From contig JALSSV010000061.1 in NCBI GenBank assembly GCA_026984045.1, positions 1 through 49,301 on the forward strand: DNA of 49,301 nt, written 5' to 3'. Positions 1 to 49,301 of this stretch are shown piece by piece. The number at the start of each line of letters is the position of its first letter. The stretch's first letter is position 1. Position numbers and translations under genes: made by a program. The stretch comes from Chromatiales bacterium. Lineage in GTDB: Bacteria > Pseudomonadota > Gammaproteobacteria > UBA6429 > Thiohalophilaceae. The notes below the pieces were generated by a model that did no database searches, was not told the origin of the DNA, and was given only the letters and a program-made list of their open reading frames with translations.

Positions 1-293
1 CAATCCGGATGTACTATGAGGACAATCCACAGCGGCAACGGGACGAGGCCCTGCGTTCCTGCGGCATCGCGGCGCAGACCCTAATGCTGGCAGCCACTGC
101 CATGGGCTACGAGAGCTGCCCCATGGACCTGTCGGACTTCGATGCCGTGGCCGAACTGATCGGCCTGCCGGAGGATCATTTGATCGCTTTGTTCGTGGCC
201 ATCGGAAGTGGCACTGAGGCGCCTTGGCCGCGAGGTGGGAAGCTGTCTTACGAAGAAGTGATTCTGACTGATCGATTTGATGGTGAACCGTAG
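1..293 (+). CDS. Nitroreductase-family protein, C-terminal part (5' end outside window)
   Basis: The reading frame is open from the first base and ends at TAG 291-293, so the N-terminus lies outside the window. The visible ~96 residues match the C-terminal half of FMN-dependent nitroreductases: the segment LRSCGIAAQTLMLAA, then a Gly/Cys turn (GYESCPMD), then AELIGLPEDH followed by a hydrophobic strand. In this family that region forms the FMN-binding and dimer-swapped part of the fold. The first internal ATG (position 9) is not the true start because the homologous sequence continues upstream of it. Substrate cannot be inferred. It is co-directional with nothing else nearby; the next feature, tmRNA, is on the other strand. 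Confidence 0.75.
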   Translation, partial: IRMYYEDNPQRQRDEALRSCGIAAQTLMLAATAMGYESCPMDLSDFDAVAELIGLPEDHLIALFVAIGSGTEAPWPRGGKLSYEEVILTDRFDGEP

Positions 294-533
294 CAGGTGT
301 ACCGAGTAGCGGTGTGCAGTATCTAACCCTCCTGACAATCCGCGTCTAACCTGTTGATTACGCGCCTTGTTCGGCTGTGGGCTTCCGGACTTCGCCTCGT
401 GCTCGCCCTCTCGGAAACAGAGAGGAACGGCCAGATCAGAGAGAAATCCCGGGCCGGAGGGGGGTGGGTGGCCGGCTCTCGGAGTCCGAAGCTTTCCGCG
501 GGAACCCCCGAGAATACAAAACTTTCCCCAACG

Positions 534-560
534 AAAAAGGCCAACCCGGGTGGGTTGGCC
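534..560 (-). terminator. Rho-independent terminator of ssrA
   Basis: A perfect 9-bp stem GGCCAACCC (539-547) / GGGTTGGCC (552-560) with a 4-nt loop is followed, in minus-strand orientation, by five T (complement of 534-538). It lies 10 nt beyond the 3' CCA of the tmRNA, so it most likely ends the ssrA precursor. The stretch between it and the upstream nitroreductase stop (294-533) holds nothing I recognise. Confidence 0.85.
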
Positions 561-569
561 TTGGGGTAT

Positions 570-935
570 TGGTGGAGGCGGCGGGAATCGAACCCGCGTC
601 CACAGGTCCTCCGCCTTCGGCTCTACATGCTTAGCCGCGTCTATTGATTTGACTGGCCGTTACCCGACGGGCAGGGAAAGCGGCCAGCGAGTCCGGTAAG
701 GTTTTAACGCCGCGGTCCCGGACGAACCTTGGCGCGATCCTGTGAGAGATGACCCCTGGGATCCGGACCGCACAGGCACGGTACCGGCCAGAGGGCACCC
801 TACCGGGTTTTAAGCGGCGAGTGCGTAGTTGTCGTCGTTGGCAACTATATTGATGTGCAGCTGGATTTACGAGGTTCTCTGCCCCTCGGCATGCACCTCC
901 GGTTTCGCGACCTGCGTCGAAGCCATGTCGCCCCC
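570..935 (-). ncRNA. ssrA: Transfer-messenger RNA (tmRNA)
   Basis: tmRNA rescues stalled ribosomes together with SmpB. The 3' end (570 onward, read on the minus strand) has a T-arm GGTTCGATTCCC and ends in CCA. The 5' end begins GGGGGCGACATGGCTTCGACG-like at 935. The terminal 7 nt (929-935) pair with CGCCTCC of the 3' end to form the alanine-type acceptor stem. Length is 366 nt, usual for a one-piece tmRNA. The internal tag frame at 810-842 encodes ANDDNYALAA, close to the enteric tag. smpB lies directly upstream on the same strand and a terminator directly downstream. Confidence 0.97.
810..842 (-). other. tmRNA tag-peptide reading frame (ANDDNYALAA-stop)
   Basis: Read on the minus strand, the resume codon GCC (840-842) starts ANDDNYALAA and ends with TAA (810-812). 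The terminal ALAA is the known ClpXP/FtsH degradation signal. It differs from the E. coli tag ANDENYALAA by a single Asp for Glu. Confidence 0.93.
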
Positions 936-961
936 TTGGTGTTCAATCCCTTGAGACATTC

Positions 962-967
962 ATTCTA
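962..967 (-). promoter_or_regulatory. Putative -10 element of ssrA
   Basis: TAGAAT on the minus strand lies 27 nt upstream of the mature tmRNA 5' end, which would leave a leader of about 20 nt for RNase P to remove. No convincing -35 box was found, so this is weak. Confidence 0.35.
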
Positions 968-1023
968 GCGTAAAGTTCGGGGGATTTGGGGATTCCGGGC
1001 TGGCCGGGAGCGGGTGGCGGGGG

Positions 1024-1509
1024 TTAGCGGCGGCTGCCCTTGAGCAGGCGCTGCTTGTCGCGCTGCCAGTCGCGTTCGCGGGCGGTGGCGCGCTTGTCGT
1101 GGGTCTGCTTGCCCTTGGCCAGGGCGATCTCCAGCTTGGCGCGGCCGTTCTTCCAGTACATGGCGGTGGGGATCAGGGTGTAGCCCTTGCGTTCCACGGC
1201 GCCGATCAGCTTGTTGAGCTCCTCCCGGTGCAGCAAAAGCTTGCGGGTGCGGGTGGGATCGGGCTGGATGTGTGTGGAGGCGGTGGGCAGGGGGGTGATC
1301 AGGGCGCCCAGCAGCCAGGCCTCGCCGTCCTTGAGCAGGACATAGGCATCCCGGAGCTGGACCCGTCCCTCGCGCAGGCTTTTCACTTCCCAGCCTTCCA
1401 GCACCAACCCGGCCTCGAACCGCTCGCCGAGGGTGTAGTCGTGGCGGGATTTCTTGTTGAGGGCGATGGTGCTGCCGGCGGGTTTGGTTTTCTTCTTTGC
1501 TTTGCCCAT
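1024..1509 (-). CDS. smpB: SsrA-binding protein SmpB
   Basis: This 161-residue RNA-binding protein delivers tmRNA to stalled ribosomes. The start is ATG at 1507-1509 (MGKAKKKTK...), matching the usual family length; an open frame extends upstream but has no family similarity. Family signatures visible are the N-terminal [26 protein letters not shown]-type OB-fold strand (residues ~19-45), an internal [10 protein letters not shown] segment, and the basic C-terminal tail ([23 protein letters not shown] region), which folds into a helix in the mRNA channel. It lies just upstream of ssrA on the same strand, an arrangement that keeps both trans-translation partners together. Confidence 0.96.
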
Positions 1510-1639
1510 GCCGGCATTATACCCGGCTCCGGGCCCGATTCGGGATGGGGGCTTGAGCCGGCGGCGGCTTTTCCACAAAATGGCGGGGTTTGTGCCCGGC
1601 GCAGGGGCGGGGCTCCCGGAACCACGACAGGAAGAGGAC

Positions 1640-3067
1640 ATGAGCGAAATTCGCGAATCGGTGCACGGCCAGTGGTCTTCCCGCTGGGCCTTCATTCTGG
1701 CGGCCACCGGCTCGGCGGTGGGGCTGGGGAACATCTGGAAATTCCCCTACATCACCGGCGAAAACGGCGGGGGCGCCTTCGTGCTGGTGTACCTGGTGTG
1801 CATCGCCATCATCGGCATTCCCATCATGATGGCGGAGATCATGCTCGGCCGCCGGGGCCGCCAGAGCCCCATGAACACCATGCGCACCCTGGCCCTGGAG
1901 GCCGGCGCCCCGGGTCACTGGGCCTGGCTGGGCTGGATGGGGGTGCTGGCGGGCTTCCTGATCCTGTCCTATTACTCGGTGATTGCGGGCTGGGCCCTGG
2001 CCTACATCTTCCGCACGGCAGTCGGCACCTTCGACGGTCAGACCGCGGACGGCGTGGCGCATATCTTCCAGCGTTTTCTCGCTGATCCGGAAGGGTTGCT
2101 GTTCTGGCACACTCTCTTCATGGTCATGACCATGCTGGTGGTGGCCCGCGGCGTGCGGGGCGGGCTGGAGAAGGCCGTCAAGTTCATGATGCCGGGCCTG
2201 TTCATCATCCTGCTGATCCTGCTGGGCTATGCCCTGAGCACCGATGGCTTCGCCCGGGGCGTGAGCTTCCTGTTCAAGCCCGATTTCAACGCCCTGCTGT
2301 TCAAGCTGGGCGAGGATGGGTCGAAAGTCTGGAATCCGGGCCCGGTGCTGACCGCGCTGAGACACGCCTTCTTCACGCTCAGTCTCGGCATGGGGGCGAT
2401 CATGGTCTATGGCTCCTATCTGCCGGCGGGCACCTCCATCGCCCGCACCACCTTCTTCATCGCCGGTGCCGATACGCTGGTGGCCCTGCTGGCGGGGATG
2501 GTGATCTTTCCCATCGTTTTTGCCAATGGCCTGGAACCTTCGGCGGGCCCCGGCCTGCTGTTTCAGAGCCTGCCCCTGGCCTTCGGCCACATGCCCTGGG
2601 GGGCGTTCTTCGGCACCCTGTTCTTCATCCTGCTGACCTTCGCGGCCTGGAGTTCCAGCATCTCGCTCATCGAGCCGGCGGTGACCTGGCTGGTGGAGAA
2701 TCACGGCATGGACCGGCTCAAGGCCTCGGTGATCATGGGCATCGCCTGCTGGGCTTTCGGCCTGCTGACGGTGTTCTCCTTCAACGTCTGGTCCGACGTG
2801 CGTCTGCTGCCCATGTTCGACACCTTCAAGGACAAGTCGATCTTCGATCTGCTCGACTACCTCACGGCCAACATCATGTTGCCGCTGGGCGGGCTGCTGA
2901 TCGCCCTGTTCGCCGGCTGGGTGATGCGCACCGAGGCCAGCTGTGACGAGCTGGAGCTGGGCGATGGCCTGGCCTACAAGCTGTGGCTGGCGCTGGTGCG
3001 TTTCGTGACCCCGATAGCGGTGATCGTGGTGTTCCTGCATGCCATCGAAATCATCAAGGTGGGGTGA
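1640..3067 (+). CDS. Sodium-dependent transporter, NSS/SNF family
   Basis: A 475-residue polytopic inner-membrane protein of the neurotransmitter:sodium symporter family (LeuT/MhsT/TnaT relatives). The TM1 signature [12 protein letters not shown] lies near residues 25-37, where the family binds Na+ and substrate. It is followed by an unwound-helix Gly-rich segment (ENGGGAF) and about 11-12 hydrophobic helices. I chose ATG 1640 because AGGAAGAGG sits 5-13 nt upstream and the family alignment starts there; the longer open frame upstream reads across the smpB promoter region. Bacterial members carry amino acids, but the substrate is not readable from sequence. It starts divergently from smpB and has its own promoter region. 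Confidence 0.9.
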
Positions 3068-3092
3068 AGGCCGGCTCTGGTAGAATGTGCCC

Positions 3093-3524
3093 ATGACCGA
3101 AGTCCGCAAGAGCGCCCTGGTCCCCTACACGGTGGAGCAGATGTACCGACTGGTGGCCGACTTCGAGCGCTATCCGGAGTTCCTGCCCTGGTGCGGCCGC
3201 GCCGAGCTGCTCTGCCGGGAAGGGGAGCTGGTGGAAGCACGGCTCGACATCCACTACAGCGGCCTGCACAAGTCCTTCACCACCCGCAACCGCCTGATCG
3301 AGAACGAGCGCATCGAGATGGGGCTGCTGGAAGGACCGTTTCGTGCCCTGCAGGGGGTCTGGCGGTTCCAGGCCCTGGGCGAGGCCGGCTCCAAGGTGGC
3401 CATGGAGATGGAGTTCGAATTCGCCAGCCGTCTGCTGTCTGCGACCGTGGGTCCCATCTTCAACCGCATCGCCAGCAGTCTGGTGGATGCCTTCATCGAA
3501 AGGGCCAGGAGCGTCTATGGCTGA
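3093..3524 (+). CDS. ratA: RatA / COQ10-type START-domain protein (ubiquinone-binding family)
   Basis: A 143-residue single-domain protein of the polyketide-cyclase/START-like fold. Typical of the RatA-COQ10 family are the N-terminal helix-strand VPYTVEQMYRLVADFERYPEF and the invariant LPWCGRAEL, then FTTRNRL and the C-terminal helix IFNRIASSLVDAFIERA. COQ10 homologues bind ubiquinone and assist respiration; the E. coli homologue was first described as a toxin affecting 70S assembly, a role that is debated. ATG 3093 is chosen over an in-frame GTG at 3087. It overlaps the next gene by 8 nt, indicating translational coupling. The smpB/ratA/ratB/bamE neighbourhood is conserved in gammaproteobacteria. 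Confidence 0.9.
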   Translation: MTEVRKSALVPYTVEQMYRLVADFERYPEFLPWCGRAELLCREGELVEARLDIHYSGLHKSFTTRNRLIENERIEMGLLEGPFRALQGVWRFQALGEAGSKVAMEMEFEFASRLLSATVGPIFNRIASSLVDAFIERARSVYG

Positions 3525-3852
3525 CAAACCGACGATTTCCATCGAGGTGGCCTATGCGCCGGATCCGGATCGGCAGGTGGAGATTCCGCTCGAAGTGCCG
3601 GTCGGTACCACCCTGGAGGAGGCGATACGTCTTTCCGGGATTCTGGAGGAGTTTCCCGACATCGAGCTGGGCGGGAAGAACAAGACCGGGATCTACGGCA
3701 AGCTGGCCAAGCTGGACACGGTACTGCAGGACCGGGATCGGGTGGAGATCTATCGCCCCCTGATCGCCGATCCGAAAGCGGCCCGGCGCAAGCGGGCCGA
3801 GAAGAAAAAGGCCGAGACCACTGCCGGCGAGGCCTCCAGAGGCGACACCTGA
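3517..3852 (+). CDS. ratB: RnfH-family ubiquitin-like protein (RatB)
   Basis: A 111-residue small protein with the beta-grasp pattern of the RnfH/RatB family: ISIEVAYAPDPDRQ, then VPVGTTLEEAIRLSGIL, then ELGGKNKTGIYGKL, and ending DRDRVEIYRPLIADPK with a Lys/Arg-rich tail. The ATG at 3517 lies inside the end of ratA with AGGAGCG upstream. Function is uncertain in general: named as the antitoxin partner of RatA in E. coli, and as a gene of unknown role in rnf operons elsewhere. The tail after the conserved LIADPKAARRKRAEKKK is rich in Ala/Glu and probably disordered. Confidence 0.9.
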   Translation: MADKPTISIEVAYAPDPDRQVEIPLEVPVGTTLEEAIRLSGILEEFPDIELGGKNKTGIYGKLAKLDTVLQDRDRVEIYRPLIADPKAARRKRAEKKKAETTAGEASRGDT

Positions 3853-3868
3853 TCCCTGTCCGGGGCGG

Positions 3869-4261
3869 TCAGTGGGCGTGACCGCCAGTGGCGGCTTCCC
3901 GCGACACCGGTGGATAGTCGGGATCGAAGCCCATTCCCACCTCGTCCGTCCCGCCACGCAGGGCGTGTTTGTCGATCCGGGCCACCTTGTCTCCCGCGAA
4001 GAAGATGGTCAGATGCTGGCGGGTCATCTTGCCGCCGCCCGGCTTGAAGGTGTAGACGTAATCCCAGCGGCTCTTGTGGAACGGATCCTGGATCAAGGGC
4101 GTGCCCATCAGGAACCGCACCTGCTTGCGGCTCATGCCTTCCTTGAGGTGGGCGATGATTTTCGTGTCCAGGGTGTTGCCCTGCTGCACGTCGATCCGGT
4201 AAATGCTGCAGGCCGGCAGGAAGAGGGCGGCCAGCAGGGCTGGAATGAGAAGATTTCGCAT
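3869..4261 (-). CDS. bamE: Outer-membrane assembly lipoprotein BamE (SmpA/OmlA)
   Basis: A 130-residue lipoprotein. The N-terminal signal ends in a lipobox LPAC, so Cys18 would be lipidated. The SmpA/OmlA domain follows: YRIDVQQGN, LKEGMSRKQVRFLMGTP, DPFHKSRWDYVYTF and LTIFFAGDKVARID, all characteristic of BamE, which stabilises the BamA-BamD complex at the outer membrane. The C-terminal ~25 residues are variable. It is divergently transcribed from fur with 86 bp between the starts, as in many gammaproteobacteria. It is convergent with ratB. Confidence 0.94.
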   Translation of the reverse strand: MRNLLIPALLAALFLPACSIYRIDVQQGNTLDTKIIAHLKEGMSRKQVRFLMGTPLIQDPFHKSRWDYVYTFKPGGGKMTRQHLTIFFAGDKVARIDKHALRGGTDEVGMGFDPDYPPVSREAATGGHAH

Positions 4262-4286
4262 TTAGAAGTCGAATCTCAGGTATAAT
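4258..4286 (+). promoter_or_regulatory. Putative sigma-70 promoter of fur
   Basis: A perfect TATAAT lies at 4281-4286, about 60 nt upstream of the fur start. A poor -35 (GCATTT, 4258-4263) is 17 nt upstream. No Fur-box-like sequence was seen around it. Confidence 0.5.
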
Positions 4287-4347
4287 CGTCGTACCCGGAA
4301 TGGTACCCCATCCCGACGGGGTTCGACAGCGACGCGAGGCCACCCAA

Positions 4348-4794
4348 ATGGAAAGCCAGGATCTGAAACGGGCCGGACTCAAGGCCACCCTGCCACGCCT
4401 GAAAATCCTCAGGTTTCTCGAAGAGAGCGACCAGCGCCACATGAGTGCCGAAGAGGTCTACAAGGCCCTGCTCGAGGCGGGAGAAGAGGTGGGCCTGGCC
4501 ACCATCTACCGGGTGCTCACCCAGTTCGAGGCCGCCGGCCTCGTGACCCGGCACCACTTCGACGAGGGCCATTCGGTCTTCGAACTCAATCTCGGCGAGC
4601 ATCACGACCACATCGTCTGCGTCCGTTGCGGTCGGGTGGACGAATTCGTGGACGAGGTCATCGAAGCGCGCCAGCACCGGATCGCCGAGGAAAAGGGTTA
4701 CGAGATGACCGACCACGCCCTGTACATCTATGGCGTGTGCCCCGAATGCCGTAAGGCCGGGGGCCGACGCACGAGGGCCGAGGGACGAGGCTAG
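4348..4794 (+). CDS. fur: Ferric uptake regulator Fur
   Basis: A 148-residue iron-responsive repressor. The N-terminal winged helix spans ~1-85: LKRAGLKATLPRLKILRFL, then the recognition-helix region EVGLATIYRVLTQFEAAGLV. The C-terminal dimerisation/metal-binding part contains RHHFDEGHSVFEL, HHDHIVCVRCGRVDEF and CPECRK, giving the His/Glu ligands and both CxxC pairs. ATG 4348 matches the family N-terminus; an upstream in-frame start has no similarity. The last ~12 residues (GGRRTRAEGRG-like) are encoded by a GC-rich repeated motif found elsewhere in the window, so the tail is probably repeat-derived. It is convergent with recN. Confidence 0.96.
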   Translation: MESQDLKRAGLKATLPRLKILRFLEESDQRHMSAEEVYKALLEAGEEVGLATIYRVLTQFEAAGLVTRHHFDEGHSVFELNLGEHHDHIVCVRCGRVDEFVDEVIEARQHRIAEEKGYEMTDHALYIYGVCPECRKAGGRRTRAEGRG

Positions 4795-4869
4795 GCAGAT
4801 TGACGTCACCGTCTCGTGCGCGGTGCCCGCACGCACCCAAGTCCATCATCCCGCCTCGTCCCTGCCCGC

Positions 4870-6555
4870 CTACGCCGTGCCAGGCGTGCCGGCCCGCTCG
4901 ATCATCTCCCGCGCATGGGAGCGGGTCTGGTCGGTGATCTCGATGCCGCCGAGCATCCTTGCCAGCTCGTCCACCCTGGCCTCCCGGTCCAGGACGGCGA
5001 TGTGGCTGTGGGTCCGGTTCCGCTCGGCGGTCTTTTGCACCTGCAGGTGATGGTGGCCCAGGGCGGCCACCTGGGGCAGGTGGGTCACGCAGATCACCTG
5101 GCGCTGCTCGCCCAGGGTCCGCAGCAGCTGGCCGACGATCTCCGCCACCCGGCCGCCGATCCCCACATCCACCTCGTCGAAGATCAGCGTGGGGATGCGC
5201 GAATCCCGGGCGGTGATGACCTGGATGGCCAGGCTGATCCGGGACAGCTCGCCGCCCGAGGCTACCCTGGCCAGGGGTTTCAGGGGCTGGCCGGGATTGG
5301 CGCTCACCTGGAAGGCGATCCGCTCGAGGCCGGTGACGGCCGGGGTGTCCGTTTCCAGCGGCGTCACGCTCACCTCGAAGCGGCCTCCTTCCATGCCCAG
5401 GGTCTGCATGCTCTCGGTCACCGCCTTGCCCAGCTTGCGGGCCGCGCTGCGCCGGCTCTTGCCCAGTTTTTCCGCCAGCGTCCGGTAGCGCGCGAGGGCC
5501 GCATCCACCTCCGCCTGCAGGTTGCCGGCGCGCACCTCGGCCTGTTCCAGCTCCGCCAGCTCGGCCTGCAGGCGCGGCAGCAGGCCCGGCAGCTCCGCCG
5601 GATCGCAGTGGTGCTTGCGGGCCAGATCCTGAATGGTGGCCAGGCGCGCCTCCAGCCAGGCCAGGCGCTCCGGGTCCAGTTCCAGGCCGTCCAGGTAGCG
5701 GCGCAGCTCCGAGGCGGCCTCGCGGGCCTGGATCACGGCGCTGTCGAGCAGTTCGGTGACGCCGGCCAGTTGCGGATCGGTCTCGCTCATCTCTCCCACG
5801 TCGTGCAGGGCGGCCGCCAGCAGATTGCCGGCGCAGGCCGGATCGTCGCCGTCCAGGGTCAGCAGCACCCGCTGGCCGGTCTCCAGCAGGCCGCTGGCAT
5901 TGGCCAGGCGTCGGTGCTCGGCTTCCAGTTCCGCCAGCTCGCCCTCGGCCAGGGCCAGCTCCTCCAGCTCCTGCACCTGGTAGCGCAGCAGTTCCAGGCG
6001 GTCGTCCCGTTCGCTGGCGGCGTGGCGCAGCCGCGCCAGCTCGGTCTGTTTCTCCCGCCAGTCCTGCCAGGCGTCCGCCAGTTCCGCCAGCCGCCTGTCG
6101 TGGCCGGCGAAATCGTCCAGCAACCGGCGCTGGGCGTCCTGGCGCAGCAGCGACTGGTGTTCGTGCTGGCCGTGCAGATCCACCAGCATCTCGCCCAGCT
6201 CCCGCAGGCTCGCCGCGGGGGCGGGCTTGCCGTTGATGAAGGCCCGCGACTTGCCGCCGGCGCTGATCACGCGGCGGATGATGCACTCCCCGGCGCTGGC
6301 CAGCTCGTGTTCCCGCAGCCAGGCCTCGGCCTCGGGGGCATCCTCGGTGCTGAAGGTCACGGAAATCTCGGCCTTCTCGGCGCCGTGGCGGATCACGCCG
6401 CTGTCGGCCCGGTCGCCCAGGGCCAGCCCCAGGGCATCGAGCAGGATCGACTTGCCGGCGCCGGTCTCGCCGGTGAGCACCGTCAGGCCGCCCTCCAGCG
6501 GCAGATCCAGGCCCTCGACGATGGCGAAGTTCCAGATGTGGATGTGGGTCAGCAT
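4870..6555 (-). CDS. recN: DNA repair protein RecN
   Basis: A 561-residue SMC-like ATPase acting in double-strand break repair. Walker A GETGAGKS is at residues 29-36. Long coiled-coil arms rich in Glu, Ala, Leu and Arg fill the centre. The ABC signature VASGGELSRISLAIQ and Walker B LIFDEVDVGIGG lie near the C-terminus, followed by the VTHLPQVAALG switch segment. The start MLTHIHIWNFAIVEGL is the family N-terminus. Only 4 nt separate it from the nadK stop, so the two form an operon. No obvious LexA box was seen between nadK and recN, so SOS control, if any, must act upstream. Confidence 0.96.
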   Translation of the reverse strand: MLTHIHIWNFAIVEGLDLPLEGGLTVLTGETGAGKSILLDALGLALGDRADSGVIRHGAEKAEISVTFSTEDAPEAEAWLREHELASAGECIIRRVISAGGKSRAFINGKPAPAASLRELGEMLVDLHGQHEHQSLLRQDAQRRLLDDFAGHDRRLAELADAWQDWREKQTELARLRHAASERDDRLELLRYQVQELEELALAEGELAELEAEHRRLANASGLLETGQRVLLTLDGDDPACAGNLLAAALHDVGEMSETDPQLAGVTELLDSAVIQAREAASELRRYLDGLELDPERLAWLEARLATIQDLARKHHCDPAELPGLLPRLQAELAELEQAEVRAGNLQAEVDAALARYRTLAEKLGKSRRSAARKLGKAVTESMQTLGMEGGRFEVSVTPLETDTPAVTGLERIAFQVSANPGQPLKPLARVASGGELSRISLAIQVITARDSRIPTLIFDEVDVGIGGRVAEIVGQLLRTLGEQRQVICVTHLPQVAALGHHHLQVQKTAERNRTHSHIAVLDREARVDELARMLGGIEITDQTRSHAREMIERAGTPGTA

Positions 6556-6559
6556 GGTC

Positions 6560-7441
6560 TCAGTACTGTTCGCTCCAGTGCAGTTTGGCACGCAGGATTT
6601 CATAATGATCGTGCTGGCAGGGATGCAGCAGGCGGATGGGCTTCTCCTTGCGCCGGATCAGAATGCGGTCGCCGGAGACCACCCCCAGGTTGATTTGCCC
6701 GTCGCAGGTCACCTGGGCGTGGGAATGGGGGTTCTCCTTCACGATCACCTCGATTTCCGAATCGCCGTCGATCAGGATGGGCCGGTAGCTCATGGTGTGG
6801 GGGCAGATGGGCACGATCAGCAGGGCGTTGAGATCCGGCTCCAGGATCGGGCCGCCGGCCGACAGCGCGTAGGCGGTCGAACCGGTGGGCGTGGAGATGA
6901 TCAGGCCGTCGGAGCGCATGGTGTTGACGAAGCGGCCGTTGATGTAAGTCTCGGTCTCGATCATCCGCGCCACTTCCCACTTGTGCACCACCACGTCGTT
7001 GAGGGCGTCGCCCACGCTGTCCTCGCCCCCGGCATGATGCACGATCCGGGTGGCGAGCATCAGCCGGCGTTCCTCCTGGTACTGGCCGTCGAGAATGGCG
7101 CCGATGCTCTCGGCCATGTTGATGGGCGGCACGTCGACCAGGAAGCCCAGCCGGCCGAGGTTGACCCCCAGCAGCGGCACGTCGTGATCCACCATCTGCC
7201 GGGCGGTGCTCAGCAGGGTGCCGTCGCCGCCCACGGTGATCACCAGATCGCAGCGTTCCCCCATTTCCGCCAGGCTGGCGGTGGGCAGGCCGGGATTGAA
7301 GATATGGCTGGCGGTCTGGTTGTCGATCAGCACCTCGCAGCCCCGCTGGCGGAGGATGCGGCTCAGATCGAGCACGGTGGCGGAAACGTCGGCCTCGCCA
7401 TACTTGCCGATCAGGCCGATGCAGTTGAAGGCGTTGTCCAT
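6560..7441 (-). CDS. nadK: NAD kinase
   Basis: A 293-residue enzyme that phosphorylates NAD to NADP. The GGDGT motif is at residues 71-75 (VGGDGTLLSTAR). The NE/D-type motif lies in the ALNDVVVHK region and the Gly-rich SDGLIISTPTGSTAYALSAGGP segment is complete. ATG 7439-7441 gives the family's usual length. It sits immediately upstream of recN on the same strand and is divergent from hrcA; the 155-bp spacer carries the hrcA promoter and CIRCE site. The nadK-recN pairing next to the grpE region is the ancestral gammaproteobacterial arrangement. Confidence 0.96.
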   Translation of the reverse strand: MDNAFNCIGLIGKYGEADVSATVLDLSRILRQRGCEVLIDNQTASHIFNPGLPTASLAEMGERCDLVITVGGDGTLLSTARQMVDHDVPLLGVNLGRLGFLVDVPPINMAESIGAILDGQYQEERRLMLATRIVHHAGGEDSVGDALNDVVVHKWEVARMIETETYINGRFVNTMRSDGLIISTPTGSTAYALSAGGPILEPDLNALLIVPICPHTMSYRPILIDGDSEIEVIVKENPHSHAQVTCDGQINLGVVSGDRILIRRKEKPIRLLHPCQHDHYEILRAKLHWSEQY

Positions 7442-7485
7442 GAATGATCCTGGTGGTTGTGGCCTGCCGGCGGAAGGGGCGCGGC

Positions 7486-7514
7486 TTGACAGGGTGGTGT
7501 CTGACCGGTACCGT
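7486..7514 (+). promoter_or_regulatory. Putative sigma-70 promoter of hrcA
   Basis: A perfect -35 TTGACA (7486-7491) is followed after 17 nt by TACCGT (7509-7514), a poor -10 that keeps TA and the final T. The predicted start (~7521) falls just before the CIRCE operator, so HrcA bound there would block initiation. Confidence 0.6.
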
Positions 7515-7523
7515 TTTATCGTT

Positions 7524-7550
7524 TTGGCACTCCGATGGCAAGAGTGCCAG
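7524..7550 (+). promoter_or_regulatory. CIRCE operator (HrcA-binding site)
   Basis: The left arm TTGGCACTC (7524-7532), a spacer of exactly 9 nt, and the right arm GAGTGCCAG (7542-7550) form the CIRCE inverted repeat (consensus TTAGCACTC-N9-GAGTGCTAA). The inner 7 bp of each arm pair perfectly. It lies 46 bp upstream of the hrcA GTG start, indicating negative autoregulation by HrcA. Confidence 0.92.
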
Positions 7551-7596
7551 CAGGGCCCTTGAAAGGGGGCTCTCACCGCCCCATCCAGGAAGTACC

Positions 7597-8634
7597 GTGA
7601 CGAACCTGCCCAGTATAAATGATCGTGCCCTGACCCTGCTCAAGACCCTGGTGGAACGCTACATCCAGGAGGGGCAGCCCGTGGGTTCGCGCACCCTGGC
7701 GCGGGAGTCGGGCATGAACCTCAGCCCGGCCACCATCCGCAACGTGATGGCCGATCTGGAGAATCTGGGCCTGGTCACCTCGCCCCACACCTCGGCCGGT
7801 CGGGTGCCCACGGTGCAGGGCTACCGTCTGTTCGTGGATCGCCTGCTCACCGTCCAGCCCCTCGATACCGACACGGTCAGCCGCTTTCGCGAGGAACTGG
7901 CTGCCGGCCAGAACCCTGACGACGTGATCGACACCGCCTCCTCCCTGCTCTCGGAGGTGACCCGCCTGGCCGGGCTGGTCATGCTGCCGCGACGGGAGCG
8001 GATGGTGCTGCGGCACATCGAGTTCCTGCACCTGTCCGAGCGCAAGGTGTTGGTCATTCTGGTCATCAACGACCAGGAGGTCCAGAACCGGATCATCACC
8101 ACCCAGCGCGATTTCACCCCGGCCGAGCTGCAGCAGGTGGCCAACTACCTGAATGCCGAATTCGCCGGCCGCGAGCTGGAGAGCATCCGCAGCGGCATCA
8201 TCGAGAGCATGCAGCAGAGCCGCGACGACATGCAGGCCCTGATGCAGACCGCCGTGGACATGGCCGACCAGGTGGTGCGCAGCCACCGTGAGAGCGACTG
8301 CGTGATCGCCGGCGGCACCAACCTCATGAACTACGCCGAGATGGCCGACGTGGACAAGTTGCGCCAGCTCTTCGAGGCCTTCGAGCGCAAGCTGGACATC
8401 CTGCACCTCCTCGATCAGTCCATCGAGGCGGAAGGGCTGCAGATCTTCATCGGCGAGGAGTCGGGCTATTCGGCCCTCGGCGACTGCAGCCTGGTCACCA
8501 CCCCCTACAAGGTCGAGGGCGATGTGATCGGCGTGCTGGGGGTCATCGGTCCCACCCGCATGGCCTACGATCGGGTCATTCCGGTGGTGGACATGACCGC
8601 AAAAATTCTCGGCTCCCTCTTGAGCCCGGCCTGA
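7597..8634 (+). CDS. hrcA: Heat-inducible transcription repressor HrcA
   Basis: A 345-residue repressor of class I heat-shock genes. The N-terminal winged helix carries RALTLLKTLVERYIQEGQP, then SRTLARESGMNLSPATIRNVMADLE and the HTSAGRVPTVQGYR motif diagnostic of HrcA. A central GAF-like domain and the C-terminal IGEESGYSALGDCSLVTTPYK and GVIGPTRMAYDRVIP follow. The start is GTG 7597, supported by AGGA at 7587-7590 and by the N-terminus TNLPSINDRALTLL; no ATG fits. Its own CIRCE site predicts autoregulation. The gene runs directly into grpE, 67 nt downstream, and its last codons overlap the predicted grpE sigma-32 promoter. Confidence 0.96.
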   Translation: MTNLPSINDRALTLLKTLVERYIQEGQPVGSRTLARESGMNLSPATIRNVMADLENLGLVTSPHTSAGRVPTVQGYRLFVDRLLTVQPLDTDTVSRFREELAAGQNPDDVIDTASSLLSEVTRLAGLVMLPRRERMVLRHIEFLHLSERKVLVILVINDQEVQNRIITTQRDFTPAELQQVANYLNAEFAGRELESIRSGIIESMQQSRDDMQALMQTAVDMADQVVRSHRESDCVIAGGTNLMNYAEMADVDKLRQLFEAFERKLDILHLLDQSIEAEGLQIFIGEESGYSALGDCSLVTTPYKVEGDVIGVLGVIGPTRMAYDRVIPVVDMTAKILGSLLSPA

Positions 8635-8647
8635 TCACGCCCCATAT
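8619..8647 (+). promoter_or_regulatory. Putative sigma-32 promoter of grpE
   Basis: CTTGAGC (8619-8625) and CCCCATAT (8640-8647) are separated by 14 nt, against a heat-shock consensus CTTGAAA-N11-16-CCCCATNT. The -35 lies in the last codons of hrcA. The -10 matches 8 of 8 consensus positions, counting the free one. Confidence 0.7.
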
Positions 8648-8701
8648 CGGCGCCACATCCCGTTTTCACATCCAACACTGACCATGGAGTCCAGGAACCA
8701 C

Positions 8702-9304
8702 ATGAGCGAACACGAATCCACCCCGGAATCCGCGGCCGACGACCCCCGGAGCGGGGCGAAGGACAGCGAGCCGAGTCTCGAGACCCTGCAAGCCGAACTC
8801 GACGAGGCCCTGCGCAAGGCCGAGGAGGAACACGACGCCCTGCTGCGCGCCCGCGCCGACATCGAGAACATGCGCCGGCGCCACGAACAGGAACTGGAGA
8901 AGGCCCGCAAGTATGCCCTGGAACGCTTCGCCCAGGAGCTGCTGCCGGTGGTCGACAGCCTGGAGATGGGCGTGGCGGCCGCCCAGGCCGAAAACGCCAC
9001 CCTCGACAAGGTGCGCGAAGGCACCGAGCTGACCCTGAAGATGCTCCAGGGCGTGCTCGAGAAGTTCGGCATCGAGGCCGTGCATCCCCACGGCGAGCCC
9101 TTCAATCCCGAGCTGCACCAGGCCATGTCCACCCAGGAGAGCGCCGAGCATGCCCCCAACACGGTCATGAACGTGATGCAGAAGGGCTACACCCTCAACG
9201 AGCGCCTGATCCGCCCGGCCATGGTGGTGGTTTCCAAGCCGGCCAGCGGCGGGAAAGCGGAAGCGGCCCCCGAAAAGGGCGGAAAAATCGACGAACAGGC
9301 TTGA
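8702..9304 (+). CDS. grpE: Nucleotide exchange factor GrpE
   Basis: A 200-residue DnaK co-chaperone that releases ADP. An acidic disordered N-terminus (~1-25) is followed by a long coiled coil (LETLQAELDEALRKAEEEHDALLRARADIENMRRR region). The C-terminal beta domain includes FGIEAVHPHGEPFNPELHQAM and VMQKGYTLNERLIRPAMVVV, the GrpE signature. ATG 8702 is chosen because AGGA (8693-8696) is properly spaced; an upstream in-frame ATG (8684) lacks one. It lies between hrcA and dnaK. Its stop codon lies inside the -35 box of the predicted dnaK promoter. Confidence 0.96.
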   Translation: MSEHESTPESAADDPRSGAKDSEPSLETLQAELDEALRKAEEEHDALLRARADIENMRRRHEQELEKARKYALERFAQELLPVVDSLEMGVAAAQAENATLDKVREGTELTLKMLQGVLEKFGIEAVHPHGEPFNPELHQAMSTQESAEHAPNTVMNVMQKGYTLNERLIRPAMVVVSKPASGGKAEAAPEKGGKIDEQA

Positions 9305-9327
9305 AGCGGCCCGTTCCGGCCCCATTG
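9300..9327 (+). promoter_or_regulatory. Putative sigma-32 promoter of dnaK
   Basis: CTTGAAG (9300-9306) and CCCCATTG (9320-9327) are 13 nt apart, close to the heat-shock consensus. The grpE stop TGA (9302-9304) is part of the -35. This leaves a leader of roughly 50 nt before dnaK. Confidence 0.75.
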
Positions 9328-9385
9328 ATGGGCTATAGACAATCACCAACACGAATACGACAAACCCCAACCGGAGAAACAAGGC

Positions 9386-11326
<1,941 letters not shown>

Positions 11327-11350
11327 CGTTCGATCAGAACGTTATGCCCG

Positions 11351-11386
11351 GCAAGTGGCTGCGTGCGGGAGCACGCAGCCACTTGC
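11351..11386 (+). other. Strong stem-loop between dnaK and dnaJ
   Basis: A perfect 16-bp inverted repeat, GCAAGTGGCTGCGTGC (11351-11366) and its complement (11371-11386), closes a GGGA loop 24 nt after the dnaK stop. No T-run follows, so it is not a classical terminator. It may attenuate read-through, stabilise the dnaK mRNA 3' end, or mark a processing site. Confidence 0.7.
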
Positions 11387-11413
11387 GCGTTAATGACCGT
11401 CTCATATCGTTGT

Positions 11414-11441
11414 CTTGAACGAACCTGGCCAGGCCCTATCC
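11414..11441 (+). promoter_or_regulatory. Putative sigma-32 promoter of dnaJ
   Basis: CTTGAAC (11414-11420) is followed after 13 nt by CCCTATCC (11434-11441). The -35 is good; the -10 matches the heat-shock consensus at about five positions. It lies between the dnaK hairpin and dnaJ, which would need its own promoter if the hairpin limits read-through. Confidence 0.45.
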
Positions 11442-11546
11442 TACATCTCGCGTCAAAACGATTTGAGACATTTGAAACGATCTGGATCCGAACGCGGCCG
11501 GCGGGCACAATGCGCCCGTTTCGCCGCAGCAACCTGACAGCAGCCG

Positions 11547-12680
11547 ATGTCCAAGCGTGACTACTACGAAATTCTCGGGGTCAGCCGCACCGCCACCGAG
11601 GCCGAAATCAAGAAGGCCTTCAAGCGTCTGGCCATGAAATACCACCCGGATCGCAATCCGGACGACGAGGAAGCCCTGGAACGCTTCAAGGAGGCCAAGG
11701 AAGCCCACGACGTGCTCACCGATGCCCAGAAACGCGCCGCCTATGACCAGTTCGGTCATGCCGGCGTGGATCCGGGCGCGGCGGCCGGGGCCGGCGGTTT
11801 CGGTGGCGCCAGTTTCTCCGACATCTTCGGCGACGTGTTCGGCGACATCTTCGGGGGCGGCGGCGGCCGGGGTGGCCAGCGGGTCTATCGGGGCGCCGAT
11901 CTGCGCTACAACCTGGAACTCACCCTCGAAGAGGCGGTGCGCGGCACCACCGTCAACGTGCGGGTGCCGACCCTGGTGACCTGTGACGAATGCGACGGCA
12001 CAGGCGCCCGCAAGGGCAGCCGTCCGGTCACCTGCACCACCTGCGGCGGGCACGGCCAGGTGCGCATGCAGCAGGGCTTCTTCTCCCTGCAGCAGACCTG
12101 TCCGCGCTGTCACGGCAGTGGCCAGATCATCGAAACCCCCTGTCCCAAGTGCCATGGCCAGGGCCGGGTGGAACAGCACAAGACCCTCTCGGTGAAGATC
12201 CCCCCCGGGGTCGACACCGGCGATCGGATCCGCCTGGCGGGCGAGGGCGAAGCCGGCGAAAACGGCGGCCCGCCCGGCGATCTCTACGTGCACATCCACG
12301 TGCGCCCGCACGAGATCTTCGAGCGCCGCGGCAACGATCTCTACAGCGAAGTGCCCATCTCGGTGGTCACCGCCGCCCTCGGCGGCGAGCTGGACGTGCC
12401 CACCCTCGACGGCCGCGTCAAGCTCAAGATCCCGCCGGAAACCCAGAGCGGCAAGCAGTTCCGCCTGCGCGGCAAGGGCGTCAAGGCCGTGCGCGGCCAG
12501 GGCGTGGGCGATCTGATCTGCCGTGTGGTGGTGGAAACCCCCGTCAACCTCACCAGGAAACAGAAGGAACTGCTGCGCGAGTTCGACGCCTCCATGGCTG
12601 CCGACAGCGTCCACCACAGCCCCCGCGCCTCCTCCTGGCTCGACGGCGTGAAAAAATTCTTCGAAGACATGAAAGGCTGA
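11547..12680 (+). CDS. dnaJ: Chaperone DnaJ (Hsp40)
   Basis: A 377-residue type I J-protein that stimulates DnaK ATPase. The J domain (1-~70) contains the HPD motif in [12 protein letters not shown] Gly/Phe-rich linker ([16 protein letters not shown] region) follows. The zinc domain has four CxxCxGxG repeats: [24 protein letters not shown] and CPKCHGQG. The C-terminal substrate-binding domains include [20 protein letters not shown] and [21 protein letters not shown]. All elements are complete. It is followed by a REP-like element and then dapB. Confidence 0.98.
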
Positions 12681-12688
12681 AATCCCCG

Positions 12689-12713
12689 GTAGGAGCGGCG
12701 CCCCCGCCGCGAT
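12689..12713 (+). repeat. REP-like palindromic element
   Basis: Sequence of the type GTAGGAGCGGC-N-GCCGCGA, here with a GCGGCG/CGCCGC palindromic core, in the dnaJ-dapB spacer. The same unit recurs at 14955-15014 (as an inverted pair) and 22926-22948. Confidence 0.7.
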
Positions 12714-12715
12714 AG

Positions 12716-13570
<855 letters not shown>

Positions 13571-13684
13571 AAAGTCAAACCATACAATGGCTTGCGGCCG
13601 GTTTCCTGGGCGGCCGGCAGCCGCGGTCGGTCTGATGCCGGCTCGGGAACCACTTTCCGCTTTCCTCTTTTCTCTGCCTTCATA

Positions 13685-13690
13685 TATAAT
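13685..13690 (+). promoter_or_regulatory. Putative -10 of carAB
   Basis: A perfect TATAAT is set in an AT-rich stretch (CATATATAATTA) about 108 bp upstream of the carA start. The -35 region is a pyrimidine tract (TTTCCTCTTTTC) with no good TTGACA match, so an activator or extended element may be needed. Confidence 0.5.
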
Positions 13691-13735
13691 TACGCCGGTC
13701 TAGAGGGATTTTCCGGACCTTTCCTTGAATTTTCG

Positions 13736-13772
13736 AAGCGGGAGGCGCCCCGGCGGGGTGGCCTCCCGCTTT
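13736..13772 (+). promoter_or_regulatory. Leader hairpin, possible attenuator, ahead of carA
   Basis: An 11-bp stem, AAGCGGGAGGC (13736-13746) with GCCTCCCGCTT (13761-13771), encloses a smaller CCCC/GGGG hairpin and ends in TTT. It lies between the putative -10 and the carA start, 15 nt before the Shine-Dalgarno. The position suits transcription attenuation, but the T-run is short, and no leader peptide was identified. Confidence 0.5.
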
Positions 13773-13797
13773 GTACGTGCGCCCCGCGGAGGTTCAT

Positions 13798-14958
13798 TTG
13801 AGGCATCCTGCCCTGCTCGCCCTGGAAGACGGCACCGTATTTCGCGGTGAATCCATCGGTATTGCCGGCCAGACGGTCGGGGAAGTGGTCTTCAATACGG
13901 CCATGACCGGCTATCAGGAAATCCTCACCGATCCCTCCTACGCACGCCAGATCGTCACCCTGACCTATCCCCACATCGGCAATACCGGCACCAACGAAGA
14001 GGACGAGGAATCCTCGGACGTGCATGCCGCCGGCCTGGTGATTCGGGATCTGCCGTTGGTGGCCTCCAACTGGCGTTCCGAGGAAACCCTCGAGGAATAC
14101 CTGCGTCGCCACAAGAAGGTGGCCATCGCCGGCATCGACACCCGCAAGCTGACCCGGCTGCTGCGGGAGAAGGGGGCCATGAACGGCTGCATCACTGCCG
14201 GCGATGGTCTCGACGAGACGGCGGCCATCGAGGCGGCCCGGGCCTTTCCGGGCCTCAAGGGCATGGATCTGGCGCAGGAGGTCACCACCGGCCAGCCCTA
14301 CGAGTGGGCCCAGGGCACCTGGAGCCTGGAGGAGGGCCTGCCGAGCGCGCCCCATCCCGTGGAAGCACACCTGCCCCGGCACGTGGTGGCCTACGATTTC
14401 GGCGTCAAGCGCAACATCCTGCGCATGCTGGTGGATCGGGGCTGCCGCCTCACCGTGGTGCCGGCCCGGACCCCGGCCGAAGAAGTCCTGAAGCTCGATC
14501 CCGACGGCGTGTTCCTCTCCAACGGCCCGGGCGATCCCGAGCCCTGCGACTACGCCATCGAGGCCATCCGCCAGCTCGCTGACCACCAGGTGCCGCTGTT
14601 CGGGATCTGCCTGGGCCATCAGCTCCTGTCCCTGGCCTCCGGCGCGCAGACCGTGAAGATGAAGTTCGGCCACCACGGGGCCAACCACCCGGTGCAGGAT
14701 CTGGATTCGGGCCAGGTGATGATCACCAGCCAGAACCACGGCTTCGCCGTGGACGAGGCCAGCCTGCCCGACCACCTGCGGGCCACCCACCGTTCCCTGT
14801 TCGACGGCTCCCTGCAGGGTGTGGAACGCACCGACATCCCCGCCTTCAGCTTCCAGGGCCATCCCGAAGCGAGCCCCGGCCCGCACGACGTGGCGCCGTT
14901 GTTCGACAAGTTCATTGAACTTGTCGAGCAGGGCCGAGGGCCGAGGGAGACGTCGTAG
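13798..14958 (+). CDS. carA: Carbamoyl-phosphate synthase small (glutaminase) subunit
   Basis: A 386-residue subunit that hydrolyses glutamine and passes ammonia to CarB for pyrimidine and arginine synthesis. The start is TTG 13798: GGAGG at 13788-13792 lies 5 nt upstream and the product (M)[16 protein letters not shown] fits the family; the next ATG is too far in. The C-terminal class I amidotransferase domain shows [13 protein letters not shown] with nucleophile Cys271 and the GHPEASPGP His/Glu pair. The N-terminal domain has [17 protein letters not shown]. The final residues (GRGPRETS) are encoded by a GC-rich repeat motif and the stop abuts a REP pair. carB follows after 250 bp of repeats. 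Confidence 0.96.
14903..14927. repeat. 25-bp perfect palindrome at the carA 3' end
   Basis: TCGACAAGTTCA (14903-14914) and TGAACTTGTCGA (14916-14927) are perfectly complementary around a single central T. They lie inside codons for the conserved C-terminal helix (DKFIELVEQ), so this is coding DNA that also forms a palindrome. It resembles the GAACTTGTCGAA-type repeat often seen between bacterial genes. Confidence 0.75.
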
Positions 14959-15014
14959 GAGCGGCGCCCTCGCCGCGACTGTCGAACGGGTCGCGGCGAG
15001 GGCGCCGCTCCTGC
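14955..15014. repeat. Inverted pair of REP-like elements
   Basis: Two 24-nt units (14955-14978 forward; 14991-15014 reverse) match at 23 of 24 positions and are separated by 12 nt, forming a long cruciform just before the carA stop and into the spacer. The unit is GTAGGAGCGGCG...CGCCGCGA, the same as at 12689 and 22926. Confidence 0.8.
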
Positions 15015-15099
15015 AAACAGATTGTTGACGCCGTAGGACGGGCCCAGTGTGCCCTTTGGGTATCAGCCCGATAACCGGAACCGAATCGAAGCACGACGT

Positions 15100-15188
15100 G
15101 ACGCCAGGAAACCAGGGACGCAAGGACAACAGGATGCTGTTTGACGAAACCCATCTTTGCGTTCTTCGCGCCTTCGCGCCTTCGCGTT
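15100..15188. repeat. Degenerate intergenic repeat with inverted ends upstream of carB
   Basis: The right end (15155-15188) consists of CTTTGCG..CTTCGCGCCTTCGCG units and the left end (15100-15125) of imperfect ACGCcaGG..GGACGCAAGG complements. The layout resembles the repeats at 18927 and 19576 but the sequence differs. The T-run after 15188 (ATTTTTTG) directly precedes carB. Between the REP pair and this repeat (15015-15099) nothing further is recognised. Confidence 0.45.
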
Positions 15189-15208
15189 GGATTTTTTGAA
15201 AAAGACCC

Positions 15209-18426
<3,218 letters not shown>

Positions 18427-18430
<4 letters not shown>

Positions 18431-18909
18431 GCCGAGCCCCCATGACCGTCAAGGGCGCCGAGAAACTGCGCGCCGAACTGAAGGAACTCAAGAGCGAAAA
18501 GCGGCCCAGGGTGATCCAGGCCATCGCCGAGGCCCGCGAGCACGGCGATCTGAAAGAGAACGCCGAATACCACGCGGCCCGCGAGCAGCAGAGCTTCATC
18601 GAGGGTCGCATCAAGGAGATCGAAGCGATCCTCTCCAACGCCGAAATCATCGATCCCGCCAAGCTTGGCGAGTCGGCCGGCAGCAAGATCGTCTTCGGCG
18701 CCACCGTCGATCTCTACGACATCGAGGCCGACAAGGACGTGACCTACCAGATCGTCGGCGAGATGGAAGCCGACATCAAGCACAACCTCATCTCCGTCAC
18801 GTCCCCCATCGCCCGCGCCCTGATCGGCAAGTCCGAAGGCGACGAAGTCGTCGTCCAGGCCCCGGGCGGCGAGCGGGAATACGAGATCGTCAAGGTCCGC
18901 TACGAGTGA
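18427..18909 (+). CDS. greA: Transcription elongation factor GreA
   Basis: A 160-residue factor that stimulates cleavage of backtracked RNA by RNA polymerase. The N-terminal coiled coil carries the tip motif [20 protein letters not shown] with the conserved acidic residues. The C-terminal FKBP-like domain has IFGATVDL..., [21 protein letters not shown] and the [10 protein letters not shown] tail. ATG 18427 overlaps the carB stop (ATGA); the N-terminus [15 protein letters not shown] aligns with E. coli GreA, so the internal ATG 18442 is less likely. Coupling to carB is the usual arrangement. Confidence 0.97.
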
Positions 18910-18926
18910 ACCAGGCGCGTACTTCA

Positions 18927-19103
18927 GTGGAAGTGACGCAGAGGGCGCAGAGACGCAGAGTTCGCAGAGGAATTGTGTTGAATGATTTTCATGTCCCGAC
19001 CGATGTCGGGAAAATTGAGCCCAGCATCGTTGATCAACAAACCACCCCATATCACATGAACTCGGCGTCCTCTGCGTCTCTGCGCCCTCTGCGTTCCTTC
19101 CAC
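18927..19103. repeat. MITE-like intergenic repeat, copy A (177 bp)
   Basis: The ends are 34-bp inverted repeats (18927-18960 against 19070-19103, 32 of 34 matching), composed of the units GTGGAAG and ACGCAGAGGGCGCAGAGACG. Inside is a hairpin CCCGAC-CGAT-GTCGGG (18995-19010). Copy B at 19576-19736 shares both ends and this hairpin almost exactly, while the middle is diverged. There is no coding capacity, so it is a non-autonomous element. It ends 12 nt before the start of the next gene. Confidence 0.85.
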
Positions 19104-19115
19104 CGGACCCCCTAA

Positions 19116-19577
19116 ATGCACGCCGGTGAGCGCATCCTCCTGACCCTCTGGATCGGCGGCATGTGGACCGTCGGGTACGTGGTCGTGCCGACCCTGTTCG
19201 ACATGCTCGATTCGCGGATCCTGGCCGGGGCCATCGCCGGCAGGCTGTTTACCATCATCAGCGGTATCGGCATTCTCAGCGCCGTGGTGCTCATCGCCGG
19301 GCAGCTCTTGTGGGCGTCCGTGCCCTGGCGGCGCAACTGGCGTCTCGGGGTGCTGGCGGGCATGCTGGTCATCCTTTTGATCGGCCAGTTCGGCCTGCAA
19401 CCGCAGATGGCCGCCCTCAAGGCCGCCGGCCTCGCCGATCCCGCCAGCGCCGCCGCCTTCGGCCGCCTGCACGGCATCTCATCGGCCCTGTTTCTCGTCA
19501 ACAGCCTGCTGGGGCTGGTGCTGGTGATCTTCGGCCTCGGCGAGCGGGCGGCTTCGAAAGGCAGCAGGCGGGAGTAA
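19116..19577 (+). CDS. DUF4149-family membrane protein
   Basis: A 153-residue inner-membrane protein of unknown function with about four hydrophobic helices (~7-27, ~43-66, ~76-95, ~122-145). The N-terminal ERILLTLWIGGMWTVGYVVVPTLF matches DUF4149 (TMEM205-like in general shape). A gene of this type often lies between greA and yhbY in gammaproteobacteria, so position supports it being native. It is bracketed by two copies of a MITE-like repeat; copy B supplies its TAA stop, so the extreme C-terminus (SKGSRRE) may be shaped by that insertion. No strong Shine-Dalgarno was seen, and ATG 19116 is the natural start. Confidence 0.82.
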   Translation: MHAGERILLTLWIGGMWTVGYVVVPTLFDMLDSRILAGAIAGRLFTIISGIGILSAVVLIAGQLLWASVPWRRNWRLGVLAGMLVILLIGQFGLQPQMAALKAAGLADPASAAAFGRLHGISSALFLVNSLLGLVLVIFGLGERAASKGSRRE

Positions 19578-19736
19578 CGCAGAGGGCGCAGAGACGCCGA
19601 GGAATCGTGTTGTAATGATTTTCATGTCCCGACCGATGTCGGGAAGGTCGTGCGCAGCAGCGGTAATCAGAAAACCGCTTCTTGCAAGATCGACTCGGCG
19701 TCCTCTGCGTCTCTGCGCCCTCTGCGTTTCTTCCAC
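19576..19736. repeat. MITE-like intergenic repeat, copy B (about 161 bp)
   Basis: The left end AACGCAGAGGGCGCAGAGACGC (19576-19597) and right end (19707-19728) are inverted copies of one another. The internal hairpin CCCGAC-CGAT-GTCGGG lies at 19628-19643. The last 44 bp are identical to the end of copy A except for one base. The left end provides the TAA stop of the preceding gene. Confidence 0.85.
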
Positions 19737-19747
19737 TGCTCCTTGAT

Positions 19748-20038
19748 TCAGGGCAACACGATCCCGGGCTTCTCCGCCGGCCGGTAGAAGGCCGCCACGT
19801 GGCCGATGCTGAGAACCCAGTCGGCGCCGGTGGCCTCGGCGATCCGTTCGATCATGGCCTGGCGTTCCTCCCGATCGGCGGCGTTCACCCGCACCTTGAT
19901 GAGTTCGTGGTGGGCGAGGCGGCCGTCGATCTCTTCCAGCACCGCCGGGGTGAGGCCGGCGCCGCCGACGATGACCACGGGCTTGAGATGATGGGCGAGC
20001 TTGCGCAGATGGCGGCGCTGAGTTTGCGTAATGGGCAT
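19748..20038 (-). CDS. yhbY: YhbY-family (CRM domain) ribosome-associated RNA-binding protein
   Basis: A 96-residue single CRM-domain protein. Signature elements are [23 protein letters not shown], then [16 protein letters not shown], then [23 protein letters not shown]. coli YhbY binds pre-50S particles. It is divergent from rlmE, which methylates 23S rRNA, and faces greA across the repeat region; this layout is conserved with E. coli and Pseudomonas. ATG 20036-20038 gives the usual length. Confidence 0.95.
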
Positions 20039-20061
20039 GAAATCTGAGAAATGTGAAAGGT

Positions 20062-20092
20062 TACAAGCGGAAAGAGGAAAGGCGTATTATAC
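20062..20092. promoter_or_regulatory. Overlapping divergent promoters of rlmE and yhbY
   Basis: On the plus strand, TTACAA (20062-20067), 18 nt, then TATTAT (20086-20091) would serve rlmE. On the minus strand the same bases include a perfect TATAAT (complement of 20087-20092) about 50 nt upstream of yhbY. The two -10 boxes overlap, so the promoters may compete. Confidence 0.5.
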
Positions 20093-20144
20093 CCCCTACC
20101 GGCATGCCTTGACTCTTTCCACTTTCCTCTTTTCTCTGATTTCC

Positions 20145-20771
20145 ATGGCCAAACGCAGCAAGACCTCCGGCAAGTGGCTGAAGGAGCACTTCGACGACCC
20201 TTACGTAAAGCGCGCCCGGCAGGAAGGCTGGCGTTCGCGGGCGGTCTACAAGCTCATGGAGATCGACGAGCGGGATCGCCTGCTGCGGCGGGGGATGACG
20301 GTGGTGGATCTGGGGGCGGCTCCGGGGAGCTGGTCCGAATGGGTGGCGCGCAAGGTGCAGCCCGGCGGGCGGGTCATCGCGCTGGACATCCTGCCCATGG
20401 ACAGCCTCCCCGACGTGGCCTTCATCCAGGGCGACTTTCGCGAGCAAGCCGTTCTGGAACAGTTGCTTGCCACCATCGGCGAGCAGCCGGTGGACCTTGT
20501 AATCTCGGACATGGCCCCCAATATCAGTGGCATGAAAGCCGTCGATCAGCCTCGCGCCATGTACCTGGCCGAACTGACGCTGGATCTGGCGGAACAGGTG
20601 CTCCGTCCCGGCGGGGATCTGCTGATCAAGGCCTTCACCGGCGAGGGCCTGGACGAGTTCAAGCGCCAGTTGCGCGCCCGGTTCGGCAAGCTGCAGGTGC
20701 GCAAGCCTAGGGCCTCCCGGCCCCGTTCCCCCGAAATCTACCTCCTGGCGCGGGACTTTCGCCCCCGGTGA
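20145..20771 (+). CDS. rlmE: 23S rRNA 2'-O-ribose methyltransferase RlmE (FtsJ/RrmJ)
   Basis: A 208-residue SAM-dependent heat-shock methyltransferase for U2552 of 23S rRNA. The N-terminus [20 protein letters not shown] and [18 protein letters not shown] match the family. The SAM-binding [14 protein letters not shown] lies at ~53-66. The K-D-K-E catalytic set is represented by Lys in YKLMEI, Asp in SDMAPNISG, Lys in LIKAFTGEG and Glu in [11 protein letters not shown] 20145 is used because the upstream open frame runs through the promoter. It is followed by ftsH after 198 bp. Confidence 0.96.
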
Positions 20772-20871
20772 GCCGGTTTCGGACAAAAATCAGGGACATA
20801 TCGCCGGGCCGGCATGCAACCTGCAAGGTTTTTTGCAGTCCAAGCCACAAAGGCCCGGAAGGCCGTGGGGA

Positions 20872-20898
20872 TGACATCTGCGGCCATTCCTATATTAT
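20872..20898 (+). promoter_or_regulatory. Putative promoter of ftsH
   Basis: TGACAT (20872-20877) and TATTAT (20893-20898) are 15 nt apart in the rlmE-ftsH spacer. A small hairpin CTGCAA-N6-TTGCAG (20821-20838) lies upstream. The match is modest; no clear sigma-32 site was found. Confidence 0.4.
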
Positions 20899-20969
20899 TA
20901 GCGCTATCGGACCCCGAATCATCCAACTGAACGAGCACGGAGCCCTGTCTCCGTCGATGAGGTAACGAC

Positions 20970-22904
<1,935 letters not shown>

Positions 22905-22925
22905 CTCGTTGCGGAGGCTCCCGCT

Positions 22926-22948
22926 GCAGGAGCGGCGCAAGCCGCGAC
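22926..22948 (+). repeat. REP-like palindromic element
   Basis: GCAGGAGCGGC-GCAA-GCCGCGAC, the third location of the REP-like unit seen at 12689 and 14955, directly after ftsH and before its terminator. Confidence 0.7.
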
Positions 22949-22975
22949 CCTGCAGCCAGAGCACCCGGTGAAGAC

Positions 22976-23004
22976 AAAAACGGCGGACGGATGTCCGCCG
23001 TTTT
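22976..23004 (+). terminator. Rho-independent terminator after ftsH
   Basis: Stem CGGCGGAC (22981-22988) / GTCCGCCG (22993-23000) with loop GGAT, extended by AAAA before and TTTT after. It separates ftsH from folP; being nearly symmetric, it could act on either strand. Confidence 0.85.
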
Positions 23005-23024
23005 CCTTGGTTCCGGAATCACAC

Positions 23025-23849
23025 ATGCTGAAATTCGGCTCGCTGACCCTCCCCACGCCCGCGGTCATGGGCATCCTCAACGTCACCCCCGATTCCTTCT
23101 CCGACGGCGGTCGCTTCATCGGCCGCGAGGCGGCCCTGCGGCGGGTGCGGGAGATGATCACCGAGGGCGCGGCCATCATCGACGTGGGGGGCGAGTCCAC
23201 CCGACCCGGTGCCCGGGCCGTGAGCGTGGACGAGGAACTGGCGCGGGTGATTCCGGTCATCGAGGCCGTTCGCAGCGAGTCGGACAACCCCGTTTCCATC
23301 GACACCAGCAAACCCGAGGTGATGCGCGAGGCCGTGGCCGCCGGCGCCAGCCTCATCAACGACGTGCGCGCCCTGCGCGAGCCGGGGGCCCTCGAGGCCG
23401 CGGCGGCACTGGGCGTGCCCGTGTGCCTCATGCACATGCGCGGCGAGCCGCGCACCATGCAGCAGCACCCCCATTACGACGACGTGGTGGGGGAAGTGCT
23501 GGCCTTCCTCGAGGCCCGCGTGGCCGCCTGCGAGGCCGCCGGCATTCCCCGCAGCCGCCTGATCCTCGATCCGGGCTTCGGTTTCGGCAAGACGCTGGAA
23601 CACAACCTGGCCCTGTTCCGGGCCCTGCCGCGTTTCGTCGCCACCGGCCTGCCGGTGCTGGTGGGCGTTTCCCGCAAGTCCATGATCGGCCAGGTACTGG
23701 GCGTGCCGGTGACTGAGCGCCTGGCCGGCAGCCTGGCCCTGGCCACCCTCGCCGTCGGGTTTGGTGCCGCCATAGTCCGTTCGCACGATGTCAGGGAAAC
23801 CGTTCATGCGGTTAGAATGGCCGCCGTGGTCAGCAACGGAGAGGAGTGA
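23025..23849 (+). CDS. folP: Dihydropteroate synthase
   Basis: A 274-residue TIM-barrel enzyme that condenses p-aminobenzoate with dihydropterin pyrophosphate in folate synthesis; it is the sulfonamide target. Signatures are [18 protein letters not shown], then [63 protein letters not shown] and [13 protein letters not shown] 23025 is chosen because the frame upstream spans the ftsH terminator. It overlaps the neighbourhood of the glmM Shine-Dalgarno and forms an operon with glmM, as in E. coli. Confidence 0.97.
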
Positions 23850-23854
23850 GCGAC

Positions 23855-25198
23855 ATGGAAAAACGCCGCTATTTCGGCACCGACGGGATTCGTGGCCGGG
23901 TGGGCGAGTCGCCCATCACCCCCGATTTCGTGCTCAAGCTCGGCTGGGCCGTGGGCCGGGTGCTGGGCCGCGACGGCGGCAAGGTCCTGATCGGCAAGGA
24001 CACGCGGATCTCCGGTTACATGTTCGAGTCGGCCCTGGAGGCGGGCCTCTCGGCCGCGGGCCTCGACACCGCGCTGCTCGGCCCCATGCCCACGCCGGCC
24101 ATCGCCTATCTCACCCGCACCCAGCACGCCCGCACCGGCATCGTCATCTCCGCTTCCCACAACCCCTATCACGACAACGGCATCAAGTTCTTCTCCGCCG
24201 AGGGCACCAAGCTGCCCGATGAAGTGGAGCTGGCCATCGAGGCCGAGCTGGACAAGCCCCTGGCCTGCAACGACTCGGCCCGCCTGGGCAAGGCCACCCG
24301 CCTCGAGGACGCCGCCGGGCGTTACATCGAGTTCTGCAAGAGCACCTTCCCCTGCGGCCGGGATCTGGCCGGGCTGAAGATCGTCGTGGACTGCGCCCAC
24401 GGCGCCACCTATCACGTGGCCCCGGCGGTGTTCGACGAACTGGGCGCCCGGGTCACCGCCATCGGGGTCGAGCCCGACGGCCTGAACATCAACGACGGCG
24501 TCGGCTCCACCCATCCCGAAACCCTGCAGCGCCGGGTGGTGGAAGAGGGCGCCGATCTCGGCATCGCCCTGGATGGCGACGGCGACCGGGTGCTGATGGT
24601 GGACGGCGACGGTACCTTGCTCGACGGTGACGAGCTGCTCTACATCATCGCCATGGAACGCCAGGCCCGCCAGGCCCTGGAAGGCGGCGTGGTCGGCACC
24701 CTCATGACCAACCTGGGACTGGAACACGCCTTCGCCCGCGAAGGCGTGCCCTTCGCCCGGGCGAAGGTCGGCGACCGCTATGTGCTCGAACAGCTTCGCG
24801 CCAGCAACTGGCGGCTGGGCGGCGAATCGTCGGGCCACATCATCTGCCTGGACCGCACCACCACCGGCGATGGCATCGTCTCGGCCCTGCAGGTGCTGGC
24901 GGCCATGACCCACAGCGGCCGCCGCCTGGGCGAACTGCGTGCGGGCATGACCAAGTATCCGCAGGAGCTGATCAACGTGCGCCTTGAACAGCGCATCGAC
25001 GTGCTCGCCCTGCCGACCGTGCAGGCCGCCGTGGCCGAGGCCGAGGCCCGCCTGGCCGAGCGGGGCCGGATCCTGCTGCGGCCCTCCGGCACGGAACCGC
25101 TGATCCGGGTCATGGTCGAAGGCCAGGACGCCGCCGAAGTGACCCGGGTCGCCAGCGAACTGGCCGAGGTGGTGCGCACCGCCATCACCGCCGCCTGA
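23855..25198 (+). CDS. glmM: Phosphoglucosamine mutase GlmM
   Basis: A 447-residue enzyme converting glucosamine-6-P to glucosamine-1-P for UDP-GlcNAc. The N-terminal [15 protein letters not shown], the phosphoserine loop [15 protein letters not shown] (Ser101), the Mg-binding DGDGDRV loop, the GGESSGH sugar-binding loop and the C-terminal [15 protein letters not shown] phosphate-binding loop are all present. ATG 23855 is preferred over GTG 23846: the GAGGAG that includes 23846 is the Shine-Dalgarno, and [11 protein letters not shown] matches the family start. It begins 5 nt after the folP stop. Confidence 0.97.
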
Positions 25199-25287
25199 CT
25201 TCCCGCATTGATTTATGGGCCGCCGGCGGGTATCCTTTCGCGCTTTCCGAAGACCGTCCGCAAATCGCTGAATCTGGAGAGGCATCC

Positions 25288-26040
25288 ATGCGTCAACCCC
25301 TGATCGCCGGCAACTGGAAGATGAACGGCACCCGCGAGTCCATCAAGGCCCTGCTCGACGGGATCAAGGCCGGGATCGGGGAGGTGAAGGTGGCCGAAGT
25401 GGCCGTCTGCCCGCCCTTCGTCTACCTGGCCGACGTGCAGGCCCAGCTCGAGGGCACGCCCATCGCCTGGGGGGCGCAGAACCTCAGCACCGAACTCAAG
25501 GGCGCCTTCACCGGCGAGATCGCCGCGCCCATGCTGAATGATTTCGGCTGCAAGTACGTGATCGTCGGTCACTCCGAGCGCCGCACCCTGTTCGGCGAGG
25601 ACGATGCCACCGTGGCCACCAAGTTCGCCGTGGCCCGCGCCAACGGCCTCAAGCCCATCCTCTGCGTGGGCGAGACCCTCGAGGAGCGCGAGAAGGGCGT
25701 GACTGAAGACGTGGTGGCCCGCCAGATCCAGGCCGTCATCGACAGGGAAGGCGTCGCCGCCCTGGCCGACGGCGTGATTGCCTACGAGCCCGTCTGGGCC
25801 ATCGGCACCGGCAAGACCGCCAGCCCGGAACAGGCCCAGGCCGTGCACGCCTTCATCCGCGGCATGATCGCCGGGCAGGATGCCGGCGTGGCGGAGGCCC
25901 TGCGCATCCAGTACGGCGGCAGCATGAACGCCGGCAATGCCGCCGAACTGCTGGCCCAGCCCGACATCGACGGCGGCCTGATCGGCGGCGCCTCGCTCAA
26001 GGCCGAGGATTTCCTGACCATCTGCCGCGCCGCGGGCTGA
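25288..26040 (+). CDS. tpiA: Triosephosphate isomerase
   Basis: A 250-residue glycolytic/gluconeogenic enzyme. Catalytic residues are visible: Lys11 in GNWKMNG, His95 in VGHSERR and Glu167 in AYEPVWAIGTGK. Loop 6 and the phosphate-binding end YGGSMNAGNA and DGGLIGGASL are intact. Start MRQPLIAGNWKMNG has GGAGAGG upstream. It lies between glmM and secG, the order found in Pseudomonas-type gammaproteobacteria. Confidence 0.98.
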   Translation: MRQPLIAGNWKMNGTRESIKALLDGIKAGIGEVKVAEVAVCPPFVYLADVQAQLEGTPIAWGAQNLSTELKGAFTGEIAAPMLNDFGCKYVIVGHSERRTLFGEDDATVATKFAVARANGLKPILCVGETLEEREKGVTEDVVARQIQAVIDREGVAALADGVIAYEPVWAIGTGKTASPEQAQAVHAFIRGMIAGQDAGVAEALRIQYGGSMNAGNAAELLAQPDIDGGLIGGASLKAEDFLTICRAAG

Positions 26041-26063
26041 GCCCGGCGCCTGAAGAAACCGAG

Positions 26064-26486
26064 ATGCTGCACAATATCATTCTGGTCATCCACGTTCTGA
26101 TCTCCGTTGCCCTGATCGGACTCATCCTGATCCAGCAGGGCAAGGGCGCCGAGGCCGGTGCGGCCTTCGGCAGCGGGGCCTCGGGAACCGTGTTCGGCGC
26201 CCGCGGCGCTGCCTCGTTCCTGACCCGCACCACGGCCATCCTGGCCACGCTGTTCTTCATTACCAGCCTGAGCCTGGCCTATCTGGCCTCCATGGAGTCC
26301 AGGCCGGTCAGCGCGGCGGAGAAACTGGAACAGATCGAAACCCCGGCCCCGGTCTCCGACGTGCCCAGCGTCGAGACCCCGGCCACGGCGCCGGCCGGCG
26401 GCAGCGACGTGCCCGCCGTCCCGGCGGCCCCCAAGGCCCCGACCGCGCCGGCCAAAAAGTCCCCGGAAAATGCCGGGAAACCATAG
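26064..26486 (+). CDS. secG: Protein-export membrane protein SecG
   Basis: A 140-residue subunit of the SecYEG translocon. Two membrane helices (~3-22 and ~52-72) flank the conserved cytoplasmic loop LIQQGKGAEAGAAFGSGASGTVFGARG. The extra C-terminal ~60 residues are Pro/Ala/Val-rich and probably unstructured, as in many gammaproteobacterial SecG. It lies 23 nt after tpiA and 15 nt before tRNA-Leu, so the three are likely co-transcribed. Confidence 0.95.
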   Translation: MLHNIILVIHVLISVALIGLILIQQGKGAEAGAAFGSGASGTVFGARGAASFLTRTTAILATLFFITSLSLAYLASMESRPVSAAEKLEQIETPAPVSDVPSVETPATAPAGGSDVPAVPAAPKAPTAPAKKSPENAGKP

Positions 26487-26500
26487 GAAAACGATTTCAA

Positions 26501-26585
26501 GCCGAAGTGGTGGAATTGGTAGACACGCTATCTTGAGGGGGTAGTGGCGAAAGCCGTGCCGGTTCGAGTCCGGCCTTCGGCACCA
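26501..26585 (+). tRNA. leuU: tRNA-Leu (anticodon GAG)
   Basis: An 85-nt gene with encoded CCA. The acceptor stem pairs GCCGAAG with CTTCGGC and the discriminator is A. The anticodon arm CTATC-TTGAGGG-GGTAG puts GAG at 26535-26537. A long variable arm (TGGCGAAAGCC-type) identifies a class II leucine tRNA. T-arm GGTTCGAGTCC. Position next to secG is the same as E. coli leuU. A terminator follows at 26602. Confidence 0.95.
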
Positions 26586-26601
26586 CACGCTGTAAGAAAC
26601 A

Positions 26602-26632
26602 ACCGGGGCCCGTCCCCGGTTTTTCTTTTTTT
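26602..26632 (+). terminator. Rho-independent terminator after tRNA-Leu
   Basis: Stem ACCGGGG (26602-26608) / CCCCGGT (26614-26620), then TTTTTCTTTTTTT. It ends the tpiA-secG-tRNA-Leu transcript. Confidence 0.9.
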
Positions 26633-26737
26633 GCCGTCGACCCGTCACGGATCCGTGCCGGCTGACGCGGGCCCTCCATGGCCCGCGCCCTGCGGGCGCC
26701 GCTGGCGCGGCGTCCGGTTCCGCTCCCGGCGGAACCG

Positions 26738-26759
26738 TCGAGTCCGGCCTTCGGCACCA
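26738..26759 (+). pseudogene. Duplicated 3' end of tRNA-Leu
   Basis: These 22 bases are identical to the last 22 bases of tRNA-Leu (26564-26585), including CCA. No matching 5' part precedes them, so this is not a functional tRNA. A second ACCGGGG-type terminator follows, as it does after the intact gene. Either a second tRNA was lost or an element once integrated here. Confidence 0.8.
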
Positions 26760-26763
26760 ACAC

Positions 26764-26804
26764 GAAACGAAAAAACCGGGGCTTTGCCCCGGTTTTTTCG
26801 TTTC
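26764..26804. terminator. Second, symmetric rho-independent terminator
   Basis: A stem running from GAAACG through AAAAAACCGGGGC (26764-26782), a TTT loop, and its full complement (26786-26804) ending TTTTTTCGTTT. It resembles the terminator at 26602 and can act on both strands. Confidence 0.85.
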
Positions 26805-27125
26805 AGGGCCGAGGGACGAGTGGTGAGGGCCGAGGAGAGGGAAATCGCCGCTTTGTTCCCCGTAGCGTAGGGCGGGTCAAGCGAAGCGGACCCGCCGGGG
26901 AAGAATCCCCCTGCGATGCGCGTTGTGACAAACCTTTTGCTGCCGGAAAAGACCGTCCGCATTGTCGGTCATCGTTTTCGATTTCGGGAAATTCCGAGGG
27001 GATTCCCTGCCAACAACGGGAATGGCCTGTCATTCCCGACGAAATTGTTAAGGTGCTGTTTTTTCTGCCGTATTCATTTCATACGGCCATCGTGTTCGCT
27101 TTATGCAACGATAAGAATCGCAAAC
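26805..27125. other. Gene-free stretch upstream of the nuo promoter
   Basis: Contains two GGGCCGAGG-type GC motifs (26805-26835) and the GGCGGGTC/GACCCGCC repeat (26865-26896). From ~26930 to 27125 the DNA becomes AT-richer and contains no convincing gene; short open frames here lack coding character. It may carry upstream regulatory sites for nuo that I cannot identify. Confidence 0.5.
26865..26896. repeat. Palindromic intergenic repeat (GGCGGGTC...GACCCGCC)
   Basis: GCGTAGGGCGGGTCAAGCG then AAGCGGACCCGCC: an 8-bp stem (26871-26878 with 26889-26896) around AAGCGAAGCG. It resembles a repeat class (GTAGGGTGGGTTAGCGAAGCG-type) common in environmental Proteobacteria. Confidence 0.55.
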
Positions 27126-27154
27126 TTGACACCCCCTTGCCGCCTGCCTAGACT
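27126..27154 (+). promoter_or_regulatory. Sigma-70 promoter of the nuo operon
   Basis: A perfect -35 TTGACA (27126-27131), 17-nt spacer, and -10 TAGACT (27149-27154). The predicted start near 27161 leaves a ~75-nt leader before nuoA. Confidence 0.8.
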
Positions 27155-27235
27155 GCCTCGAATGTGCTGCCACGGCAGACGCGATAACGAAAAGAAAACC
27201 GCCTGCGCGGTCAACCATCGGGGTAGAGGAAACGC

Positions 27236-27592
27236 ATGCTGGAAAACTACCTGCCAATCCTGATCTTCATCCTCGTTGGACTGGCAGTCGGCGGCATGAT
27301 GATCATGCTGGGTTTCATCCTCGCCCCCAACCGCCCCGACAGCGAAAAGCTCTCGCCCTACGAGTGCGGTTTCGAGGCCTTCGAGGATGCGCGCATGAAG
27401 TTCGACGTGCGCTATTACCTCGTCGCCATCCTCTTCATCATCTTCGATCTGGAAATCGCCTTCCTGTTTCCCTGGGCCATCGTGCTCAAGGAGATCGGCT
27501 GGTTCGGTTTCATCGCCATGAGCCTGTTCCTCGGCATCCTGGTGATCGGCTTCATCTATGAATGGAAGAAGGGGGCTCTGGAATGGGAGTAG
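27236..27592 (+). CDS. nuoA: NADH-quinone oxidoreductase subunit A
   Basis: A 118-residue membrane subunit of complex I with three helices (~6-28, ~60-82, ~88-108). The conserved loop [36 protein letters not shown] is complete. Start ATG 27236 has AGAGGA upstream. It is the first gene of the 14-gene operon and overlaps nuoB by 10 nt. Confidence 0.97.
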
Positions 27593-28059
27593 AAGGCGTC
27601 CTCAAGGAAGGTTTCGTCACCACCCAGGCGGACAAGCTCATCAACTGGGCGCGGACCGGTTCCCTGTGGCCCATGACCTTCGGCCTCGCCTGCTGTGCGG
27701 TGGAGATGATGCACTCGGCCGCGGCCCGTTACGATCTGGACCGCCTGGGGATCATCTTCCGCCCCAGTCCCCGCCAGTCGGACGTGATGATCGTGGCCGG
27801 GACCCTGGTCAACAAGATGGCCCCGGCCCTGCGCAAGGTCTATGACCAGATGGCCGAGCCGCGCTGGGTGATCTCCATGGGCTCCTGCGCCAACGGCGGC
27901 GGCTATTACCACTATTCCTATTCGGTGGTGCGCGGCTGCGACCGGGTGGTGCCGGTCGACATCTACGTGCCGGGCTGTCCGCCCACTGCCGAGGCCCTGA
28001 TCTACGGCATCCTGCAGTTGCAGAACAAGATCCGCCGCACCAACACCATCGCCCGCTGA
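27583..28059 (+). CDS. nuoB: NADH-quinone oxidoreductase subunit B
   Basis: A 158-residue peripheral subunit that holds the terminal 4Fe-4S cluster N2 next to the quinone site. Cys37-Cys38 in [10 protein letters not shown], the GSCANGGG cysteine and [11 protein letters not shown] supply the ligands. ATG 27583 ([11 protein letters not shown]) is preferred over an in-frame upstream ATG inside nuoA at 27562. It is coupled to nuoA by overlap. Confidence 0.97.
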
Positions 28060-28063
28060 GCCC

Positions 28064-28684
28064 ATGTCCGCCTACTACGAAGAACTGCTGGAAACCCTGC
28101 AGGAGCGCCTCGGCGAGAGCGTGGTCAACCCGCGCGTGGCCCTGGGCGAGCTGACCTTCGAAACGCCGCCGGAGAAGCTGCTCGCCACCTGCCGCGCCCT
28201 GCGCGACAACGATGCCTTTGCCTGCGCCCAGCTCATCGACCTGTGCGGCGTGGACTATTCCGAATACGGCGAACAGCCCTGGGACGGGCCGCGCTACGCG
28301 GTGGTCTATCACCTGCTGTCGATTCGCCACAACCACCGTATCCGCCTCAAGTGCTTCATCGACGGCGAGCCGCCGCGCATCGCCTCGATGATCGACATCT
28401 GGGCCTCGGCCAACTGGTTCGAGCGCGAGGCCTTCGATCTCTACGGCATCCTCTTCGAGGGGCATCCCGACCTGCGCCGCATCCTCACCGACTACGGCTT
28501 CGTCGGCCACCCCTTCCGCAAGGACTTCCCCCTCTCGGGCAACGTGGAGATGCGCTACGACCCGGAACGCCAGCGGGTGGTCTACGAGCCGGTGACCGTG
28601 GAGCCGCGCATCAACCAGCCGCGGGTGATCCGCCACGACAACCGCTACCTGGACCCGGCCAGCGAGGAGGGCGGCGATGCCTGA
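28064..28684 (+). CDS. nuoC: NADH-quinone oxidoreductase subunit C
   Basis: A 206-residue 30-kDa peripheral subunit. Signatures are [13 protein letters not shown], the [32 protein letters not shown] block (the 30-kDa subunit motif) and [12 protein letters not shown]. It is a separate gene, not fused to nuoD as in E. coli. Overlaps nuoD by 8 nt. Confidence 0.97.
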
Positions 28685-29930
28685 GATCCGCAACTACACG
28701 GTCAACTTCGGGCCCCAGCATCCGGCCGCCCACGGCGTGCTGCGCCTGGTGCTGGAGATGGACGGCGAGGTGGTACAGCGCGCCGATCCCCACGTGGGCC
28801 TGCTGCACCGGGCCACCGAGAAGCTGGCCGAATACAAGATCTACAACCAGTCCATTCCCTACATGGACCGGCTCGACTACGTCTCGATGATGGTCAACGA
28901 GCACGCCTACGTGCTGGCCATCGAGAAGCTGCTGGGCATCGAGGCGCCCATCCGCGCCCAGTACATCCGCGTGATGTTCGATGAGATCACCCGCCTGCTG
29001 AACCACCTCATGTGGCTCGGCACCCACGCCCTCGACGTGGGCGCCATGACCATGTTCCTCTACTGCTTCCGCGAGCGCGAGGATCTGATGGACATGTACG
29101 AGGCGGTCTCCGGCGCGCGCATGCACGCGGCCTACTACCGTCCGGGCGGGGTGTACCGGGACCTGCCCGACAGCATGCCCAAATACACGGAAACGAAGTA
29201 CCGCGACAAGGACGAAGTCCGGCGCATGAACGCCAACCGCGAAGGCAGCCTGCTCGACTTCATCTGGGACTTCACCGAGCGCTTCCCCGGTTACGTGGAC
29301 GAGTACGAAACCCTGCTCACCGACAACCGGATCTGGAAGCAGCGTACCGTCGGCATCGGCGTGGTCAGCCCCGAGCGGGCCCTGCAGCTCGGCTTCACCG
29401 GCCCCATGCTGCGCGGCTCGGGGATCGAATGGGATCTGCGCAAGAAGCAGCCCTACGAGGTCTACGACCGGCTCGACTTCCAGGTGCCCATCGGCGTCAA
29501 CGGCGACTGCTACGACCGCTACCTGGTGCGGGTGGAGGAGATGCGCCAGTCCAACCGCATCATCCGCCAGTGCGTGGAATGGCTGCGCAAGCACCCGGGC
29601 CCGGTGATGCTCGAAAACCACAAGGTCACCCCGCCGAGCCGCGAGGAGATGAAGAGCGAGATGGAAGCCCTGATCCATCACTTCAAGCTCTTCACCGAAG
29701 GCTACGTGCTGCCCGAGGGCGAGGCCTATGCCGCCGTCGAGCACCCCAAGGGCGAGTTCGGGATCTACCTGGTCTCCGACGGCGCCAACAAGCCCTACCG
29801 CCTGAAGATCCGGCCGCCGGGCTTCATCCATCTCGCCGCCATGGACGAGATGGCCCGTGGGCACATGCTGGCCGACGTGGTGGCCATCATCGGCACCATG
29901 GACATCGTATTCGGAGAAATCGATCGATGA
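28677..29930 (+). CDS. nuoD: NADH-quinone oxidoreductase subunit D
   Basis: A 417-residue 49-kDa subunit that forms the quinone pocket with NuoB. The N-terminal [21 protein letters not shown] and [14 protein letters not shown] carry the conserved quinone-site His residues. The C-terminal [25 protein letters not shown] is diagnostic. Start ATG overlaps the nuoC stop; its own stop overlaps the nuoE start (ATGA). Confidence 0.98.
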
Positions 29931-30439
29931 TGACAGGCACCACCGCAAGCGCCGGCCGCATCGAACTCATCAGCGAGGAGTCCCGCGCCGAGATCGATCG
30001 CTGGATCGCCAAGTACCCGCCCGAGCAGAAGCGCTCGGCGGTGATGGCCGCCCTGCGCATCGTCCAGGATCAGAACGGTGGCCACCTCACCACCGAGCTG
30101 ATGGACGCCGTGGCCGCCTACCTGGAGATGCCGCCGGTGGCCGTGTACGAGGTGGCCACCTTCTATTCCATGTACGAGCTGGAGCCGGTGGGCAAGCACA
30201 AGATCTGCGTGTGCACCAACATCTCCTGCATGCTGCGCGGCTCCGACGAGGTGGTGGCCCACCTGAAGGAACGGCTCGGTATCGGTTTGGGCGAGACCAC
30301 CCCCGACGGCCGCTTTACCCTCAAGGAAGTGGAATGCCTCGGCGCCTGCGTGGAGGCCCCCATGTTCCAGATCGGCCAGACCTACTACGGCAACCTCACG
30401 CCGGAGAAGATCGACGAAATCCTGGAGGGGCTGGACTGA
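29927..30439 (+). CDS. nuoE: NADH-quinone oxidoreductase subunit E
   Basis: A 170-residue 24-kDa subunit with 2Fe-2S cluster N1a. Thioredoxin-like fold; ligands lie in [10 protein letters not shown] and [11 protein letters not shown]. The helical N-terminus [19 protein letters not shown] is typical. ATG 29927 overlaps the nuoD stop; an adjacent ATG at 29930 is equally possible. Confidence 0.96.
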
Positions 30440-30475
30440 TGCGCAGCACCGTCAATCAGGCAGGAGGGCCGCGGC

Positions 30476-31765
<1,290 letters not shown>

Positions 31766-31773
31766 GACGCGCC

Positions 31774-34149
31774 ATGGTCACCATCGAAATCGACGGCAAG
31801 ACGCTCCAGGTGCCCAAGGGCAGCATGGTCATCGAGGCGGCCGATGCGGCCGGCATCGTGATCCCCCGTTTCTGCTATCACAAGAAGCTGTCGGTGGCCG
31901 CCAACTGCCGCATGTGCCTGGTGGAAGTGGAAAAGGCGCCCAAGCCCCTGCCGGCCTGCGCCACCCCGGTCACCGACGGCATGAAAGTCTTCACCCGCTC
32001 GCCGCTGGCCCTCGAGGCGCAGAAGAGCGTCATGGAGTTCCTGCTCATCAACCATCCCCTCGACTGCCCCATCTGCGATCAGGGCGGGGAGTGCGATCTG
32101 CAGGATCTGGCCATGGGCTTCGGCAAGGACGTCTCGCGCTTCACCGAGAACAAGCGGGTGGTGCCCGATCCCGACATCGGCCCGCTCATCGCCACCGGCA
32201 TGACCCGCTGCATCCACTGCACCCGCTGCGTGCGCTTCGGCCAGGAGATCGCCGGCATCCAGGAACTGGGCGCCGTGGGACGTGGCGAGCACACCCGGAT
32301 CGGCACCTACGTGGCGCGCGCCGTCACCTCCGAACTCTCCGGCAACGTCATCGATCTGTGTCCGGTGGGCGCGCTCACCTCCAAGCCCTTCCGCTTCAAG
32401 GCCCGGGCCTGGGAACTGACCCACCACGCCGGCATCGCCGCCCACGACTGCATCGGCTCCAACATCGAATACCACGTGCGGCGCAACGAAGTGATGCGCG
32501 TGCTGCCGCGGGAGAACGAGGCGATCAACGAAACCTGGATCTCGGACCGGGATCGCTTCAGCTACCCCGGCTTCTACAGTGACGATCGCGCCACCCGGCC
32601 GCTGATCCGCCAGGGCGAGGAGTGGAAGGAAGTGGACTGGGAGACCGCCATCGCCTATGCCGCCGAAGGGCTTGGCCGGGTCCGCGAGAAATACGGCGCC
32701 GAGCGCCTCGCCGCCCTGACCTCGCCCAACGCCAGCGTGGAGGAAGGCTACCTGTTGCAGAAGCTGATGCGGGCCCTCGGCGCCCACAGCGTGGATCACC
32801 GCCTGCGCCGGCTCGACTTCCGCGCGCCCGACAGCGAGCCTCTGGCCCCGGCCCTCGGCATGGCCATCGCCGATCTGGAGACACTGGATGCGGCGCTGCT
32901 GATCGGCTCCTGGACCCGCAAGGATCAGCCCCTGCTCGGGCACCGTCTGCGCAAGGCCGCCCTGCGCGGCGCGCGCATCGCCGCGCTCAATCCGCTGCGT
33001 TACGAGTTCAACTTCCCGCTCTCCGAGCATCTGGTGCATGCCCCGCAGATCCTGCCCGCGCAGCTTGCGGCCATCGCCAAGGCCCTGCTGGTGCTCAGCG
33101 GCCAGCCCGCGCCCGAAGGCCTGGAGCGGCTGCTCGAGAACGTGGAGGTCCACGAAAGCCACCGCCGCATCGCCACCGATCTCTTCGAGGCCGAACGGGC
33201 CGGCGTGTTCCTCGGCCTGCAGGCCCAGAGCCTGCCCAACCTGACCGAGCTGCGGGCCCTGGCCAACGTGATCGCCGAACAGGCCGGCGCCACCCTCGGT
33301 TATTTCAGCGACGGCGCCAATGCCGTGGGCCTGGCTCTGGCCGGCGTGCTGCCTCACCGGAGCGTTGGCGGTCAGGCGGTGGAGAAGGCCGGCCACGCCG
33401 CGGATGCGATTCTCGGCGGCGAGTCCCGCGGCCTGATCCTGCACGGTTTCGAGCCCGAATTCGACACGGCCAACCCCGGCGCGACCCTCGCCGCCCTGCA
33501 GACGGCCGATTTCGTGGTGGTGCTCAACGGCTACGACACCCCGGCCATGCGCCGCTATGCCGACGTGATCCTGCCGGTGAGCCTGGTGCACGAGAGCGGC
33601 GGCACCTTCGTCAATGCCGAGGGCACCTGGCAGACCTGGCGCGGTGCCGTGCGCCCCTTCGCCGAGGCGCGGCCGGCCTGGAAGGTGTTGTGGGTGCTCG
33701 GCAATTTCCTGAAACTCGACGGGTTCGAGCAGGAGACCGTCGAGCAGGTGCGCGACGAGTTGCGTGAAGCCCTGGGGCCGGTCGTGCCGGATCCCCGCTC
33801 CCCCTGGCAGGCCCCGGCGAGCCTCGCGGGGCAGGGCGGCGAGCTGTACCGCATCGGTCATCTGCCCCTCTATGCGGTGGATGCGGTGGTGCGCCGCTCC
33901 CCGCCGCTGCAGGAGACCACCGATCACATCGTCGGCGCCCTCTATCTCAACCGCGCCACGGCCGATCGCCTGGGCCTGTCCGAAGCCGACACGGTGCAGG
34001 CCAGTCAGGACGGCCACACGGCCACCCTGCCGCTGGTGATCGACGAAGGGGTGCCCGACGACTGCGTGTTCATTCCCCAGGGGGTGCCGGGCAGTGATTC
34101 GCTGGGCGCGGCCTGCGGCCCCGTTGCGTTGCAGAAGGTGACGGCATGA
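31774..34149 (+). CDS. nuoG: NADH-quinone oxidoreductase subunit G
   Basis: A 791-residue 75-kDa subunit. The N-terminal 2Fe-2S ferredoxin domain has [22 protein letters not shown] His-Cys3 4Fe-4S site lies at [18 protein letters not shown] and a second cluster at [14 protein letters not shown]. The C-terminal molybdopterin-oxidoreductase-like domain (from ~220) no longer binds a cofactor in this family. I see no fourth 4Fe-4S (N7) CxxCxxxC site, as in most alpha/gamma NuoG outside enterics. Overlaps nuoH by 4 nt. Confidence 0.95.
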
Positions 34150-35243
34150 TGGACTGGTTCGTGGAACTGTGGCAGGCGGTCCCCCTCGGCGTGCAGACCG
34201 TGGTGATCATCCTCCTGCAGATCATCGCCATCGTGCTGCCGCTGATGCTGTGCGTGGCCTACCTCACCTACGCCGAGCGCAAGGTGATCGGCGCCATGCA
34301 GATCCGCATGGGGCCCAACCGCGTGGGCTTCTTCGGCCACCGGCTGTGGGGGCTCGGCCAGCCCATCGCCGATGCCGTGAAGCTGATGTTCAAGGAGATC
34401 GTGATCCCCGCCGGCGCCAACCGCGGCCTGTTCCTGCTGGCGCCGGTGCTGTCCATCGGCCCGGCGCTGGCGGCCTGGGCCGTGGTGCCCTTCGATGCCC
34501 ACCTGGTGCTGGCCGACATCGATGCCGGCCTGCTCTACGTGCTGGCGGTCACCTCCATCGGCGTGTACGGGGTGATCATCGCCGGCTGGGCCTCCAACTC
34601 CAAGTACGCCCTGCTCGGCGCCATGCGTTCCGGCGCGCAGATCGTCTCCTACGAGATCGCCATGGGCTTCGCCCTGGTGGGCGTGCTGATGGCCGGCGGT
34701 TCCCTGAACCTGGGCTCGATCGTGCGCGCCCAGGAAGGCGGCGTGCTGCACTGGTTCTGGATCCCGCTGCTGCCCCTGTTCGTCATCTATTTCGTCTCCG
34801 CCGTGGCCGAGACCAACCGCGCCCCCTTCGACGTGGCCGAGGGCGAGTCGGAAATCGTCGCCGGCTTCCACGTGGAATACTCGGGCATGGCCTTCGCCGT
34901 GTTCTTCCTCGCCGAATACGCCAACATGATCCTGGTCTCGGGCCTGACCGCCATCATGTTCCTGGGCGGCTGGCTCTCGCCCCTGCAGGGGCTGCTGCCC
35001 GAGAGCGCCTTCGGCGTGCCGGTGATCGGCGCCCTGCTGGGCGACGGCATCCACTGGTTCATCATCAAGACCGCCTTCTTCCTGTTCCTGTTTCTGTGGT
35101 TCCGCGCCACTTTCCCGCGCTATCGCTACGATCAGATCATGCGTCTGGGCTGGAAGATCTTCATTCCCATCACCATCGTCTGGCTGCTGGTGGTGGGTGT
35201 CATGATTCTCGCCGGGCTGCCGCCCTGGTTCGACGGGGCGTAG
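34146..35243 (+). CDS. nuoH: NADH-quinone oxidoreductase subunit H
   Basis: A 365-residue membrane subunit with about eight helices that connects the quinone site to the proton-pumping arm. [24 protein letters not shown], the acidic loop [26 protein letters not shown] and [22 protein letters not shown] are all family signatures. Start ATGATG overlaps the nuoG stop. Confidence 0.97.
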
Positions 35244-35253
35244 GAGGACTGCC

Positions 35254-35742
35254 ATGACCGCATTCGCCCGTTTCCTCAAGAGCCTGTTCCTGCTGGAGCT
35301 GTTCAAGGGCCTGTCGGTGACCGGCCGCTATTTCTTCGCGCGCAAGTTCACCCTGCAGTACCCCGAGGAGAAGACCCCGCTCTCGCCGCGCTTTCGCGGC
35401 CTGCACGCGCTGCGCCGCTATCCCAACGGCGAGGAGCGCTGCATCGCCTGCAAGCTCTGCGAGGCCATCTGCCCGGCCCTGGCCATCACCATCGAGGCCG
35501 AAGAGCGGGAAGACGGCACCCGCCGCACCACCCGTTACGACATCGATCTGACCAAGTGCATCTTCTGCGGCTTCTGCGAGGAATCCTGCCCGGTGGATTC
35601 CATCGTCGAGACCCACATCTTCGAATACCACGGCGAGGAGCGGGGCGATCTCTACATGACCAAGGACCGCCTGCTGGCGGTCGGTGACAAGTACGAGGCG
35701 CAGATCGCCGCGGCCCGCAAGCAGGACGCTCCCTACCGCTAA
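35254..35742 (+). CDS. nuoI: NADH-quinone oxidoreductase subunit I
   Basis: A 162-residue ferredoxin-like subunit carrying clusters N6a and N6b. Two CxxCxxCxxxCP motifs: [12 protein letters not shown] and [13 protein letters not shown]-terminal amphipathic helix docks on the membrane arm. AGGAGG is correctly placed before ATG 35254. Confidence 0.98.
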
Positions 35743-35760
35743 CCGGACGAGACGCAGGAC

Positions 35761-36360
35761 ATGGGCATCGAAAAAATCATCTTCTACGTCTTCGCCGCGC
35801 TCTCCGTGTACGGGGCGCTGATGGTGATCACCGTGCGCAACCCGGTCAAGGCGGCGCTGTATCTGGTGTTCACCTTCTTCGCCAGCGCCGGCGTGTGGAT
35901 CCTGCTGGAGGCCGAGTTCCTGGCCATCGTGCTGGTGCTGGTCTACGTGGGGGCGGTGATGGTGCTGTTCCTGTTCGTGGTCATGATGCTGGACATCAAT
36001 CTTGCCCAGTTGCGGGCCGGTTTCGTGCGCTACCTGCCGGTGGGCGTGGCCGTGGCGGTGGCCTTCGCGGTGATGCTCATCATGCTGGTGGGCGGAGACT
36101 GGTTCGGCGGCTTCGCGCCGCCCCCGCCGTCGCCGGCCGAGGTCAGCAATACCCGTGAACTGGGTCGCCTGCTGTATACGGTGTATGTCTATCCCTTCGA
36201 GATCGCGGCGGTGATCCTGCTGGTGGCCATCGTCGCCGCCATCGCCCTGACCCTGCGCCGGCGCAGCGGCGTGAAGTACCAGACCCCGGGCCAGCAGATC
36301 GCCGTGCGTCGCCAGGACCGGATCCGCATGATCGACATGCCGTCGGAGGAGCGCAAATGA
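35761..36360 (+). CDS. nuoJ: NADH-quinone oxidoreductase subunit J
   Basis: A 199-residue membrane subunit with five helices. The pi-bulge helix segment [24 protein letters not shown] is typical. The Pro-rich loop (APPPPSPAE) precedes the last helix [20 protein letters not shown]. Overlaps nuoK by ATGA. Confidence 0.97.
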
Positions 36361-36662
36361 TCACCCTCAACGATTACCTGATTCTGGCGGCCGTGCTGTT
36401 CGCCATCAGCATCGCGGGGATCTTTCTCAACCGCAAGAATGTGATCATCCTGCTCATGTCCATCGAGCTGATGCTGCTGGCGGTGAACCTGAACTTCATC
36501 GCCTTCTCCCATTTCCTGCAGGACATGGCGGGGCAGGTGTTCGTGTTCTTCATCCTCACGGTGGCCGCCGCCGAGGCGGCCATCGGACTGGCCATTCTGG
36601 TGGTGCTGTTCCGCAACCGGCAGACCATCAACGTGGACGATCTGGACTCCCTGAAGGGCTGA
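36357..36662 (+). CDS. nuoK: NADH-quinone oxidoreductase subunit K
   Basis: A 101-residue, three-helix subunit. Buried Glu residues of the proton path lie in [16 protein letters not shown] and [19 protein letters not shown]. Length and start match the family. The nuoL GTG follows 5 nt after its stop. Confidence 0.98.
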
Positions 36663-36666
36663 CGAC

Positions 36667-38646
36667 GTGAGCGCAGACGACATCAAACTCATCGGCATCG
36701 CCATCGTGCTGGCGCCCCTGGTCGGCGCCGCGCTGGCCGGGCTGTTCGGCGCCTATCTGGGCCGCAAGGGCAGCCACTGGGTCACCATTCTCGGGGTGGC
36801 CATCGCCTTCGGTCTGTCGGCGGTGCTGTTCAAGGCCATCGTGTTCGACGGGGCCGAGACCTTCAACGGTCCTGTGTATACCTGGCTGGCCACCGAGGGG
36901 ATCCGCTTCGAGGTGGGCTTTCTCATCGATCGCCTCACGGTGATGATGATGGTGGTGGTCACCTTCGTCTCCCTGATGGTGCACATCTACACCATCGGCT
37001 ACATGCACGACGATCCCGGCTACACCCGCTTCTTCAGCTACATCTCGCTGTTCACCTTCTCCATGCTGATGCTGGTGATGGCCAACAACTTCATGCAGCT
37101 GTTCTTCGGCTGGGAAGCGGTGGGCCTGGTCTCCTACCTGCTGATCGGTTTCTGGTACAAGCGGCCAACCGCCATCTATGCCAACCTCAAGGCCTTCCTG
37201 GTCAACCGGGTGGGCGACTTCGGCTTCCTGCTCGGCATCGCCGCGGTGCTGATGGTCTTCGGCAGCCTCGACTACGCCACCGTCTTCGAGCGCGCTCCGG
37301 CCGTGGTAGGGCAGTATTTCACGATCCTCGAAGGGCACGAGTGGGAAGTGCTCACGGTGATCTGCCTGCTGCTGTTCGTCGGCGCCATGGGCAAGTCGGC
37401 GCAGGTGCCCCTGCACGTGTGGCTGCCCGATTCCATGGAAGGCCCCACGCCCATCTCGGCCCTGATCCACGCCGCCACCATGGTCACCGCCGGCATCTTC
37501 ATGGTGGCGCGCATGTCGCCCCTGTTCGAGCTGTCCGAGACGGCCCTGTCCACGGTGCTGGTGATCGGCGCCACCACCGCCTTCTTCATGGGGCTGCTGG
37601 GCCTGGTACAGAACGACATCAAGCGGGTCATCGCCTATTCGACCCTCTCCCAGCTCGGTTACATGACCGTGGCCCTGGGCGTGTCGGCCTATGCCGCCGG
37701 CATCTTCCACCTGATGACCCACGCCTTCTTCAAGGCCCTGCTGTTCCTCGGCGCCGGTTCGGTGATCGTGGCCCTGCACCACGAGCAGGACATGCGCAAG
37801 ATGGGCGGCCTCTACCGCTACATGCCCGTCACCTGGATCACCTTCCTGATCGGCAACCTGGCGCTCATCGGCACGCCCGGCTTCGCCGGCTTCTATTCCA
37901 AGGATTCCATCATCGAGGCGGTGGCCGAATCCCACATCTGGGGCGCCGGCTATGCCTACCTGGCCGTGGTGGCGGGGGTGTTCGTCACCGCCCTGTACAG
38001 CTTCCGCCTCTACTTCCTGGTGTTCCACGGCAAGGAGCGCATGGACGAGCACACCCGCGCCCACCTGCACGAGACGCCGCCGGTGATCACCGTGCCACTG
38101 ATCCTGCTGGCCATCCCATCGGTGGTGATCGGTGCGCTGTACGTGGGCGACATGGTCTTCGGCAACTGGTTCGGCAGCGCCATCGTGGTGGCCGAAGCCC
38201 ACGACGTGCTGGGCGAGCTGGCCCGCGAGTTCCACGGCCCCCTGGCCATGGCCACCCACGCCCTGTCCACGCTGCCCTTCTGGCTGGCGGTCGCCGGCGT
38301 GGCCACCGCCTGGTTCCTGTACCTGAAGCGGCCGGACATCCCGGACAGACTGGCCCGCCGCCTGGCCTGGCTCTATCGCTTACTCACCGAGAAATACTAC
38401 TTCGATCGCTTCAACGAAGTGGTCTTCGCCGGCGGCGCGCGAGCCATCGGCGACTTCCTCTGGCGGCTGGGGGATCGCCTCCTGATCGACGGTCTGGTGG
38501 TCAACGGTTCGGCGAAGCTGGTCGGTTTCTCCGCCGCCGTGCTGCGCCATCTGCAGACCGGCTATCTCTACCACTACGCCTTTGCCATGATCCTGGGGCT
38601 GCTGGCCCTGCTGGGCTATTTCGTCCTGTGGACGCCACAGGGCTGA
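36667..38646 (+). CDS. nuoL: NADH-quinone oxidoreductase subunit L
   Basis: A 659-residue antiporter-like pumping subunit with about 16 helices including the long lateral helix. FFGWEAVGLVSYLLIGFWY, the Lys of VGAMGKSAQVPLHVWLPDSMEGPTPISALIHAATMV and IKRVIAYSTLSQLGYM are hallmarks. GTG 36667 is the start; no ATG fits the N-terminus SADDIKLIGIAIVLAPL. C-terminal helix ends ...GYFVLWTPQG. Confidence 0.97.
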   Translation: MSADDIKLIGIAIVLAPLVGAALAGLFGAYLGRKGSHWVTILGVAIAFGLSAVLFKAIVFDGAETFNGPVYTWLATEGIRFEVGFLIDRLTVMMMVVVTFVSLMVHIYTIGYMHDDPGYTRFFSYISLFTFSMLMLVMANNFMQLFFGWEAVGLVSYLLIGFWYKRPTAIYANLKAFLVNRVGDFGFLLGIAAVLMVFGSLDYATVFERAPAVVGQYFTILEGHEWEVLTVICLLLFVGAMGKSAQVPLHVWLPDSMEGPTPISALIHAATMVTAGIFMVARMSPLFELSETALSTVLVIGATTAFFMGLLGLVQNDIKRVIAYSTLSQLGYMTVALGVSAYAAGIFHLMTHAFFKALLFLGAGSVIVALHHEQDMRKMGGLYRYMPVTWITFLIGNLALIGTPGFAGFYSKDSIIEAVAESHIWGAGYAYLAVVAGVFVTALYSFRLYFLVFHGKERMDEHTRAHLHETPPVITVPLILLAIPSVVIGALYVGDMVFGNWFGSAIVVAEAHDVLGELAREFHGPLAMATHALSTLPFWLAVAGVATAWFLYLKRPDIPDRLARRLAWLYRLLTEKYYFDRFNEVVFAGGARAIGDFLWRLGDRLLIDGLVVNGSAKLVGFSAAVLRHLQTGYLYHYAFAMILGLLALLGYFVLWTPQG

Positions 38647-38687
38647 GGACTGCGACAGAACAATGAGAACGACAGGGGTTGACGGGA

Positions 38688-40211
38688 ATGTTTGCTGACT
38701 GGCCGCTGCTGAGCCTGGTGATCTGGGTGCCCATCTTCGGGGGCCTGCTGGTGCTCGCCACCGGGGGCGACGAGAAGGCGCCGGCGGCCCGCATTCTGGC
38801 CCTGGCGGTGGCCATCCTCACCTTCGCGCTGAGCCTGCCCCTGTGGACCGGCTTCCAGCTCGGCACGGCCGAGATGCAGTTCGTGGAGCGCTCCGCCGAA
38901 CCCTGGATCCCGGCCTTCAACATCTACTACCACCTGGGCGTGGACGGCATCGCCATGCCGCTGATCCTGCTGACCACCTTCTCCACGGTGCTGGTGGTGA
39001 TCGCCGGCTGGGAGGTCATCCAGACCCGGGTGGGCCAGTACATGGCGGCCTTCCTGATCATGGAAGGCCTGATGAACGGCGTGTTCGCGGCGGTGGACGC
39101 GGCCCTGTTCTACGTGTTCTGGGAGGCCATGCTGATCCCGATGTTCATCATCATCGGGATCTGGGGCGGCCCCAACCGGGTCTATGCCACCCTCAAGTTC
39201 TTCCTCTATACCTTCTTCGGCTCGGTGTTCATGTTGGTGGCGCTGCTCTACCTCTACAACGTCTCCGGCAGCTTCGCGATCCCCGACTTCCACCAGATGA
39301 AGCTGGGCATGAATGCCCAGATCCTGATCTTCCTGGCCTTCCTCATCGCCTTCGCGGTGAAGGTGCCCATGTGGCCGGTGCATACCTGGTTGCCGGACGC
39401 CCACGTGGAGGCGCCGACCGGCGGCTCGGTGATCCTGGCGGCCATCATGCTCAAGCTGGGTGCCTACGGCTTCCTGCGCTTCTCCCTGCCCATCACGCCC
39501 GATGCCAGCGGGGCGCTGGACTGGCTGATGATCAGCCTGTCGCTGATCGCCGTGGTCTACATCGGCTTCGTGGCCCTGGTGCAGGCCGACATGAAGAAGC
39601 TCATCGCCTATTCCTCCATCGCCCACATGGGTTTCGTCACTCTCGGTTTCTTCCTGGCCTGGCGGATCCTCGACAACAGCGGCGATCTGCGCGGCGCGGC
39701 CATGGGCATCCAGGGCGGGCTGGTGCAGATGATCTCCCACGGTTTCATCTCTGGCGCCCTGTTCCTCTGCGTGGGCGTGCTCTACGATCGCATGCACAGC
39801 CGCCAGATCCGCGACTACGGCGGCGTGGTCAATACCATGCCGGTGTTCGCCGCCTTCATGGTCCTGTTCGCCATGGCCAACTCGGGCCTGCCCGGCACCT
39901 CCGGTTTCGTGGGCGAATTCCTGGTGATCCTCAGCGCCTTCAAGGCCGATTTCTGGTTCGCCTTCCTGGCCGCCACCACCCTGATCCTGGGCGCCGCCTA
40001 CAGCCTGTGGATGGTCAAGCGGGTGATCTTCGGTGAGGTGGTCAACGAGCGGGTGGCGAAACTGCAGGACATCACCGGCCGGGAGTTCCTGTTCCTGATG
40101 CTGCTGGCCATCGCCGTCATCGGCCTGGGCGTGTGGCCCGCGCCGCTGCTGGAGGTGATGGACGCCAGCGTCGCACACCTGCTGCAGCAGATGATGACCA
40201 GCAAGCTATGA
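38688..40211 (+). CDS. nuoM: NADH-quinone oxidoreductase subunit M
   Basis: A 507-residue antiporter-like pumping subunit. FYVFWEAMLIPMFIIIGIWG, the KVPMWPVHTWLPDAHVEAPTGGSVILA motif and MKKLIAYSSIAHMGFV carry the conserved Glu and Lys of the channel. ATG 38688 is chosen, with GGGG upstream; an in-frame TTG at 38679 is an alternative. A 41-nt spacer separates it from nuoL. Confidence 0.97.
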   Translation: MFADWPLLSLVIWVPIFGGLLVLATGGDEKAPAARILALAVAILTFALSLPLWTGFQLGTAEMQFVERSAEPWIPAFNIYYHLGVDGIAMPLILLTTFSTVLVVIAGWEVIQTRVGQYMAAFLIMEGLMNGVFAAVDAALFYVFWEAMLIPMFIIIGIWGGPNRVYATLKFFLYTFFGSVFMLVALLYLYNVSGSFAIPDFHQMKLGMNAQILIFLAFLIAFAVKVPMWPVHTWLPDAHVEAPTGGSVILAAIMLKLGAYGFLRFSLPITPDASGALDWLMISLSLIAVVYIGFVALVQADMKKLIAYSSIAHMGFVTLGFFLAWRILDNSGDLRGAAMGIQGGLVQMISHGFISGALFLCVGVLYDRMHSRQIRDYGGVVNTMPVFAAFMVLFAMANSGLPGTSGFVGEFLVILSAFKADFWFAFLAATTLILGAAYSLWMVKRVIFGEVVNERVAKLQDITGREFLFLMLLAIAVIGLGVWPAPLLEVMDASVAHLLQQMMTSKL

Positions 40212-40233
40212 TTCCGCGAGCCGAGAACGCCTC

Positions 40234-41673
40234 ATGACCTTCGAACTGTCCGATCTGCTGACCCTGTTGCCCGAAACCGTGCTGCTCGGGATCACCTGCG
40301 CGATCCTGATCGCCGATCTGTTCATCCCCCAGCGCAGCCGCATGGTCACCTACCTGATGGTCCAGACCGCCCTGGTGGTGACCCTGCTGCTGCTCCTCAC
40401 CTCGTTCGCGGGCGAGCGCCAGGTGATCCTCTCCGGCACCTTCGTACGCGACACGGTGGGCGACGTGCTCAAGATCGCCGTGCTGCTGGCGGCCTTCGTG
40501 ACCTTCCTCTATGCCCGCGACTATCTGCGCGCGCGCAACATGTTCCGCGGCGAATATTATGTGCTGGGCCTGTTCGGCGTGCTGGGCATGATGATCCTCA
40601 TCTCGGCCCACAGCCTGCTCACCATCTACCTGGGACTGGAGCTGCTGTCCCTGTCCATGTATGCCATGGTGGTGCTGCAGCGGGATTCGAGCCTGGCCTC
40701 CGAGGCGGCCATGAAGTACTTCGTGCTCGGGGCCATCGCCTCGGGGATGCTGCTCTACGGCATGTCCCTGCTATATGGCGTGACCGGCAGCCTGGATCTG
40801 GCCGCCATCGCCGAGGCGCTGCAGGCCGGTCGGGCCCCCGGCGTGATCCTCTCCTTCGGCCTCGTGTTCATCCTCATCGGGGTGGGATTCAAGCTCGGCG
40901 CCGTGCCGTTCCACATGTGGATCCCGGACGTGTATCACGGGGCGCCCACCGCCGTGACCCTGTACATCGGCGGCGCGCCCAAGATCGCCGCCTTCGCCAT
41001 GCTGCTGCGCCTGTTGGTCGAGGGCATGCCCGGCCTGCACGAACACTGGCAGGCCATCCTGGTGGTGCTGGCCGTGCTGTCCATGGCCTTGGGCAACGTC
41101 CTGGCCATCGCCCAGACCAACATCAAGCGCATGTTCGCCTATTCCACCATCTCGCACGTGGGCTTCCTGATCCTCGGCGTGCTCACCGGCACCGACAGCG
41201 GGGTGGCCTCGTCCCTGTTCTACACCCTGACCTACGTGCTGATGGCGGTGGCCGGGTTCGGCATGATCCTGTTCCTCTCCCGCCAGGGCTTCGAGGCCGA
41301 CGAACTGGACGACTACAAGGGACTCAACCAGCGCAGTCCCTGGTATGCCGCCCTGATGCTGGTGATCATGTTCTCCATGGCCGGGGTGCCGCCCTTTCTC
41401 GGCTTCTGGGCCAAGCTGGTCGTGCTCGAGCAGGTGGTGGCCGCCGGCATGACCTGGCTGGCCGTGGTGGGCGTGGTGTTCTCCATCATCGGCGCCTTCT
41501 ACTACCTGCGCATCGTCAAGCTCATGTACTTCGACGCGCCGGAAGACACCAGCCCCCTCAACCCCAACGTGGAGATGCGCATGGCCCTGAGTCTCAACAG
41601 CCTGGCCATCCTCTACCTGGGCGTGTTCCCCGGCGGCCTGCTGGCCCTCTGCCAGTCCGCTATCCTGCCGTAG
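40234..41673 (+). CDS. nuoN: NADH-quinone oxidoreductase subunit N
   Basis: A 479-residue antiporter-like subunit and last gene of the operon. LGLELLSLSMYAMVVLQRDS, GVGFKLGAVPFHMWIPDVYHGAPTAVTLYIG and NIKRMFAYSTISHVGFLILG are diagnostic. Start ATG 40234 follows nuoM by 22 nt. No clear rho-independent terminator follows in the 207-bp gap to the kinase gene. Confidence 0.97.
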   Translation: MTFELSDLLTLLPETVLLGITCAILIADLFIPQRSRMVTYLMVQTALVVTLLLLLTSFAGERQVILSGTFVRDTVGDVLKIAVLLAAFVTFLYARDYLRARNMFRGEYYVLGLFGVLGMMILISAHSLLTIYLGLELLSLSMYAMVVLQRDSSLASEAAMKYFVLGAIASGMLLYGMSLLYGVTGSLDLAAIAEALQAGRAPGVILSFGLVFILIGVGFKLGAVPFHMWIPDVYHGAPTAVTLYIGGAPKIAAFAMLLRLLVEGMPGLHEHWQAILVVLAVLSMALGNVLAIAQTNIKRMFAYSTISHVGFLILGVLTGTDSGVASSLFYTLTYVLMAVAGFGMILFLSRQGFEADELDDYKGLNQRSPWYAALMLVIMFSMAGVPPFLGFWAKLVVLEQVVAAGMTWLAVVGVVFSIIGAFYYLRIVKLMYFDAPEDTSPLNPNVEMRMALSLNSLAILYLGVFPGGLLALCQSAILP

Positions 41674-41729
41674 GGCCAGCCGGACCCGCGCAAGAGGCGT
41701 TTCGACCGGGAAAACTCAATCCAAGCTAT

Positions 41730-41756
41730 TGAATTCATTGAAAAACGACTAAAATA
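41730..41756 (+). promoter_or_regulatory. Putative promoter of the histidine-kinase gene
   Basis: TTGAAT (41730-41735), 15 nt, TAAAAT (41751-41756), in an AT-rich part of the nuoN-kinase gap. The spacer is short, so this is tentative. A perfect palindrome begins 1 nt downstream of the -10. Confidence 0.4.
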
Positions 41757-41757
41757 T

Positions 41758-41774
41758 GGTGCAATTTGCACCAA
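41758..41774. promoter_or_regulatory. Palindromic operator candidate at the kinase promoter
   Basis: TGGTGCAA-T-TTGCACCA is a perfect 17-bp palindrome. Its 13-bp core GTGCAATTTGCAC (41760-41772) has the same GTGYAAWTTRCAC form as the site at 45200-45212 ahead of the DsrE-like gene, suggesting both bind the adjacent response regulator. Confidence 0.65.
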
Positions 41775-41880
41775 AATGTCGTGTTTTTCTCTCAACCCGT
41801 GTCCGGGTGCTTCCCCCTCATGCCGAATTGGGCTTTAATTGCCCTGTCATTTGCAATCTGCAATATCCGGCCACCATCCC

Positions 41881-43825
41881 ATGCAACTGCGGCACAAGTT
41901 CTTCATCGTTCTGTCTCTGCTCAGCGGGATCCCCTTGCTGATCCTGCTGTTCGGTGTGGTGGACCAGATGGAGCAGGAGGTCACGGCCCGGACCCGCAGC
42001 GAGATGTTCGGTACCCTCGACAAGATGGCCGGCGAGATCGGACTGATCCTCAAGAATCAGAAAGCCATTGCCCGCGGCTTGTCACAGGTCCCGGCGGTGC
42101 GGGAGTTCGCCAGCGTGGCCGCCGAGCCGGGCCATCCGGATTACAACCGTTACGCGGATCGCCTCGAGCAGTTTTTCCTCAACTACCAGCTTTCGGTTCC
42201 CGCCATTCAGGCCTTGCGCTTCATCGATCGCAGCGGCCATACCCTGGTCAAGGTGAAGGAAGGCAAACCGATCGAACCGAAACGGATCGACGAAGAGAGC
42301 GGCCGGCTGTTCATTGCCGATCAGTCCAACCGCAGTTTCTTCCGGCAGGCCGTTCAGGAAGGCAACGGGATCTACATGTCCAATTTCGAACTCGGGCAGG
42401 TGGCCCAGGGCGCCGACTTCTGTCCCGCCATGGTGCGCTATTCCGTCCCCCTGTTCGATGAAGTGGATCGTCTGGAGGGGGTGCTGGTGGTCAACATGTG
42501 GGGCCAACGGCTCGACAAGACCATCGAGGGCGCACTGGGCGGCCATGAAGTGAATGCCTATATCGTGGAGATGGACTGGGGAGGCCCGCGGGACGGCATC
42601 TACCTGTATCACCGAGACAGCGCTAAGCGTTTCGCCAACCAGCTCGGCAGCGATTATCGTCTGTCTCATGAGCTGACCGATGCCGAGTGGCAGCAGATCC
42701 ACGAGGCGGTCGATTATGGCAGCCTGTTTCGGGACGACGGACGGATGCTGTTCTATCGCAAGATCAGTCCCTATCCGGATCGCCTGAATCAGTGGTTGCT
42801 GGTGCTGGAAACGGACTGGGCCACGGTCTATGCCCCGATCATTCGCATGCGCACCTCCATCTGGCTGCTGCTGGGGGCGTTGCTGCTGGCCAGTCTGATC
42901 ATCGCCAGCTGGGCCTCGGGTCGATTGACCGCGCCGGTTCACCGGCTGGCCGAAATCATTCGCCGCTACGCGGATGGGGATCGCCAGGCGCGCTATGAAC
43001 GACAAGTGAACCGGCAGGATGAAGTCGAACAGGCGGGGACGGCATTCAATTACCTGGTCCAGCGGCTCGAGTCAACGGAAAAGGAGCGGGAATCGGCCGT
43101 ACGGGCCGCCTGTCAATCGGAACGCCTGGCCGCGCTGGGACAGATGGCTGCCGGCATCGGTCACGAGATCAACAATCCCCTGATGAACATCATGTCGCTG
43201 GCTTCGCTGGTGGAAGAATCCTTGTCTCCCGAGCAGCGTGGACTGCGCGAGGATTTGCAGATCCTCAAGAAGGAAGGTGAGCGCTGTGCCCGCATCGTGC
43301 AGGGGATCCTGAGCTTTGCCCGGGAGAAACAACCCACCTACGAAGCCTTCGACATGACCCGCCTGATCGAGGACACCCTGGAATTGTTGTCCCATCGCTT
43401 GCAATCGGGAAACATCACAATAGACAAACGGCTGGATGCGGCCATGCCGATGGAAGGCGATCCCAATCTGCTGCAGCAGGTGCTGGTCAATATCCTGCTC
43501 AACGCCATCCAGGCTTCGCCCGAAGGTTCGTGCATTCGACTCCTGGGCCGCAGGCGGGAAGAGGAAGTCGAAATCGAGATCACCGACTCGGGCAGCGGGA
43601 TCGCTTCCGAGCACTCGTCACGGATCTTCGATCCCTTCTTCACCACCAAGCGGGAAGGGGAGGGGACTGGCCTGGGACTGTCCATCAGCTACGGGATCGT
43701 CAAGCGCCACCAGGGGCGGTTGTGGATCGAGAACAATCGGGAGGGTGGGGCCAGCGTGTACATTCGCCTGCCCGTAAAGAGTGCCCGGGACAAAGACGTG
43801 ATGCAGGATGTGGAGGAAATGCTCA

Positions 43826-43836
<11 letters not shown>
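41881..43836 (+). CDS. Membrane sensor histidine kinase (periplasmic sensor, HAMP, HisKA, HATPase)
   Basis: A 651-residue kinase of an NtrB/DctB-like layout. TM1 ~7-27; a ~300-residue periplasmic region (Cache-like by size and pattern, not certain); TM2 ~327-348; HAMP ~349-402; a short coiled coil; dimerisation/phosphoacceptor helix with His428 in GIGHEINNPLMN; N box around Asn541 (NILLNAIQA); G1 DSGSG 569-573; F box FDPFFTTK 583-590; G2 GEGTGLGLS 593-601. The motifs are complete, so it should be active. ATG 41881 (MQLRHKFFIVLS) puts the start right at TM1; an upstream in-frame ATG (41839) lies in AT-rich leader. It overlaps the response-regulator gene by 11 nt. Ligand unknown. Confidence 0.93.
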
Positions 43837-45199
<1,363 letters not shown>

Positions 45200-45205
<6 letters not shown>

Positions 45206-45212
45206 ATTACAC
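45200..45212. promoter_or_regulatory. Palindromic enhancer candidate upstream of the DsrE-like gene
   Basis: GTGTAAATTACAC (extended to AGTGTAAATTACACT, 45199-45213) is a perfect palindrome overlapping the regulator's stop codon. It lies ~150 bp upstream of the predicted sigma-54 start, a usual enhancer distance. It matches the 41760 site at all but the symmetric 4th/10th bases and the centre. Confidence 0.65.
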
Positions 45213-45329
45213 TCCTTCATGGCGAGAGGGATGCAAAATGCAAGCGCAAACCGGGCAGATCGAATCAAATCTGCACCGGGAATTTCTTAACATATTGAAA
45301 CAAAAAGAAAACAATAGACGGAATGAATA

Positions 45330-45345
45330 TGGAACGATGCTTGCA
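45330..45345 (+). promoter_or_regulatory. Sigma-54 promoter of the DsrE-like gene
   Basis: TGGAACG-ATGC-TTGCA matches the -24/-12 consensus TGGCACG-N4-TTGCW at all but one position, with exactly 10 nt between GG and GC. The start would be near 45356, giving a ~40-nt leader. A second, weaker match (GGGCAAT-TGCC-TTGCA, 45356-45371) follows directly. Confidence 0.8.
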
Positions 45346-45395
45346 CGTGATTATGGGGCAATTGCCTTGCATCACAAAAACACTCTGGAGGAGAT

Positions 45396-45872
45396 ATGAT
45401 GAAGCTTAACGTACAGAAGATTCTGCTGCTGTTCGCCGCTGCCATGCTGACTGTGGGCCTGTCCACGGCTCAGGCCGGTGGCGCCAAGAACGGCTACAGC
45501 AAGCAGAAGGTCGTCTATCACGTGAACAACATCCACCACGCCAAGGGCGCATTCCGCAACATCAAGAACCACCTGAATGCTCTGGGTGACGAAAACGTCG
45601 AAATCATCGTGGTCACTCACAGCAGCGGCGCATTCTCGCTGGTGGATGGCGCCATGGGCAAAAAGGATCCCAAGACGGGCAAGCCCTACAACTTCACGGA
45701 CACCATTGCCAGCCTGGCCAACCGGGGTGTGAAGTTCCAGATTTGCGCCAACACCATCCGTGGCAAGAAGATCGACAAGAACAAGATCAGTGAATATGCG
45801 GAGATCGTTCCCTCGGGCGTGGCTCAGGTCGCCGAGCTGGAACAGAAAGGCTACGTTTACATCAAGCCCTGA
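45396..45872 (+). CDS. Secreted DsrE/DsrF-family (COG1416-like) protein
   Basis: A 158-residue protein with a Sec signal peptide (LLLFAAAMLTVGLSTAQA, cleavage predicted after residue 27), so probably periplasmic. The mature part has the DsrE-like pattern: KVVYHVNNIHHAKGAFRN, a NVEIIVVTHSSGAFSL strand-turn, and VKFQICANTIRG with a single cysteine, Cys117, at the place where family members have their conserved Cys. DsrE relatives carry sulfur atoms between proteins; whether this one does is inference. GGAGGAG precedes ATG 45396 (ATG 45399 is an alternative). It lies behind a sigma-54 promoter, next to the kinase/regulator pair, and converges on soxYZ. Confidence 0.85.
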   Translation: MMKLNVQKILLLFAAAMLTVGLSTAQAGGAKNGYSKQKVVYHVNNIHHAKGAFRNIKNHLNALGDENVEIIVVTHSSGAFSLVDGAMGKKDPKTGKPYNFTDTIASLANRGVKFQICANTIRGKKIDKNKISEYAEIVPSGVAQVAELEQKGYVYIKP

Positions 45873-45894
45873 TCTTTCCTGTCAGGCAGTTAAC

Positions 45895-45924
45895 GAAACG
45901 GGCGCCTTCGGGCGCCCGTTTCCG
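45895..45924 (+). terminator. Rho-independent terminator of the DsrE-like gene
   Basis: A 12-bp stem GAAACGGGCGCC (45895-45906) / GGCGCCCGTTTC (45911-45922) with a TTCG tetraloop, 22 nt after the stop. The T-run is short (TTTCC), but the stem is very stable and the DsrE transcript is likely monocistronic. Confidence 0.8.
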
Positions 45925-46000
45925 TTGTGAAGGTTCCGCCGTGGCACGGGCCTCGGGCCGAATGAACGCCGAGCCCGGATATTGCAAAAAATACGTGGGC

Positions 46001-46031
46001 AAAAAAAAGGCGTACCCACGAGGAGTACGCC
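46001..46031 (-). terminator. Rho-independent terminator of soxYZ
   Basis: Stem GGCGTAC (46025-46031 read on the minus strand) / GTACGCC with a 9-nt loop and then eight T on the minus strand (complement of 46001-46008). It lies 29 nt beyond the soxZ stop. Confidence 0.85.
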
Positions 46032-46059
46032 GGACCACAAGGGAGAAATCGTCGGGTCG

Positions 46060-46377
46060 TCAGGCGCTGATTTTGGCTTCCTTGCTGCCGCTGTTGCCCT
46101 TGTTGTCGACCCAGGAAATCTTCAGGGTGTCGCCGGCCTTGGCGCCACTGAAACGAAAGGAAATGAACGGATTCTTGGAGACGCCCGGACCCCACAGGCA
46201 ACGCAGCACGGTCTTGCCGTTGTGCTCACAGTTGACCTCGGTGATGAAATGGGCCGGGATTTTCTTGCCGGTCTTCTTGTCCTTGCGCATCCCGGTTTCC
46301 ATCGGATGGAAAATGATGGCCTTCACGGTGGTCTTGCCCTTGTCCATCCAGGCGCGGATTTTCATCTTGTTTTTCAT
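46060..46377 (-). CDS. soxZ: Thiosulfate-oxidation carrier complex protein SoxZ
   Basis: A 105-residue immunoglobulin-like partner of SoxY in the periplasmic carrier that holds sulfur intermediates. KIRAWMDKGKTTVKAIIFHPMETG, FITEVNCEHNGKTVL, GPGVSKNPFISFRFSGAKAGDTLKISWVDN match the family from end to end. It has no signal peptide, as usual, since it is exported with SoxY. It starts 15 nt after the soxY stop with GGAAGGAG upstream. Confidence 0.96.
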   Translation of the reverse strand: MKNKMKIRAWMDKGKTTVKAIIFHPMETGMRKDKKTGKKIPAHFITEVNCEHNGKTVLRCLWGPGVSKNPFISFRFSGAKAGDTLKISWVDNKGNSGSKEAKISA

Positions 46378-46392
46378 GCTGCTCTCCTTCCG

Positions 46393-46863
46393 TTAACCGC
46401 CACAACCGCCGAGAGTCACCTTGACCCCTTTCTTGGCGCTGTAGAGTTTGCCGCCGGCCTTGACCACGGCAATCACGTCCGAGGTCTTGGCCATCTTGAT
46501 CCGGCCGGTCACGAAGCCGTCGGTCACGTCCGACAGTTCGTAGCTGGCCGCAAGCGGAAAGGCATTGACCGGGACGAACACGGAAATGCTTTCCACGTCG
46601 GGCAGGGTGGTGGTGACGGTGACCGAAACCACGGCACCGTTTTCGGCGATGTCCGGGGCCTTGACCTTGACCTCCGGGCTGTTGACTGGCTGGTCGCTGC
46701 CAAGGAGGGCTTCCATGGCCAGGGGCAGCTTGCGGGCCTCGAAGGCCTGTTTGGGCCAGGCGGCCATCACGGCACGGGGCGTGAGCAGGCCGGCACTGAC
46801 CGCAAGGGCGACTGTGCCTGCGGCCATTCCTGCCTGGAGCAGGGTTCGACGTTTCGCTTGCAT
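46393..46863 (-). CDS. soxY: Thiosulfate-oxidation carrier protein SoxY
   Basis: A 156-residue periplasmic carrier protein. The N-terminal twin-arginine signal KRRTLLQAGMAAGTVALAVSAG predicts Tat export. The mature domain (SPEVKVKAPDIAENGAVVSVTV, VESISVFVPVNAFPLAASYEL) leads to the flexible C-terminal arm GGCGG, where Cys154 carries the sulfur adduct. Start ATG 46861-46863 has AGGAG upstream. soxXAB and soxCD are not in the window; orphan soxYZ is common in lineages that oxidise stored sulfur through the Dsr pathway. It is convergent with the DsrE-like gene. Confidence 0.96.
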   Translation of the reverse strand: MQAKRRTLLQAGMAAGTVALAVSAGLLTPRAVMAAWPKQAFEARKLPLAMEALLGSDQPVNSPEVKVKAPDIAENGAVVSVTVTTTLPDVESISVFVPVNAFPLAASYELSDVTDGFVTGRIKMAKTSDVIAVVKAGGKLYSAKKGVKVTLGGCGG

Positions 46864-47216
46864 AAAGTTGGCGCTCCTGTTGATGTTTCCGTGGGGAAAA
46901 TCCGGTTTCCCACTTTGACTGCAATTCTGATGCCATATTTGAAACACCATATAAAACAAACAGATAGGCAATGTTTGAGTTCGCTGGCTGATTATCGAGA
47001 TTGCGTTCTGCACTGCCGGACCGTGCATTGCACCCGTATCGGGCCTCACGGGGGATCGGGATCGCCATCCGGCGCGACAATCGATGGCCGGGCACCGGGT
47101 CGGGACGGGAAAAAACCAAGGCCACGCAGGAGAGACAGGGAGCTGGCACTGGGAAAAGCCGTTCCGGAGAGGGGCGGCAAAGAAGCGATGACGGACATCT
47201 GCCCGTCGCCACGGTC
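46864..47216. other. Gene-free stretch between soxY and tRNA-fMet
   Basis: The soxY side (46864-46975) is AT-richer and must hold the soxYZ promoter, though no -35/-10 pair is convincing. A short perfect palindrome GTGCATTGCAC lies at 47023-47033, similar to but shorter than the sites at 41760 and 45200. The rest shows no coding signal; open frames here are chance. Confidence 0.5.
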
Positions 47217-47244
47217 TTGAAAGATTTCCGCAACCTGTTAGAAT
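47217..47244 (+). promoter_or_regulatory. Promoter of tRNA-fMet
   Basis: TTGAAA (47217-47222), 16 nt, TAGAAT (47239-47244), ending 16 nt before the tRNA 5' end. Confidence 0.7.
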
Positions 47245-47260
47245 GCCCAACCTCACCAGA

Positions 47261-48960
<1,700 letters not shown>

Positions 48961-48964
<4 letters not shown>

Positions 48965-49116
48965 CGGGCGGCTGCGGTGCTGGGAGATGGCCGATTCTGT
49001 TGCCGTGCTTCGGCTGCTGTCAACCTGGCATCGCGCTCCCTGGCCGCGACCAGCTCGTCAACTGCGCGCCGGGCGAGCAGTTCGATGAGCCGGATGTGGT
49101 CTGGGGTGAGCGCCAC
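48961..49116 (-). CDS. Small hypothetical protein upstream of the recombinase
   Basis: A 51-residue product starting at GTG 49114-49116: AGGAGG lies 7 nt upstream, which decides for this start over a longer open frame. The sequence begins VALTPDHIRLIELLARRAVDELVAARERDAR, predicted as a helix, and ends with a polar tail. No family recognised. It overlaps the recombinase start (ATGA) and begins 1 nt after the upstream stop, so all three are translationally coupled. It may be a recombination directionality or accessory factor, but that is a guess. Confidence 0.6.
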
Positions 49117-49117
49117 G

Positions 49118-49301
49118 GTCAGGCCTCCTGCGTCTCCGGCGCGATGAAGGCCTCCCATGCCTCGCGCAGCAGCTCTGGCGGCTCGAGGCGATCGCCGTCT
49201 TCGACGATGCGCTCGACGAGCTCGTCGGTGTTCAGCTTGCCGAGGCGGGGGCGGTCGTCCTCGTCGTACACGCCCATTTCGATGAGCAGGTCCACCAGCT
49301 C
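49118..49301 (-). CDS. Hypothetical protein, C-terminal part (5' end outside window)
   Basis: The frame is open to the window edge and ends with TGA at 49118-49120. The last 60 residues, ELVDLLIEMGVYDEDDRPR then LNTDELVERIVEDGDRLEPP and LLREAWEAFIAPETQEA, are acidic and helical. No family recognised. Its Shine-Dalgarno-bearing 3' end serves the next gene, so it belongs to the recombinase operon of the integrated element. Confidence 0.55.

Follow-up and report, generated by a model that had tools for sequence, protein, structure and literature searches.

Two related elements, A and B, lying in a 49,301-nucleotide contig of a Chromatiales bacterium (JALSSV010000061.1; the whole stretch is called the window hereafter) belong to a family of palindromic repeats that is dispersed through the genome, and arms built by the same grammar enclose the gene of a small protein, GxxExxY, in several bacterial phyla. 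A, B and their kin resemble REPINs rather than the classical MITEs. The explanation that we favour, with a probability of roughly 0.58, is that GxxExxY acts as the cognate nuclease of this REPIN-like family and drives both the spread of the elements and their replacement in place, A and B being non-autonomous copies.

The coordinates of A and B and of the genes around them are collected in Table 1. A 15-mer arm pattern (up to 2 mismatches) matched the window 7 times against 0.44 matches expected. An inverted-repeat comparison showed that the arms of A (18927-18969 and 19061-19103) are 88% complementary and those of B (19570-19603 and 19701-19734) 91% complementary, the two arms facing inward in each case, and the right ends of A and B are identical at 43 of 44 bases. 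The two related copies and the right-end identity recognised in the original prediction were thus reproduced; its limits for B needed one correction, since the outer end extends, in a degenerate form, about 8 bases further left (~19568).

Table 1. Positions in the window of elements A and B and of the neighbouring genes
Feature	Position	Strand	Remark
Gene upstream of A	18427..18909	+	Start chosen inside ORF 18355-18909
Element A, whole	18927-19103		Inward-facing arm pair around a middle
Element A, left arm	18927..18969	+	GTGGAAGTG plus CGCAGAG-type units
Element A, middle	18970..19060	.	CCCGACCGATGTCGGG at 18995
Element A, right arm	19061..19103	-	
DUF4149 gene	19116..19577	+	PF13664, 70.8 bits; TAA stop 19575-19577
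Element B, whole	~19568-19736		Inward-facing arm pair around a middle
Element B, left arm	19568..19603	+	Degenerate outer box plus units
Element B, middle	19604..19693	.	CCCGACCGATGTCGGG at 19628
Element B, right arm	19694..19736	-	
Gene downstream of B, convergent	19748..20038	-	

The gene between the two elements encodes a DUF4149 membrane protein, and its TAA does overlap the outer end of B, as had been noticed from the sequence. At 19560-19577 of the window, the protein has a different C-terminal tail in the source genome (G000) and in a genome of the same genus (G001), and the G000 frame enters the end of B. In G001 the stop codon comes earlier and the element begins only further downstream of it, so the stop codon supplied by B is incidental. 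It had also been suggested that the pair could mobilise the gene that it brackets. We take the neighbouring genes to be of greA type (18427..18909) and yhbY type (19748..20038), and DUF4149 occupies the same place between them in five relatives that carry no elements there (G008, G009, G010, G012 and G015); A and B do not mobilise it.

We searched the source genome (2.98 Mb in 104 contigs) for a 26-base arm core with up to 3 mismatches and obtained 56 + 50 matches, compared with 0 for a reversed-pattern control; at up to 6 mismatches, the stretches around these matches comprised 114 arms. When a + arm was counted as paired if a - arm came within the next 600 bases, the genome contained 49 paired-arm elements and 16 unpaired arms, so A and B are not the only two copies. 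As this rule presets orientation, it was verified independently on successive arms separated by no more than 600 bases: the order + - occurred 49 times, - + 3 times (between neighbouring elements), and ++ or -- 0 times. At least two of the unpaired arms (C98:27649 and C67:90588) have a degenerate partner.

Each arm is an inward-facing tandem array of 3-4 CGCAGAG(N) units, with the consensus GTGGAAGnA ACGCAGAGGG CGCAGAGA CGCAGAG nn CGCnGAG. Positions -9, -6 and -3 differ between both ends of an element more than expected by chance (CTGCAAA versus GTGGAAG); at position -3, 9 of the 49 elements have the same base at both ends, versus 22.7 expected. The arms of an element matched each other slightly more than expected by chance in the core (z 3.6) and less than expected in the outer box (z -4.4) and in the inner unit (z -3.0). 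Left and right ends thus seem to be distinct in this family; A and B are among the exceptions, and in A both ends are of the GTGGAAG kind. Of the 28 occurrences of CTTCG pointing inward, 17 are found 9-11 bases outward of the outer box, compared with 0 of 9 for the opposite CGAAG.

The middles, measured after cutting off 36-base arms, range from 23 to 410 bases and are mostly unrelated to each other. Those of A and B are homologous (alignment score 48 versus a shuffle maximum of 13; 84% over 63 bases by BLAST), B being the only whole-length relative of the A middle among the 49 elements. A second local pair, C6:8918 and C6:11686, has middles that are 74% alike over 105 bases, and all other matches between middles were short or nested pieces. 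These two pairs suggest copying over short distances. Likeness between the elements at the A and B sites of G001 was considered as a further sign of local copying and discarded, since it rested on a GTAG repeat (z 6.9, falling to 1.3 once this repeat was masked). A further small repeat, which has ends resembling TTGCATAAATTTGGC and contains the palindrome GTAGCCCGGATG, is nested in both element C102:57247-57611 and element C6:22091-22439, the two matching there over 114 bases (99%) and 54 bases (94%). The CCCGAC hairpin that had been pointed out is indeed common to A and B; among the 49 elements it occurs in these two alone and is therefore not a feature of the family. The broader idea of conserved structured ends around a sequence that turns over holds, now as the description of a dispersed repeat family.

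The sole coding element that we recognised among the pairs, C98:9871-10352, encloses a 125-aa ORF of the TIGR04256/PF13366 family, GxxExxY, and lies between genes that are presumably of trpE and trpG types. The ORF scored 147.5 bits with TIGR04256 (cut-off 35) and 146.1 with PF13366 (cut-off 22), and it is the only match to these profiles in G000. The AlphaFold2 model (pLDDT 94.9) matched the fold of the Cas4 protein SSO0001 (E 3e-4), with modest TM scores by query length of 0.45-0.56 for the four best matches, and lambda-type exonucleases more weakly (E 0.009 and up); a weak match of the sequence to Cas4 profiles was also found. Residues D67, E77, K79, Q91 and Y95, which we assign to a D...ExK...QxxxY motif, are invariant in 17 GxxExxY sequences. 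The conserved candidate active-site residues and the fold make GxxExxY a predicted PD-(D/E)XK nuclease of the Cas4/lambda-exonuclease-like type, presumably an active one. Fold, profile match and invariant residues relate it to Cas4, lambda exonuclease and RecB-type nucleases; in contrast to these, its gene lies between arms of inverted repeats, at the one locus inspected in detail within a trp-type operon, and the protein is smaller than Cas4, whose profiles span 158-180 positions. Sequence searches returned no relative in PDB at E<=0.01 and no matching family in PHROGs. Matches on plasmids were rare (one query matched 8 records out of 72,556 at E<=1e-5) and a single locus was found on viral contigs with one peptide pattern, a rarity that is unlike usual mobile genes and counts against the favoured explanation.

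Arms also adjoin GxxExxY genes in unrelated organisms. Among 11 loci of named organisms, including Planctomycetota, Verrucomicrobia, Methylococcales and Azospirillum, 10 were testable (one was too short), and in 8 of these the gene was flanked by inverted repeats scoring above every shuffle. The CRCRRAG grammar was present in 6 of the 8, loosely in one of them (L089), and the remaining two (L088 and L093) had other sequences. In a larger set, inverted arms with a score of at least 14.5, a threshold chosen after a first look at the data, flanked 41 of 66 GxxExxY loci versus 2 of 114 control windows taken from the same loci; the 66 are 68 loci minus two that were too short, and five of them are gene pieces. 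The other 25 loci stayed below the threshold, and in at least 4 of the 41 above it the repeats had no CRCRRAG unit or a stray match only. Leaving out three of the 41 without a recognisable unit (n=38), proteins with the same arm unit were more alike than the rest (56% versus 48% identity; none in 2000 shuffles of the labels), and in 21 of 38 cases, versus 5 by shuffling, a protein had the arm unit of its closest neighbour. Common ancestry contributes to this agreement between arm unit and protein similarity. GxxExxY genes of the same genome need not agree in their arm units, as L101 and L111 of G002 show.

Comparison of G000 with G001 revealed a change of arm flavour, that is, of the arm unit, throughout the genome. 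At up to 3 mismatches, CGCAGAG-type arms numbered 116 in G000 and 17 in G001, and CACGGAG-type arms 13 and 127, respectively. The single GxxExxY gene of G001 lies in the same gap as that of G000 and shows the same switch, with CGCAGAG arms in G000 and CACGGAG on both sides in G001. Thirteen paired sites of G000 (C19:60630 among them) were found occupied in G001, ten by the other flavour and three CGCRGAG-like in both genomes, the site opposite C19:53987 being empty; as most G001 stretches were fetched for their arms, these numbers overstate the occupied share and are no estimate of it. Four unpaired arms had a G001 counterpart, three of them armed (two CACGGAG, one CGCAGAG) and one, that of C19:61741, empty.

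At the shared sites the two genomes agree in the sequence that directly borders the arms on the outside (permutation p <=0.0002 in four tests, n=12 sites). Immediately inside the arms, conservation is absent at the left end (p 0.66) and barely present at the right end (p 0.03). This comparison does not cleanly separate replacement from fast interior decay, since the outer flanks reach partly into conserved genes. Whole middles showed no likeness at the shared sites (p=0.21, n=11), and the best pair, C68:11544 (z 4.2), may hold common nested repeats. The GxxExxY proteins of the two genomes are 63% identical, with pS 0.65 and dN/dS 0.22, versus 92-93% identity and pS of 0.27 and 0.30 for the genes beside them; pS was 0.26-0.42 for three other genes. 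Change within this element, GxxExxY included, is thus faster than around it, although purifying selection acts on the protein. At a synonymous divergence of 0.26-0.42, neutral middles would be expected to be still alignable if indels were few, so replacement of the interiors in place looks likelier than decay.

In the explanation that we favour, A and B each consist of two inward arms, built of 3-4 CRCRRAG(N) units in tandem, and of a middle that is dispensable; they lie directly next to gene ends and, once single-stranded, would fold into a long hairpin. GxxExxY would recognise the arms of its own flavour as a hairpin or cruciform and open or trim the DNA at them. Repair might then copy another element into the opened site, giving rise to new copies, and the same route could swap the resident arms and middle for those of a new flavour while the outer flanks stay. 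Going further, GxxExxY elements may represent a separate kind of mobile palindromic element, in which the specificities of nuclease and arms change jointly, in the manner of a genetic conflict, and replacement in place proceeds across the genome via cutting and repair; we advance this wider proposal only tentatively.

GxxExxY could instead be a mere passenger of arms that are spread or homogenised by host recombination or by another enzyme. To this question belongs the distribution of genes and arms among genomes. GxxExxY genes were present in 65 of 398 sampled genomes of the phylum, and at least 4 arms were counted in 29 of the 65 positive genomes versus 14 of 333 negative ones (Fisher p 5e-16), arms being found with one degenerate pattern at one spacing and the list of genomes with at least 4 being taken from the table by hand; 36 of the 65 positives had fewer than 4 by this one-spacing pattern. 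Most of the association is driven by one family, f52 (27/45 versus 6/29, p 0.0016), and outside it the difference is not significant (2/20 versus 8/304, p=0.12). CGCAGAG-type arms among 40 relatives were seen in 7 of 15 positives and 2 of 25 negatives (p 0.008). With another spacing, applied to chosen genomes, 0 of 7 GxxExxY-negative genomes were armed and 13 positive ones had 1 to 116 arms, five of them having 1 or 2 only, near the control. Tandem or chance sites may account for some of the 14 armed negatives (G279, G358 and G335), but G074, G400 and others show inward pairs. Genomes in which real arm pairs occur and no PF13366 gene scores over the cut-off are G074, G043, G145, G400, G192 and others. 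A PF13366 search of 11 armed or near-armed genomes devoid of GxxExxY gave 0 over the cut-off and one match below it, in G192.

In G074, whose assembly is 99% complete, contigs C1-C4 carry 31 arm matches, those listed being CACAGAG-type and partly arranged as inward pairs. Either the GxxExxY gene was lost from this genome or another enzyme serves instead. Armed genomes of this sort count against GxxExxY as the partner and for the passenger. The presence of the gene in only one of the 49 pairs of G000 also speaks for the passenger. A passenger would hardly account for arms that adjoin GxxExxY genes in unrelated organisms, for an arm unit that tracks protein similarity, even with the part due to common ancestry, or for the agreement in flavour, seen in two genomes of the same genus, between dispersed arms and the GxxExxY element resident there. 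We consider the passenger unlikely.

A role of the elements at the RNA level, as transcript ends, terminators or hairpins that stabilise mRNA, with structure under selection and sequence homogenised by gene conversion, was judged still more improbable. The placement of 48 of the 49 elements, relative to genes called by our own hexamer-based gene caller, agrees with such a role: 34 lie between co-directional genes, 12 between convergent and 1 between divergent ones, 1 has one neighbour uncalled, none (0/48) is inside a gene, and the median distance to the neighbours is 16-18.5 bases. Purging may, however, spare exactly the same places. RNA folding predicted a long hairpin for both A (-99 kcal/mol, z -11.3) and B (-101.9 kcal/mol, z -9.8), which also speaks for an RNA role; selection on structure alone, though, leaves unexplained both the change from CGCAGAG to CACGGAG in the two arms at ten shared sites and the enclosure of GxxExxY genes. 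A known RNA family was discarded for A and B, since Rfam matches in the window at the gathering score were limited to one tmRNA and two tRNAs.

With MITEs, proposed in the original prediction, the elements have in common that they are short, mostly non-coding and dispersed and that they have inverted ends. Inverted ends, together with the systematic difference between the two ends, could be those of classical MITEs moved by a DDE transposase, a reading that we rejected as very improbable: the search for target-site duplications that had been proposed gave none (longest match between own flanks 5.45, versus 5.39 for permuted ones, 49 elements), little internal sequence is common to the elements, and the same sites carry other flavours in G001. 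No transposase with matching ends came to notice among the elements, the one gene recognised between such arms being that of GxxExxY.

REPINs are inverted doublets of REP sequences associated with RAYT (Bertels and Rainey 2011, PMC3116915), and REP palindromes are tagged with GTAG or CGTC (PMC3733652). Measured against these descriptions, the elements are likewise short conserved inverted sequences with a spacer, forming an inverted doublet, folding into hairpins, extragenic, present in high copy number and associated with an enzyme gene. They differ in arms of 3-4 tandem units of 8-9 nt without the GTAG tag, in middles that are mostly unrelated and in the partner, which would be of PD-(D/E)XK type, not a Y1 transposase, and whose gene lies inside the arm pair. 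The arm consensus GTGGAAGnAACGCAGAGGGCGCAGAGACGCAGAG contains neither a GTAG nor a CGTC tag, and no RAYT gene is flanked by these arms. That the arms might be substrates of the Y1 transposase of the genome deserves almost no credence: its one RAYT gene (Y1_Tnp, PF01797; locus L082, C98:16243-16563) is on the contig of the GxxExxY element but is flanked by repeats of another kind, the GTAG-tagged GTAGGAGCGGCGCCCTCGCCGCGA, and the nearest CGCAGAG arm found is ~2.8 kb away. In G001, repeats of the GTAGGAGCGGCGCCCTCGCCGCGA type also sit within several of the arm elements, a nesting of one repeat family in another.

GxxExxY is a small, almost unstudied protein family. In one open-access library (PMC) the name is barely present, with one mention in passing, and PF13366 and TIGR04256 are hardly mentioned; in the same library PDDEXK_3 and five arm strings were not found, and nearly all broad repeat terms were without a match. 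A link to cognate hairpin repeats would assign this family a biological role, and a class of intergenic repeats would gain a partner that is not RAYT. It would also supply a bacterial case in which dispersed elements have been replaced genome-wide.
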